Assembly: GCA_003331265.1 (NCBI GenBank) | Contig: QOPV01000002.1 | Coordinates: forward strand, 36,703-100,702 | Reading direction: 5' to 3' | DNA length: 64,000 bases | Source of the DNA: Cryomorphaceae bacterium | GTDB lineage: Bacteria; Bacteroidota; Bacteroidia; Flavobacteriales; Flavobacteriaceae | Part shown: in pieces, positions 1-64,000 of the stretch | Layout of the letters: each line of letters opens with the position of its first letter | How positions within the stretch are numbered: the stretch's first letter is position 1 | Notes under the pieces: generated by a model | Told to the model about the DNA's origin: nothing | What the model saw: the letters and a program-made list of their open reading frames with translations, nothing else | Databases searched by the model: none | Translations under genes and position numbers: made by a program

Positions 1-779
1 GCTCCTATTCCTCCATTTGTTAAAGACATCGTAATAGCTCCGCCAATAAAAGCAATAAAAAGAGATTCAATATCTAGATTGGAGGTTTCAGGAATACTAA
101 ATTTAACGATGTAAAACATAAAAAAATAAGAACTCCAAATAAAAATTGTGTGAAAGTAGAATTGAAATTTATATTCAATTTTTGATATGGAAAAAACTCC
201 CTTTTTAAGTCCATCAAAAAAAACAAAGAACCTTTTAAATAATTTTTTTTTATAAATGGCTTTAAAAATCAAATAAGAAATCAAAATAAATATTAATAAA
301 TAAATAAATAGATTAATATTTAATGAAAATGTTGGTATTATCAATTTAGAAGAAATAGATATGCCAATAAAAATAAAGATTGACAAAATTAAAACATCGA
401 TTATTCTTTCTGTAACAATTGTTCCCAAACTTTTTTCAAAGGGAATTTTTTGATAATAATGAATTATACTAGCTCTTAAAATTTCCCCAGACCTAGGAAC
501 TCCAAGATTTGATAAAAAACAAGCGAAAATTGACATTGTTGAATTTAAAAAATCGAGTTTATAACCCAATGGATTTAATAAATATTTCCACCTAAAAGCT
601 CTAGATAAATGGCTTAGTATTCCAAAAAAAATAGATAGTAATACAAATTTGTAATCTGCCTTTGAAATGTAATTTAATATATCAGCTCTATTCTCTATCG
701 ATGTATTGTTATATGAGTAATAAACAAGAAATAAACCGAATAATAATGGAATTAATTTTTTTAATGAATTCTTATTCAT
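1..779 (-). CDS. lysylphosphatidylglycerol synthase TM-region / YbhN (UPF0104)-like flippase-family membrane protein, C-terminus cut by window edge
   Basis: Reverse-strand frame open from ATG at 779 (MNKNSLKKLIPLLFGLFLVYYSYNNTSIENRADILNYISKADYKFVLLSIFFGILSHLSRAFRWKYLLNPLGYK...) to window start; hydrophobic with the 'SRAFRWKYLL' style motif of the family. Absent from the ORF track because it runs off the edge. Confidence 0.75.
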   Translation of the reverse strand, partial: MNKNSLKKLIPLLFGLFLVYYSYNNTSIENRADILNYISKADYKFVLLSIFFGILSHLSRAFRWKYLLNPLGYKLDFLNSTMSIFACFLSNLGVPRSGEILRASIIHYYQKIPFEKSLGTIVTERIIDVLILSIFIFIGISISSKLIIPTFSLNINLFIYLLIFILISYLIFKAIYKKKLFKRFFVFFDGLKKGVFSISKIEYKFQFYFHTIFIWSSYFFMFYIVKFSIPETSNLDIESLFIAFIGGAITMSLTNGGIG

Positions 780-781
780 TA

Positions 782-1129
782 TTATTTGAGGAAATTATTT
801 TCATTTGGGAAAATTAAAGTTGGATTAAATTTTTCAGCATCAGACACACTCATCCTTGCGTAACTTATAATTATGATTTTATCACCTTTTTGAACTTTTC
901 TTGCTGCTGGCCCATTAAGAGTTACTTCTCCACTATTTTTTCCCCCTTTAATCACATATGTTTCAAGTCTTTCACCATTATTAATATTAACAACTTGAAC
1001 TTTTTCACCAATTATAATATTTGAAGCGTTTAAAAGATTTTCATCAATAGTAATACTTCCAATATAATTTAAATCACAATTAGTTACTGAAACATTATGA
1101 ATTTTTGATTTCAACACTTCAATTTCCAT
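782..1129 (-). CDS. panD: aspartate 1-decarboxylase
   Basis: MEIEVLKSKIHNVSVTNCDLNYIGSITID: pyruvoyl cleavage site G-S; adjacent to panC. Confidence 0.95.
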   Translation of the reverse strand: MEIEVLKSKIHNVSVTNCDLNYIGSITIDENLLNASNIIIGEKVQVVNINNGERLETYVIKGGKNSGEVTLNGPAARKVQKGDKIIIISYARMSVSDAEKFNPTLIFPNENNFLK

Positions 1130-1143
1130 GGGGCAAATATAAA

Positions 1144-1992
1144 TTAATTCAATAAAATGTTATCAATTAATCTAACTTCATTTACCCTAACGCAAATAAA
1201 AGCCCTGTACTGCTTTTTAGGATTTATTTTTTCATCAATTTGTAGGGTTTCTGCATTAGCTATTTCTAAATATTCTACTTTAAAATTTTTCTTTTTGTTA
1301 ATATCATTTATTATATTTTTTCTCAAAGATTTTAAGTTAGAATTAATGAAATTGGATTTTAAAAGATTTAAACTTTTATAGATAATGGAAGAGTTGCCTC
1401 TATCGATATTTGAAAGAAAATTATTTCTTGAGCTCAATGCTAATCCGTTTTTTTCCCTGACGGTTGGGCAAATTATCATATTAACATTTATATTTTCTAA
1501 ACATATAAGTTTTTTAATAATTTGAGTCTGTTGATAATCTTTTTCTCCAAAATACACTTTATTAGGTTTAATAAGAGTTAGCAATTTAGACACAATTGTA
1601 GCAACTCCGTTAAAATGATTTTTTCTATGTTTTCCCTCTAATTCCACATCAATTTTTTTAAAATCATATTTTTGTAGGGTGGGAGTTTTTCCATAAATTT
1701 CTTTTTCATTTGGACTGAAAATTTTAATTTTTTCACAAATGTTCTTAATTAATCCATAATCTTTTTCTAAATTTTTTGGATATCGACTTAAATCATTAGG
1801 GTCATTAAATTGGGTTGGATTTATAAAAATACTTACCCAAACGATATCATTTTCTTTATTGGCTTTTTCTATAAGAGACAGGTGTCCATGGTGAAGTGAA
1901 CCCATTGTGGGTACTAAACCCATAGATCTTTTTGATAAAATAGCTTTATGGACTGTAGACTCTACTTCTTCTTTTTTTAAATATATAGGCAT
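1144..1992 (-). CDS. panC: pantothenate synthetase
   Basis: GLVPTMGSLHHGHLSLIEKA, FINPTQF, FGEKDYQQ, REKNGLALSSRN motifs. Confidence 0.96.
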   Translation of the reverse strand: MPIYLKKEEVESTVHKAILSKRSMGLVPTMGSLHHGHLSLIEKANKENDIVWVSIFINPTQFNDPNDLSRYPKNLEKDYGLIKNICEKIKIFSPNEKEIYGKTPTLQKYDFKKIDVELEGKHRKNHFNGVATIVSKLLTLIKPNKVYFGEKDYQQTQIIKKLICLENINVNMIICPTVREKNGLALSSRNNFLSNIDRGNSSIIYKSLNLLKSNFINSNLKSLRKNIINDINKKKNFKVEYLEIANAETLQIDEKINPKKQYRAFICVRVNEVRLIDNILLN

Positions 1993-2053
1993 TTAGTATA
2001 ATTTTAACATTCTATATAAGAGCTATTTTGGATTAAATCTAACATAATTTTTG

Positions 2054-2061
2054 TAATTTTG
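2054..2061 (+). promoter_or_regulatory. candidate Bacteroidota -7 box (TAnnTTTG)
   Basis: TAATTTTG with TTTG at 2027-2030 (23-nt spacer), about 37 bp upstream of the 2098 start codon. Confidence 0.5.
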
Positions 2062-2097
2062 CGTTCTGAAATAACTGAGTTTTAAAGAAAGGATTTT

Positions 2098-2907
2098 ATG
2101 ACTGGAAAAAAAGTACTTTACGTATCCTCGGAAGTTATACCATATCTTCCAAGCAATGATATTTCATCTTTGTCTTATAATCTGCCCAAAATGGTTAATC
2201 AAAATGGTGGGCAAACAAGAATTTTTATTCCAAAATATGGAATAATCAATGAAAGGCGTCATCAATTACATGAAGTAATTAGACTTTCAGGAATGAATTT
2301 GATAATTGATGATGTTGATATGCCTCTAATTATAAAAGTAGCTTCAATTCCAAAAGAAAGAATGCAGGTTTATTTTATTGACAATGATGAGTATTTTAAA
2401 AATAGAGGACTTCATATTAATGATAAGAAAAAACTTTATAAGGATAATGATGAAAGAGCGATTTTTTTTGCTAAAGGAGTTGTGGAGACAATAAAGAAAC
2501 TTAACTGGTCACCAGATATTATCCATGTTCATGGTTGGATAGCATCATTATTACCTTTGTATTTAAAAGAATACTACAAGGATGAGCCTCTTTTTAATAA
2601 TTCTAAAGTTGTTGTCTCTGTTTATGGAAATGAAATTAGCGGAAATTTAGATTCAAAAATGGTTAAGAAAATTCAATATGATGAAATAGAAAGTGAAACT
2701 TTACAAGTTCTAGAAAAGCCTACTTACTTAGATTTGTACAAGAACGCTATCTTAAATTCTGATGGAGTTGTTATTGCGGGAGAAGAAATGGATGAATCTA
2801 TTTTAAACCTTACACAAACTCATAATAAACCTACACTGAAATGTGGTTTTAAAGAGGGATTTAAGAAGGAATATCTTGATTTTTATACAACAAAAATCCT
2901 CAACTAA
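2098..2907 (+). CDS. glycogen/starch synthase N-terminal (GT5) domain protein, short form
   Basis: KKVLYVSSEVIPYLPSNDISSLSYNLPKMVNQNGGQTRIFIPKYG and IIHVHGWIASLLPLYLK are GT5 N-domain motifs; 269 aa with no C-terminal GT1 domain. Confidence 0.8.
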   Translation: MTGKKVLYVSSEVIPYLPSNDISSLSYNLPKMVNQNGGQTRIFIPKYGIINERRHQLHEVIRLSGMNLIIDDVDMPLIIKVASIPKERMQVYFIDNDEYFKNRGLHINDKKKLYKDNDERAIFFAKGVVETIKKLNWSPDIIHVHGWIASLLPLYLKEYYKDEPLFNNSKVVVSVYGNEISGNLDSKMVKKIQYDEIESETLQVLEKPTYLDLYKNAILNSDGVVIAGEEMDESILNLTQTHNKPTLKCGFKEGFKKEYLDFYTTKILN

Positions 2908-2915
2908 ATATATTG

Positions 2916-4724
2916 ATGAAATATTATTTGTGCTTATTTGTTATGATTATTGCAACTTCTTGTAATAAAGATTACAACACCATTGGGATAAATTTAATAA
3001 CTAATAAGCCGTTTAACACTAGTGTAGAGGAGGTTCCAGTTTTTGTTAAGATGAAAAAAATCCCACCATATGTAGTAAATCAAATTCAGACTTTTCAATT
3101 AGGAACCTATCAGGATAATATTTATGGTAAAACAGAAGTAACCTATTTGTCACAATTAACATTAGAAGATGTTTCTCCAGTTTTTGGAATTTTCAAACAA
3201 GACGATGAAATAAATGGTATGGAGGATAATATTGCTGCAATACCCGAAGAAGAGACATTAAAAGATGTCTTTTTAGATATACCATATTTTACAAATGTTG
3301 ATGACGATGATAATGATGGAGTAATAAATTTATATGATGTTGACAGTACAGACCCTGAGAGTGATAGTGATGGAGATGGATGGTCTGATCTTTATGAAAC
3401 TCAAATTGGTCAAAATCCATTAAACCCTGATACTGATGGAGATGGAATTTTAGACCCAGACGATGATGAATCAAAAAACCCCAATGGGGGAGGAACAGTG
3501 TATGAATTAGATTCCCTGATGGGAAATTCTAAAGCAAAATTTAAATTAAAGGTAAGCGAGTTAGACTATTATTTAAGAGCATATGACCCAGAATCTAATT
3601 TTGAAAAATTTCAAAAATATTATTCAGATAATGACATTCCTTCCAATTTTTCTGGAGCCGTTCTTTTTGATGATGAAATAGAAATTGATTCCAATGAGCT
3701 AGTTTTTTATAATGAAGATGATCCCGAAACAACTGAAGAAGATGAATCTGAAACCGTAAAGGAAAGACTAACCCCAAGAATAAGAGTTTCTCTTAACAAA
3801 GATTTCTTTCAGAAAAAAATTATAGATAACGAAGGAAAACAGGATTTAATTAATAATGAAAATTTTAAATTATTTATTAAAGGTTTAGTGATTAAAGCTT
3901 ATGATTTTACAGACCCATTAATGATGATTTTAAATTTCAATGAAGCTGAGATTAGGATGGTTTATGATTATCAAAAATATGATAAAAAAGGAACGCCAGA
4001 TGATACTTCTGATGATGTGATTGAATCTGAGGAATCACAGTATTTGCTGAAAATGAGTGGATATAAAATAAATTCATTTAAAAATGAGCCCTATCCAGCA
4101 GCAATATATAATGCTGTTTATGACACTATTAATAATCCTAAATCAGTGTTTCTTAAGGGAGGTTCAGGAATTATGGCAGAGATTGAATTGTTTAAAAACA
4201 ATGATGGTATTGATGTTTTAGAAGAAATCAGAGCAAAACAATGGTTGGTCAACGAGGCTAATTTATCACTATATATAGATAAACAAATGCTTTCTTCCAG
4301 TGGGGGGATTATTGAGCCTTCTAGGCTCTACCTATATGATATAAAGGGTAAAGCACCATTAATTGATTATTTTATTGACAATTCAAGCGGTCCTAAACAA
4401 TATGATAATAAAATATATCATGGAGGTTTAATAGAATTAGATGAAGATGAAAACGGGTTAATGTATAAAATTAAAATAAGTGAACATATTAAAAATGTAA
4501 TTAGAAAAGATTCAACCAATATTAAATTAGGGTTAGTAGTAAGTTCAGATATATCTAACTCAATGAATACTGAAGTTCAGAGCTCCGATTTAATGACTTT
4601 TACTCCATCTTCTTCAGCTATCAATCCTTTGGGGACTGTATTGATTGGTCCAAGCCCAAGTGCAGAAAATTACGATAAAAGAATGAGGTTAAATTTATAT
4701 TACACTGAGATTAACAACGATTAA
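2916..4724 (+). CDS. DUF4270-family lipoprotein with inserted thrombospondin type-3-like Asp-rich repeats
   Basis: Lipobox IATSC; flavobacterial DUF4270-like architecture (FQLGTYQDNIYGKTEVTYLSQL, MRLNLYYTEI); insert DSDGDGWSDLYETQIGQNPLNPDTDGDGILDPDDD. Confidence 0.8.
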   Translation: MKYYLCLFVMIIATSCNKDYNTIGINLITNKPFNTSVEEVPVFVKMKKIPPYVVNQIQTFQLGTYQDNIYGKTEVTYLSQLTLEDVSPVFGIFKQDDEINGMEDNIAAIPEEETLKDVFLDIPYFTNVDDDDNDGVINLYDVDSTDPESDSDGDGWSDLYETQIGQNPLNPDTDGDGILDPDDDESKNPNGGGTVYELDSLMGNSKAKFKLKVSELDYYLRAYDPESNFEKFQKYYSDNDIPSNFSGAVLFDDEIEIDSNELVFYNEDDPETTEEDESETVKERLTPRIRVSLNKDFFQKKIIDNEGKQDLINNENFKLFIKGLVIKAYDFTDPLMMILNFNEAEIRMVYDYQKYDKKGTPDDTSDDVIESEESQYLLKMSGYKINSFKNEPYPAAIYNAVYDTINNPKSVFLKGGSGIMAEIELFKNNDGIDVLEEIRAKQWLVNEANLSLYIDKQMLSSSGGIIEPSRLYLYDIKGKAPLIDYFIDNSSGPKQYDNKIYHGGLIELDEDENGLMYKIKISEHIKNVIRKDSTNIKLGLVVSSDISNSMNTEVQSSDLMTFTPSSSAINPLGTVLIGPSPSAENYDKRMRLNLYYTEINND

Positions 4725-5643
4725 TCTTTACTCTTTTACTCTCCCAACTCCCATTAAGAAGACTTGTTTTCCAAAATTTCAAGCAATTAAATAAAATAGT
4801 TCTTTTAGTTTGAGATACAATAGACACAAAAAACAATTCTGTAAACTGAATCATAATCAATATTAAATGATTTAATAATTTATAAGAAGTTTTAGAGTGC
4901 TTTTCAAGAAATATGTGAGAAGAAAAAACAACTTCAGATTTTGTTATGATTTTAATTTTAATATTTTTTCTAGAAGATTCACCATGAAAATGTGTACAAA
5001 TCCAATTATTTAGTAATGATACTTTCAATCCTAATTTAGATCCCCTTTTACATAAATCCATATCTTCATAGTACATCCAGTAATCTTCATCCCAGCCCCC
5101 AAGAATATTGAAATCAGTTTTCCTAATAAGAATAAAAGATCCTGAAATCCAATCTGGATGGGCTATTTCTTTAAAATTCATAGATTTATAAGATCCATTT
5201 TTTAATCTTATTATAATTCTAATTAATCCTGATAAACTCCAGAAGTTTAAAAACATTCCAAATGAATTGGTGTGTTTTTTGTCATTATCTAATTGTTTAA
5301 TTCCAATTATTCTATGTTCAGGATTAGTATTACAAAATTCAATTAAGGAATTTAAAGATTGGGATTTGATTACAGTATCGGGATTTAAAAATAGATACCA
5401 TTTTGATTTGGTATTTGCTGCCCCAATATTACAAGCTTTTGCAAATCCATAATTTTTTGAATTCTCTATCCATTTAACCCATTCATATTTTTGTCTAAAT
5501 GATAATAATTTTTCATCATTGGAATTATTGTCAACAACAATTACCTCATAACGAATTTCTTTTTGTTTTAAAAGGCTATTCAAACACATGCTTAGCTTAT
5601 TCCATGATTTATAATTAACTATAATTATGGATAGTTCTTTCAT
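4711..5643 (-). CDS. family 2 glycosyltransferase
   Basis: LSIIIVNYKSWNKLSMCLNSLL...VIVVDNNSND...FLNPDTV...GSFILIRK...YYEDMDLCKR. Confidence 0.92.
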   Translation of the reverse strand: MKELSIIIVNYKSWNKLSMCLNSLLKQKEIRYEVIVVDNNSNDEKLLSFRQKYEWVKWIENSKNYGFAKACNIGAANTKSKWYLFLNPDTVIKSQSLNSLIEFCNTNPEHRIIGIKQLDNDKKHTNSFGMFLNFWSLSGLIRIIIRLKNGSYKSMNFKEIAHPDWISGSFILIRKTDFNILGGWDEDYWMYYEDMDLCKRGSKLGLKVSLLNNWICTHFHGESSRKNIKIKIITKSEVVFSSHIFLEKHSKTSYKLLNHLILIMIQFTELFFVSIVSQTKRTILFNCLKFWKTSLLNGSWESKRVKINRC

Positions 5644-7085
5644 TATAATTTTTTTCTGAGTCTAGCAACGGGACAACCAATCATTTCCCTGTATTTTGCA
5701 ACTGTTCTTCTTGCAATAGGGTAGCCTTTTTTATTAATTAATTTTGTAAGTTGATCATCAGTTAACGGTTTGGACTTATCCTCATTTTCTATAATAATTT
5801 TAAGTTCTTTTTTAATTTCTATAGTAGAAACCTCTACTCCTTGATCATTAGTTATCCCTTCTGAAAAGAATGATTTTATTAGCTTTATTCCATATGGACA
5901 GTCTACGTATTTACTATTTGCAACACGAGATATCGTAGAGATATCCATTTTAATTATTTCAGCAATATCTTTTAAAATCATAGGTTTTAGTTTGCTTTCA
6001 TCACCAGACAAAAAATATTCTTTTTGAAAGCCCATAATTGCCTTCATGGTTAATAATAAAGTTTGATTTCGTTGATTAATTGCATCTATAAACCATTTGG
6101 CAGCATCTAACTTTTGTTTAATAAATATTACAGCATCTTTTTGGGACTTGGAAGCTTTAGTTGTCTCCTTGTATCCGGATAACATATTTTTATATTCATT
6201 TGATACGTGCAGATCAGGAGCATTTCTTGAATTTAATGTAAGGTTAAGTTTGTTTTCAATTATCTCAACAGTAAAGTCTGGAATTATACTAGAATTAATT
6301 TTAGTTGATTCTGAAAATGCAGCACCAGGCTTTGGATTTAATTTTTCAATCTCTTTTATGGCATTTTTTAAATCATCTTCATTAATATTAAGTTTTAAAA
6401 TAATTTTTTGATAATGTTTTTTTATAAACATATCAAAATTATCTTCAATAATTTTGAGTGCGGTATTTACGTGTATAGTTGGAGTCTTTCTCTTTAATTG
6501 TATTGATAGGCATTCTTTTAGATTTCTAGCTCCAACACCTGGTGGGTCAAGTAAATGAATTGTTTTGAGAATTTTTTCTACTGAACCAATATCTGTGTAA
6601 AGACCCATTGTAAATGCTAAATCATCTACTATATCAAGCAACTCTCTCCTAATATATCCTGTTTGATCAATACTACCAACTAGGAAATATGCAATTTGAA
6701 TATCTGATTTGTCAAAAGAAAATGTTTGAAGTTGATTTTTTATAAATTCATTGAAGCTTATACCTGAGACAAATGGAATATTTTTTTGTTCATCGTCTAT
6801 ACTGTGATTATTTGATTTTAACTTATAATCGGGCACATCATCATCACTTAAATAATCCTCTACATTAATTTCATCTTCATTTACGTTTTCATCATTGTAA
6901 TCTTCAGAATCCTCATTTATACTTTCTTCATTTTCTTTCCCAGCTTCAAGTGCAGGGTTTTCTTCAATTTCTCTAGAAAGTCTTTGTTCGAGTTCTTGAA
7001 CAGGTAATTGTATTAGTTTCATCAACTGAATTTGTTGAGGAGATAACTTTTGTGATAATTTTAATTGTAAACGTTGATTAAGCAT
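5643..7085 (-). CDS. rpoN: RNA polymerase sigma-54 factor
   Basis: N-terminal Gln-rich LQLKLSQKLSPQQIQLMKLIQLP; C-terminal RpoN box ARRTVAKYREM. Confidence 0.96.
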   Translation of the reverse strand: MLNQRLQLKLSQKLSPQQIQLMKLIQLPVQELEQRLSREIEENPALEAGKENEESINEDSEDYNDENVNEDEINVEDYLSDDDVPDYKLKSNNHSIDDEQKNIPFVSGISFNEFIKNQLQTFSFDKSDIQIAYFLVGSIDQTGYIRRELLDIVDDLAFTMGLYTDIGSVEKILKTIHLLDPPGVGARNLKECLSIQLKRKTPTIHVNTALKIIEDNFDMFIKKHYQKIILKLNINEDDLKNAIKEIEKLNPKPGAAFSESTKINSSIIPDFTVEIIENKLNLTLNSRNAPDLHVSNEYKNMLSGYKETTKASKSQKDAVIFIKQKLDAAKWFIDAINQRNQTLLLTMKAIMGFQKEYFLSGDESKLKPMILKDIAEIIKMDISTISRVANSKYVDCPYGIKLIKSFFSEGITNDQGVEVSTIEIKKELKIIIENEDKSKPLTDDQLTKLINKKGYPIARRTVAKYREMIGCPVARLRKKL

Positions 7086-7138
7086 TGAAATTTAATTCAA
7101 ATAAAAATACGAAAAACACTTTGAAGAAAGTTAAAGAC

Positions 7139-8572
7139 TTAAAATTCTGCACTTTTAGGAGTCCTTGGAAAAGGAATTACATCTCTAATATTAGACATTC
7201 CAGTAGCAAACAATATTAATCTTTCTAATCCAAGACCAAATCCACTATGTTTTACTGTTCCGTATTTCCTTAAATCTAAGTACCACCAAAGTTCCTTTTC
7301 CTCAATATTTAGATCTTTAATTCTAGATTTTAAAACATCAAGCCTTTCCTCTCTTTGAGAACCTCCAACTATTTCTCCTATACCAGGAAACAAAATATCC
7401 ATTGCTTTTACAGTTTTTCCATCTTCATTCATTCTCATATAAAAAGCTTTAATTTTTGCTGGGTAATCATAAATTATTACAGGTTTTCTAAAGTGTTTTT
7501 CAACTAAAAAACGCTCATGTTCACTTTGAAGATCAACTCCCCATTCTAATATTGGAAACTTAAACTTTTTCTTTTTATTGGGTTTAGAATTTTTTAAAAT
7601 ATCAAATGCTTCAGTGTAAGTAATTTTTTTAAAATCATTATTAATAACAAAATCAAGCCTTTCCAATAAGTTTAATTCGTTTCTTTCGTTTCTTGGTTTA
7701 GTTTTATCTTCATCCAAAAGCCTTTTATTTAAATATTCTAAATCTTCTTTACACTCTTCAGTAAGATCTTTTATAACAGATTTAATAAATTCTTCCGCTA
7801 ATTCCATATTATTTTCTAAGTCATAAAAAGCCATTTCTGGTTCAATCATCCAAAATTCAGCTAAATGTCTAGAAGTATTAGAGTTTTCAGCTCTAAAAGT
7901 TGGACCAAATGTATAAACTTTACCAAGGCCCATTGCTAAACTTTCTGCTTCTAGTTGGCCTGAAACAGTTAAATTGGTTTCCTTCCCAAAAAAATCTTGA
8001 TTGTAATCAATCTCATTTTGTTTATTTAATGAAGATTTATTTATTTCTAATGTAGTAACCTTAAACATTTCGCCTGCTCCTTCAGCATCACTTCCAGTAA
8101 TAATAGGGGTATTAACATAGAAAAAACCTTTTTCTTTAAAATACTTATGTATTGCAAATGATAGGTTTGATCGAACTCTCATTATGGAACTAAAAGTATT
8201 GGTTCTAACTCTTAGGTGAGCATTTTCTCTTAAAAACTCTAATGAATGTTTTTTAGGTTGAATTGGGTAAGAGTTCATGTCACACTCACCTAAAACAATA
8301 ATTTTATTTACTTTAATTTCTGAGTTTTGTCCTTTTCCCTGACTTTTTACTAGGATTCCCTCAATTTCTAGAGATGCTCCTGTTGTTATTTTTGAAAGTA
8401 TTTTCGAATCTGTATTTTCAAAATCAACAACACATTGAATATTTTCAGAGCAAGATCCATCATTTAATGAAATAAATCTATTTGCTCTAAATGTTTTCAC
8501 CCAACCTTCAATACACACTTTTTGAGAATTCGGATTTTTTTTTAGTAAATTTTTTACAGTTAAACTATTCAT
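7139..8572 (-). CDS. asnS: asparaginyl-tRNA synthetase
   Basis: FRAENSNTSRHLAEFWMIEPEMAF, class II motif 3 GFGLGLERLILFATGMSNIRDVIPFPR. Confidence 0.97.
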   Translation of the reverse strand: MNSLTVKNLLKKNPNSQKVCIEGWVKTFRANRFISLNDGSCSENIQCVVDFENTDSKILSKITTGASLEIEGILVKSQGKGQNSEIKVNKIIVLGECDMNSYPIQPKKHSLEFLRENAHLRVRTNTFSSIMRVRSNLSFAIHKYFKEKGFFYVNTPIITGSDAEGAGEMFKVTTLEINKSSLNKQNEIDYNQDFFGKETNLTVSGQLEAESLAMGLGKVYTFGPTFRAENSNTSRHLAEFWMIEPEMAFYDLENNMELAEEFIKSVIKDLTEECKEDLEYLNKRLLDEDKTKPRNERNELNLLERLDFVINNDFKKITYTEAFDILKNSKPNKKKKFKFPILEWGVDLQSEHERFLVEKHFRKPVIIYDYPAKIKAFYMRMNEDGKTVKAMDILFPGIGEIVGGSQREERLDVLKSRIKDLNIEEKELWWYLDLRKYGTVKHSGFGLGLERLILFATGMSNIRDVIPFPRTPKSAEF

Positions 8573-8630
8573 TTTTTTGAATAAAAATTTGATGTGAAAT
8601 TATATAAATCAAATATACTGCTATTAAAAA

Positions 8631-9182
8631 CTAAACAGAAAGAATCTCTTTTTCTTTAATAGAATATATTTTATCAATTTGCGCAATATATTTATCAGTT
8701 AAAGTTTGAATTTCATTTTCAGATAAAGATTTTTGATCTAAAGAAACCTCACATTTTTTTATATCATTATTAGCCTCTTTTCTAGAGTTTCTTATACTAA
8801 TTTTAGATTTTTCAATTTCGGATTTTGCAATTTTAACTAATTCTTTTCTTCTTTCCTCTGTAAGTGGAGGAATGGTAATAATAATTGATTCACCATTATT
8901 CATAGGGTTAAACCCTAAATTAGCAACCATTATTGCTTTTTCAATTTCTTGTAATTTATCTTTTTCCCAAGGCTGAATTGAAATGGTTTGTGCATCCGGG
9001 GTGTTAATATTAGCAATTTGAGATAACGGAGTTAGAGATCCGTAATAATCTAATTTAACACTAGATAACATTGAAGGGTTTGCCTTGCCGGCTCTAATAT
9101 TTAATAATTCTCTTTCAAGGTGATCAACAGAGTTTCCCATTGACTCTTTACATGCTTCAATAATAAATTCAATTTCTTCCAA
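8631..9182 (-). CDS. frr: ribosome recycling factor
   Basis: RAGKANPSMLSSVKLDYYGSLTPLSQIANINTPDAQTISIQPW...NDIKK. Confidence 0.97.
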   Translation of the reverse strand: MEEIEFIIEACKESMGNSVDHLERELLNIRAGKANPSMLSSVKLDYYGSLTPLSQIANINTPDAQTISIQPWEKDKLQEIEKAIMVANLGFNPMNNGESIIITIPPLTEERRKELVKIAKSEIEKSKISIRNSRKEANNDIKKCEVSLDQKSLSENEIQTLTDKYIAQIDKIYSIKEKEILSV

Positions 9183-9187
9183 ATTAT

Positions 9188-9892
9188 TTAATTAACAGTT
9201 GTTCCAATCTTATTTCCTTTTACTAGTTTTAAAAGATTACCAGGCTTGTTCATATTAAACACAATAATTGGTAAGTTGTTTTCTTGACTTAAAGTAAAGG
9301 CGGTTGAGTCCATTATTTTTAAATTTTTATCAAGTACATTTTGAAATGATATCGAATCAAATTTAATTGCATTTTTATTTTTTTCTGGGTCAGAGTCGTA
9401 AATACCATCTACTCTTGTTCCTTTTAAAATAACATCTGCATTAATTTCTATAGCTCTTAAAACAGCTGCAGAATCAGTTGTAAAAAAAGGATTACCAGTT
9501 CCTCCTCCAAAAATGACAACACGTTTTTTTTCTAAATGTCTAACAGCTTTCCTTTTGATATAAGGTTCAGCAACAGCTTCAATTTTAATAGCTGTTTGTA
9601 ATCTTGTTTGAACATTAACCTCCTCTAAAGCACTTTGTAATGCCAATCCGTTAATTACTGTTGCCAACATGCCCATATAATCAGCTTGAACTCTATCCAT
9701 ACCATTACTAGCTGCAGAAACACCTCTAAAAATATTGCCACCTCCTATAACAACAGCAACTTCAAGCTCTTGTTCTATTACAGATTTTATTTCTTTTGCA
9801 TATTGGGAAATTCTTACTGGATCAATTCCGTATTGTCTTTCTCCAAGTAATGCTTCTCCACTTAGCTTTAATAAAATTCTTTTATAGGACAT
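9188..9892 (-). CDS. pyrH: UMP kinase
   Basis: [46 protein letters not shown]. Confidence 0.97.
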
Positions 9893-9968
9893 CTTTGATT
9901 ATTTGAAAGTAAATATAATCAATGATTTTAGAATTTTTAAAAAAAGAATTATGCAAATACTGAAATAT

Positions 9969-10793
9969 TTAAACTAACGCAACTCTTTTGAATCCAGTAA
10001 TTTTTAAATCAGAATTATTAGATTTTACATATGCTGCAACGCTTTGCTTGCTATTTTTTATAAAATCTTGGTTAACTAAAGTATTGTCTTTAAAAAATCT
10101 TTTAAGCTTGCCCTTGGCTATATTGTCGAGCATAGCTTCTGGCTTACCTTCTTGTCTAAGTTGGTCTTTAGCAATTTCTATTTCTTTGTCAATAGTACTT
10201 TGATCTACTCCACTTTCATCTAAAGCAATGGGGTTCATAGCGGCAGCTTGCATAGCTACATTTTTTGCAACATCTTCAATACCTTCAGAAGAAATAGAAA
10301 ATCCTGAGAGGGTAGCAATTTTATTTCCTGCGTGGATATACTTTCCAACATAAGCAGCAGACAATGTTTCAAAACCTCCAATAACTAATTTCTCTCCAAT
10401 AACCCCAGTCTGTTGAACTAGTTTTTCAGCTACTGTCATAGAATCAATTTCAGAGTTAAGAAATTCGTCTAAAGAATTATTTTTTAAAGCAATTTCAGCC
10501 AATTCATTGGCTAAAGCAACAAAACCATCATTTTTAGCTACAAAATCTGTTTCACAGTTTAGTGAAATAATAACTCCGTTTAAACAGTTTTGGTCAACTT
10601 TAGCAATAACAGCGCCTTCAGAGGATTCTCTTTCAGCTCTTTTAGCAGCAACTTTTTGACCTTTTTTTCTTAAAATTTCGATAGCAAGATCAAAGTCTCC
10701 GTTAGACTCTACTAATGCATTTTTACAATCCATAATGCCAGCACCAGACATTTTTCTTAGTTTATTTACTTCGGATGCAGTTATTTTTCCCAT
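9969..10793 (-). CDS. tsf: elongation factor Ts
   Basis: VNKLRKMSGAGIMDCKNALVES...LNCETDFVAKN...NVAMQAAAMNP. Confidence 0.97.
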   Translation of the reverse strand: MGKITASEVNKLRKMSGAGIMDCKNALVESNGDFDLAIEILRKKGQKVAAKRAERESSEGAVIAKVDQNCLNGVIISLNCETDFVAKNDGFVALANELAEIALKNNSLDEFLNSEIDSMTVAEKLVQQTGVIGEKLVIGGFETLSAAYVGKYIHAGNKIATLSGFSISSEGIEDVAKNVAMQAAAMNPIALDESGVDQSTIDKEIEIAKDQLRQEGKPEAMLDNIAKGKLKRFFKDNTLVNQDFIKNSKQSVAAYVKSNNSDLKITGFKRVALV

Positions 10794-10796
10794 AAC

Positions 10797-11645
10797 TTAA
10801 GCTTCTTTTTTAGTTGTGATTTTTTTTCTAACTCTTTTCTTCTTTTCATCTCCTTTTACTTCTTGCTTAACTTCATCTTCTTTTTTCACTGATTCTTTAC
10901 TATCCTCTTCCTGACTAGCCTCTTTCTCTTTAATTAGTTCTACAGCATCTTTCTCTTTTTTTCTTTCAGACAATCCACTATTTATAGCCTCTGAAACATG
11001 AGAAAGTATTAAATCAATAGATTTTGATGCGTCATCATTGGAGGGGATAGCATAATCTACTTCTCTAGGATCACAATTTGTATCAACCATTGCAAAAATT
11101 GGAATATTTAATTTTTGAGCTTCTCTAACAGCAATATGCTCTCTCCTAATATCAACTACAAATAGTGCTCCAGGGAGACGTGTCATTTCTGTGATGGATC
11201 CAAGATTTTTTTCAAGTTTTGCTCTTAGTCTATCTATTTGTAATTTTTCTTTTTTTGAAAGAGTTTCAAATGTTCCATCTTGTTTTGTTCTATCAATTGA
11301 AGACATTTTTTTTACAGCTTTTCTTATAGTAACGAAATTTGTTAACATTCCACCAGGCCATCTTTCGGTTATATATGGCATTTTAACATCTGAGGCAGCT
11401 TTAGCTACTATTTCTTTAGCTTGTTTTTTAGTTGCAACAAAAAGAATTTTTCTACCAGACAAGGCAATTTTGTTAAGGGCTTGCGCACATTCTTCAATTT
11501 TGGAAGCAGTTTTGTATAGGTTTATAATATGAATTCCATTTTTCTCCATAAAAATGTAAGGAGCCATATTTGGATTCCATTTTCTTGTAAGGTGTCCAAA
11601 GTGAACACCAGCCTCTAGTAGAGGTTTAATTTCAATTTTTGTCAT
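10797..11645 (-). CDS. rpsB: 30S ribosomal protein S2 with Lys/Glu-rich C-terminal tail
   Basis: LLEAGVHFGHLTRKWNPNMAPYIFMEKNGIHIINLYKT; RWPGGMLTNF; FVVDIRREHIAVREA. Confidence 0.97.
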   Translation of the reverse strand: MTKIEIKPLLEAGVHFGHLTRKWNPNMAPYIFMEKNGIHIINLYKTASKIEECAQALNKIALSGRKILFVATKKQAKEIVAKAASDVKMPYITERWPGGMLTNFVTIRKAVKKMSSIDRTKQDGTFETLSKKEKLQIDRLRAKLEKNLGSITEMTRLPGALFVVDIRREHIAVREAQKLNIPIFAMVDTNCDPREVDYAIPSNDDASKSIDLILSHVSEAINSGLSERKKEKDAVELIKEKEASQEEDSKESVKKEDEVKQEVKGDEKKKRVRKKITTKKEA

Positions 11646-11790
11646 TTTTTTTAGTTTACGTTCCGTATGATTAGCAATAAATAGTTGATTTTATTTATTT
11701 AGATGCTAAACTAATTTTCGCAATGCGAAATACGACAACAGGTTATTTCAATATTAATATGAACTTAAATTCTTTAAAAGAAAAATATGA

Positions 11791-12177
11791 TTATCTTTTT
11801 GAGAATTGGAATTTTTTTCTTGCTTTCTTTTGACCAAACTTTTTTCTTTCAACCATCCTTGGGTCACGTGTTAATAATCCTTCTTTTTTCAACACAGGTC
11901 GATATTCTTCGTCAACTTCACATAAAGCTCTAGAAATAGCTAATCTAATAGATTCTGCTTGACCATTAACACCCCCACCATAAACATTTACTTTGATATT
12001 GTATGTTGTAAGATTATCTGTTAACTCTAATGGCTTTTTAATTTTTGATTGTAACGTAGCAGTTGGAAAATATTCTTCAAGAGCTTTTCCGTTTACGGTG
12101 TGTTTTTGATCACCCTTAGACATGTAAATTCTTGCAACAGATGTTTTTCTTCTTCCTATTTTGTGAATTACTTCCAT
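11791..12177 (-). CDS. rpsI: 30S ribosomal protein S9
   Basis: IGRRKTSVARIYMSKG ... LTRDPRMVERKKFGQKKARKKFQFSKR. Confidence 0.97.
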   Translation of the reverse strand: MEVIHKIGRRKTSVARIYMSKGDQKHTVNGKALEEYFPTATLQSKIKKPLELTDNLTTYNIKVNVYGGGVNGQAESIRLAISRALCEVDEEYRPVLKKEGLLTRDPRMVERKKFGQKKARKKFQFSKR

Positions 12178-12180
12178 AAA

Positions 12181-12636
12181 TTATTTTAATTCATTTAAAT
12201 TAATCAAAACTGGATTTTGACCTTCATGTTTGTGGTTTTCACCTACATAAACTTTTAAATTCCTAAAAAGTTCAGCTCCTAATTTATTTTTCGGAAGCAT
12301 TCCTTTAACAGATTTTTCAACAAGCCTTGATGGGTCTTTATCATATAGTTCTTTCGCAGTTAAAGATCTTTGACCGCCAGGATAGCCAGTGTATCTAATG
12401 TATTCTTTTGATTCCCATTTATTTCCAGAAAGAGTTATTTTTTCAGCATTTACAACAATCACATTGTCTCCACAATCAACGTGAGGAGTGAAGCTAGGCT
12501 TGTGTTTTCCCCTCAAAAGTTTGGCAATTTTCGAGCACATTCTTCCTAAAGTTTGCCCAGAAGCGTCAACAAGAACCCATTTTTTGTCAACAGTATTCTT
12601 GTTAGCTGATATAGTTTTATATGTTAAAGAATCCAA
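12181..12636 (-). CDS. rplM: 50S ribosomal protein L13 (TTG start)
   Basis: WVLVDASGQTLGRMCSKIAKLLRGKHKPSFTPHVDCGDNVIVVNA...GYPGG. Confidence 0.97.
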   Translation of the reverse strand: MDSLTYKTISANKNTVDKKWVLVDASGQTLGRMCSKIAKLLRGKHKPSFTPHVDCGDNVIVVNAEKITLSGNKWESKEYIRYTGYPGGQRSLTAKELYDKDPSRLVEKSVKGMLPKNKLGAELFRNLKVYVGENHKHEGQNPVLINLNELK

Positions 12637-12686
12637 AATATTAATTTTTCTTAAAGGAATTTAATTATAACCCTTTTATTGGCCTG

Positions 12687-12717
12687 CAAATCTACAATAA
12701 TAAATGATATCTGCAAA
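12687..12717 (-). promoter_or_regulatory. candidate promoter for rplM-rpsI-rpsB operon (TTTG-N19-TAnnTTTG)
   Basis: Minus strand: TTTG (12717-12714), 19-nt spacer, TAGATTTG (12694-12687), about 50 bp upstream of rplM. Confidence 0.6.
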
Positions 12718-12735
12718 CGAACAATTAATAAAAAA

Positions 12736-15468
12736 TCAATGAGCTTCATACCAGTTATCACCTAAACCAATATCAACAGCCAAAGGGACATTTAAGCTGA
12801 AAGCAGACTCCATTTCTTGTTTTATTAATTTTTTCATTTTTTTTAGTTCTGGTTTATAGATTTCAAAAATTAATTCATCATGAACTTGAACTAGCATTTG
12901 AGACCTAAAGGCATTTAGCTTAATCTGATTACTAATATTGACCATTGCAATTTTAATAATATCTGCAGCACTACCCTGTATCGGAGCGTTTACAGCATTT
13001 CTTTCAGCTCCTCCTCTTACAATTTGATTTCTTGAATTGATATCCTTCAAATATCTTTTTCTTCCTAATATTGTTTTTACATATCCGTTTTCTCTTGCAA
13101 AATTTATTTGATTAGAAATATAATTTTTGAGCTCAGGATAAGCAATGAAATAGGATTCTATTAAGTTTTTTGATTCAGATCTACTTAAATTAGTTTGATT
13201 ACTTAAACCAAATGCAGAAACCCCATAAATTATGCCAAAATTAACAGTTTTTGCATTACTTCGTTGTTCTCTAGAAACATTATTTATGTCTACATTAAAA
13301 ACTTTAGAAGCAGTCGACGCATGAATATCTTCATTATTATTAAAAGCGAAAATCATATTAGAATCTTTACTTAATGATGCTATAACTCTTAATTCAATTT
13401 GAGAATAGTCAGCAGCAAGCATTATAAAATCATTGTTTTCACATATGAATGCTTTTCTTATTTCACGTCCTTTATTAGATCTGATTGGAATATTTTGAAG
13501 ATTGGGATTATTACTGCTTAATCTTCCAGTTGATGCTACTGCCTGATTAAAAACAGTATGTATTCTTTTACTTTCAATATTGATTTGTTTTGGTAATGCA
13601 TCTACATATGTGTTGATTAGTTTTTGTAATGATCGCCATTTTAATACTTCTCTAATTATTTCATGCTCTTTTGAAAGATTAGACAGGACTTCTTCAGATG
13701 TTGAATATTGTCCAGTTTTAGTCTTTTTTGGGTTGTCGATTAGCCTTAGTTTTTCAAATAATACTTCCCCTAATTGCTTTGGAGATGCGAGATTAAATTC
13801 CTCATTTGAAAGATCAAAAATATTTTTTTCAATTAAACTTAATTCTTCTGTATAATTTACAGATAGATCATGTAAAAATTTTAAATTAATTTTTATACCA
13901 TTAAATTCCATTTGTGCAAGTACTTTTAGAAGAGGCATTTCTAATTTTTTAAATAAGCCGACAAGTTCACCTCTAACCAAGTCATTCATTAAATATTCAA
14001 CCAGCTGAAAATTTAAATCACTTTTTTCCATTGATAATTCAATAGGATTTTCTATTTCTCCGCTTTTATTAAATTCTGTTCTATAATTTAAATATGTTTC
14101 GCATAAAACATTAAAATCATGACCTATATCTGGGTTTATAAGGTAATGAGCAATTTTTGTATCAAAACAAATACTATTTATATCAATATTAAATCGAAAT
14201 AAAAATTTTAATATTTTTTTTAAATCATAACCAATAATTGTAACATTACTTTTTTCAAATATTTTTTTTAAATATTCAATACGATTAGATTGTTCATCAA
14301 TTTGTATGTAATAGCTTTTGTCATTATCCCAAGTGAATGAAACACCAAATTTATTTTTTTTTAAGTCGGAGTTAACCAAAGCAATTGAAAGAAATTTTTG
14401 ATTTAAAATTTTATTAAAAAGTAAATTACAACCCAAGTCGCCATTAATTATTTGATAAAAACGCCCTGATTTAGATTTAAATAAGTCCTCTTTTTTGGAG
14501 TCTACATTTGATTCGCCTGGTGAATTAAATAAATCATATTGAACTTCATTTAAAGTATTTGTCTCCAACTTAATCTCCTGCTTTAAAGAAAAAATTTTCA
14601 TGAAATTCTCTGTCATTCTTTTAAATTCAAGTTCTCCAAATATTTCTTTTATTTTATTAATGTCTGGATCTTGAAACTTGAAATTTTCTAAATTGTAATC
14701 GATAGGAACATCTAACATTATGGTGGCTAACTTTTTTGAAAGCAATCCTTTGTCTTTGTTTAACTCAATTTTTTCTCTCAGTTTACCTTTAATTTTATCT
14801 GTATTTTCTAATAGTTTTTCCATTGAACCGTATTCTGCAAGGAATTTTTTGGCAGTTTTTTCCCCTACGCCAGGAAGTCCCGGAATATTGTCAACAGAAT
14901 CTCCCATCATGCCTAGAAAATCAATCACTTGTAGTGGATCTGTAATTTCAAATTTTTTTTGAACCTCATCAACTCCCCAAATTTCAATTCCATTTCCCAT
15001 TCTTGCAGGTCTGTACATAAATATATTTTCTGAAACTAATTGTGCGAAATCTTTGTCAGGAGTAACCATAAAAACCTCGTAATTGTTTTGCTCAGCATTT
15101 TTAGCAACCGTTCCAATTATATCATCTGCTTCGTATCCACTTTTAACTAATATAGGTATTTGCATAGCTTTTAAAATCGCTTGAATATATGGAACTGCAA
15201 TTTTAATAGCATCTGGAGTTTCATTTCGATTAGCCTTATATTCTTCAAAAATTTCTAATCTGTCACTAGAGCCCCCCTTATCAAACGCTACTGCCAAATT
15301 TTCTGGTGACTCTCTTTTAATCAGGTCAAGAAGAGAATTCATGAATCCCATTATAGCGCTAGTATCCATTCCCTTGGAATTTATCCTAGGATTTTTAATG
15401 AAGGCGTAATAGCCTCTAAAAATTAAAGCATAAGCATCAATTAAAAATAGTTTCTTTTTTACCTGCAT
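12736..15468 (-). CDS. polA: DNA polymerase I (5'-3' exonuclease + degenerate 3'-5' exonuclease + polymerase)
   Basis: 5' exo: LFLIDAYALIFRGYYAF, GEKTAKKFLAEYGS; pol motifs ADYSQIELRVIASLS, RSNAKTVNFGIIYGVSAFGL, VQVHDELIFE. Confidence 0.96.
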   Translation of the reverse strand: MQVKKKLFLIDAYALIFRGYYAFIKNPRINSKGMDTSAIMGFMNSLLDLIKRESPENLAVAFDKGGSSDRLEIFEEYKANRNETPDAIKIAVPYIQAILKAMQIPILVKSGYEADDIIGTVAKNAEQNNYEVFMVTPDKDFAQLVSENIFMYRPARMGNGIEIWGVDEVQKKFEITDPLQVIDFLGMMGDSVDNIPGLPGVGEKTAKKFLAEYGSMEKLLENTDKIKGKLREKIELNKDKGLLSKKLATIMLDVPIDYNLENFKFQDPDINKIKEIFGELEFKRMTENFMKIFSLKQEIKLETNTLNEVQYDLFNSPGESNVDSKKEDLFKSKSGRFYQIINGDLGCNLLFNKILNQKFLSIALVNSDLKKNKFGVSFTWDNDKSYYIQIDEQSNRIEYLKKIFEKSNVTIIGYDLKKILKFLFRFNIDINSICFDTKIAHYLINPDIGHDFNVLCETYLNYRTEFNKSGEIENPIELSMEKSDLNFQLVEYLMNDLVRGELVGLFKKLEMPLLKVLAQMEFNGIKINLKFLHDLSVNYTEELSLIEKNIFDLSNEEFNLASPKQLGEVLFEKLRLIDNPKKTKTGQYSTSEEVLSNLSKEHEIIREVLKWRSLQKLINTYVDALPKQINIESKRIHTVFNQAVASTGRLSSNNPNLQNIPIRSNKGREIRKAFICENNDFIMLAADYSQIELRVIASLSKDSNMIFAFNNNEDIHASTASKVFNVDINNVSREQRSNAKTVNFGIIYGVSAFGLSNQTNLSRSESKNLIESYFIAYPELKNYISNQINFARENGYVKTILGRKRYLKDINSRNQIVRGGAERNAVNAPIQGSAADIIKIAMVNISNQIKLNAFRSQMLVQVHDELIFEIYKPELKKMKKLIKQEMESAFSLNVPLAVDIGLGDNWYEAH

Positions 15469-15510
15469 TTAAATTTTTTACATTTGAAAGCTAATTTAAA
15501 AAATATAGCA

Positions 15511-16743
15511 TTGAGATGGACATTTCTTATAATAGTATTTTTAGTAGTTGAAATATACGCATTCCAAGCATTTAAAACTGTTTTTAAGAATAATTGGACT
15601 CTTAAAATTTATTTAGCTTTTAATGCTTTGATTATTTGCAATTTAATTTACAGGTTAATCGTAATTAATAATAATTCTTTAGACTTTTCCGATGTTTTTT
15701 ATAACTATCTTTCAATTCCATTTGCTATTGTATTTACATTATTTGGATTTAAGTTAATAATTAGTTCATTTCTATTTATTGAGGACTCTTCTAGGCTTTT
15801 CATTTTTTTTTATAAGTCCTTTTTTTCAGCAACTGAATCAAATAGTTTTTTTGTTCAAAGAAGAAACTTTATAAGTAAAATTTCCATTTTGGCTGCTGCT
15901 CTACCTATTCCTTTCGTTTTACATGGAATTTTTAAAGGAAGACATAATTATCGAGTCATAAATTATGAATTAGAGTTTGATGATTTACCAGAAAAGTTTG
16001 ATGGTTATAAGCTTACTCATATTTCAGATATACATAGTGGAAGTCTTCAAGAAATCAACAAAGTGGAATATGCTGTAGATTTAATTAATAAGCAAAATTC
16101 AGACCTAGTTCTTTTCACTGGAGATTTTGTCAATAATAAAGCAAATGAATTAAATAAATGGAAAAGGGTTTTTTCTAAAATTGAATCTCGAGATGGAAAG
16201 TATTCTGTACTTGGAAATCACGATTATGGAGATTATGTATCTTGGAAATATAAGGGAGAGAAAAAGAAAAACTTTTTAGATCTTTTAAGTATTCAAGCTG
16301 AAATGGGCTTCAAGTTATTGTTAAATGAAAATATAAAAATAGGTTCAGAAAGTCAGAGCATCAGTTTAGTTGGTGTAGAAAATTGGGGTAAAGGTGGTTT
16401 TAAAAAAAAGGGAGATATTGACAAAGCCTGTGAGGGCTTAACTAAAAATGATTTTAAAATAGTTATGAGTCATGATCCTTCTCATTGGGATAAAATATTG
16501 AAGAATCATAACACTCGTTTTCACTTAACCTTAAGCGGGCATACCCACGGAATGCAATTTGGAATTGAAATACCGGGGCTGATAAAATGGAGCCCAGTAA
16601 AATGGGTTTATAAATATTGGGCTGGATTGTATCATGAAAAAAATCAATTCCTTAATGTTAATAGGGGTTTTGGTGTTTTGGGGTTTCCGGGAAGAGTTGG
16701 AGTTTGGCCAGAAATTTCTGTAATAACACTTAAAAAAGTATAG
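15511..16743 (+). CDS. membrane-anchored metallophosphoesterase (ORF caller start 15484; TTG at 15511 preferred)
   Basis: THISDIHSGS, FTGDFVNN, VLGNHDYGD, LSGHTHGMQFG metallophosphatase motifs; upstream TTG lies inside a TACATTTG -7 box. Confidence 0.88.
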   Translation: MRWTFLIIVFLVVEIYAFQAFKTVFKNNWTLKIYLAFNALIICNLIYRLIVINNNSLDFSDVFYNYLSIPFAIVFTLFGFKLIISSFLFIEDSSRLFIFFYKSFFSATESNSFFVQRRNFISKISILAAALPIPFVLHGIFKGRHNYRVINYELEFDDLPEKFDGYKLTHISDIHSGSLQEINKVEYAVDLINKQNSDLVLFTGDFVNNKANELNKWKRVFSKIESRDGKYSVLGNHDYGDYVSWKYKGEKKKNFLDLLSIQAEMGFKLLLNENIKIGSESQSISLVGVENWGKGGFKKKGDIDKACEGLTKNDFKIVMSHDPSHWDKILKNHNTRFHLTLSGHTHGMQFGIEIPGLIKWSPVKWVYKYWAGLYHEKNQFLNVNRGFGVLGFPGRVGVWPEISVITLKKV

Positions 16744-16786
16744 ATTTTTAAAAAATGTTACTTTTGTTAAATATATTTCTTTTAAT

Positions 16787-17086
16787 ATGTCAAAATTTGG
16801 TGAACTTATTGGCTTAGATATTCCCGTATTATTAGATTTTTACACTGACGATAATGATTCCTCATCAGTTATGCGCCCTGTCTTAAGAGATGTCGCTGCT
16901 GCAATTGGAGACAAGGGTAAAGTAATCAAAATAAATGTAGATAAGAATAATGAATTAGCTGAAGCGCTCAGGGTAAAACTATTACCAACTCTTATGATTT
17001 ATAAAGGCGGAGAAATGGTTTGGAGACAAAGTGGAGAACAAGATGCCAATACACTTATAAGCATAATTAAAGATTTTATCAATTAG
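16787..17086 (+). CDS. thioredoxin-fold protein lacking the CXXC active site
   Basis: VLLDFYTDDNDSSSVMRPVLRDVA...INVDKNNELAEALRVKLLPTLMIYKGGEMVWRQSGEQD: Trx fold with cis-Pro loop but no cysteine anywhere. Confidence 0.85.
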   Translation: MSKFGELIGLDIPVLLDFYTDDNDSSSVMRPVLRDVAAAIGDKGKVIKINVDKNNELAEALRVKLLPTLMIYKGGEMVWRQSGEQDANTLISIIKDFIN

Positions 17087-20000
17087 TTAATTTTTCTTTT
17101 ATAAAAAGAAAAGTTTCGATTTCAGATTTTATAAAAGAATCATCACTTTCATTTTCTTTTAATATGTTCAAAATCTTGGTATACTGGAACAAGTTATTAG
17201 CGATATTTTCTATGTATTCGGATTGATTTTCAGATTCCATTTCATGAAATAAGATAAGCCTATTTCTTAACTCATTAGAAATATTTATATAAAGATCCTT
17301 AGATAATTCCATGCTCCCATATTTATATATACTTTCTATAAAAGGAATTAATAAAGTGTAGTATTCGTATTCTCCGTAAAATTCTTTTACATAATCAGTA
17401 CTCTTAATATAATCTTCAATTACTTGTCCAATAAAATTAGTATTATTTGAATTTAAAGCAGCTTCAACTAAACTTCTGTACCTTTCAGTATCAGTTATAA
17501 TATTTTCAGCATATGTGTATATAGAAAATCTAGAATCTTTAGATTTAGATAAATTAGAATAGTATTTTAAATTTTGTTGATATTTATTAGATAAACTAAT
17601 AAATAGCTGATCTCCTTTTTTAAATTTTTCAAGTTTATAATAGGTTGAAATATAAGGTTCTAAAAGGCTGTAAAAGCCAAAATAATCAACAGGCATTTTA
17701 TCTAAAGATAAATCTAATATTTCCTCAGATTTTTTGATTTCACCCTCTTCTAAAAGTTTTAATGATAATCTGTGAAGATTCCCTCTAAAAGAAATACTAT
17801 TTTTTCTTGTTTCAGGGTCGTGATAAATATTTGGATCATTAGAATTTCCCCACTCCCATCCTTTAACAATTTTATACATTAGTTCAGAGTCTATTTTACC
17901 CAATTCGTAAGGATTGTTTTTTGGTATTTTGGTTCTTATAGGAACTAATTTGTAAACTAAGCCGTCCAACTGAAGATATTCTTTCATCCATAAATATTCT
18001 GCATCATTATAACTTCCTCCGGTAAAATAGATAGGTCTCTTCCAATCATTATTAGCTAGGATATCTAACATTAGAAGTTGATTTTTATACAGTCCACTGG
18101 ATGGCAAGTCAATATCAATATAATCTAATATTAATTCATAATCTTTTTCGCTGACTAATCCACTTTTAATAACATTTTTTTTGTTTACAGGAACACGAAT
18201 TTTATTAGTTGGATAAAAAATCATATTCTGGGTGAATTTTGGGACTTTATCTAATTCTGCTCCGTATTGTTCTAGCAGGTTTTTATACTTTGTTCTAGGG
18301 TGATCACTTCCGACCCAGTCCATGAAATCCTTTATATCCCAACGAACAGAATCAATTAAAGCCTCATGTTTAATATAATCTCTGACACCATAGGCATATT
18401 GCCTATGTTCAAGTTGAGATGGAATAGGACTACTATTATAGGTTCTTTTTTTCATTTGATCTATGTACCAATCCGTAGCAATTAAACTTGTATTAATAGT
18501 CCTTACGTCAGTTCTGTAATTTTCAATTTCCTGAGCATACCATAATGCGAAAGTGTCATTATCACCAATTGTAAAAATCATTGGATCTGAACCCTCGTCA
18601 ATTGAATTTAAATATGCTTTTGCAAGAGATTGAGCAGTATATCGATGTGATCTATCGTGGTCATCCCAATTTTGAAAAGCCATTAAAAAAGGAATCGTTA
18701 AAAGAATTATAATTATTAAAGGAGATGCTTTTTCAGAAATAATTTTTTTTAGTTTTTGATAAAAAGACAAAGCGCTTAGTCCAATAAAAATACAAAAAAC
18801 ATAAAAAGAACCTACCAGCGCGTAATCTCTTTCTCTTGGCTCAAATATTCTTTCATTGACATATACTTTTAGAGCTAGTCCTGTGAAAAGAAATAATAGG
18901 GTCACGATCCAAAAAAGATTTTTATCCTCTTTAAAAAGAAATAGCAGTCCTATTATCCCAAAAATTAATGGTAGAAAATAATATTTATTTCTCCCTTTAT
19001 TATTTAAAACATCATCTGAAAGATTTTTTTGAGGCCCAAGTCTAAATTCATCAATAAAATTTATTCCACTTATCCAATTTCCATTGAGAAGGTCATATTT
19101 CCATTGAATATCATTTTGTTTACCTACAAAATTCCACATAAAGTATCTCCAATACATAGATCCCATTTGATATTGGAAAAGATATTTAATATTAGAAATT
19201 AAGGAAGGCTTTTTAATATCAAGATAGCCCCCATATTGAGAAAGAAACTCATGATATCCATCTGAATCAATATCACCCTGATCAAAACTTGATTTAAATT
19301 GACTGACCAACTGAGTTAAATTATCTTCATTTCTATATTCAGGCTTTATTTTAAACGATAGATAACCAAAATATTTCATATAATTTGAAGCGTGTTCCGA
19401 ACTCCACATTCTTGGAAGTAATCCAACATGATTTGTATTTGAATTTATTTTGCCAGATTTCCAATCATTAACAACGATATATTTTTTTGTTTTTAGGTCT
19501 TTTTCGTATTTAGGTTTATCATCTTTATAGGGTTTGTCTGGATCTTGACCCGCATATGCGTCGGAATACATGGGGCCATAAAAAATATGAGTATCTGGAT
19601 ATTGCTCTAAGTTGTAATATGCTAATAAGGCTCTTGCATCAGAGGGAGCATTTTCATTAATTACCGTATTAGCATTTGATCTAATGGGAATCATTAACCA
19701 CGAAGAGAAACCAATAAAAACAAACATTATACAAAGTAAAAATGTATTGATTTTAACCAATTTCTTTTCTTGGGTTTTTTTAAGCCCAAAATAAAAAAAA
19801 GATAGAATTAAAATCGCTGAAAAAATTGTTCCAGAATTAAAAGGAAGTCCTAAATTATTTACAAAAAAGACTTCTAAATATCCAAATAAGCCTAGAGTTG
19901 AAGGCAGTAACAGTTTAAATATAAATAATAAAATTGCTACAGAAATAATGTTAGCTATGATGAAGCTTTTTAGAGTTGGAGAGGGATTTTTTTTAAAAAA

Positions 20001-20618
20001 ATAAATCATACCTATTGCGGGAATAGCAAGAAGACCCATAAAGTGTACGCCAAACGATAAGCCGACTACAAACGATATTAGCACTAACCATTTATCACCT
20101 TTTTTATTATTCATATTTTCCTCCCACTTAAAACCTAGCCAAAAGAGTAATGCCATTATCATTGTAGCCATAGCATAAACTTCAGCTTCAACAGCATTAA
20201 ACCAGAAACTATCAGAAAAAGTAAAACATAAAGACCCAATTAATGAAGATCCTAAAATTATAAAAGCATTAGATTTGGTAATTGTACTAGTTTTTAAAAT
20301 AATTTTTTTCCCAATAATTGTAATCGTTAAAAACAAAAAAAGTATAGTAAATGCGCTTGCAAATACAGACATCATGTTGACCATAAAGGCAATTTGTTCA
20401 ACTTCGAATGCAAAAGATGAAAAAAACGCACCAAGCATTTGAAATAGTGGCGCACCTGGTGGGTGACCAATTTGAAGTTTTGCAGATGTTGAAATATATT
20501 CCGCACAATCCCAATAGCTTGCCGTGGGTTCAACTGTGAGAGAGAAGGTTCCAAGAGCAATTAAAAAGGCGATAGTAGCTACTATAGTATTCCACTTCTC
20601 GAACTGAATTAGATTCAT
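17079..20618 (-). CDS. DUF2723 (GT117-like) multi-TM protein
   Basis: LIALGTFSLTVEPTASYWDCAEYISTSAKLQIGHPPGAPLFQMLGA is the hallmark N-terminus of DUF2723; many TM segments then soluble C-terminal region. Confidence 0.93.
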   Translation of the reverse strand: MNLIQFEKWNTIVATIAFLIALGTFSLTVEPTASYWDCAEYISTSAKLQIGHPPGAPLFQMLGAFFSSFAFEVEQIAFMVNMMSVFASAFTILFLFLTITIIGKKIILKTSTITKSNAFIILGSSLIGSLCFTFSDSFWFNAVEAEVYAMATMIMALLFWLGFKWEENMNNKKGDKWLVLISFVVGLSFGVHFMGLLAIPAIGMIYFFKKNPSPTLKSFIIANIISVAILLFIFKLLLPSTLGLFGYLEVFFVNNLGLPFNSGTIFSAILILSFFYFGLKKTQEKKLVKINTFLLCIMFVFIGFSSWLMIPIRSNANTVINENAPSDARALLAYYNLEQYPDTHIFYGPMYSDAYAGQDPDKPYKDDKPKYEKDLKTKKYIVVNDWKSGKINSNTNHVGLLPRMWSSEHASNYMKYFGYLSFKIKPEYRNEDNLTQLVSQFKSSFDQGDIDSDGYHEFLSQYGGYLDIKKPSLISNIKYLFQYQMGSMYWRYFMWNFVGKQNDIQWKYDLLNGNWISGINFIDEFRLGPQKNLSDDVLNNKGRNKYYFLPLIFGIIGLLFLFKEDKNLFWIVTLLFLFTGLALKVYVNERIFEPRERDYALVGSFYVFCIFIGLSALSFYQKLKKIISEKASPLIIIILLTIPFLMAFQNWDDHDRSHRYTAQSLAKAYLNSIDEGSDPMIFTIGDNDTFALWYAQEIENYRTDVRTINTSLIATDWYIDQMKKRTYNSSPIPSQLEHRQYAYGVRDYIKHEALIDSVRWDIKDFMDWVGSDHPRTKYKNLLEQYGAELDKVPKFTQNMIFYPTNKIRVPVNKKNVIKSGLVSEKDYELILDYIDIDLPSSGLYKNQLLMLDILANNDWKRPIYFTGGSYNDAEYLWMKEYLQLDGLVYKLVPIRTKIPKNNPYELGKIDSELMYKIVKGWEWGNSNDPNIYHDPETRKNSISFRGNLHRLSLKLLEEGEIKKSEEILDLSLDKMPVDYFGFYSLLEPYISTYYKLEKFKKGDQLFISLSNKYQQNLKYYSNLSKSKDSRFSIYTYAENIITDTERYRSLVEAALNSNNTNFIGQVIEDYIKSTDYVKEFYGEYEYYTLLIPFIESIYKYGSMELSKDLYINISNELRNRLILFHEMESENQSEYIENIANNLFQYTKILNILKENESDDSFIKSEIETFLFIKEKLTN

Positions 20619-20696
20619 AGTAGCTTAAGTTTAGTAAGCGAATTTAAACAATATTAATAATTTATTTTTTACATTATCTTTTTTAAATATAATTTA

Positions 20697-20727
20697 TTTG
20701 CCTAGCAAAAACTTTATATTAAATTTG
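20697..20727 (+). promoter_or_regulatory. promoter of tRNA-Gln: TTTG-N19-TAAATTTG
   Basis: TTTG 20697-20700, 19-nt spacer, TAAATTTG 20720-20727, 12 nt before the mature tRNA 5' end. Confidence 0.7.
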
Positions 20728-20739
20728 CCGTGCAATAAT

Positions 20740-20812
20740 TGGCCTATGGTGTAACTGGCAACACGTCTGGTTTTGGTCCAGAAGAGTCTAGGTTCGAGCC
20801 CTAGTAGGCCAA
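20740..20812 (+). tRNA. tRNA-Gln (anticodon TTG)
   Basis: Cloverleaf: acceptor TGGCCTA/TAGGCCA, anticodon arm TCTGG-TTTTGGT-CCAGA, T arm CTAGG-TTCGAGC-CCTAG; CCA not encoded. Confidence 0.95.
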
Positions 20813-20893
20813 CAAATTTATTTTTGTCACATCTAATGCATTAATATTCTGGAAGAATTTTATATATTTGCACAGCATTACAGAAAAATTGAA

Positions 20894-20910
20894 GGGGGAC
20901 ATTGTCCCCC
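20894..20910 (+). promoter_or_regulatory. GC-rich hairpin GGGGGAC-ATT-GTCCCCC in the probable 5' leader of rimP-nusA-infB
   Basis: Perfect 7-bp inverted repeat (8 with the flanking A-T), 3-nt loop, downstream of TATATTTG -7 box at 20863-20870. Confidence 0.6.
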
Positions 20911-20933
20911 TCTTTATTAAATACAGTTTAGTT

Positions 20934-21395
20934 TTGAATAAAATTTTAGAAAATTTAATAACTGATTATTTTGAAAAAAATCCAAGTTTCTTCTTGGTAG
21001 GTTCTAATATGAATTCGTCTAATAAAATCAGTATTATTATTGATGGAGATCAAGGTGTAAAGATTTCTGATTGTGTTAGCCTTGGTAAATATTTGAGAAA
21101 TAATTTAGTTGAGGAGTTATATGATTTTTCGTTTGAAGTAAGTTCAGCAGGGCTTACTTCTCCATTAATTTATCCTAGACAATTTATTAAAAACCTTAAT
21201 CGTAAACTTAATATTCAGTCGATTAATGGGGAAGAATTTACAGGAAATTTATCTGAAGTGAATAATGATAATGTCAAAATAGAATGGTTTTCAAGAGAGC
21301 CAAAGCCTTTAGGTAAAGGAAAAATCTCAGTCTTAAACAATAAATCTTTATTGTTTAATGAAATTAAAGAAGCAAAATTAATAGTAGAATTTTAA
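20934..21395 (+). CDS. rimP: ribosome maturation factor RimP (ORF caller start 20868; TTG at 20934 preferred)
   Basis: NKILENLITDYFEKNPSFFLVGSNMNSSNKISIIIDGDQGVKISDCVSLGKYLRN...DFSFEVSSAGLTSPL; upstream of nusA. Confidence 0.93.
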   Translation: MNKILENLITDYFEKNPSFFLVGSNMNSSNKISIIIDGDQGVKISDCVSLGKYLRNNLVEELYDFSFEVSSAGLTSPLIYPRQFIKNLNRKLNIQSINGEEFTGNLSEVNNDNVKIEWFSREPKPLGKGKISVLNNKSLLFNEIKEAKLIVEF

Positions 21396-21407
21396 AAAAT
21401 ATAGCAG

Positions 21408-22640
21408 ATGGAAAATTTAGCCTTAATAGAGTCGTTCTCCGAATTTAAAGATGAAAAATTTATTGACAGAGTAACCTTAATGTCAATTTTAGAAGAAGTT
21501 TTTAGAAATACTCTTAAAAGAAAATATGGTGATGATGATAATTTTGATATTATAATCAACCCTGATAAAGGTGATTTGGAAATATGGAGAAATAGGGTTG
21601 TGGTTGAAGATGGCTCTGTGGAAGATGAAAATCAAGAAATTGCACTGTCTGAAGCGCAAAAGATTGAGCCTGATTTTGAGGTTGGAGAAGATGTGTCAGA
21701 GGAAGTGAAATTAGTTGATTTAGGCAGAAGAACTGTATTGGCGTTAAGACAAAATCTAGTCTCTAGAATTCATGAACATGATAATGGAATAATCTATAAG
21801 CAATTTATTGATTTAATTGGAGAAATATATACTGCAGAGGTTCATCACATCAGACACAATGTTGTGATACTCTTAGACGATGAAGGAAATGAATTAATAA
21901 TGCCAAAAGACAGACAGATTCCCTCTGATTTTTATAGAAAAGGAGATAATGTAAGAGGTGTAATTGAATCTGTAGAACTGAAAGGGAATAAACCCTCCAT
22001 TGTTATGTCTAGGACTTCTCCAAAGTTTTTAGAAAAATTATTCGAACAAGACATCCCAGAGGTCTTTGACGGTCTAATTTCAGTTAAAAAAGTTGTGAGA
22101 ATTCCAGGTGAAAAAGCAAAAGTAGCTGTTGATTCATATGATGATAGGATTGACCCTGTTGGGGCATGTGTTGGAATGAAAGGTTCAAGAATTCATGGAA
22201 TTGTAAGAGAACTAGGTAATGAAAATATAGATGTTATTAATTTCACAAACAATACCCAATTGTTAATTACTAGAGCCTTGAGCCCTGCGAAAATTTCATC
22301 ACTTAAAATTAATGAAGATAACAAGACTGTAGAAGTTTTTATGGACCCTGAACAAGTTTCAAAAGCTATTGGAAGAGGAGGATTTAATATTAGATTAGCA
22401 GGTCAATTAACTGGATATGAAATTGATGTTTACAGAGAGGGGGCTGAAGAAGATGTTGAGTTAACTGAATTTTCTGATGAAATTGAAGGTTGGGTATTAG
22501 AGGAATTAAAAAAAGTAGGACTAGACACTGCAAAGAGCGTTTTAGAACAAGATGTAGAAGATTTAATTAAAAGAACAGATTTGGAGGAAGAAACTATTTT
22601 AGAAATAAGAAAAGTTTTGAGTGCAGAATTTTCTGAATAA
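21408..22640 (+). CDS. nusA: transcription termination/antitermination factor NusA
   Basis: DPVGACVGMKGSRIHGIVRELGNENIDVINF; KAIGRGGFNIRLAGQLTGYEIDVY. Confidence 0.97.
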   Translation: MENLALIESFSEFKDEKFIDRVTLMSILEEVFRNTLKRKYGDDDNFDIIINPDKGDLEIWRNRVVVEDGSVEDENQEIALSEAQKIEPDFEVGEDVSEEVKLVDLGRRTVLALRQNLVSRIHEHDNGIIYKQFIDLIGEIYTAEVHHIRHNVVILLDDEGNELIMPKDRQIPSDFYRKGDNVRGVIESVELKGNKPSIVMSRTSPKFLEKLFEQDIPEVFDGLISVKKVVRIPGEKAKVAVDSYDDRIDPVGACVGMKGSRIHGIVRELGNENIDVINFTNNTQLLITRALSPAKISSLKINEDNKTVEVFMDPEQVSKAIGRGGFNIRLAGQLTGYEIDVYREGAEEDVELTEFSDEIEGWVLEELKKVGLDTAKSVLEQDVEDLIKRTDLEEETILEIRKVLSAEFSE

Positions 22641-22655
22641 ATATTACAAAATTTT

Positions 22656-25232
22656 ATGACTGAAATGAAATTAACAAGGTTAAATAAAGTTTTAAGAGAA
22701 TTTAACATCTCTTTAGACAGAGCTGTAGAGTTTTTAGCCAGTAATGGTCATGAAATAGAGGCTAGACCTACATCAAAAATTTCTTCAGAACAATATAATT
22801 TATTATTAGAAGAATTCCGTTCTGATAAATCTAGCAAAGTGGAATCTCATGATCTAAGTGAAGAAAAAAGAAAAGAAAAAGAAGAACTCAGGCTAAAATT
22901 AGAAAAAGAACAAGAGGAAAAATTAATTGCAAAAAAGTCAATTATTCAAGGCAAAGCTGAAATTAATAAACCTGTTCAAGTTGGAAAGATAGATTTAGAA
23001 AAATTAAATTCTAAAAGCTCAAATAAAGAAGTAATTAAAAAAAATGAGATTAGGGATCCTCTTGAAGATAAAAAAACAGAAAATGTTGAAGAGAAAAAAG
23101 AAGATTCTAATATAAAAACTCAATACAAAAAATTAAGTGGGCTAAAGACTGTCGGTAATAAGATAGATTTAAATAAATTTGATAAACCTAAGCCCGTTCA
23201 GCAATCTACTCCACCCTCTAAAAGGAAAAGAATTAGGATAACTAAAGATGTTCCAAAAACCAATAAAGATCTTGGAAAGAAAAATTTTGTAAAGCAAACT
23301 AGAACAAAAAATGTTGCTGTAGAACCCTCAGACGAGGACGTACAAAAGCAAATTAGGGAGACCTTAGAAAAACTTCAAGGCAAATCATCCACTTCTAAAG
23401 GTGCTAAGTATCGAAAAGAGAAAAGAGACTCTCATAAATTAAAGTCAGAAGAGGATTTAGCTATAAATGAGGCTGAAAGAAAGACAATTAAAGTAACTGA
23501 ATTTATCACTGTTGGAGAAGTCGCAACTATGATGGAAATTACATCGACCGATATCATTTCTGCTTGTATGTCACTTGGTATAATGGTAACAATGAATCAA
23601 AGATTGGATGCAGAAACTTTAACTATTGTGGCTGACGAATTTGATCATGAAGTGGAGTTTGTAACTGCAGATTTAGAGGAATCTATACAGGAAAATGTTG
23701 ATTTACCTGAAGATTTATTGCCAAGAGCTCCAATTGTTACTGTTATGGGGCATGTTGATCATGGTAAAACTTCATTATTAGATTTTATTAGAGAAGAGAA
23801 TGTGATTGCTGGAGAATCTGGGGGAATTACCCAACATATTGGAGCTTACAGTGTTGTGTTAAAAGATGGTCAAAAAATTACTTTTTTGGATACTCCAGGT
23901 CACGAAGCATTTACTGCTATGCGGGCCAGAGGAACACAAGTTACAGATTTGGTTATTATTGTTATAGCAGCAGATGATGATGTGATGCCTCAAACTAAGG
24001 AAGCAATTAGTCATGCTCAAGCAGCTGGTGTGCCTATAATTTTTGCAATAAATAAAATAGACAGACCAAATTCCAATCCCGATAAAATTAAGGAAAAACT
24101 TTCCGGGATGAACTTGCTCGTTGAGGAGTGGGGTGGGAAAATTCAGTCACAAGATGTTTCAGCACTAAAGGGAACTGGAGTTGATGAACTGTTGGAAAAA
24201 GTTCTACTTGAAGCAGAATTCTTAGAACTAAAAGCTAATCCAAATAAAGCTGCTGTAGGTTCTATTGTAGAAGCATTTTTAGATAAAGGTAAGGGTTATA
24301 TTTCTACTATTTTGGTTCAATCAGGAACTTTGAAAATAGGAGATTATTTATTGGCTGGACAACATAGTGGAAAGATTAAGGCGATGCAAGATGAAAGAGG
24401 AAATCCTGTTTCTGAAGCAGGACCATCTGTCCCCATTTCTGTTTTAGGTCTTGATGGAGCTCCTCAAGCTGGAGACAAGTTTAATGTTTTTGAAAATGAA
24501 AAAGAAGCTAAACAAATTGCTGTAAAAAGGACTCAATTAGTAAGAGAGCAGTCAGTTAGAACCCAGAAACATATTACTCTTGATGAAATTGGAAGAAGAA
24601 TTGCTTTAGGGGATTTTAAAGAACTCAATATTATACTTAAGGGAGATGTTGACGGATCTGTTGAGGCGTTAACAGATTCTTTTCAGAAACTTTCTACCGA
24701 CGAAATACATGTCAATATTATTCACAAGGCAGTTGGAGCTATTACAGAGTCCGATGTTTTATTAGCCTCTGCTTCTGATGCAATTATAATAGGATTTAAT
24801 GTTCGTCCTACAGGAAATGCCAGGCAAATTGCGGATAAAGAAGAAATTGATATTAGAAACTATTCAATTATATATGACGCAATTAATGACCTTAAAGATG
24901 CTATGGAGGGAATGCTATCTCCTGTATTTAAAGAGGAAGTAACTGGAAATGCAGAAATTAGAGAAACTTTCAAAATTTCAAAAGTTGGTACAATTGCAGG
25001 TTGTATGGTTTTAGACGGAAAAATATTTAGAAATTCTAATATTAGATTAATAAGGGAAGGTGTTGTGATAATGTCGGGAACATTAACTTCTTTGAAAAGA
25101 TTTAAAGATGATGTTAAAGAAGTTTCTAAAGGTTATGACTGCGGAATTCAAATTAAAAATTACAATGATATAGTTATTGGAGATGTAGTAGAAGCTTACG
25201 CTGAAATAGAGATTAAAAAGAAAATTAAATAA
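22656..25232 (+). CDS. infB: translation initiation factor IF-2
   Basis: [22 protein letters not shown]...[17 protein letters not shown]...AINKIDRP. Confidence 0.98.
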
Positions 25233-25607
25233 TCAATTAGGTTTCAAAATAAAAGCCGAAGGAAACGTTTTTTTTATTTTTTGGAGTTCCTTAATTGCTT
25301 CAATTTTTGATACAAACTTTCCAATTCTAATTTTGTAGTAGGGTGTTTCAAAACTAAAGTAAACATCCTTAAATTTTTCATCTGACATTAATTCTTCTAT
25401 CAGCTCAATACCTTTTTCATATTGCCCGTTGAAAACCTGTACAGTATATTGTCCAGATGTAAAATCCACACTATTAACTTCTTTTTTTAATTCCATCAGT
25501 TTAGTCAATTTTTGGTCTTGAACTAAAACAAGTGTACCTTCTTGTGTAAAAGAGTTTAGAGAAATAAACATTATTAGTATTGAAAATAGTGTTTTATTTA
25601 TATCCAT
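25233..25607 (-). CDS. SPOR-domain secreted protein
   Basis: Signal peptide; QYTVQVFNGQYEKGIELIEELMS...YFSFETPYYKIRIGKFVSKIEAIKELQKIKKTFPSAFIL. Confidence 0.8.
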   Translation of the reverse strand: MDINKTLFSILIMFISLNSFTQEGTLVLVQDQKLTKLMELKKEVNSVDFTSGQYTVQVFNGQYEKGIELIEELMSDEKFKDVYFSFETPYYKIRIGKFVSKIEAIKELQKIKKTFPSAFILKPN

Positions 25608-25718
25608 TATTTACAAATATATAGGCTATTTTCATTAAAATCTACCTGTTTTATCATTATTTTATTTAGAATCATTATAAATTAAAAATAAGATATGACA
25701 TGGGTTTTTAAAAAGGTT

Positions 25719-25748
25719 TTTGTGTTGTATTTTTGGTGTCTAATTTTG
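25719..25748 (+). promoter_or_regulatory. candidate promoter of the ACIII operon (TTTG-N18-TAATTTTG)
   Basis: TTTG 25719-25722, TAATTTTG 25741-25748, just upstream of actA. Confidence 0.5.
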
Positions 25749-25763
25749 ACACAATTTTTTTAA

Positions 25764-27080
25764 TTGTTAGTGAAAGGAAATAGTATCTTTTTGAACCATT
25801 TTTTTAGCCTCTTTTCTAAGGCCCGGTTAATGACCTTTTTCAGCTTGATTTTATTTTTTTCTTCTACTTTTTTTCTTGATTTAACTTCTCAAGAACCAGA
25901 CATCCAAAAGGGAAAATCTCTATTTAATTCTCAGTGTGCAGCTTGTCACAAGCTAAATAGAAAATTAGTTGGCCCAGCACTTAAGGGTGTTTCTGCAAAA
26001 TATGAAAAAGAATGGCTTTATTCTTGGATAAAAAATAGTTCGGCTTTGATAAAGTCCGGTGACGAACAAGCAGTAGCTATATACGAGGAATACAATAAAG
26101 TTGCAATGAATGCTTTTCCAAATTTATCAAACGATGATATTGATAATATTCTTGCTTATACTGATTATGTTCCTCCAAAGCCAGCTGCACCTGTTGGTGG
26201 AGCTCCCGTTGTAGAAGACTCAGGCTCTAGTACTACATATGATATTATTTTGCTCTTACTTTCATTTATATTGATTGTTTTAGTCGTTTTATTATTTTTA
26301 ATTAATAAAACATTAAAAAATATCATCTCTCAAAATGGTGTTGTAGCAGATGATAAAGCCTACAAAAAAGGTATTCCAATTTGGAAAGCTTTCATTCAAA
26401 ATCAATTTTTGGTATTAGTTTCTGTTGTTATTCTTTTACTTTCAAGTGCCTATTTTGCATATGGTTATATGCTTCAGATAGGTGTAGATCAGGGATATAT
26501 GCCGATCCAACCAATTCACTATTCCCATAAAATTCATTCAGGAGCAAACCAGATTGAATGTCAATATTGCCATTCATCTGCTAAAAAATCTAAACATTCT
26601 GGTATACCATCTTTAAATGTTTGTATGAATTGTCATGAGAATATTGCAGAATATAATGGAGAGGAAGATTTAGAGAAAGGTTACACAAAAGATTTTTATA
26701 CTAACGAAATTAAAAAACTTTATAAAGCCGTTGGTTGGGATGAAGATTCTCAAAGTTATACTGGAGATACTGAGCCGGTTAAATGGGTAAGAATACACAA
26801 TCTTCCTGATTTTGTTTACTTCAATCATGCTCAACACGTTACAGTTGCAGGAGTGGATTGTCAAAAATGTCATGGTCCAGTTGAAGAAATGGAAATTTTA
26901 TACCAATATTCCCCTTTGACAATGGGTTGGTGTATAGACTGTCATCGTGAGACCAATGTTAAAGTAAAAGACAATGAATATTACACTAAAATACATGAAG
27001 AATTGTCAAAAAAGTATGGTGTAGAAGAACTTACTGCTGCTCAAATGGGTGGATTAGAGTGCGGAAAATGTCACTATTAA
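25764..27080 (+). CDS. actA: alternative complex III subunit ActA: N-terminal cytochrome c domain fused to pentaheme-type cytochrome
   Basis: Six CxxCH motifs (CAACH, CQYCH, CMNCH, CQKCH, CIDCH, CGKCH); first gene of the act cluster. A GTG at 25770 may be the true start. Confidence 0.9.
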   Translation: MLVKGNSIFLNHFFSLFSKARLMTFFSLILFFSSTFFLDLTSQEPDIQKGKSLFNSQCAACHKLNRKLVGPALKGVSAKYEKEWLYSWIKNSSALIKSGDEQAVAIYEEYNKVAMNAFPNLSNDDIDNILAYTDYVPPKPAAPVGGAPVVEDSGSSTTYDIILLLLSFILIVLVVLLFLINKTLKNIISQNGVVADDKAYKKGIPIWKAFIQNQFLVLVSVVILLLSSAYFAYGYMLQIGVDQGYMPIQPIHYSHKIHSGANQIECQYCHSSAKKSKHSGIPSLNVCMNCHENIAEYNGEEDLEKGYTKDFYTNEIKKLYKAVGWDEDSQSYTGDTEPVKWVRIHNLPDFVYFNHAQHVTVAGVDCQKCHGPVEEMEILYQYSPLTMGWCIDCHRETNVKVKDNEYYTKIHEELSKKYGVEELTAAQMGGLECGKCHY

Positions 27081-27097
27081 ATAAATATATTTGTTAA

Positions 27098-30000
27098 ATG
27101 GGGAACCATAAAAAATATTGGAAAAGTGAAGTTGAGTTATCATCAGATAATAAAATGATATCTGATTTAAAAAATAATGAGTTTGCAGAACAATTGCCCT
27201 CTGATTTTTTTCTTGATAATAAGAACAGCTTACAAAATTCTAATACTAATAGAAGAGATTTTTTAAAGTATTTAGGATTTAGTACTGCTGCGGCAACATT
27301 AGCAAGTTGTGAAGGCCCAGTAAATAGATCAATACCTTATGTTGTACAGCCTGAAAGAATTATTCCTGGCATTTCAAATTTTTACGCAACTTCAATAGCT
27401 GACGGATTTGATTTTGCTAATGTTCTAATTAAAACAAGAGAGGGGAGACCCATAAAAATTGAAAAAAATACTAAAGCCAAGGTTAAATCCTCAGCTAACG
27501 CAAGAGTTCAGGCATCTGTACTATCTATGTACGATAGTTTAAGATTAAAAAACCCTAGTTTAGATGGAGAAGAAATTAGTTGGGATCAATTAAATAATAA
27601 TATTTCTTCTGAACTTGAAAAAATGAAAGCGTCAGACAATGAAGTTGTTCTATTGACTCAAACTTTTGCTAGCCCTTCAACCTCAGTAATAATTGAAGAT
27701 TTTAAGAAAAAATATTCTAATGTTAAGCATATAGTCTACGATGCTATTTCTGACTCAAAAGCTTTAGATGCTTTTGAAGCTTTGTATGGAGAAAGAGCAT
27801 TGCCAACTTATGATTTTTCTAAGGCTGATGTTATAGTTTCAGTGGGTGCAGATTTTCTAGGTGATTGGCAAGGTGGGGGTCACGATTCTGGATATGTTAA
27901 AGGTAGGGTGCCTATCAAGGGAAAAAATGGAAAAGCTAAGATGTCAAAGCATTTTCAGTTCGAATCTAATATGACTATTTCTGGGGCAAATGCAGATAAA
28001 AGAATATCTATCACTCCAACTCAGCAAAAAATAATCTTAGCTAAAATATATGGTTATATTTCTGGCAATGAAGTCCTAGGAAAATTGCCTGATAATATTG
28101 AAATTTCTGTTAAAAAGATTGCATCTTCTTTAATTAAAGCAGGAAATAAAGGTTTAATTATCACGGGTGTTGATGATATCAATGCTCATTTATTGGCTTA
28201 TGAAATTAACGATTTGTTGAAAAGCCTTTCATTTATAAAAGATGAATTGTCGTTAATAAGAAAAGGAAATGACAATGATGTTTTAGAACTTGTTAAAGAT
28301 TTAAACTCAGGTAAAGTTAAAGGTATTATAATGTGTGGAGTTAATCCTGCATATACTTTATCAAATTCTAAAGAATTTATTTCTGGGATTAAAAAAGCTA
28401 ATTTTTCAGTTTGTTTTTCGATGAAAAATGACGAGACCACCTCTCAATCAAAATGGGCAGCCGCTTCTCCTCATTATTTTGAATCCTGGGGAGATAATGA
28501 AATGGTTAGTGGGAACTTTAGTTTAACACAACCCACCATTAGACCCTTATTTAATACAATGCAGTTTCAAGATTGCTTATTAAATTGGATGGAATCTTCT
28601 GAAAACTACTATAATATAATTCGAAAAAATTGGGAACAGAACATTTTAGAAAATGTGTCATGGAATCAAGCATTACACGATGGATTTTTCAAAGCCAGAT
28701 CTAAAAAATCAGTTAATAAATTAAAATACAACTCATTAAAATCAGCTGAACTGCTTTCTAAAGCCCAATCATCTGGTATGGAACTAGTTCTTTACTCTAA
28801 AACTGGTCTTGGAGACGGTCAACAAGCTAATAATCCCTGGCTCCAGGAGTTTCCAGATCCAATCACAAGAGTTTCCTGGGATAATTACTTGACTATTTCA
28901 AAAATAGATGCTAAAAATTTTGGTTTAAAAAATGAAAATGTTGCAAATGGAGCTTTAGATAGTAATTATGCCAATATTAAAGTTGGTGAAGTTAGTTTAA
29001 AAGTCCCTGTTCTTATACAACCTGGGCAGGCTGTTGGTACAGTTGGGTTGGCATTTGGTTACGGTAAAACTGATGCAATGAAGAAAGAGATGCGGGTAGG
29101 AGTTAATGCGTATAAACTATATAAAAATTTTAATTCCACTCAAATTGTAGAAATTAACTCTATTGATGAAACTCATGAGTTTGCTTGTGTCCAATTACAC
29201 AATACTTTAATGGGACGAGGTGATATAATTAAAGAAACCACATTAGAAGTTTTTAACACTAAAAAAGTTGAAGATTGGAATGCTATAACTAATGTTTCTT
29301 TAAACCATATTGAAACACCTGTAAATTCTCCTGAAGTGGATTTATGGGATGAATTTGATAGATCAATAGGACATCATTTTAACTTATCAATTGACTTAAA
29401 TGCCTGTACCGGATGTGGAGCATGTGTTATAGCTTGTCATGCTGAAAACAATGTTCCTGTAGTAGGAAAAGCTGAAGTAAGAAGATCTAGAGATATGCAT
29501 TGGTTAAGAATAGATAGATATTATTCTTCTGAGGAAACCTTTGGTGGGGATAACAAAACTAAAGATGACATTAATGGTTTGTCCGATTCTCTTTCAGTTT
29601 TTGGAGAAATGGAGAATCCATCTGAAAATCCACAAGTCGTTTTTCAGCCTGTTATGTGTCAACATTGTAACCATGCACCATGCGAAACAGTTTGTCCTGT
29701 TGCAGCTACATCTCATGGAAGACAAGGTCAAAATCATATGGCTTATAACAGATGCATAGGTACAAGATACTGTGCTAATAACTGTCCTTATAAAGTCAGA
29801 AGATTTAACTGGTTTTTATATAATAATAACGATGAGTTTGATTTTAATATGAATGATGATTTAGGTAAAATGGTTTTAAATCCTGACGTTGTAGTTAGAT
29901 CAAGAGGGGTAATGGAAAAATGTTCTTTTTGTATTCAATCCACTCAAGCAGTTATCCTAAATGCCAAGAGAGAAGGAAGGTTGGTTGAGAAGGGCGAATT

Positions 30001-30187
30001 TAATGACACTTGCGCTTGTTCTGCGGCATGTTCCACCGGAGCTATGAAATTTGGAGACATTAATGAAGAGCTTAGTGAAGTTTCTGAACTAAAAGAAAGT
30101 GAAAGAGTTTATCATTTATTAGATACTGTTGGTACTAAACCTAATGTTTTTTATCATGTAAAAATTAGAAATACTGATGAAACTTAA
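27098..30187 (+). CDS. actB: alternative complex III subunit ActB (Tat-type leader, molybdopterin-like + 4Fe-4S domains)
   Basis: RRDFLKYLGFSTAAATLASCEGPVNRSIPYVVQPERIIPG; CTGCGACVIACHAENNVPVVGK; CQHCNHAPCETVCPVAATSH. Confidence 0.95.
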   Translation: MGNHKKYWKSEVELSSDNKMISDLKNNEFAEQLPSDFFLDNKNSLQNSNTNRRDFLKYLGFSTAAATLASCEGPVNRSIPYVVQPERIIPGISNFYATSIADGFDFANVLIKTREGRPIKIEKNTKAKVKSSANARVQASVLSMYDSLRLKNPSLDGEEISWDQLNNNISSELEKMKASDNEVVLLTQTFASPSTSVIIEDFKKKYSNVKHIVYDAISDSKALDAFEALYGERALPTYDFSKADVIVSVGADFLGDWQGGGHDSGYVKGRVPIKGKNGKAKMSKHFQFESNMTISGANADKRISITPTQQKIILAKIYGYISGNEVLGKLPDNIEISVKKIASSLIKAGNKGLIITGVDDINAHLLAYEINDLLKSLSFIKDELSLIRKGNDNDVLELVKDLNSGKVKGIIMCGVNPAYTLSNSKEFISGIKKANFSVCFSMKNDETTSQSKWAAASPHYFESWGDNEMVSGNFSLTQPTIRPLFNTMQFQDCLLNWMESSENYYNIIRKNWEQNILENVSWNQALHDGFFKARSKKSVNKLKYNSLKSAELLSKAQSSGMELVLYSKTGLGDGQQANNPWLQEFPDPITRVSWDNYLTISKIDAKNFGLKNENVANGALDSNYANIKVGEVSLKVPVLIQPGQAVGTVGLAFGYGKTDAMKKEMRVGVNAYKLYKNFNSTQIVEINSIDETHEFACVQLHNTLMGRGDIIKETTLEVFNTKKVEDWNAITNVSLNHIETPVNSPEVDLWDEFDRSIGHHFNLSIDLNACTGCGACVIACHAENNVPVVGKAEVRRSRDMHWLRIDRYYSSEETFGGDNKTKDDINGLSDSLSVFGEMENPSENPQVVFQPVMCQHCNHAPCETVCPVAATSHGRQGQNHMAYNRCIGTRYCANNCPYKVRRFNWFLYNNNDEFDFNMNDDLGKMVLNPDVVVRSRGVMEKCSFCIQSTQAVILNAKREGRLVEKGEFNDTCACSAACSTGAMKFGDINEELSEVSELKESERVYHLLDTVGTKPNVFYHVKIRNTDET

Positions 30188-30211
30188 ATTTTTAAAATAG
30201 AATATTAATAT

Positions 30212-31603
30212 ATGTCGTCTCACTACGAATCACCAATTAGAAAACCTCTTGTTACGGGGAGCAAGTCATATCACGACGTATCAGTGGATATTTCTGCAGC
30301 TGTTGAAGGTAAAGCTAATAAACAATGGTGGATAGTTTTTTCTATTGCATTGACATTATTTTTATGGGGCTTAGGCTGTATGATATATACTATTTCTACT
30401 GGAATTGGTACTTGGGGATTAAACAAAACCGTTGGTTGGGCTTGGGATATTACAAATTTTGTTTGGTGGGTTGGAATTGGCCATGCAGGTACCTTAATTT
30501 CTGCTGTTTTACTACTATTTAGACAAAAATGGAGAATGGCGATTAATCGGTCTGCTGAAGCGATGACAATTTTTTCCGTTATTCAAGCTGGTTTATTTCC
30601 TTTAATTCACATGGGAAGACCATGGTTAGCATTTTGGACCTTACCTATTCCTAATGCTTATGGATCTTTATGGGTAAACTTTAATTCTCCGTTGCTATGG
30701 GATGTTTTTGCAATTTCTACTTATTTATCAGTCTCTTTAGTTTTTTGGTGGACAGGGCTTCTTCCAGATTTTGCAATGATTAGAGATAGGGCAGTTAAAC
30801 CTTTTCAAAAAAAGATATATAGTTTAGTAAGCTTTGGTTGGAGTGGAAGAGCAAAAGATTGGCAAAGGTTTGAGGAAGTTTCATTAGTTCTAGCAGGTTT
30901 GGCAACTCCTTTAGTACTTTCAGTACATACAATTGTATCGTTTGACTTTGCTACATCTGTAATTCCCGGATGGCATACGACAATTTTCCCACCATATTTT
31001 GTGGCAGGAGCTATATTCTCAGGTTTCGCAATGGTTAATACCTTATTAATCATTATGAGAAAGGTTTCGAATCTTGAAAATTATATTACTATTCAGCATA
31101 TTGAGTTAATGAATATTGTAATTATGATTACAGGATGTATTGTAGGAACTGCTTATATAACAGAGTTGTTTATAGCGTGGTATTCAGGAGTTGAATATGA
31201 ACAGTATGCTTTTTTAAATAGAGCAACTGGACCTTATTGGTGGGCTTACTGGTCAATGATGACTTGTAATGTTTTTTCTCCTCAATTTATGTGGATTAAA
31301 AAATTAAGAACTAGTATTATATTTTCTTTTATTATTTCAATTGTTGTGAATATAGGAATGTGGTTTGAGCGGTTTGTAATTATTGTGACTTCTCTTCACA
31401 GGGATTATTTACCTTCCTCTTGGACAATGTTTTCTCCAACTTTTGTAGATATTGGAATATTTTTAGGAACAATTGGCTTCTTTTTTGTTTTGTTTTTATT
31501 GTATTCTAGAACATTCCCAGTAATTGCTCAGGCAGAAGTTAAAACAATCTTAAAAACATCAGGTGATAATTATAAAAAATTAAGAGATCAAAATGGCAGA
31601 TAA
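30212..31603 (+). CDS. actC: alternative complex III subunit ActC (NrfD-like membrane protein)
   Basis: Polytopic; FVWWVGIGHAGTLISAVLLLFRQKWRMAINRSAEAMTIF. Confidence 0.95.
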   Translation: MSSHYESPIRKPLVTGSKSYHDVSVDISAAVEGKANKQWWIVFSIALTLFLWGLGCMIYTISTGIGTWGLNKTVGWAWDITNFVWWVGIGHAGTLISAVLLLFRQKWRMAINRSAEAMTIFSVIQAGLFPLIHMGRPWLAFWTLPIPNAYGSLWVNFNSPLLWDVFAISTYLSVSLVFWWTGLLPDFAMIRDRAVKPFQKKIYSLVSFGWSGRAKDWQRFEEVSLVLAGLATPLVLSVHTIVSFDFATSVIPGWHTTIFPPYFVAGAIFSGFAMVNTLLIIMRKVSNLENYITIQHIELMNIVIMITGCIVGTAYITELFIAWYSGVEYEQYAFLNRATGPYWWAYWSMMTCNVFSPQFMWIKKLRTSIIFSFIISIVVNIGMWFERFVIIVTSLHRDYLPSSWTMFSPTFVDIGIFLGTIGFFFVLFLLYSRTFPVIAQAEVKTILKTSGDNYKKLRDQNGR

Positions 31604-32132
31604 AATATTACATGCCGTATATGACGACGACGACAAACTCTTAGATGCTGTTAAGCAAATAAAAGCAGCTAATTATGAGATTGAAGAAGTATATACTCCA
31701 TTCCCTGTTCATGGTTTAGACAAAGCTATGGGTCTTAAAGAAACAAGATTAGCTATAACTGCCTTTATATATGGTTGCATAGGATTTTGTTTTGCAATAT
31801 GGATGATGAATCATATTATGATATTGGATTGGCCCCAAAATATTGGTGGGAAGCCTAGTTTTTCTTTCATAGAAAACATGCCATCTTTTGTTCCTATAAT
31901 GTTTGAATTAACCGTATTTTTTTCAGCTCACTTAATGGTAATTACATTTTATTTAAGAAGTAAATTATGGCCCTTTAAAGAAGCTGAAAATCCAATTCCT
32001 GAGACAACAGATGATAAGTTTTTAATTGTTGTTGAATTTAATGGGGATGAGAAAGATTTAAAAAAGCTAGTTCAGCAAACCGATGTAATGGATATTAAAG
32101 TACACATTAACAAAAAATCAAATCATGAATAG
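31593..32132 (+). CDS. actD: alternative complex III subunit ActD (DUF3341)
   Basis: YDDDDKLLDAVKQIKAANYEIEEVYTPFPVHGLDKAMG. Confidence 0.95.
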   Translation: MADKILHAVYDDDDKLLDAVKQIKAANYEIEEVYTPFPVHGLDKAMGLKETRLAITAFIYGCIGFCFAIWMMNHIMILDWPQNIGGKPSFSFIENMPSFVPIMFELTVFFSAHLMVITFYLRSKLWPFKEAENPIPETTDDKFLIVVEFNGDEKDLKKLVQQTDVMDIKVHINKKSNHE

Positions 32133-32676
32133 AAAATTGAATTTCATGGTTTTAATTGTTCTATGCCTTTTGATGGTATCATGTTTTGATCCATCTAAGC
32201 CAAACTATCAGTTTTTTCCCAATATGTATGAATCTGTAGGATATGGAACTTATGATGAGTCAGATGCATTCAATAATGGAATTGAAGCTCAACTTCCAGT
32301 TGAAGGTACTATTCCTAGAGGATGGGTTCCCTATGAATTTGAAGACACAAATGAAGGGTATGATTTAGCTAAAAACACTTTGTTTTCACCTTTATTGAAA
32401 AATGAAAAAAACCTAGCAAAAGGAAAAGAGCTTTATGCTGTTTACTGCGCAGTTTGTCATGGCTCAAAAGGAGATGGACAGGGGATTTTAATGACTAGAG
32501 AAAAGTTTTTAGGAATACCTAGTTATGCTGACAGAGATATTACTGATGGGAGTATATATCACGTATTGATGTATGGAAAAAATTTAATGGGATCCCATGC
32601 AAGTCAAGTTGACTCAAAAGAAAGATGGCAAATATCCCAGTATGTTTTAAGTTTAAGAGAGAAGTTGGTTAAATAA
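32125..32676 (+). CDS. actE: alternative complex III subunit ActE (monoheme cytochrome c lipoprotein)
   Basis: Lipobox LMVSC; MYESVGYGTYDE; GKELYAVYCAVCHGSKGDGQG. Confidence 0.93.
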   Translation: MNRKLNFMVLIVLCLLMVSCFDPSKPNYQFFPNMYESVGYGTYDESDAFNNGIEAQLPVEGTIPRGWVPYEFEDTNEGYDLAKNTLFSPLLKNEKNLAKGKELYAVYCAVCHGSKGDGQGILMTREKFLGIPSYADRDITDGSIYHVLMYGKNLMGSHASQVDSKERWQISQYVLSLREKLVK

Positions 32677-32701
32677 ATAGTTTTAATATTAGAATAGATT
32701 A

Positions 32702-34081
32702 ATGTATACAGTAACAAAAAATATAAAAATATTTTCCTTTACTCTAATGGCAATTGGTTTTATTGGTCTTTTTTATGGGTTTTATACAGCACCACACTCT
32801 ATTGAGGAGTCCAATGCAATAGTAGCTTCTTATGGAGATCACGGGCATAGTTCTGATCATGGAAGTGACCCTGATCATCAAAATAATTCTAATCATAAAA
32901 AGGAAACTCACAGTTCTAGTCATGACAACAGTGTAGATCATAAAGAGAATTCTCATGAGTATGAAGAACACGAAGTTTCTCACGAAGAGCATGTTTACCA
33001 TCAATTAAGTAACAGACCTTGGTCAGCTTTATATGTTGCTGCCTTATTTTTCTTTTTGATTTCATTGGGAACTTTAGCATTTTATGCAATTCAACGGGCA
33101 TCACAAGCTGGATGGTCCCCTATACTTTTTAGAGTCATGGAAGGAATAACAGGATATCTTTTGCCAGGCTCAATTATTGTATTTGTAATTTTAGTTCTTT
33201 GCACAATGCATTTAAATCATGTATTTGTTTGGATGGACCCAGAAGTTGTAGCACACGATAAAATAATCCAAGCAAAGTCAGGGTATTTGAATTCTAAATT
33301 TTTTCTAGGTAGAGCAATATTCTACATATTAGGATGGAACTTATATAGGTTTTTTTCCAGAAAACTTTCGCTAGCTCAAGATAAAGCAAAGGATATTTCT
33401 AATCATAAAAAAAACTTTCAGCTTTCAGCTGGATTTTTAGCTTTTTTTATAGTTACTGAATCTATGATGTCATGGGATTGGATTATGTCAGTTGACCCTC
33501 ACTGGTTTAGTACTCTTTTTGGTTGGTATGTTTTTGCAAGCATGTTTGTTTCAGGAATAACTACTATTGCCCTTGTAACGATATATTTAAAATCTAAAGG
33601 ATATTTAGAAAAAGTGAATAATAATCATATGCATGATTTAGCTAAATTTATGTTTGGAGTGAGTGTGTTTTGGGCCTATCTTTGGTTTTCTCAATTTATG
33701 CTAATATGGTATGCAAATATCCCAGAAGAGGTAACGTATTTTGTCACAAGAATAGAAGACTACCCTGTACCTTTTTGGGGTATGTTAGTTACCAACTTAA
33801 TTTTTCCATTTTTTGTACTAATGAATAGTGACTACAAGAGAATTAATTGGCTTATTGTTATGACAGGATTAGTTATTTTATTTGGTCATTATTTGGATTT
33901 TTACAATATGATAATGCCTGCTACTGTTGGTGATCAATGGTATATCGGAATACCAGAAATTGGAGGAATAATGTTTTTTGCTGGGTTATTTATATATATT
34001 GTTTTTAGTACAATTTCTAAAGTCTCTTTAGAACCCAGTGGAGATCCTTTGTTTAAAGAAAGTGAAAAATTTGTTTATTAA
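32702..34081 (+). CDS. actF: alternative complex III subunit ActF with His-rich insert
   Basis: Polytopic, MMSWDWIMSVDPHWFSTLFGWYVFA; His-rich segment near N-terminus. Confidence 0.93.
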   Translation: MYTVTKNIKIFSFTLMAIGFIGLFYGFYTAPHSIEESNAIVASYGDHGHSSDHGSDPDHQNNSNHKKETHSSSHDNSVDHKENSHEYEEHEVSHEEHVYHQLSNRPWSALYVAALFFFLISLGTLAFYAIQRASQAGWSPILFRVMEGITGYLLPGSIIVFVILVLCTMHLNHVFVWMDPEVVAHDKIIQAKSGYLNSKFFLGRAIFYILGWNLYRFFSRKLSLAQDKAKDISNHKKNFQLSAGFLAFFIVTESMMSWDWIMSVDPHWFSTLFGWYVFASMFVSGITTIALVTIYLKSKGYLEKVNNNHMHDLAKFMFGVSVFWAYLWFSQFMLIWYANIPEEVTYFVTRIEDYPVPFWGMLVTNLIFPFFVLMNSDYKRINWLIVMTGLVILFGHYLDFYNMIMPATVGDQWYIGIPEIGGIMFFAGLFIYIVFSTISKVSLEPSGDPLFKESEKFVY

Positions 34082-34090
34082 ATATTTGAG

Positions 34091-35173
34091 ATGATAGGAT
34101 TGTTAACAGGTACTGTATTACTTTTAATGGGAATTGCTATTTGGCAGATTAATAAGATTTATCAATTAATTCAAAATAATTTAAGCGGAAAAAAAGATGA
34201 TTCTCAAATAGCAAATGAAAAAGATAACGACATTCAAGGAAAGTTAATGTTCGCTTTTCTAGTATTTATTTATGTTGTTACAATATACTGTTTTTGGGCT
34301 TATTCAAAGGTGCTTTTGCCAGAAGCAGCTTCAGAACATGGTGTCCCTTATGATCGACTTTTATGGATTTCTTTTGCTATTATATTATTTGCCCAAACAA
34401 TTACTCAGGCATTATTACATTACTTTGCTTTTAAGTACAGAGGGATTAATAATAGAAAAGCATTCTTTTTTACTCACGATAATAATTTGGAGCTTATTTG
34501 GACAGTAATTCCTGCAATAGTATTTTTTATTCTAATTATTTACGGTATGCTTACCTGGTCAAACATTATGAATTTCAATGATCAAGATGAAGATGCAATA
34601 GTAATTGAATTGTATGCTCAACAATGGAATTGGAAAGCAAGATATGCAGGACAGGATAATGTACTTGGTGATGCTAATGTTAGATTTTTAAACGATTTTG
34701 ATGGAAGAAATACTGTTGGTATTGATTCTTCTGACCCTAATGGATGGGATGATATAGTTGTAACACAAGAATTTCATATTCCAGTAAATCGAAAGATTAT
34801 ATTTAAAATGAGATCTCAAGATGTCTTACATTCAGCATATATGCCTCATTTTCGAGCACAAATGAATTGTGTTCCAGGAATGATAACAGAGTTTTCTTTC
34901 ACACCAACTAAAACTACAGCTGATATGAGGATGAATTCAGATGTAGTAGCTAAAGTGGATAGAATTAATAAAATTAGATATGATAAAAGTCAAGAATTAA
35001 TTGCGAAAGGTGAAGAAAGTCTAGACCCTTATCAATTTGATTATTTATTACTTTGTGCTAAAATTTGTGGAAGTTCGCATTATAATATGCAAATGAAAAT
35101 TGTCGTAGAATCTGAGAAAGATTATAATAAATGGATATCAAGCCAAGAAGCTTTTTCCTCAATTATGCAGTAA
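34091..35173 (+). CDS. coxB: cytochrome c oxidase subunit II
   Basis: NNLELIWTVIPAIVFFILI; CuA ligands CAKICGSSHYNMQMKI. Confidence 0.95.
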   Translation: MIGLLTGTVLLLMGIAIWQINKIYQLIQNNLSGKKDDSQIANEKDNDIQGKLMFAFLVFIYVVTIYCFWAYSKVLLPEAASEHGVPYDRLLWISFAIILFAQTITQALLHYFAFKYRGINNRKAFFFTHDNNLELIWTVIPAIVFFILIIYGMLTWSNIMNFNDQDEDAIVIELYAQQWNWKARYAGQDNVLGDANVRFLNDFDGRNTVGIDSSDPNGWDDIVVTQEFHIPVNRKIIFKMRSQDVLHSAYMPHFRAQMNCVPGMITEFSFTPTKTTADMRMNSDVVAKVDRINKIRYDKSQELIAKGEESLDPYQFDYLLLCAKICGSSHYNMQMKIVVESEKDYNKWISSQEAFSSIMQ

Positions 35174-35198
35174 ATAGATTTTTAAAATATTATTAAAA

Positions 35199-37058
35199 AT
35201 GAAAGGTAAAAAAGAAAACAGTCCAAGAATCAGAGTTAAAATGGAATCAACTGAATTTGGAGATTTACTTAGTGAAGATAAAAATGCTGGAGATTTTCAT
35301 CAAGATCACCATCACAAAGATACCTTTATTACAAAATACATTTTTAGTCAAGATCATAAAATGATAGCCAAGCAGTACTTAATAACTGGCGTTCTGTTTA
35401 TGGGTTTCATTGGAATTGCATTATCATTATTATTTAGATTACAGCTTGCTTGGCCTGAAGAATCATTTGCTGTTTTCGATATTTTTTTAGGCAAATGGGC
35501 ACCTGAGGGAGTAATGGATCCTAATATATATTTGGCTTTAGTTACTATTCATGGTACAATAATGGTATTTTTTGTATTGACGGCAGGACTTAGTGGAACC
35601 TTCAGTAATTTATTAATTCCTTTACAAATTGGGGCAAGAGATATGGCTTCAGGGTTTCTAAATATGGTATCTTTTTGGCTTTTCTTCCTTTCAAGTGCAA
35701 TTATGATTGCGTCTTTATTTGTTGAAGCTGGCCCAGCAGCTGCAGGCTGGACTGTATACCCACCTTTAAGTGCTCTTCCTCAGGCTCAACCTGGATCTGG
35801 GATGGGTATGACTCTATGGTTGATCTCAATGGCAATTTTTGTAGCTTCCTCTTTATTAGGATCATTAAACTATATAGTAACAGTTATTAATTTAAGGACA
35901 AAAGGAATGTCATTATTTAGATTGCCATTAACTATTTGGGCGTTTTTTGTTACAGCTATAATTGGGGTAATTTCTTTCCCGGTTTTATTATCAGCTGCTT
36001 TACTTCTAATTATGGATAGAAGTTTTGGGACGTCTTTCTTTTTATCTGATATTTTTGTTCAAGGAGAAGTTTTACATTACCAGGGAGGTTCTCCAGTTTT
36101 ATTTGAACATCTTTTTTGGTTTTTAGGTCACCCTGAGGTTTATATAGTATTATTGCCTGCCCTAGGAATAACCTCTGAGATTATTGCTACAAACTCTAGA
36201 AAGCCAATTTTTGGATATAGAGCTATGGTTGCCTCTATTTTGGCAATAGCATTTTTATCTACCGTTGTGTGGGGGCACCATATGTTTATTTCAGGAATGA
36301 ATCCTTTCTTAGGTTCAGTATTTACTTTTACTACACTTTTGATTGCGATCCCCTCGGCTGTTAAGGCTTTTAATTACATAACAACCCTTTGGAAAGGAAA
36401 TCTACAATTTAATCCAGGTATGCTTTTTTCAATAGGTTTAGTATCTACTTTCATCACAGGTGGATTAACTGGAATTATTTTAGGTGATAGTACTTTGGAC
36501 ATTAATATTCATGATACATATTTTGTAGTAGCACACTTTCATTTAGTAATGGGGATTTCTGCACTATATGGATTATTTGCTGGAGTATATCATTGGTTTC
36601 CTAAATTATTTGGAAGAATGATGAATAAAAACCAAGGTTATATTCATTTTTGGGTCACTGCAATTTCTGCTTATGGGGTATTCTTTCCTATGCATTTTGT
36701 TGGTATGGCTGGTCTTCCAAGAAGGTATTATACAAATACAGCATTTCCATATTTTGATGATCTAGCTGATATTAATGTTATTATCACTCTCTTTGCTTTG
36801 TTAGCAGGAGCCGCACAATTAGTTTTTTTATATAATTTCATTCATAGTATGTTTTTTGGTAAAAAAGCTGAGCAAAATCCTTGGCGATCGACCACTTTGG
36901 AATGGACTGCACCAGTCGAACATATGCATGGAAATTGGCCAGGAGAAATCCCTCACGTATACAGATGGGCTTACGATTACAGTAAACCAGGTCAAGATGA
37001 TGATTTTGTTCCCCAAACAATTCCTATTGGAAAAGATGAGGAAATTACTGAACATTAA
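35199..37058 (+). CDS. coxA: cytochrome c oxidase subunit I
   Basis: HGTIMVFFVLTAGLSGTFSNLLIPLQIGARDMA; FWFLGHPEVYIVLLPALG; VWGHHMFISGMNP; HDTYFVVAHFHLVM. Confidence 0.97.
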   Translation: MKGKKENSPRIRVKMESTEFGDLLSEDKNAGDFHQDHHHKDTFITKYIFSQDHKMIAKQYLITGVLFMGFIGIALSLLFRLQLAWPEESFAVFDIFLGKWAPEGVMDPNIYLALVTIHGTIMVFFVLTAGLSGTFSNLLIPLQIGARDMASGFLNMVSFWLFFLSSAIMIASLFVEAGPAAAGWTVYPPLSALPQAQPGSGMGMTLWLISMAIFVASSLLGSLNYIVTVINLRTKGMSLFRLPLTIWAFFVTAIIGVISFPVLLSAALLLIMDRSFGTSFFLSDIFVQGEVLHYQGGSPVLFEHLFWFLGHPEVYIVLLPALGITSEIIATNSRKPIFGYRAMVASILAIAFLSTVVWGHHMFISGMNPFLGSVFTFTTLLIAIPSAVKAFNYITTLWKGNLQFNPGMLFSIGLVSTFITGGLTGIILGDSTLDINIHDTYFVVAHFHLVMGISALYGLFAGVYHWFPKLFGRMMNKNQGYIHFWVTAISAYGVFFPMHFVGMAGLPRRYYTNTAFPYFDDLADINVIITLFALLAGAAQLVFLYNFIHSMFFGKKAEQNPWRSTTLEWTAPVEHMHGNWPGEIPHVYRWAYDYSKPGQDDDFVPQTIPIGKDEEITEH

Positions 37059-37100
37059 AATCACGATTTTTTTTTTGTAAATAAGGGTTTGCTTTTTGCT

Positions 37101-37108
37101 TATCTTTG
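37101..37108 (+). promoter_or_regulatory. -7 box TATCTTTG upstream of ruvB
   Basis: Exact TAnnTTTG; TTTG at 37074-37077 (23-nt spacer). Confidence 0.5.
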
Positions 37109-37113
37109 ATTTA

Positions 37114-38136
37114 ATGAATGAAAATTTAGACCCAACAGATTCCAATTTTACGAACGAAGAAGTTGAACTAGACAAAGCTCTCAGACCATTGAGTTTTGAT
37201 GATTTTGCTGGTCAAAATCAAATTTTAGATAATTTAAGAATTTTTGTCCAAGCGTGTAATCAAAGATCAGACGCTTTGGATCATACTTTATTTCACGGCC
37301 CACCTGGGCTTGGAAAAACTACTTTAGCCCACATTGTTGCTAACGAATTAGGTGTTAATCTGAAAGTAACCTCAGGTCCAGTTTTGGATAAACCTGGCGA
37401 CTTAGCGGGGTTATTAACAAATCTAGAGCCAAGAGATGTTCTTTTTATTGATGAAATACACAGATTAAGCCCAATTGTCGAGGAGTATTTATATTCTGCA
37501 ATGGAAGATTATAAGATTGATATTATGATAGAGTCTGGCCCGAACGCTAGAACAGTTCAAATTAACTTAAATCCTTTTACCTTAATTGGGGCAACAACAA
37601 GATCTGGTCTGCTAACTGCTCCAATGAGAGCTAGGTTTGGGATTAATAGTAGGTTAGAATATTATAAAACTGAACTTCTTTCTTCAATAGTTGAAAGAAG
37701 TTCAGATATTTTAGATATCAATATTGATAATGAAGCAGCAATTGAGATTGCAGGAAGAAGTAGAGGAACACCAAGAATTTCTAATTCTTTGCTAAGACGA
37801 GTTAGAGATTTTGCCCAAATTAAAGGAAATGGTGATATTGATTTAGAAATTACAAGGTTTGCTTTAAAGTCATTAAATGTAGATAAGCATGGACTTGATG
37901 AAATGGACAATAAAATTTTAACGACACTAATTGATAAATTCAAAGGGGGCCCTGTTGGAATTAATACACTTTCCACTGCTGTTTCGGAAAGCTCAGAAAC
38001 ATTGGAGGAGGTATATGAGCCCTTTTTAATTCAGCAAGGTTTTATATTAAGGACACCAAGAGGAAGAGAAGTTACTAAGTTGGCTTACGATCATTTGGGT
38101 AAAAAAAAATCAAATGAGCAAGATCAGTTATTTTAA
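37114..38136 (+). CDS. ruvB: Holliday junction branch migration helicase RuvB (ORF caller start 37096; ATG 37114 preferred)
   Basis: [25 protein letters not shown]...[20 protein letters not shown]...[22 protein letters not shown]...[19 protein letters not shown]. Confidence 0.97.
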
Positions 38137-38153
38137 ATATAAATTAAAAAAAT

Positions 38154-39410
38154 ATGCTTTATATAATTAGATTTCACAGGTTATTTTATGATTTTTTGAT
38201 TGACTTGAAATTATCTGTGTTCTATGCAGAAATTTTGAATTTATTGTTTTTAACACTAATTGTATGTCTTTCAATTGTAATTATAAATTTTTTTTCAAAG
38301 AAAATCATTTCTAGGTTCTTTAAAAGTTTGTCAAATAATACTAAAACAAATTTTGACGATTATTTAGTGGAAAACAACACACCAGTTTATATTTCTAAAC
38401 TAGTTCCACTATTTTTTCTCTACTGGATTATTCCATTTTTATTTTTTGATTTTGAGACACTTTCAGTTTATGCATTTCTTGCACTGGAGATATATCTTGT
38501 TTTTTTAGTAGTATGGATAATAAGAAGTTTTTTAAGATCATTTAAGTCTTTTCTAAAAACAGTAGATTCCTTAAAGGACAAACCCATAGAAAGTTTTGTT
38601 CAGGTAATTTTAATTTTTGTTTGGTTTGTTGCTATTTTAAATATCTTTTCCATTATTACAGGTAAAGAAATAACAACTTTTCTCGCAGCTATGGGAGCTC
38701 TTTCAGCTGTAATTTTACTAATTTTTAAAGACACCATTTTAGGTTTTGTGGCAAGTATTCAACTAAGCACCAATGATCTAATTAGAATTGGAGATTGGAT
38801 TAGTATGGAGCAATATGGAGCAGACGGGGACGTCATAGAGATTAATCTAAATTCTGTTAAAATCCAAAACTTTGATAAAACAATCACCACTATTCCCACT
38901 TATAAACTTATTTCTGACTCATTTAAAAATTGGCGGGGGATGAGTGAATCAGATGGCAGGAGAATAAAGAGGTCACTTTTAATAAAAGGATCCTCAATTA
39001 AATTTATGAATAACAATGAGTTGAAAGAATTAAAAAAAATTAAATTAATTCAAGAATTTATTAAAGTCAGAGAGAAAGAAATAGACATTTACAATTCTAA
39101 GTTAGAAATTGACAAGTCTGTTCTAGTAAATGGGAGGAATTTGACAAACCTTGGTCTTTTTAGAAATTATATCGAAAAATATTTAGACAATGCTGAATTT
39201 ATTAATAACGAAATGACGGTTATGTGTAGGCAATTGTCACCTACATCACAAGGGATTCCTTTAGAAATTTATGCTTTTAGTAAAAATAAAGAATGGAAAG
39301 ATTATGAGCATATTATGTCTGATATTTTTGATCATTTATTAGCCTCACTAAAGACTTTTCAACTTGAATTATTTGAACTTCCCTCTTCTTTAAATAAATC
39401 AAATGATTAG
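38154..39410 (+). CDS. MscS-family mechanosensitive ion channel
   Basis: ALSAVILLIFKDTILGFVASIQLSTNDLIRIGDWISMEQYGADGDVIEINLNSVKIQNFDKTITTIPTYKLI. Confidence 0.92.
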   Translation: MLYIIRFHRLFYDFLIDLKLSVFYAEILNLLFLTLIVCLSIVIINFFSKKIISRFFKSLSNNTKTNFDDYLVENNTPVYISKLVPLFFLYWIIPFLFFDFETLSVYAFLALEIYLVFLVVWIIRSFLRSFKSFLKTVDSLKDKPIESFVQVILIFVWFVAILNIFSIITGKEITTFLAAMGALSAVILLIFKDTILGFVASIQLSTNDLIRIGDWISMEQYGADGDVIEINLNSVKIQNFDKTITTIPTYKLISDSFKNWRGMSESDGRRIKRSLLIKGSSIKFMNNNELKELKKIKLIQEFIKVREKEIDIYNSKLEIDKSVLVNGRNLTNLGLFRNYIEKYLDNAEFINNEMTVMCRQLSPTSQGIPLEIYAFSKNKEWKDYEHIMSDIFDHLLASLKTFQLELFELPSSLNKSND

Positions 39411-39906
39411 AAAGAACCTATACTTGATTATTCTTTTATGTAGTTTTTTTTCTTATACTCAAACCGAAAACTGTACCTCAATTTATTTAATAAGGCATGC
39501 AGAAAAAATTAGAGATAACTCCGAAAATAAAAACCCTCATTTAAATAAAAAAGGAATTTTAAGGGCTCACAGGTGGAAGAATATTTTCAAGCATATTGAG
39601 TTTGATAAAATATTTTCAACAGATTTATTTAGAACTTTAGAAACAGCTAAACCCATTTCAGAACATAATGGTTTAAAAATCATTACATATACTCCTTCAA
39701 AAATATATTATGAAAATTTCATAAAAAATAATGAAGGAAAGACAATTTTTGTAGTAGGTCACAGTAATACAACACCAGCTTTTGTTAATGCATTAATCGA
39801 AAAGAAACTTTATAGTGACATAAAGGATGATAACAATGGCAACCTGTATTATGTAAATAAGTGCGATGATAGTCCAGCAAACCATGTGCTTTATTTTATA
39901 AATTAA
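39403..39906 (+). CDS. secreted histidine phosphatase (phosphoglycerate mutase/SixA-like)
   Basis: SIYLIRHAEKIRD (RHG-type motif), FSTDLFRTLETAKPI, VVGHSNTTPAFVNAL. Confidence 0.88.
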   Translation: MIRKNLYLIILLCSFFSYTQTENCTSIYLIRHAEKIRDNSENKNPHLNKKGILRAHRWKNIFKHIEFDKIFSTDLFRTLETAKPISEHNGLKIITYTPSKIYYENFIKNNEGKTIFVVGHSNTTPAFVNALIEKKLYSDIKDDNNGNLYYVNKCDDSPANHVLYFIN

Positions 39907-39907
39907 A

Positions 39908-40909
39908 ATGAATTTTATAGAAATTCCCAAAGTCGAATTACATATACACTTAGACTGTTCTTTGAGTTTCGATGTAGTAAAAAAAATTAATCCAAATATT
40001 ACAAAACCTCAATTTATAGATCAATTTATAGGGATTAAATGTAACTCTTTAAAAGATTACATTAAATGTGCTGATAGAGCAGTTGAATTAATGCAAACAA
40101 AAAAAGAGCTTGAGCTTGTTACTTCTGACCTTTTCAAGCAACTAAAAGAAGATAATGTAATATATGCAGAGATTAGATTTGCTCCTTTACTTCATCTTGA
40201 TAAAGGGCTATCCTCTCATGAGGTTGTTAAAATTATCAGTCAAATAACTAAAAAAGAATCTAGTAAAACCGGGATTGATGCTGGTCTAATTCTTTGTACC
40301 CTGAGACATTATTCTGAGCAGCAGTCTATGGAAACAGTTAATTTGGCAAATGATTTTAAAGGCTCTAATGTAATTGGTTTTGATCTTGCAGCAGATGAGG
40401 GAGGTTATCCAATAAAAAATCATATTAAAGCCTTTAAGTTTGCAAATGATAACAATATTAATGGTACTGCTCACGCTGGTGAAGCACTGGGACCAGAAAG
40501 TATTAATGAAACTTTAGATCAATTAAAACCAAAAAGAATAGGACATGGTGTTAGAAGTTTCGAAGATTCTGGCTTGATTGAAAGATTAAAACAAGAAAAC
40601 ATTCATTTAGAAATTTGTCCAACAAGTAATATTGTAACTAAAGTTTATAAGGATTATTTAAGTCATCCAATTGATGAACTTTATAAAAAAGGACTTTCTA
40701 TTAGTATAAGTTCAGATGGAAGGACAATTTCAGATACTAATCTAAATAAAGAATACCTTCTTTTATCAAAATATTTTCATTGGAACAATAAACATTTTTT
40801 TGATTGTAATGTTAATGCAATAAATGCTTCATTTGCTAGTGAAGAAATTAAAACTAAAGTATTAGAAACTTTGAACTCACAGTCCAAAGCTTTTAACTAT
40901 GGTTCATAA
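39908..40909 (+). CDS. add: adenosine deaminase
   Basis: IPKVELHIHLDCSLSF; IYAEIRFAPLLH; TAHAGEALGPESI; RIGHGVRSFED; EICPTSN; SISSDGRTISDTNL. Confidence 0.92.
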   Translation: MNFIEIPKVELHIHLDCSLSFDVVKKINPNITKPQFIDQFIGIKCNSLKDYIKCADRAVELMQTKKELELVTSDLFKQLKEDNVIYAEIRFAPLLHLDKGLSSHEVVKIISQITKKESSKTGIDAGLILCTLRHYSEQQSMETVNLANDFKGSNVIGFDLAADEGGYPIKNHIKAFKFANDNNINGTAHAGEALGPESINETLDQLKPKRIGHGVRSFEDSGLIERLKQENIHLEICPTSNIVTKVYKDYLSHPIDELYKKGLSISISSDGRTISDTNLNKEYLLLSKYFHWNNKHFFDCNVNAINASFASEEIKTKVLETLNSQSKAFNYGS

Positions 40910-40948
40910 GAATTTCTGATAAAAATCTACTCTTTTTATTACATAATT

Positions 40949-41632
40949 TTGATCAATAATTCTGTTTTGACAACTATTTCATTTTTTAAATACGAAAAAA
41001 ATAAATTTTGGGCTTTTACTCAAATGAGTCGGTCTTTTGATAGTTTAAGTAAAACAAATGGCTTGTCATTTTTTAAACTTCTTGGTACTGGATCAGGAAC
41101 AGGTTTTAGCTTGTATCCAGATTTTAGCACTTATGCTATTCTTTGTGTTTGGGAAAATGAATCTAATGCAAAGGATTTTATTAATCATAGTAATCATTCT
41201 AAATTAATATCTGAAAAAGCATTTTCTAGAGAAGATTTTTTTTTAAATCCTATCAAAAGTCATGGTCTTTGGGATGGCGTTAATCCTTTTACTGATACAA
41301 AAGATCAATTTAATAAGGAAGGTAAAATTGGTATAATTACTAGAGCTACATTGAATAAAAATAAATTATTTGAGTTTTGGAAATCAGTCCCTCAGGCTTC
41401 TTTGGCTATTCAAAATGCAAAAGGGGTTCAATGGTTTAAGGGTATTGGTGAGTGGCCTTTTATTCAACAAGCCACTTTTAGTGTCTGGGATAGTTTAGAC
41501 TCCGTAAAAAATTTTGCATATGGAACTAGTGTTCACTCTAAAATTGTTATAAAAACAAGAAAAAGAAATTGGTATAAAGAAGATCTTTTTGCCCGTTTTG
41601 AAATATTAAATTCTCAATTAATTATTTTTTAA
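40949..41632 (+). CDS. spheroidene monooxygenase (CrtA)-like carotenoid ketolase/hydroxylase
   Basis: WAFTQMSRSFDSLSKTNGLSFFKLLGTGSGTGFSLYPDFSTYAILCVWE...GVQWFKGIGEWPFIQQATFSVWDS...RKRNWYKEDLFARFEI resembles CrtA; next to crtD/cruF-like genes. First residues call a non-ATG start. Confidence 0.8.
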   Translation: MINNSVLTTISFFKYEKNKFWAFTQMSRSFDSLSKTNGLSFFKLLGTGSGTGFSLYPDFSTYAILCVWENESNAKDFINHSNHSKLISEKAFSREDFFLNPIKSHGLWDGVNPFTDTKDQFNKEGKIGIITRATLNKNKLFEFWKSVPQASLAIQNAKGVQWFKGIGEWPFIQQATFSVWDSLDSVKNFAYGTSVHSKIVIKTRKRNWYKEDLFARFEILNSQLIIF

Positions 41633-41634
41633 AA

Positions 41635-43095
41635 TTGAAAAAAGTTATAATAATAGGAGCTGGTATAGCAGGAATCGCCTCAAGTATTAGATTGAGAGCA
41701 AAAGGTTTTGATGTGAAAGTCTTTGAGTCTAATTCTTACCCTGGAGGAAAAATCTCGAGTTTTAATTTAGGAGATTACCGTTTTGACGCAGGCCCATCTT
41801 TATTTACTATGCCACATTTTGTAGATGAACTTTTTGATTTGTTTTCTGAAAATTCTAAAGATCATTTTTTGTATAAAAAAAAAGATATTTCATGTAATTA
41901 CTTTTGGGAAGACGGAACAAGACTTTCTGCATTTTCAGACAAAAATAAATTTGCAATAGAGGTCGAAAAAAAATTGGGTGTACCTACAACTAGGTTATTA
42001 AAATATTTAAAAAAAGCCGAAAAGAAATATGATTTAACTAAAACAATATTTCTAGAAAAGTCACTGCATAAATTAAGTACATTTTTAAATCGGGATACAT
42101 TAAAAGCTATTTTGAATTTAAATATTTTCCAAATTAGCAAAAGTTTAAACGATGTAAATGAAAAAGAGTTAATAGAACCCCACTTAATTCAGCTTTATAA
42201 TCGATTTGCCACATACAATGGTTCTTCACCTTATAAAACACCTGGAATGATGACGCTTATTCAACATTTGGAACAAGAATATGGTACTTATGTAGTTGAA
42301 AAAGGAATGGTAGATATAACTAATGCACTTTTTAAGCTTGCAAAAAGAAAAGGTGTAGTTTTTAAGTTCAACGAAAATGTTTCCAAAATTTTAGTTGAAA
42401 ATAAAAAAGCTATTGGAATCCAGGCAAAAAATAAAAAATATTATTCTGATTATGTAGTTTCTAATATGGATGTAGTGCCTACATATGATAAGCTTTTAAA
42501 AGACCAAAAAAGACCAACTATTGTTTTAAACCAAGAAAGGTCTAGCTCTGCAATTATTTTTTATTGGGGTGTAAAAAAAGAGTTCCCAGATTTAGATTTA
42601 CATAATATTTTTTTCTCAGATAATTACAAAAAAGAGTTTGATTCAATATTCAATAAAAAAGAAGTATACAATGATCCAACAATTTATATTAATATTACAT
42701 CTAAAGACCTACCCTCTGATGCACCGAAAAATTCTGAGAATTGGTTTGTAATGATTAATTCTCCTAATAATGAAAATCAAAATTGGAAAACTATTACAAA
42801 TGATCTAAGGAAAAATGTTATAAAAAAAATCAATAATATTTTAAAAACTGATCTTATGCCTTTTATTGAAGAGGAGAGAGTTTATACCCCTCAAGATATT
42901 GAATTAAAAACTCAATCTTATTTAGGTTCTTTGTATGGAGCCTCTAGTAATAATAAAATGTCTGCTTTTTTAAGACATCCAAATTTTTCAAATAATATTT
43001 TAAATCTATACTTTTGTGGAGGAAGTGTTCATCCTGGTGGAGGAATACCACTTTGTTTGCTCTCAGCTAAAATAGTTTCTAATTTGATAAAATAA
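41635..43095 (+). CDS. phytoene desaturase-family oxidoreductase, CrtD-like (1-hydroxycarotenoid 3,4-desaturase)
   Basis: KVIIIGAGIAGIASSIRLRAKGFDVKVFESNSYPGGKISSF...YRFDAGPSLFTMPHFVDELF; C-terminal YFCGGSVHPGGGIPLCLLSAKI; TTG start. Confidence 0.85.
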   Translation: MKKVIIIGAGIAGIASSIRLRAKGFDVKVFESNSYPGGKISSFNLGDYRFDAGPSLFTMPHFVDELFDLFSENSKDHFLYKKKDISCNYFWEDGTRLSAFSDKNKFAIEVEKKLGVPTTRLLKYLKKAEKKYDLTKTIFLEKSLHKLSTFLNRDTLKAILNLNIFQISKSLNDVNEKELIEPHLIQLYNRFATYNGSSPYKTPGMMTLIQHLEQEYGTYVVEKGMVDITNALFKLAKRKGVVFKFNENVSKILVENKKAIGIQAKNKKYYSDYVVSNMDVVPTYDKLLKDQKRPTIVLNQERSSSAIIFYWGVKKEFPDLDLHNIFFSDNYKKEFDSIFNKKEVYNDPTIYINITSKDLPSDAPKNSENWFVMINSPNNENQNWKTITNDLRKNVIKKINNILKTDLMPFIEEERVYTPQDIELKTQSYLGSLYGASSNNKMSAFLRHPNFSNNILNLYFCGGSVHPGGGIPLCLLSAKIVSNLIK

Positions 43096-43098
43096 TTG

Positions 43099-43749
43099 AT
43101 GAATATTTTATTTCCAAAAAACTCAACTGAAAGAATTTCTATATTTATTATATGGTTATTCCACTTTTGTGGTCTTCTGGGAATTGCTTACGGAAATAAA
43201 GATTGGTTTGTTTCTTTTACACCTGTAAATTTATTTATATCCTTTGTTTTATTGTTTGTAAACCAAAGAGAGTTAGAATTTAAAAATATTATTGCGGGAC
43301 TTTCTATTTTTTTTATCGGAATGCTAGCTGAAATTTTAGGAGTTAATTATGGAATCATTTTTGGAGAGTACGTCTATTTAGATAATTTGGGTTATAAATT
43401 TTTAGGGGTTCCATTTATTATTGGTATTCAATGGATTCTTTTGACTTTTATAACAGGATCATTCTCATCATATTTTTTCAGTAACAATAAATTTAAAGCA
43501 ATTTTATTTGGTACAGTTTTAATGGTTTTACTGGATGTTTTAATTGAACCGGTTGCTCCGGAAATGGGTTTTTGGATTTTTGAAAATTTAACTGCTCCCT
43601 TAAAAAACTATTTTGGATGGTTTTTAATTGGACTTCCTGTCCAATTTGTTTTTCATTATGGAATCGATAAAAAAGAATTAACCTTTTCTTTCAATTTACT
43701 ATTAATTCAATTTTTGTTTTTTGGACTTATGAATATTTTAGCCCTGTAG
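43099..43749 (+). CDS. CruF-like carotenoid 1',2'-hydratase (PF04240 carotenoid biosynthesis protein)
   Basis: Polytopic; MLAEILGVNYGIIFGEYVYLDNLGYKFLGVPFIIGIQWILLTF...LDVLIEPVAPEMGFWIF. Confidence 0.83.
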   Translation: MNILFPKNSTERISIFIIWLFHFCGLLGIAYGNKDWFVSFTPVNLFISFVLLFVNQRELEFKNIIAGLSIFFIGMLAEILGVNYGIIFGEYVYLDNLGYKFLGVPFIIGIQWILLTFITGSFSSYFFSNNKFKAILFGTVLMVLLDVLIEPVAPEMGFWIFENLTAPLKNYFGWFLIGLPVQFVFHYGIDKKELTFSFNLLLIQFLFFGLMNILAL

Positions 43750-43810
43750 TTCAACGGATAGAATAGAAGTTTCCTAAACTTTAGATCTAGGTTCGATTCC
43801 TAGCAGGGCT
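43741..43810 (+). tRNA. tRNA-Arg (anticodon CCT)
   Basis: Acceptor GCCCTGT/GCAGGGC, anticodon arm GAAGT-TTCCTAA-ACTTT, T arm CTAGG-TTCGATT-CCTAG. Confidence 0.92.
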
Positions 43811-44285
43811 ACGAAGCTGTAACAGTTAACTTACCACCAGAGTAAGATGTTGTAAAACATTTAAGTGCTCCCCCAGCGGTTCCGCTGGTTGTACAATCTG
43901 TAGGATAGCTGTTGTTGTGTTGACCACATTTAAACTTATCTTGAGAGGAGTTGTATGTCCAATTTGTTCTAACCCCCTGATGAGGACAACTATTTGTGAA
44001 GGCTCTGTATGTTGAGGAATCTATTTTTAAAAGCAGCATTTTTTGAGCAGTAAAATTCATCCAACCATTACTATTCAAAGTTGAAAATGCTGAATGATTT
44101 AGATCTATCACCACCGTGTTCCCACTTACGGTATATCCATTAGTATTATTATTTCCACCACCATTTCCAGGATCAATAGTGTCTTCTCCTCCTGATGAAC
44201 AGGCTTCTAACATGGTAACACCAACGAAAGCTAAAGCAACTGTAGGACAGACATTTGTGAGGAACTCTCTTCTTTTATTTTTCAT
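43809..44285 (-). CDS. Rieske [2Fe-2S] domain lipoprotein with Tat-like leader
   Basis: KNKRREFLTNV...LEACSSGGED lipobox; NSCPHQG and KCGQHNN Rieske ligand pairs. Confidence 0.88.
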   Translation of the reverse strand: MKNKRREFLTNVCPTVALAFVGVTMLEACSSGGEDTIDPGNGGGNNNTNGYTVSGNTVVIDLNHSAFSTLNSNGWMNFTAQKMLLLKIDSSTYRAFTNSCPHQGVRTNWTYNSSQDKFKCGQHNNSYPTDCTTSGTAGGALKCFTTSYSGGKLTVTAS

Positions 44286-44375
44286 ATATAATAAAACTAA
44301 TGTAAAATGTTTTTAGAATTGGTCTAAATTGTTAGTTTTACATTTCTATTTATTATAATTAAATAAAAATAAATT

Positions 44376-46043
44376 ATGGATATTTCCACTTTAGATATTA
44401 TCGTTTTCATTTCCTATTGTTTAATAATTCTTTTTATAGGTCTATATGTTTCGAGAGAAAAAGGAGGAAAAGCTAAAAGCGCTGAAGATTATTTTTTAGC
44501 TGGAAAATCACTTCCATGGTGGGCAATTGGAGCTTCTTTAATTGCTGCAAATATTTCAGCTGAGCAATTTGTTGCGATGAACGGTTCAGGTTTTGCTGCT
44601 GGATTAGCGATTGCTTCTTATGAGTGGATGGCAGCAATTACTCTTTTGGTTGTTGGAAAGTATTTTTTGCCAATATTTATTGAAAAAGGTTTATATACTA
44701 TTCCTGAATTTATTGAAAAAAGATTTAGTGCCAATTTAAAAACTATTCTCGCTATTTTTTGGATTGCTTTATTTGTATTTGTTAATCTAACTACAGTACT
44801 TTTTTTAGGAGCTAAGGCTTTGGATATTGTAATTGGTACAGGAGACGGCAGCTTACTTTTTGGTAGTATTATAGGTCTTGGTTTATTTGCTGCAGCATAC
44901 TCTCTTTGGGGAGGTCTAGCTGCTGTAGCATGGACAGATGTAATTCAAGTTGTTCTTTTAATTTTTGGTGGCTTAATGATGACTTACTTTGCTCTTTCTA
45001 ATGTCACTGATTCAGGAAGTTTTGTTGATGGTATGGTGCACGTTTATAATACGGTACCCGAAAGGTTTACTATGATAGTTTCCAAAGGAGAAATTATAAA
45101 TACGAATGGACAGGATACATGGGAAAATCTTCCAGGAATTGCTGTTTTAGTAGGAGGAATGTGGGTTGCTAACCTATATTATTGGGGATTTAATCAATAT
45201 ATTATCCAAAGAACCCTTGCTGCTAAAAATTTAAGAGAAGGACAAAAGGGAATTGCTTTTGCAGCTTTCCTTAAACTTTTAATGCCTGTAATTGTTGTTG
45301 TTCCTGGAATAGTTGCATATGTAATGAATATGGATGCTGGTGTTTTTGATCCGTCAACTGTTGATCAAAGTTTTGTTGGAGAAAATGGTCTTATTGCAAA
45401 CGATAATGCAGCTCCATGGTTAATTAAAAACTTTATACCCTCTGGCTTTTTAGGTTTAATTTTAGCTGCTCTTGCTGCAGCAATAGTATCCTCTTTAGCA
45501 TCAATGTTAAATTCTACATCCACTATTTTTACAATGGATATTTATAAATCTTTTATTAATAAAGAGGCTTCAGATAAGTCAACTGTAAGAGTTGGGAGAA
45601 TAACAGCCTTAGTTTCATTAATTATTGCAATGATTATTGCTCCTCAATTAGGAACTTTGGGAGAAGTTTTTCAATTTATTCAAGAATATACTGGAGTAGT
45701 TAGCCCAGGAATACTTGCTGTATTTTTAATGGGTCTATTTTACAAAAAAGCAACCAACAACGCTGCTATATGGGGTGTTATCTCCTCCATTCCTGTTGCT
45801 ATGTATTTTAAAGTTGTTCCATCCAATTGGTTTCTTGCAGAGACTCCATTTATGAATCAAATGGGAATTACTTGTTTAGCAACAATATTTATAATTTTTG
45901 CAATAAGTTATATTGAGGGTAATAAGGACAATCCTAAAGGAATTGCTTTAAGTAGAAAATTGTTTGAAACCTCACCATCATTTAATATTGCAGCCATGGT
46001 TATTTGTATTATTACCACTTTTTTATATGCTTTTCTTTGGTAG
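44376..46043 (+). CDS. sodium:solute symporter family (SGLT-like) transporter
   Basis: EDYFLAGKSLPWWAIGASLIAANISAEQFVAMNGSGFAAGLAIASYEWMAA; AAIVSSLASMLNSTSTIFTMDIYK. Confidence 0.94.
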   Translation: MDISTLDIIVFISYCLIILFIGLYVSREKGGKAKSAEDYFLAGKSLPWWAIGASLIAANISAEQFVAMNGSGFAAGLAIASYEWMAAITLLVVGKYFLPIFIEKGLYTIPEFIEKRFSANLKTILAIFWIALFVFVNLTTVLFLGAKALDIVIGTGDGSLLFGSIIGLGLFAAAYSLWGGLAAVAWTDVIQVVLLIFGGLMMTYFALSNVTDSGSFVDGMVHVYNTVPERFTMIVSKGEIINTNGQDTWENLPGIAVLVGGMWVANLYYWGFNQYIIQRTLAAKNLREGQKGIAFAAFLKLLMPVIVVVPGIVAYVMNMDAGVFDPSTVDQSFVGENGLIANDNAAPWLIKNFIPSGFLGLILAALAAAIVSSLASMLNSTSTIFTMDIYKSFINKEASDKSTVRVGRITALVSLIIAMIIAPQLGTLGEVFQFIQEYTGVVSPGILAVFLMGLFYKKATNNAAIWGVISSIPVAMYFKVVPSNWFLAETPFMNQMGITCLATIFIIFAISYIEGNKDNPKGIALSRKLFETSPSFNIAAMVICIITTFLYAFLW

Positions 46044-46067
46044 GTAAATTGTAATATTCTTTTTTTC

Positions 46068-46081
46068 AACTATACATAGTT
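46068..46081 (+). promoter_or_regulatory. palindromic candidate operator AACTAT-AC-ATAGTT upstream of PUL regulator
   Basis: 6-bp arms; shares AACTATACAT with the direct repeats upstream of susC. Confidence 0.45.
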
Positions 46082-46107
46082 TTACTGCGTGTTTGTAAAA
46101 TTTGTTA

Positions 46108-46115
46108 TAAATTTG
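46108..46115 (+). promoter_or_regulatory. -7 box TAAATTTG upstream of PUL regulator
   Basis: Exact TAnnTTTG about 49 bp before the TTG start at 46164. Confidence 0.45.
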
Positions 46116-46163
46116 ATATGATTTTAATGTTAAAATCTATTTAACTTATTAATTATCAGGTTT

Positions 46164-48956
46164 TTGAAAAAATATTTTTTAATTTTTTTTATTTCTTTTA
46201 GCGTTAATTCACAATTACTTTCGCCTATACAATCATTTTCACCTGATCAATATAATGCTGCAAATCAAAATTGGGATATAACCCAGTCTGATGAAAATGA
46301 TATATTTTTTGCTAATAATGATGGTTTATTAAAGTACAATGGTTCCCGTTGGACTACCTATTCTTCACCTAACGGATCTATAGTTCGTTCTATTAAGGCC
46401 GTAAAAAATAGAGTTTATGCAGGATTATATGAAGATTTTGGTTATTGGGAAAAAGACATAAGTGGTAATCATATTTATGTTTCTTTAGTCAATGAAAATG
46501 AGTTAACTGTTGATAATGATGAGGAGTTTTGGAATATCTTATATTATGATGATTGGTTGATTTTCCAATCCTATAAACGACTTATAATGTACAATGAAGT
46601 TAGTCGTGAAATCAAAACCTTTGAACCTTCCAAAAATATATTTAACTCTTTTATAGTAGAAAAAAGAATATATTACACCCTAAGTTCAGGGCTTTATACA
46701 ATCGAGAATGGAAATGAGAAGCTTATTTCAAATGATACTAGATTAAAAAACAGAAATCAGTATCCACATATTTTAAATATTTTTAAAAAAGACAATAGTA
46801 TATTAATTGTTACTGATAAATTAGAGTTTTTAGAATTGCTGCCTAATGGAAATTTAATTGATTTATATTCTTTATCTACTAATCCTTTATTTAGTGGGAT
46901 TTCAGTTTTTAAAACTATTCGTTTAAAAGATGGAGGTTTTGCTATAGGGACTGTTGGGCGAGGTCTAATGTTGATTGATAAAAATGGAAATTTGATAAAA
47001 ATTATTGATAAATCTCAAGGGATTATTAATAACACTATTTTGTCTTTATATGAGGACTCTAAAAATAATTTATGGTTAGGTTTAGATAATGGAATTTCTT
47101 TAATTAATAGTGAATCTGCCTTTAAAATTTATAATGATTCAGATGGTATCTTAGGTACTGTTTATGCCTCAAAGTTTTATAAAGGGATATTGTATGTAGG
47201 AACTAATCAAGGCCTTTTTTATAAGAAACCTTTAGACACTAAATTTAAATTAGTTCCCAATACCAGCGGACAAGTTTGGAGTTTAACAATAATAAATGAC
47301 TCCTTGTTTTGTGGTCATAATAATGGATCTTTTGTTATTGAGCGTGGTTTCGCTTCCAAAATTGAAAACACCACTGGAAGTTGGACCTTTAGAAAAGTTT
47401 CTGAATCTTCAGAACTAATTCTGGAAGGAGGTTATTCAGGGATTAATGTATTAACTAAAAAAGATGACAAATGGGTTGTTAGAAATAAAATAAAAGGGTT
47501 TGATATATCCTCTAGATTATTTGAAGTCTCTAAAAATGGAAAAATCATTGTAAGCCACGGATATAAGGGGATTTATAAGCTCTCTTTAAGTTCAGATTTT
47601 TATAATTTAAAAAATGTAATAATAGATTCGACTGTTACAATTGGTGGAAACGCAAGTTTAGCAAAATTTGGAAATGAGATTTATTATAATTTCAGTGGAG
47701 GTTTTTATAAATACGATGAGTTAAAAGATGTTTTTAACAGGGATATTTTTCTTTCAAACCTCTCTGACAAAGAATTAATAAACGGAATTATTATAAATGA
47801 TAACAATAATAAACTTTGGTTATTCTCGGAAAATTACATGCATTATGTATATAAGGATCTAATGTCCAATGAAAATAAAATAAAATCTATAATATTTCCT
47901 GAAAAATTACGTAAAACAGTTTTTGAAAATATCTCTAGAATTAAAAATGAGGAATATATAATAGGAACTAATAATGGTTATATTTTATTTGATTTGGAAA
48001 AATATTTTTTAAACTCACCATCAATTCAATTGGAAAGAGTTGAAGTAAGTAATAGAAACGAATTACCTTTCCCGGTTACTATTAATGAAGGCTTACAGTT
48101 AGATTATAGAACAAATAATATTAATTTTTATTTTAATAGTTCTAATTTTCAAAAGTTTGAGACCATAGAGTATCAACATCTTTTAGAGGGATATATGGAA
48201 CAGTGGAGTTCTTTCAATGAAGACTCAAACATTACATTTAGTAATTTAAGATTTGGGGACTATAACTTTAAAGTAAGATCTAAAATTGGAAATACTATTT
48301 CAGATGATATTAAGTCTTTTGAGTTTTCTATTGAACGCCCTTGGTATGGCTCAAATTTCATGATAGCTAATTATGCTTTACTCTTAGGAGTACTCTTCTT
48401 TATTTTTAATAATTACTATGTAAATTTTTATCGAAAAAAAGAAGAGAAAATGATTAGAATAAACCAAAGTCAGCTTGAATTAAAAGAAATTGAAAAGAAA
48501 CAGGCCTTAATGTCTATTGAAAATGAAAAGCTATCTCAAGATATTGACGGAAAAAATAGAGAACTAGCTATTTCAACTATGAGTATGATTAAAAAAAATC
48601 AGTTTTTAAGTAAGATTAAAAGTGATTTAAAGGAAGCTGAGTCCTCTTCAAAAATTTCCTCAGTTATAAAAGTAATTGACAGACATTTAAACAATCAAGA
48701 TGATTGGAAATTTTTTGAAGAAGCCTTTAATAACGCTGATAAGGATTTTCTTAAAAAGGTAAAGAATTACCACCCATCTCTTACAAATAACGACTTACGC
48801 TTGTGCGCGTACCTAAGGCTAAATCTTTCTTCAAAAGATATTGCACCTTTACTTAATATCTCTTTAAGTAGCGTTGAAATTAAGCGTTATCGACTTAGAA
48901 AAAAGATGAATTTATCACGAAATGAGGGACTTACAGAGCATCTTCTAAGCTTATAG
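46164..48956 (+). CDS. two-component-type beta-propeller / Y_Y_Y domain membrane sensor with C-terminal LuxR-like HTH (PUL regulator)
   Basis: Signal peptide; propeller repeats (SLYEDSKNNLWLGLDNGISL); Y_Y_Y region (YQHLLEGYMEQWSSFNEDSNITFSNLRFGDYNFKVRS); one TM; coiled coil; HTH NDLRLCAYLRLNLSSKDIAPLLNISLSSVEIKRYRLRKKM. Confidence 0.9.
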   Translation: MKKYFLIFFISFSVNSQLLSPIQSFSPDQYNAANQNWDITQSDENDIFFANNDGLLKYNGSRWTTYSSPNGSIVRSIKAVKNRVYAGLYEDFGYWEKDISGNHIYVSLVNENELTVDNDEEFWNILYYDDWLIFQSYKRLIMYNEVSREIKTFEPSKNIFNSFIVEKRIYYTLSSGLYTIENGNEKLISNDTRLKNRNQYPHILNIFKKDNSILIVTDKLEFLELLPNGNLIDLYSLSTNPLFSGISVFKTIRLKDGGFAIGTVGRGLMLIDKNGNLIKIIDKSQGIINNTILSLYEDSKNNLWLGLDNGISLINSESAFKIYNDSDGILGTVYASKFYKGILYVGTNQGLFYKKPLDTKFKLVPNTSGQVWSLTIINDSLFCGHNNGSFVIERGFASKIENTTGSWTFRKVSESSELILEGGYSGINVLTKKDDKWVVRNKIKGFDISSRLFEVSKNGKIIVSHGYKGIYKLSLSSDFYNLKNVIIDSTVTIGGNASLAKFGNEIYYNFSGGFYKYDELKDVFNRDIFLSNLSDKELINGIIINDNNNKLWLFSENYMHYVYKDLMSNENKIKSIIFPEKLRKTVFENISRIKNEEYIIGTNNGYILFDLEKYFLNSPSIQLERVEVSNRNELPFPVTINEGLQLDYRTNNINFYFNSSNFQKFETIEYQHLLEGYMEQWSSFNEDSNITFSNLRFGDYNFKVRSKIGNTISDDIKSFEFSIERPWYGSNFMIANYALLLGVLFFIFNNYYVNFYRKKEEKMIRINQSQLELKEIEKKQALMSIENEKLSQDIDGKNRELAISTMSMIKKNQFLSKIKSDLKEAESSSKISSVIKVIDRHLNNQDDWKFFEEAFNNADKDFLKKVKNYHPSLTNNDLRLCAYLRLNLSSKDIAPLLNISLSSVEIKRYRLRKKMNLSRNEGLTEHLLSL

Positions 48957-48979
48957 TTTTGCTTAGATTATCATATTTT

Positions 48980-49001
48980 AACTATACATAAACTATACAT
49001 A
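48980..49001 (+). repeat. tandem direct repeat AACTATACATA-AACTATACATA upstream of susC
   Basis: Two exact AACTATACATA copies, 11-bp period. Confidence 0.8.
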
Positions 49002-49119
49002 TGTTATTATTTATATTTTAGATTGATAATTTTAAATCCTTTGTTTTTTCATTTTAATTAAATATGCCTCTATAAATTACACAATTCATATTTTTTTTAT
49101 ATAAAATTAATCAATTCAG

Positions 49120-49127
49120 TAATTTTG
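49120..49127 (+). promoter_or_regulatory. -7 box TAATTTTG upstream of susC
   Basis: Exact TAnnTTTG, no clear -33 TTTG; about 72 bp before the susC start codon. Confidence 0.45.
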
Positions 49128-49198
49128 TAAAGGTTATTTATGTTTTCTTAACAGTATATATGTCTTAAGTTTACTTTTTTTATAAATCAACATATAAT

Positions 49199-52100
49199 AT
49201 GAAAACAAAATTTTTAACAAAGCTGTCAACCTTTATTTTGATGTTCGCATTTGGTTTTTCCATGCACTCTCAAACAATAACAGGTTCAGTTACTGACGAA
49301 AATGGTGTTGCCCTCCCTGGTGCAACCGTTTTAGTCGAGGGAACTACTAATGGGGTTTCCACTGATTTTGATGGGAATTATTCTATAAACGCCTCTAGTG
49401 ATGATACATTAGTATTTAGTTTTATTGGATACGCATCTCAATCTATTTTAGTTGGATCTTCTTCAACTATAAATGTAACTTTAAACGCAGATAATCTTCT
49501 TGACGAAGTAGTTGTTACCGGATATGGATCTCAAAAGGCTTCTAATATTTCAGGTTCTGTTTCTATAGTTTCTGGTGAAGATGTCGAAAAATTAAAACCC
49601 TTAAGAATTGAAGACGCTCTTCAAGGCCAAACTGGTTTAAACGTTATTTCCAGTCCTAATCCTGGGGGTAAACCCTCAGTTCTTATTAGAGGAATAACCT
49701 CATTTTCTGGAACAGATCCACTTGTTGTTATTGATGGTATTAATTCGTCTCTTTATGATATGGATGCTATTAGTCCCTCTGATATTGAAAGTGTTTCCGT
49801 TTTAAAGGATGCTTCTACTACAGCTATGTATGGAGTTAGAGGTGGTAGTGGTGTAATAGTTATTACTACAAAATCCGGAAAGAAAAATCAAGAGACAGTA
49901 TTTTCCTTAGACACATCATTTGGAATGCAAGAAGTTGACCATCATATAGATGTTTTAAATGCTTCACAATACGCTGCAATGCTTAATGAAGGTAGCGTAA
50001 CTTCGGGTGGGCCACTTATTTTTTCAGATCTTTCTGGACTTGGTGTTGGAACCAATTGGCAAAAAGAACTTTTTAACGCTGCCCCTATTTCAACTACTAA
50101 TTTTTCAGCGTCTGGAGGTTCTGAAAACTCAACTTATTTCATTTCTGCAGGTTATACTGCCCAAGAGGGTGTTGCCGGTGGAGGTGATAAAGATTTCTTT
50201 GATAGATCTACATTTTCTGCAAATTTCACCACAGATATGTCAGATAAATTAAAAGCAATTGTTCACACTAAGTATTCGAATATCCAAGGCAATGGCCATG
50301 GTGGAGGTCAAATTTTTAATGCTTTAAATTTTGATCCTACAGTTCCAGTTATGACAGATGGAAAATACAGTACTAGTAGTACAATTACGCAGGAGGTTAT
50401 AAATCCTATGGCTGGATTGAGTAATTCTTACAGTGATAATAAAACTGATAAATTAATTGGAAAAATTGAATTGCAATACCAATTAATGGATAATTTTAAA
50501 ATAACCTCTAGAATTGGTTATTCGTCAATTTGGCAACAACAAAAATCTTTTAGTCCACTTCGTTTTTATGGTATTGGTCACAATAGTACAAATGCTAATG
50601 CTGATTTATCTCCGAGGACCGTAGATGATCATAGTAGGGTTTCTGAAATGAAACAAAATTGGTTTAACTACACATATGAAATTTTTGGTAATTATGACTT
50701 TAATATAAATGAAGAACATAATTTTAATGTCTTTGCTGGATTTACTATTGGTAAGCAAACAAACAACGGACTAAATGGAAGCAACGTAGATGTTCCTAAT
50801 AATTCATGGACTTATGCAGACCTTAGTTCTGCAACAGGAGGTGTAGAGGATCAAACAACAGGTTCATGGCAAGGAGTTAGTAGAAGTGTTTCGTTAATGG
50901 GAAGAGTAGAATATGACTATAAAGAAAAATATTTAGCCTCTTTAACAGTTAGAAGAGACGGTTCTACCTCATTTGGTAAAAATAACAAGTTTGCTATTTT
51001 TCCATCTGCCTCATTTGGTTGGGTTGCATCTAATGAAGATTTTTTCAATTCATCTGTAATAAATTTTCTGAAAATAAGAGCTAGCTATGGATCAGTTGGA
51101 AACGACAATGCTTCTCCACAGTTTGGAACCATCTCAAATTTTCCAAAATATACTTTTGGTGATGTTATAACTTCGGGATCTACATTATTAGGAATTCCAA
51201 ATGACGATGTTTCTTGGGAAAATCAAATTCAAACTAATGCTGGGATTGATTTAGTGTTATTTGATTCTAAATTAAGATTTACCGCTGACTACTTTATTAA
51301 GACAGTGGATGATTTATTATTTAGCCCAACTTTATCCCTCTACTTAGGGATACCTGCTTATCCAGTTGCTAATATTGGAAAAACAGAAACAAAAGGTTTC
51401 GAAATAAGCTTGTCCTACAATAATGATATCTCTGAAAACATCAGCTTTAGCAATACATTTAATTTTACAACTGCTGAGAATTTAGTAAAAGAAATTAACA
51501 ACGGAGATAAATATATTTGGGGAAGTGGATATGGAATTCCATTCACAAGTTTAACTCAATTTAGACAAGGTGAATCTCCAGGTATTTTTTGGGGATATAA
51601 AACTAATGGCTTATTTCAGAATCAGTCTGACATAAGTAATCATGCAACTCAAGACAATGCACAACCTGGTGACATTAGATATGTAGATGTTAATGGAGAT
51701 AATAAAATTGATTCTGAGGACAGAACCAAAATTGGAGATCCATTTCCTGACTTTACTTTAGGTTGGAATTTTGGGTTGAACATACACGATTTTGACATAT
51801 CAGTGTTCACTTATGCTTCTGTCGGAAATGATATATTTAGAGGATATGAAAGAGGTTTAAATTATACTAATAAATTTGCTTCTGTTTTAAACAGATGGAC
51901 AGGTGAGGGAACTAGCACAACAGAACCTCGATACTCTTTTATTGATGCAAATAATAATTCTAGAGCTTCAGACAGATATGTTGAAGATGGTAGTTATGTT
52001 AAAATTAAAAACATTCAGTTAGGATACAACGTTCCATTAAGTGAAGCGTCCCCTTTTACGAGTTTAAGAGTATATGCCCTTGCTAAAAATGCATTTACAT

Positions 52101-52228
52101 TTACAGACTACACAGGATATGACCCTGAAATTTCTAACGGAGGTGGGCCAGTACTAGATACAGGAGTTGACAGAGGAACGTACCCCTCTCCTAGAGTTAT
52201 TTCTCTTGGTTTAAACATTAAATTTTAA
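49199..52228 (+). CDS. susC: SusC/RagA-family TonB-linked outer membrane protein
   Basis: ITGSVTDENGVALPGATVLVEGTTNGVSTDFDGNYSI carboxypeptidase-like domain; DEVVVTGYGSQ; plug VSVLKDASTTAMYGVRGGSGVIVITTKSGK; C-terminal RVISLGLNIKF. Confidence 0.97.
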   Translation: MKTKFLTKLSTFILMFAFGFSMHSQTITGSVTDENGVALPGATVLVEGTTNGVSTDFDGNYSINASSDDTLVFSFIGYASQSILVGSSSTINVTLNADNLLDEVVVTGYGSQKASNISGSVSIVSGEDVEKLKPLRIEDALQGQTGLNVISSPNPGGKPSVLIRGITSFSGTDPLVVIDGINSSLYDMDAISPSDIESVSVLKDASTTAMYGVRGGSGVIVITTKSGKKNQETVFSLDTSFGMQEVDHHIDVLNASQYAAMLNEGSVTSGGPLIFSDLSGLGVGTNWQKELFNAAPISTTNFSASGGSENSTYFISAGYTAQEGVAGGGDKDFFDRSTFSANFTTDMSDKLKAIVHTKYSNIQGNGHGGGQIFNALNFDPTVPVMTDGKYSTSSTITQEVINPMAGLSNSYSDNKTDKLIGKIELQYQLMDNFKITSRIGYSSIWQQQKSFSPLRFYGIGHNSTNANADLSPRTVDDHSRVSEMKQNWFNYTYEIFGNYDFNINEEHNFNVFAGFTIGKQTNNGLNGSNVDVPNNSWTYADLSSATGGVEDQTTGSWQGVSRSVSLMGRVEYDYKEKYLASLTVRRDGSTSFGKNNKFAIFPSASFGWVASNEDFFNSSVINFLKIRASYGSVGNDNASPQFGTISNFPKYTFGDVITSGSTLLGIPNDDVSWENQIQTNAGIDLVLFDSKLRFTADYFIKTVDDLLFSPTLSLYLGIPAYPVANIGKTETKGFEISLSYNNDISENISFSNTFNFTTAENLVKEINNGDKYIWGSGYGIPFTSLTQFRQGESPGIFWGYKTNGLFQNQSDISNHATQDNAQPGDIRYVDVNGDNKIDSEDRTKIGDPFPDFTLGWNFGLNIHDFDISVFTYASVGNDIFRGYERGLNYTNKFASVLNRWTGEGTSTTEPRYSFIDANNNSRASDRYVEDGSYVKIKNIQLGYNVPLSEASPFTSLRVYALAKNAFTFTDYTGYDPEISNGGGPVLDTGVDRGTYPSPRVISLGLNIKF

Positions 52229-52239
52229 AAATATACACA

Positions 52240-53706
52240 ATGAAAAACAAAATTTTTAATAACATATTATTGATCGTTCTTTCCTTAGGATTTATAGGGT
52301 GTGAAGATTATGTTGACTACGATGCATCTGAAGCTTACACTATTGTTGCAGATGATTACTTCAAAACCTCTGCAGATTATGAAGCAGCTTTAGTTGGAAC
52401 CTACGATGTTCTTCAATGGAATATTTATAGCGTTATGATTGGAGATATTGCCTCCAATAATTCATTATGTGGAGGAGAAAGTGCTACAGACGTTATTGGA
52501 TTACAAAAAATTGATGACATGATTCATGTACCTCAAAATGATCAATTAACTAGTACTTGGAAATGGCTTTATGAAGGTATAAACAGAGCGAATTATTTAG
52601 TTGAAAACAAAGATAAATTAGAATTTTCTAGAAAAGCGGAGCTTTATGGAGAAGTAATGTTTTTAAGAGCTTACTATTATTTTGAGCTGGTTAAAATTTT
52701 TGGTGATGTACCATTGTTTACTCAATCTAGATTAACCGCTTCAGATTCTAATACTTTGACAAGAGCTGCTAAAGCTACAGTATATGCTCAAATTGAAAAA
52801 GATTTGCAAGATGCTATTGCTGCTTTACCTGCTGCAAAAAGTACAAATGGTAGAGCAACTTCTTTTACAGCTCATGCGCTTTTAGGAAAAGTTTATTTAT
52901 ATCAAGACAAATTTGAGGAGGCTGCAACTATATTAGAACCATTAATTGGTTTATACACCTTACCCTCCAGTCTTCAATCTGTATTTTATAATTCAGGCCA
53001 AAATGGTCCTGAATCAGTTTTTGAAGTACAACACTCAAAAAATTCTAACTGGTTTGATTGGGGGTTTCCTCAAGGTTCGGAAGGAAGTTTTGCAATTATT
53101 CATCACGGTCCAAGAGGATATAATGGATCTGTATATGCTTCAGGTTGGAGTTTCAATGTTCCATCTCAAGACCTTTATGATGCCTATGATGCAGCGGATA
53201 CAAGAAGAGGGGTAGCGATTTTAGATATTGTCGCCTGGGCTGCTAGTACAGGAGCAGAATATTCTGAGGGATATGAACACACAGGATACTTTAATCATAA
53301 ATATATTCCTAGAGCTGGTTTAAGTGGTGCTCAACAAGAGTTAAATTATGGAATTAATTATAGAGCAATTAGATATGCTGATGTATTATTAATGGCTGCA
53401 GAAGCTAATAGTAGAAAAGCATCTCCTAATGATTCAAAAGCTCAAAATTACCTTAATCAAGTTAGAGCTAGAGCCTTTGGAAATAATTCAAGAGCAAGTT
53501 CATCAACAGGAGCAACTTTAACTAAAGAAATTTGGAATGAGAGAAGATTAGAATTAGCCATGGAAGGTCACAGATTTTTTGATCTTGTAAGGACTGGCGA
53601 AGCTGCTGCAACTATTCCTGGGTTTATTGCCGGAAAACACGAGGTTTTCCCAATTCCTCAAACAGAAATCGATATTTCTGGATTAACTCAAAATGCAGGA
53701 TATTAA
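52240..53706 (+). CDS. susD: SusD/RagB-family surface glycan-binding lipoprotein
   Basis: Lipobox GFIGC; EVMFLRAYYYFELVKIFGDVPLF; RYADVLLMAAEANS; WNERRLELAMEGHRFFDLVRTGEA. Confidence 0.97.
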   Translation: MKNKIFNNILLIVLSLGFIGCEDYVDYDASEAYTIVADDYFKTSADYEAALVGTYDVLQWNIYSVMIGDIASNNSLCGGESATDVIGLQKIDDMIHVPQNDQLTSTWKWLYEGINRANYLVENKDKLEFSRKAELYGEVMFLRAYYYFELVKIFGDVPLFTQSRLTASDSNTLTRAAKATVYAQIEKDLQDAIAALPAAKSTNGRATSFTAHALLGKVYLYQDKFEEAATILEPLIGLYTLPSSLQSVFYNSGQNGPESVFEVQHSKNSNWFDWGFPQGSEGSFAIIHHGPRGYNGSVYASGWSFNVPSQDLYDAYDAADTRRGVAILDIVAWAASTGAEYSEGYEHTGYFNHKYIPRAGLSGAQQELNYGINYRAIRYADVLLMAAEANSRKASPNDSKAQNYLNQVRARAFGNNSRASSSTGATLTKEIWNERRLELAMEGHRFFDLVRTGEAAATIPGFIAGKHEVFPIPQTEIDISGLTQNAGY

Positions 53707-53723
53707 TTTTTAATTAAAAAAAC

Positions 53724-56246
53724 ATGAAAACAATAAAACAAATTTTTACATTACTTTTCGTCTTTGCAGCTATAATTAGCTGTAATGAGGACTTCATGGA
53801 AGAAACTGATTTTGGAATTGTTGCCCCATCAGAAGTTGGTGCTGCTTTTCAAATCACACAAGATAATACAGGTCTTGTTACAATAACCCCTACGGCTGTA
53901 AATGCTATATCTTTTGATATTGATTTTGGAGATGGTAGTGCAGTCGCAACTGGAATAGTTGCTGGTAAAAATGTGAAGCATACTTTCACTGAAGCAACAC
54001 ACACTTTAAAAGTGACTGCTAAGGGTTTAAATAATTTAAAAACAACCGCTGATGTACAATTAGTGGTGTCTTTTAAGGCCCCTGAGAATCTAGTTGTAGC
54101 AATTACGAACGATGAATCTGTTTCAAAACAGGTTAATGTGGTAGCTACAGCTGATTATGCTACAACTTTTGATTTTTTTCCTGGCGAAGCTGCTGCAACT
54201 ATTCCAGTGTCCGCAAATATTGGTGAAACGGCTTCATTCGTTTATAAAGCGGCGGGTACTTATGCAGTAAAGGTAACTGCAAAAGGTGGTGCAATAGCTA
54301 CAACCGATTATTCGGTTGACTTTGAAGTAACTGCCTTACTTCAGCCTACAACTTCTGCCCCAACTCCTAAAGACAGGCCAAGTTCAAGTGTTGTTTCAAT
54401 TTTCTCTGATAAATATACAGATGTAGCCAATGTTGATTTGTATCCTAATTGGGGACAATCAACTCAGTATACAGCTTATGATTTGAATGGAGATAAAATG
54501 ATCCAATATTCTAATCTTAACTACCAGGGTATTCAGTTTGATGAGCAAGATGTTTCAGGAATGGAGTTTTTACATATGGATATGTGGACTGCTGACCTGG
54601 ACGCAATTGATATTTTTCCAATAAGTAAAGCTTCTGGCGAAAAGTCAGTTAATAAAACTTTAACTAAGGACGCATGGAATAGTTTTGACATTGCAATTTC
54701 TGATTTTACTGATCAAGGACTGTCCATGAATGATATTTTTCAATTCAAATTTGTAGGAGCTGGAAATAAATCAGTTTTTATCGATAATATTTATTTCTAT
54801 AAAAAATCTGAAATTAAACTTCCTATTAAATTTGACAAAGAAGAAAAGTTTAAAGGAGATGGTGGTGCTGGTTATGAATTATCTAAAGACCCCGATAACT
54901 CTGCAAATAATACAGGAAAAGTTACCAATTCTGGTTCAGATTGGGAGAATGTTCAAATCAATCTAGATCAGCCTATTAAAGTTGTTAAGGATGGTTTAAA
55001 CAAATATTCTGTTAAAATTTATTCTCCAGACTCAAATGAGCATAAATTATCCATGAAGTTAGAAGAAAGTGGAGAAAACGAATACATTATTTTAGCTCAA
55101 ACTTTTTCAACTAAAGGTTGGAATACTTTAAATTTTGATTTCTCAACTGTAACTGAGCAAGATTATCCAAATGGTGGTGCTGCATTTGATGGCACGGCTG
55201 ATTTCAAAAAATTAGTATTCTTTATTGACGGAGGGTCCTCAACAGCTGGCACTTATCATATTGATGATATTGTTAAAGTTGTTGCTGCTGGTGATCAAGT
55301 TATATTTGATGACTTCGAAGGAAATGGAACCATTAGTTGGAGAGCTGATGCTCTTGGTAAATCTATTGTCGCTAATCCATTAAGTTCAGGAAATTCTTCT
55401 GCTAATGTACTTAAGTATGATGATACGGGTGGACAATATGCTAACATACAATTTGACGCAGATCAAAAATTTGATTTATCAACTAATAATAAATTCACAT
55501 TTAAAATCTATATTCCTGCTGATGGAATTACAGGATCTCAACCAAATCAGGTTGAAGTAAAACTTCAGGATGGGTCAAAAGAACGTCCATGGGAAGGTCA
55601 GTTTGGGGTGATTACTCCTCTTGAGCTAGACAAATGGCAAACTGTAATGGTAGATTTTTCATCCAAGGCTTCCTCTACAGAGTTCAGTAGAATTGTTTTC
55701 CAAGTAAATAGTGAAAATAATAATGATAAGGTAGTAGCCTATATAGATGACTTTGAATATGTAACGCCTGTGACTCACGATGATTTCGAAGGCAATGGAA
55801 ATATATCAACTTGGTATGGTGATGCTTGTGGTCAGGAAATTATTGATAACCCTGTTTCTGGAACTATAAATAAATCTGCCAAAGTACTTAAGTATAGTGA
55901 TGATGGAGGTCAGTACGCCAATATTAGATTTGACGCACCTCAAAAACTTGATTTATCAATCTATAATAAAGTTACTGTAAAGGTTTATGTTCCTAGTAGT
56001 GGTTTGACAGGAAGTCAAGACAATAAATTATGGATAAAGCTTCAAGATGGATCATCAGGAGAACCCTGGGTTGGTCAAGCTCAAAAAGAGCAAGCGATTA
56101 CACTTGATAAGTGGCAAACATTAGAATTTGATTTTTCTGATCAAAAATCAGAAACTAAATACAGTAGAATTTTACTTCAATTTAATGGAGAAAATAATAC
56201 TGATAAGGTTTTAGCTTACGTTGATAACATATTTGTTCACAGATAA
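53724..56246 (+). CDS. multimodular surface lipoprotein: PKD-like domains plus several CBM-like beta-sandwich modules (SusE/F position)
   Basis: Lipobox AIISC; PKD-like FDIDFGDGSAVATG; modules ending in IDNIYFYK / HIDDIVKV / YIDDFEYV / YVDNIFVHR. Confidence 0.85.
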   Translation: MKTIKQIFTLLFVFAAIISCNEDFMEETDFGIVAPSEVGAAFQITQDNTGLVTITPTAVNAISFDIDFGDGSAVATGIVAGKNVKHTFTEATHTLKVTAKGLNNLKTTADVQLVVSFKAPENLVVAITNDESVSKQVNVVATADYATTFDFFPGEAAATIPVSANIGETASFVYKAAGTYAVKVTAKGGAIATTDYSVDFEVTALLQPTTSAPTPKDRPSSSVVSIFSDKYTDVANVDLYPNWGQSTQYTAYDLNGDKMIQYSNLNYQGIQFDEQDVSGMEFLHMDMWTADLDAIDIFPISKASGEKSVNKTLTKDAWNSFDIAISDFTDQGLSMNDIFQFKFVGAGNKSVFIDNIYFYKKSEIKLPIKFDKEEKFKGDGGAGYELSKDPDNSANNTGKVTNSGSDWENVQINLDQPIKVVKDGLNKYSVKIYSPDSNEHKLSMKLEESGENEYIILAQTFSTKGWNTLNFDFSTVTEQDYPNGGAAFDGTADFKKLVFFIDGGSSTAGTYHIDDIVKVVAAGDQVIFDDFEGNGTISWRADALGKSIVANPLSSGNSSANVLKYDDTGGQYANIQFDADQKFDLSTNNKFTFKIYIPADGITGSQPNQVEVKLQDGSKERPWEGQFGVITPLELDKWQTVMVDFSSKASSTEFSRIVFQVNSENNNDKVVAYIDDFEYVTPVTHDDFEGNGNISTWYGDACGQEIIDNPVSGTINKSAKVLKYSDDGGQYANIRFDAPQKLDLSIYNKVTVKVYVPSSGLTGSQDNKLWIKLQDGSSGEPWVGQAQKEQAITLDKWQTLEFDFSDQKSETKYSRILLQFNGENNTDKVLAYVDNIFVHR
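55308..56243 (+). repeat. tandem duplicated CBM-like module (55308-55778 and 55779-56243)
   Basis: DDFEGNGTISW...GQYANIQFDADQKFDLS...LQDGSKERPWEGQ...LDKWQTVMVDFSS versus DDFEGNGNISTW...GQYANIRFDAPQKLDLS...LQDGSSGEPWVGQ...LDKWQTLEFDFSD. Confidence 0.9.
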
Positions 56247-56257
56247 AATATATAAAA

Positions 56258-57166
56258 ATGAAAAAAATAAATTTACTATTTAAAACAATATTCGTTCTAA
56301 CAGTTCTTACACTTATTAGCTGTGAGGAAGAAGAATACACACTTGGGGCTATAACCGCTCCAAGCAATGTAACACTAACAGCGGAAATAGTTGGCGCTAC
56401 TGCTGATGCCCCTTATGGAGACGGTTCCGGAACTGTGCATTTTACTGTTACAGGTTCTGGTGCAATTACTTATAAAATGTCATATAATGGAGAGGAAAAA
56501 TTAATTCCTACAGGAAAAAAGACTTACAATTTTTCTAATATTGGAACAAATGATTATACTGTCAGTGCCATTGCAGTTGGACCAGGTGGAACCTCCACAG
56601 TTGTAGCTAAAACCGTAACAGTTCTTGCTACTTATAGTCCTCCTGCTGCACTAGTTAAGGCTTTAACAACCGGATCTTGGAGAATTCACAAAGATGTCGG
56701 TGGTCACATGGGTGTTGGTGCTAATGATATGACTGAACCTATTTGGTGGTCTGCTGGTGCAAATGAAAAAGCGGCAACAGGGATGTATGATGATCGATAT
56801 ACTTTTTCTGCTGATGGAACCTTTACTTTTGACGCAGGAGCAGATAACAGTATTTTAGTAAAAAGTGTTCCAGCTGATAGAGATTTTGGAGGACTTAGAG
56901 ATCAGACACCTAGTTCATGTTGTAGTGAGATTGATAATTATCCATTAACTAAAGCAGACATAGATAAAGTTACAGGAAAATGGTACATTTCTGCTCCCGG
57001 TGGAGTAGAGACTATTAACTTGTCTGGCTTAGGGTTCATGGGAATGTATGTGGGCTCACACACTTTTACCATTCTAGATCGATCTAAGAGTGATGAATTA
57101 CATCTTAAAAATTATTTTTCTGATGAAAATAATGCCTGGTGGTGGAAAATAACTAATAAAGAATAG
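56258..57166 (+). CDS. PUL surface lipoprotein: PKD-like domain + beta-rich module shared with the GH16 protein
   Basis: Lipobox TLISC; YDDRYTFSADGTFTFD...NLSGLGFMGMYVGSHTFTILDRSKSDELHLK. Confidence 0.75.
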   Translation: MKKINLLFKTIFVLTVLTLISCEEEEYTLGAITAPSNVTLTAEIVGATADAPYGDGSGTVHFTVTGSGAITYKMSYNGEEKLIPTGKKTYNFSNIGTNDYTVSAIAVGPGGTSTVVAKTVTVLATYSPPAALVKALTTGSWRIHKDVGGHMGVGANDMTEPIWWSAGANEKAATGMYDDRYTFSADGTFTFDAGADNSILVKSVPADRDFGGLRDQTPSSCCSEIDNYPLTKADIDKVTGKWYISAPGGVETINLSGLGFMGMYVGSHTFTILDRSKSDELHLKNYFSDENNAWWWKITNKE

Positions 57167-57190
57167 AGTTTGTTTAAATTTTAATATCTA

Positions 57191-57233
57191 AAAACCTGAA
57201 AAAGTGTCTAATTCATCTTTTTCAGGTTTTTTT
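57191..57233 (+). terminator. Rho-independent terminator
   Basis: AAAACCTGAAAAAG - 12-nt loop - CTTTTTCAGGTTTT followed by TTT; perfect 14-bp stem, 24 bp after the stop codon. Confidence 0.88.
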
Positions 57234-57310
57234 AACTTATTTGACCTGTAATTTTTTTTAGATCTACTTTTCAAATTTAATTTAGCAATTCTAAATAGAG
57301 ACCTATATTA

Positions 57311-58934
57311 ATGCACAAATACTGCACATTTAATTTTTTTAAACTAATACTTATAAAGGTGGTTTTTATTCTTCCACTCTTAATATCATGTTCGGGCAGC
57401 GCATCAGACGACGGCGAAACAGGGCCAGCTGATCCCGTAGATATTATTCCCTCTAACCATTGATATACGTGGAACCGATAGTAATCACCCAAATGGTGAT
57501 GGCTTTGGAGTGGTAAAGTTTTCTGCAAATGCAACCAATGCTGTGTCTTATAGTTTTAGATTTGGGACAGGTGATTCCAAAACATCATCTGGAAATGCAG
57601 AATATACATACACTGAAGTAGGAACTAAAACTTATGATATTAAGGTTTTAGCATATTCAAGTACTAATAATTATATTACCATAGATAAGAAAATAACTGT
57701 TTATGTTAAGCCTGATTCTGAGCAAGGTTTGTTAGAATTACTGGCTGGAAATTCTTCAAAGACTTGGAAGATTAATGCAGCTCAAGATGCACATTTCTCA
57801 AATGGCAGCCCAGATAAAACCTATTCTACTTATTGGGAAGCAGCAGCTTTTTCTAAAGTTAATGCTGGGTTTTATGATGATGAATACATATTTAACGTAG
57901 ATGGTACCTACAAGCACAAGACTAATGAAGATGTTTTCGGTAAAGCAAGTTATTTGACAAACGATTTTGGTTCAACTTCCCAATCACCTAACTCATCTGG
58001 AGAAATCGAAAAGTATCCATTAGATGATTACCAAACAACTTTTGTTGCTAAAAAAGACGGAGATGAAAATAAATTAGAAATTAATGGTAAAGGCTTTGTA
58101 GGTTTTTATGTTGGTCAGCATATTTATACTATTGAGTGTTATGATTCTGATAATATATATTTAAGAACTCAAGACGAGGGAGAAAATGTAGCGTGGTATG
58201 TATGGCTTACAGCAAAAACAGTTTCAGAAACTCACCCAAAAGATCAATTTACCAATCTTGTTTGGTCTGACGAGTTTTCTGATCCAGGAGCTTTAGATTC
58301 AAGTAAATGGGTTCATGAAGTTGGTGATTCATGGTACAACAACGAGGTTCAATCTTACACATCCAGATTAGATAATTCTAAAGTAGAGGATGGGAAATTA
58401 AAAATTATTGCCAAAAAAGAATCCTACAACGGAAATAATTATACTTCAGCGAGAATTATATCTAATACAAAAATGGATTTCACTTATGGAAGGGTTGATA
58501 TTAAAGCAAAAATACCCGGAACAAAGGGAACTTGGCCAGCTTTATGGTTGCTTGGTTCTAATTTTAAAACAGTTACATGGCCTAAGTGTGGTGAAATAGA
58601 TGTTTTAGAAGCAGCACAATCCAATAATTTTAGAGTTCAATCGACTGTACATCATCCAGACAATTATGGAGAGGGAGACAGTCATATTACTAATGAATAC
58701 ACAGATATCACTGAGAAATTTCATATCTATTCATTGGTCTGGACAAAGCAAGCATTGACGTTTTATGTTGACGATAAACCTCATCATATCGTAGGCAATT
58801 CGTGTGCTCTTCCATTTAATTGGAACCAGTTTATAATTTTAAATGTAGCTATGGGTGGAACTATGGGTGGAGAAATTTCCCCTGATTTTGTGAGTGACAC
58901 CATGGAAATTGAATATGTAAGAGTTTATCAATAA
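57311..58934 (+). pseudogene. GH16 beta-glucanase (laminarinase-like) lipoprotein with apparent frameshift between leader (57311-57463) and body (open frame 57441-58934; ORF track 57510-58934)
   Basis: Frame 1: MHKYCTFNFFKLILIKVVFILPLLISCSGSASDDGETGPADPVDIIPSNH*; frame 2 continues PLTIDIRGTDSNHPNGDGFGVVKFSANATNAVSY (PKD-like) ... GH16 catalytic GEIDVLEAAQ (ExDxxE). Confidence 0.8.
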
Positions 58935-58945
58935 AAAATTTACTA

Positions 58946-61231
58946 ATGAAAAAATACTGTATTATATTCTTAATAATATTGACATTAAATGGTTGTCAGA
59001 CAAACACAAATATCTCAAATAATAGAACTGATATCATAAATAAAAAAGTGGATTCGCTCCTTGGAATTATGACCTTAGATGAGAAAATTGGTCAAATGAA
59101 TCAATATAATGGTTTTTGGGATGTAACAGGCCCAGCCCCAAAAAATGGAGACGCAAAATTTAAATTCAATAATTTAAAAAAAGGATTAGTTGGGTCAATG
59201 CTTAATGTAAGAGGAGTTGAAGAAATTACTGCCCTTCAAAAAATTGCTGTTGAGGAAACAAGATTAGGAATCCCTTTAATAATTGGAAATGATGTCATAC
59301 ATGGATATAAAACTCTAAGCCCGATACCACTTGCTGAGGCCGCTAGTTGGGATTTAAAAGAAATTGAAAATTCTGCAAGAATAGCCGCTTTAGAAGCTTC
59401 TGCAGCAGGCACCAATTGGACATTTGCTCCAATGGTAGATATTTCACGAGATGCAAGGTGGGGACGAGTTATGGAAGGTGCTGGAGAGGATCCATTTTTA
59501 GGAAGTTTAATAGCTGCAGCAAGAGTTAGAGGGTTTCAAGGGGATGATTTGTCAAAAAATCATACCATTGCAGCTACTGCTAAACATTTTGCTGGGTATG
59601 GATTTTCTGAATCAGGAAGAGATTATAATACTGTGGATGTTAGTAAAAATACTTTATATAATGTTATTTTACCTCCGTTTAAGGCTACTCTTGATGCTGG
59701 AGTTAGAACTTTTATGAACGGTTTCAATGAATTAGACGGAATTCCTGTAACTGGGAGTTCATTTTTACAAAGAGATCTTTTGAAAGGAGAGTGGGAATTT
59801 GATGGGTTTGTCATCTCAGATTGGGGCTCAATAAGAGAAATGATTCCTCATGGTTTTGCAAGAGATGGAAGTCACGCCACTGAGCTAGCTATTAAAGCGG
59901 GTTCTGATATGGACATGGAATCACACCTTTATATAAAAAAAATAAAAGAGTTGATTGAAGCTAAAAAATTAGATATAGAATTAGTGGATGATGCGGTTAG
60001 TAGAATTTTAAGAGTAAAATTTGAATTAGGATTATTTGACGACCCTTACAGATATCTAGATGCCGAAAGAGAAAAAGAAGTGATTAATCATCCAGATAAT
60101 CACAAAGCTGTTTTGGAAATGGCTAAAAAATCAATTGTTTTATTGAAAAATGAAAATCAATTACTTCCATTAAATAAATCTGATCAAAGAATTGCATTAA
60201 TTGGAGCATTAGCAAATGATAACAACAGTCCATTAGGAAACTGGAGAACCAATTCTGATAATAAAACTGCAGTAACAGTTTTAGAGGGGATGAAGGCTTA
60301 CCCTGACAATAAATTAATTTATAGTAAGGGTGCAGATGTGAATTTAAATGATGATGGAGTTGTAAAATTTCATGAAAAAGTCAAAATAAATGATAGCGAT
60401 AAATCTGGTTTTAATGCTGCCAAAAATGCTGCCAAAAATGCTGATGTTGTGGTTATGGTTCTAGGTGAAGATGGTTTTCAGTCAGGTGAAGGAAGAAGCA
60501 GAACAGATATTGGAATTCCTGGAGTTCAGCAGGAATTACTTGAAGAAGTTTATAAAGTGAATAAGAATATAGTCTTAGTTTTAATGAACGGAAGACCATT
60601 AAATATTAATTGGGCTGATAAAAATATTCCATCTATCGTTGAGGCATGGCAACTAGGTACTCAAACTGGTAATGCAGTAGCTCAAGTTCTTTATGGAGAT
60701 TATAACCCAAGTGGAAAATTACCAATGAGTTTTCCTAGAGGTGTAGGACAAATCCCTATTTATTATAACTATAAAAACACTGGTAGACCCGGGCCTTCTA
60801 ATACAGTTTTTTGGTCTCAATATAACGACCAATTGAATACTCCATTATATCCTTTCGGATATGGCTTAAGTTACACCTCTTTTGAGTACTCTAATTTAAA
60901 AATTGACAATAAAAACCTAACAGTTGGTAATTCGATAAATGTTTCTGTAGATCTTAAAAACACTGGTAATTACACAGGGAAAGAAGTTGTTCAGCTTTAT
61001 ATTAAGGATAGGTTTGCTAGTGTAACTAGACCTGTAAGAGAATTAAAAGGCTTTGAAATGATAAGTTTAAACCCTGGAGAAATTAAAACAGTTAACTTTG
61101 AAATATCTGAAACTTTATTACAATTTTATTCAGCTAATGAAATTTGGGAATCTGAATCAGGTTTTTTTGATATTTTTATTGGTACTAATTCAAATGCGGA
61201 TCTTCAAGAAAGTTTTGAATTAATTAAATAA
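58946..61231 (+). CDS. glycoside hydrolase family 3 beta-glucosidase lipoprotein
   Basis: Lipobox LNGC; WTFAPMVDISRDARWGRVMEGAGEDPFLGSLIAAARVRGFQG; nucleophile region FDGFVISDWGS; C-terminal fibronectin-III-like domain. Confidence 0.96.
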   Translation: MKKYCIIFLIILTLNGCQTNTNISNNRTDIINKKVDSLLGIMTLDEKIGQMNQYNGFWDVTGPAPKNGDAKFKFNNLKKGLVGSMLNVRGVEEITALQKIAVEETRLGIPLIIGNDVIHGYKTLSPIPLAEAASWDLKEIENSARIAALEASAAGTNWTFAPMVDISRDARWGRVMEGAGEDPFLGSLIAAARVRGFQGDDLSKNHTIAATAKHFAGYGFSESGRDYNTVDVSKNTLYNVILPPFKATLDAGVRTFMNGFNELDGIPVTGSSFLQRDLLKGEWEFDGFVISDWGSIREMIPHGFARDGSHATELAIKAGSDMDMESHLYIKKIKELIEAKKLDIELVDDAVSRILRVKFELGLFDDPYRYLDAEREKEVINHPDNHKAVLEMAKKSIVLLKNENQLLPLNKSDQRIALIGALANDNNSPLGNWRTNSDNKTAVTVLEGMKAYPDNKLIYSKGADVNLNDDGVVKFHEKVKINDSDKSGFNAAKNAAKNADVVVMVLGEDGFQSGEGRSRTDIGIPGVQQELLEEVYKVNKNIVLVLMNGRPLNINWADKNIPSIVEAWQLGTQTGNAVAQVLYGDYNPSGKLPMSFPRGVGQIPIYYNYKNTGRPGPSNTVFWSQYNDQLNTPLYPFGYGLSYTSFEYSNLKIDNKNLTVGNSINVSVDLKNTGNYTGKEVVQLYIKDRFASVTRPVRELKGFEMISLNPGEIKTVNFEISETLLQFYSANEIWESESGFFDIFIGTNSNADLQESFELIK

Positions 61232-61242
61232 ATTTATTTACT

Positions 61243-64000
61243 GTGAAAAAAATAATTCTTATAGTATTTACTGTATTACTAACAATTAATTTTAATTGGT
61301 CACAAGGGTTAAAAACTAGCGGTAAAAAAATAGTTGATAAACAAGGAAACGAGGTTCTTCTGCGTGGGATGGGTCCAGGTGGATGGTTAGTAATGGAAGG
61401 ATATATGAACCAATCTGCAGGTATCGCAGGTCCGCAACATGTAATAAAGAACAAACTCATTGAATTAATGGGTAAAGAAAAAACAGAAACTTTTTTTAAA
61501 GAGTGGAGAAAAAATCACTTTACTAAAAGAGATGTCGATTCTTTAGCAGCCTGGGGATTTAATAGTATTAGAATTCCTATGCATTACAATCTTATGACTC
61601 TTCCAATTGAAGATGAGCCAGTTGATGGACAAAACACTTGGATTGAGGAAGGCTTTACAATTATTGATAATGTTTTAGAGTGGGCAAAACCTCACAACAT
61701 GTATGTTATATTGGATTTACATGCCGCACCTGGAGGTCAAGGATATAATGCCGATATTTCAGATTATGACAGTAATAAACCTTCACTTTGGGAAAGTGAA
61801 GCCAATCAAAAGAAAACGGTTGCTCTTTGGAGAAAAATTGCTGAACGATACAAGGATAATGAATGGATCGGAGGGTATGATTTAATTAATGAAACAAATT
61901 GGAATTTACCGGGGGGGACTTTGCTTAGGCAATTATTTGAACAAATTACAGAAGCTATCAGGGAAGTAGATAAAGATCATATAATTTTTATTGAAGGAAA
62001 TGATTATGCAAATAATTATACAGGTTTGACTCCGCCTTGGGATGATAACATGGCTTATAGTTTTCATAAGTATTGGAGTACTGTAAATGATGATGACTTG
62101 GATTGGGTAACTCCGTTAAGAGAAACACATAACGTTCCTCTTTGGATGGGAGAATCAGGAGAAAACTCTAATACTTGGTATACAAATTTTATTTCTCTTT
62201 TAGAAAAAAAAGATATTGGTTGGGCTTGGTGGACGATAAAAAAAGTTGGAGATATTGACAGTCCATTTTCTGTTAAGTTAAATTCAGGATATCAAAAAGT
62301 TTTAGATTACTGGAAAGGAGAGGGTGACAAGCCATCAGAGGATGAAACATATGCGGCAATGATGCAGCTAGCTAAAGATTTACTTATCGAAAATTGTTTA
62401 TACCGTAAAGATATCCCTGATGCAATGTTTAGGCAAGTATATTCGGACAAGACAATTCCTTACTCAAATAAACAATCCATGCCTGGGACTATATATCTTT
62501 CCGATTATGATTTAGGAAAAAATAATTTTGCTTATTACGATGTTGATGTTTCTGATGATAGAGCTAATGGAAGTGGATTTCAAGCTTGGAACTCAGGATG
62601 GCAATATAGAAACGATGGTGTTGATGTTGAAACCAATGATGATTCCATAAATAGTAATGGTCATCACATAGGTTTTGTGCATAAAGGAGAATGGATAAAA
62701 TATACAATCAATGTTTTAGAATCTGGTGCATACAAAGCTATTGCTCGTTATGCAGCTGAATCTGATGGAGGACAATTTCATCTTTCATTAAATGGAGAGG
62801 ATATTACAACTACTCAAACTGTTTCGGGGACTGGAAGTTGGTTTGAATTTGCAAATCATTCTGACATATCAAATATTATACTAGATAAGGGCGAGCATTC
62901 ATTTAAAATTCATTTTGATAGCGAAACTCCTTTTAATATAGGTAGTTTACAATTTATTAAGACAGGAGATGCAAGTTCTGTTGATTTTGTTGCTTTAAAC
63001 GGAAATACAGAATCTGATGAAAAATCTATATCTATTTCTTTAAATCACTCTGTAGATTCATCGTCGATTGGAGATATAAAAAATGAATTTAAATTGATTG
63101 TTAATGGAATAGAAAAGGAAATTAATTCTATTTCCGCCAGTGACACAAAAGAAAGGACTATCATAATTAATTCTAAAACCGCTTTTTTATATTCTGATGA
63201 AATAAAACTTACTTATTCAGGAACTTCTATTAAATCAAAATCTGGTCAAGTGTTAAAATCTTTTACTGACCTACCTATAAATAATACACTTCAAAAGAGA
63301 TTTGTTATTCCTGGAAAAATTGAGGCAGAAGAATCAAAAGTCTCTGTTGGCTTGGGATTTGAAGATACTGAAGATGAAGGGGGAGGTAGAAATATTGGAT
63401 ATACCGACGCAGGAGATTATGCAGATTATTTAGTTTATAATAAAGAATTTACTGCTTATCAAGTTGATTTCAGAATAGCTGCTCAGGATAACGAAGGAAA
63501 AATAGGATTATACTTACTAGACGATTCTGGTTCTAGAGAGTTTGAATTGCTTCAAATTGAAACTCCAAAAACTGGAGGGTGGCAAACTTGGACCACAGTT
63601 TCTGTAAATTCAAAACCTTTAGTTCAAGGTGTAAGAACAATAAGGATGAGAGTTTTAAAAGGTGGATTCAATCTAAACTGGTTTGAATTTAAAGATATAG
63701 ATTCTGATGGTGATGGTGTAAAAGATAAGATTGACGAATGTCCAGATACTCCTTCGGGCACACCTGTTAATTTTAAAGGTTGTCCTATTTTCTTTTTGCC
63801 AATAGACAACAACAAGGTTGAGGTAACTAGTGCTACTTGTATTGGTACTAGTGACGGTTCGATTGGACTTAGCGTTGAGGATAACTCTTTTGATTACAGT
63901 GTTACGGTTACTGGCAAGGACGATCCTATTGCTATTACTGGTGAGAACAAGACAGCTTCTGTGACAGGTCTTGCTAAAGGCACTTATAGTGTTTGCTTTA
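61243..64000 (+). CDS. GH5-family glycoside hydrolase with two CBM6-like modules, TSP3-like repeat and C-terminal module; truncated by window end
   Basis: GTG start, signal peptide (KKIILIVFTVLLTINFNWSQG); KQGNEVLLRGMGPGGWLV, FNSIRIPMHYN, GGYDLINETNW (acid/base NE), LWMGESGEN (nucleophile E), WAWWTIKK; CBM6-like IEAEESKVSVGLGFEDTEDEGGGRNIGYTDAGDYADY; DSDGDGVKDKIDECPDTPSG. Missing from the ORF track because it runs off the edge. Confidence 0.85.
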   Translation, partial: MKKIILIVFTVLLTINFNWSQGLKTSGKKIVDKQGNEVLLRGMGPGGWLVMEGYMNQSAGIAGPQHVIKNKLIELMGKEKTETFFKEWRKNHFTKRDVDSLAAWGFNSIRIPMHYNLMTLPIEDEPVDGQNTWIEEGFTIIDNVLEWAKPHNMYVILDLHAAPGGQGYNADISDYDSNKPSLWESEANQKKTVALWRKIAERYKDNEWIGGYDLINETNWNLPGGTLLRQLFEQITEAIREVDKDHIIFIEGNDYANNYTGLTPPWDDNMAYSFHKYWSTVNDDDLDWVTPLRETHNVPLWMGESGENSNTWYTNFISLLEKKDIGWAWWTIKKVGDIDSPFSVKLNSGYQKVLDYWKGEGDKPSEDETYAAMMQLAKDLLIENCLYRKDIPDAMFRQVYSDKTIPYSNKQSMPGTIYLSDYDLGKNNFAYYDVDVSDDRANGSGFQAWNSGWQYRNDGVDVETNDDSINSNGHHIGFVHKGEWIKYTINVLESGAYKAIARYAAESDGGQFHLSLNGEDITTTQTVSGTGSWFEFANHSDISNIILDKGEHSFKIHFDSETPFNIGSLQFIKTGDASSVDFVALNGNTESDEKSISISLNHSVDSSSIGDIKNEFKLIVNGIEKEINSISASDTKERTIIINSKTAFLYSDEIKLTYSGTSIKSKSGQVLKSFTDLPINNTLQKRFVIPGKIEAEESKVSVGLGFEDTEDEGGGRNIGYTDAGDYADYLVYNKEFTAYQVDFRIAAQDNEGKIGLYLLDDSGSREFELLQIETPKTGGWQTWTTVSVNSKPLVQGVRTIRMRVLKGGFNLNWFEFKDIDSDGDGVKDKIDECPDTPSGTPVNFKGCPIFFLPIDNNKVEVTSATCIGTSDGSIGLSVEDNSFDYSVTVTGKDDPIAITGENKTASVTGLAKGTYSVCF

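Follow-up and report, generated by a model that had tools for sequence, protein, structure and literature searches.

A probable recent loss-of-export allele of a GH16 endo-laminarinase in the laminarin locus of a small-genome marine Flavobacteriaceae bacterium

Introduction

What becomes of a surface laminarinase when its export signal and its catalytic body are read in different frames? This question is raised by a GH16 gene in a stretch of 64,000 nt from a Cryomorphaceae bacterium (the window, numbered from its first letter), which stems from an assembly of 1.53 Mb in 43 contigs that is about 80% complete. Laminarin, the predicted substrate, is a sugar of seaweeds and diatoms. Our comparison of sequences makes it likely that the gene is a recent loss-of-export allele of a GH16 endo-laminarinase, situated in the laminarin-utilisation locus of a small-genome marine member of the Flavobacteriaceae. 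We infer that the deletion would be present in living cells and that surface activity would be lost.

A leader and a body in two frames

The gene and its parts, all on the + strand, are the following.

57311..57463, +, ORF of the lipoprotein leader, with signal peptide, lipobox LLIS-C, an acidic linker of Gly/Asp/Pro and IIPSN, ending at an out-of-frame TGA
57441..58934, +, GH16 gene body in the +1 frame, without leader: PKD-like, SGBP-B-like laminarin-binding and GH16 catalytic domains
57449..57463, +, junction CCC TCT AAC CAT TGA, with the 11-nt deletion placed within about 57454-57459
57510..57512, +, GTG used as start by the ORF caller; the aligned codon of the relatives compared is GTA or ACA
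58362..58916, +, GH16 catalytic domain: PF00722, 81.5 bits against a cut-off of 22; match to 4bq1, E 6.6e-51

The leader runs from ATG 57311 to TGA 57461-57463 and encodes 50 aa with the lipobox LLISC (translation MHKYCTFNFFKLILIKVVFILPLLISCSGSASDDGETGPADPVDIIPSNH), while the body frame is open from 57441, just after TAG 57438-57440, to TAA 58932-58934, with no further stop in between. As the leader ends at its TGA and the body continues in the +1 frame, the lipoprotein signal is out of frame with the enzyme. The leader is 59%, 57% and 63% identical to the leaders of the intact orthologues in G015, G012 and G008, and the body is 90% identical to its orthologue in G015, with values down to 62% within the genus. 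Since both parts match intact orthologues, they are two halves of one gene rather than chance neighbours; the two frames and their limits, as given in a preliminary description, are borne out by these matches and by re-reading the open reading frames. A search of the body frame for another start with a signal peptide found none, the frame being closed at 57438-57440 and devoid of a hydrophobic stretch before the PKD domain.

The stretch that encodes the leader linker (57390-57440) contains the 45-mer with the highest G+C content in the window, 69% against 31% overall, and in several orthologues the linker is likewise the G+C peak of the gene. Amino-acid composition may account for most of this.

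Which enzyme does the body encode? Residues 40-252, which precede the catalytic domain, form an SGBP-B-like binding domain that matches 7kv5 ('PKD domain protein', E 3.3e-12), which we take to be BfSGBP-B. Among solved structures, the best match of the catalytic domain is 4bq1, an 'endo-1,3-beta-glucanase, family GH16' (E 6.6e-51). The body carries the catalytic motifs GTWPALWLLGSN / GTWPALWLLGSNFKTVTWP, with the two Trp of beta-1,3-glucanases, and GEIDVLE, which conforms to ExDxxE; the Trp motif is that described for GH16 laminarinases (PMC11345257). By these features, the body is a GH16 endo-laminarinase, with predicted activity on laminarin.

The laminarin locus

The gene is embedded in a series of genes on the same strand.

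49199..52228, +, SusC-like transporter (TonB-dependent) of this locus
52240..53706, +, SusD-like protein, likewise part of the locus
53724..56246, +, PKD/CBM4 surface binding protein, by domain match
56258..57166, +, SGBP-B-like lipoprotein, a paralogue (about 30% identity) of the N-terminal half of the GH16 protein
58946..61231, +, GH3 glucosidase lipoprotein, intact, by domain match
61243..63999, +, GH5 with CBM6 domains, running off the window

In marine Bacteroidetes, laminarin polysaccharide-utilisation loci (PULs) have been described in a variant A with GH3 and GH16 and a variant C with CBM6-GH5_46 and GH16 (PMC6794258); judged by its predicted gene content, the locus in the window is a combination of known variants.

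Several features of the locus merit mention in their own right. The SGBP-like lipoprotein (56258-57166) and the N-terminal half of the GH16 protein (57441-58220) are adjoining paralogues with about 30% identity, which suggests a duplication followed by fusion to the enzyme. The two binding proteins encoded at 53724-57166 share 84-85% identity with their G012 counterparts, against only about 52% (in the N-terminal part) and 41% with the G015 proteins, unlike the GH16 body, which is nearest to G015 (90%); it looks as if a cassette of binding proteins had been replaced between conserved transporter and enzyme genes. Finally, an apparent terminator hairpin, discernible by eye, lies between the SGBP and GH16 genes at 57191-57237 (AAACCTGAAAAAG...CTTTTTCAGGTTTTTTT); similar sequences are found at the same place in G010 and G002, and the scan did not list it.

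The missing length at the junction

How much sequence is missing, and where? Across the segment IIPSxLxLxIxIxG, the window is 11 nt short relative to ten full-length genus members and four relatives from outside the genus (G035, G027, G028 and Winogradskyella thalassocola), and all of these orthologues keep the same distance between IIPxx and the IxG motif. Where the window reads TCT AAC CATTGAT, G015 has TCT GAT TTA TCT TTA TCT ATT AAT and G008 has ACT AAC TTA ACT TTA ACT ATT GAT; the exact breakpoint is ambiguous owing to local homology at the junction. The comparison with orthologues supports the earlier proposal of a GH16 laminarinase that a deletion, by shifting the frame, has cut off from its lipoprotein leader. 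The proposed size, one 5-nt CTAAC unit, does not fit. Inserting CTAAC does reopen the frame, as claimed, but so does, by arithmetic, any inserted length of 2 mod 3 at the junction, and the resulting product of 542 codons is still two residues short of the orthologues; restoring 11 nt yields 544 codons and a gap-free alignment. The loss of a single CTAAC unit is accordingly rejected for its mismatch with the spacing in the orthologues. The alternative of one extra C in CCC falls by frame arithmetic, as a single-base insertion fails to join the leader to the body and runs into a stop after 68 codons.

The CTAAC noticed earlier may nevertheless point to how the deletion arose. In G008, the junction reads CTAACTTAACTTTAAC / ACTAACTTAACTTTAACTATTGAT, with the outer TAAC copies 11 nt apart, and removing the 11 nt between them yields the pattern of the window, CTAAC followed by the right flank. 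If G008 is taken to represent the ancestral sequence, a repeat-mediated deletion between TAAC/CTAAC copies about 11 nt apart is plausible. In the proposed course of events, a loss of 11 nt would come first. It may have occurred between short TAAC/CTAAC direct repeats that arise from the Leu-Thr codons of the beta-strand directly after the lipoprotein linker. The binding and catalytic domains would thereby no longer share a frame with signal peptide and lipobox; ribosomes that begin at the true start would stop after 50 residues, and a re-initiated product, if any, would lack the export signal.

Orthologues and selection

The gene is in a single frame in all 11 other genus members that carry it, ten of which have the full architecture, with single open frames of about 542-566 aa and a lipobox leader. 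These ten intact full-length orthologues stand opposite the broken frame in the window, as expected for a frameshift null allele. The eleventh, in G019 (L039 3860-5227), has lost its PKD domain without a shift of frame, and its lipoprotein leader is fused directly to the SGBP-B-like domain.

The body is under strong purifying selection, with a dN/dS of 0.05 against G015, a value to be read with dS at about 1, so that small recent changes would not show. Polarised changes are similar in the two lineages, with 15 nonsynonymous and 38 synonymous in the window and 16 and 31 in G015. Neither relaxed selection nor further decay of the body could be detected by further stops, dN/dS or a lineage excess of nonsynonymous changes. 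Given purifying selection without such an excess, the break is either recent or not fixed in the species. In comparison with about 88 kb of G015, the nearest of the other genus members, about 45 genes of the window are collinear and in single frames, the GH16 gene being the sole break in the window. G015 has splits of its own: at about 95100-100800 of contig C4 (L063-L064), the SusC gene of the locus and a Y_Y_Y/Reg_prop regulator-like gene are divided between frames, which may reflect assembly errors or real decay.

Is the deletion real?

The alternative that fares best is an artefact of assembly or consensus, or an allele of a minority strain that the assembler chose, with the gene intact in the population. 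Strong purifying selection on the body without relaxation is what one would expect if the population allele were intact, the assembly is fragmented (43 contigs, about 80% complete), and all related genes are intact. However, the indel errors usual in short or long reads do not take the form of an 11-nt gap away from homopolymers, other frame breaks are absent from the about 45 genes of the window, and the assembly holds no alternative copy of the region; searched for a second copy or variant contig, it yielded the single variant only. Viral contigs contained no same-species copy, and plasmids only distant GH16 relatives. As the size and position of the gap, together with its being the sole break in the window, favour a true deletion over a sequencing error, we regard an artefact as unlikely. 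The lesion thus looks real and recent, and we are probably dealing with an ordinary, genuine frameshift allele of recent date in an enzyme of a known kind.

Could the allele be one state of a switch? Phase variation, raised in the preliminary description, would have one against two CTAAC copies at the junction turning the surface laminarinase on and off; the present allele is indeed out of frame with an intact body, and short TAAC-like repeats occur at the junction in G008. Yet a lone CTAAC provides no tandem tract for slippage, 11 nt rather than 5 are missing, and each of the other 11 genus members that carry the gene has it in frame. A tandem repeat with a unit not divisible by 3 is absent at this site from the window, with its single CTAAC, and from the orthologues, none of which in the genus has a frame-shifting tract; the tandem TTATCT x2 of G015 has a 6-nt unit and keeps the frame. 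With a single variant in the assembly as well, we abandon phase variation as highly improbable; a search of the literature for phase-variable lipoprotein leaders at loci of this kind returned nothing relevant. It is likewise very unlikely, if a shade less so, that small deletions and duplications at the repeats behind the lipoprotein linker switch export within the natural population, with some cells keeping uptake and ceasing to provide a public surface enzyme.

A separate cytoplasmic GH16 protein, re-initiated from GTG 57510, scarcely deserves more credence. It has in its favour that the ORF caller reports this start, which, as had been pointed out and as we find, leaves the enzyme without an export signal. 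But translation from there would cut into the PKD-like domain, the relatives compared have GTA or ACA instead, and an endo-laminarinase in the cytoplasm would not meet its polymeric substrate. As the GTG is not conserved, it is an annotation artefact, and a warning that gene callers list enzymes of this sort as cytoplasmic GH16 proteins with a false GTG start. A programmed frameshift of the ribosome at CCC-UCU or CAU-UGA, which would restore the full lipoprotein, has almost no chance of being right. The shift needed is +1, a type for which CCC-U and a codon followed by UGA are known sites, and purifying selection acts on the body, but the shift site is not conserved, all orthologues are in one frame, and residues would still be missing from a strand of constant length.

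Comparison with known systems

If the frameshift is real, the only surface endo-laminarinase detected in the genome has been lost, while SusC/D, the binding proteins, GH3 and GH5 are intact; a second GH16 gene was not found in the assembly, although, at about 80% completeness, another may be missing. This would fit a 'cheating' cell, which imports laminarin oligosaccharides that others have released. Otherwise, this is a routine single-indel allele.

In its catalytic domain, the enzyme is closest to 4bq1/4bow, presumably Zobellia LamA, for which the solved chain comprises the catalytic domain only. With respect to the entire protein, GH16_3 of Maribacter forsetii, which has a lipid attachment site, a PKD domain and a BfSGBP-B-like domain, shares the order of signal with lipid site, PKD, SGBP-B-like laminarin-binding and GH16 laminarinase-like domains, as well as the motif GTWPALWxLGxN..WP (PMC11345257). 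The Maribacter enzymes are larger, however, at about 700 aa, and their GH16 domain harbours an additional inserted domain that is absent here; in the window, moreover, the leader is frame-shifted off the body, and the enzyme is placed at the level of the GH16 family. The described laminarin PULs, like the window, combine SusC/D, GH16, GH3 and CBM6-GH5 in one cluster (PMC6794258), from which the window differs in its broken GH16 gene, its GH5 being placed at the family level. With ordinary frameshift pseudogenes and single-indel null alleles, finally, the gene has in common one indel in an otherwise intact, selected gene with intact orthologues, and it differs from them only in the gene concerned and in the position of the lesion behind the export signal.
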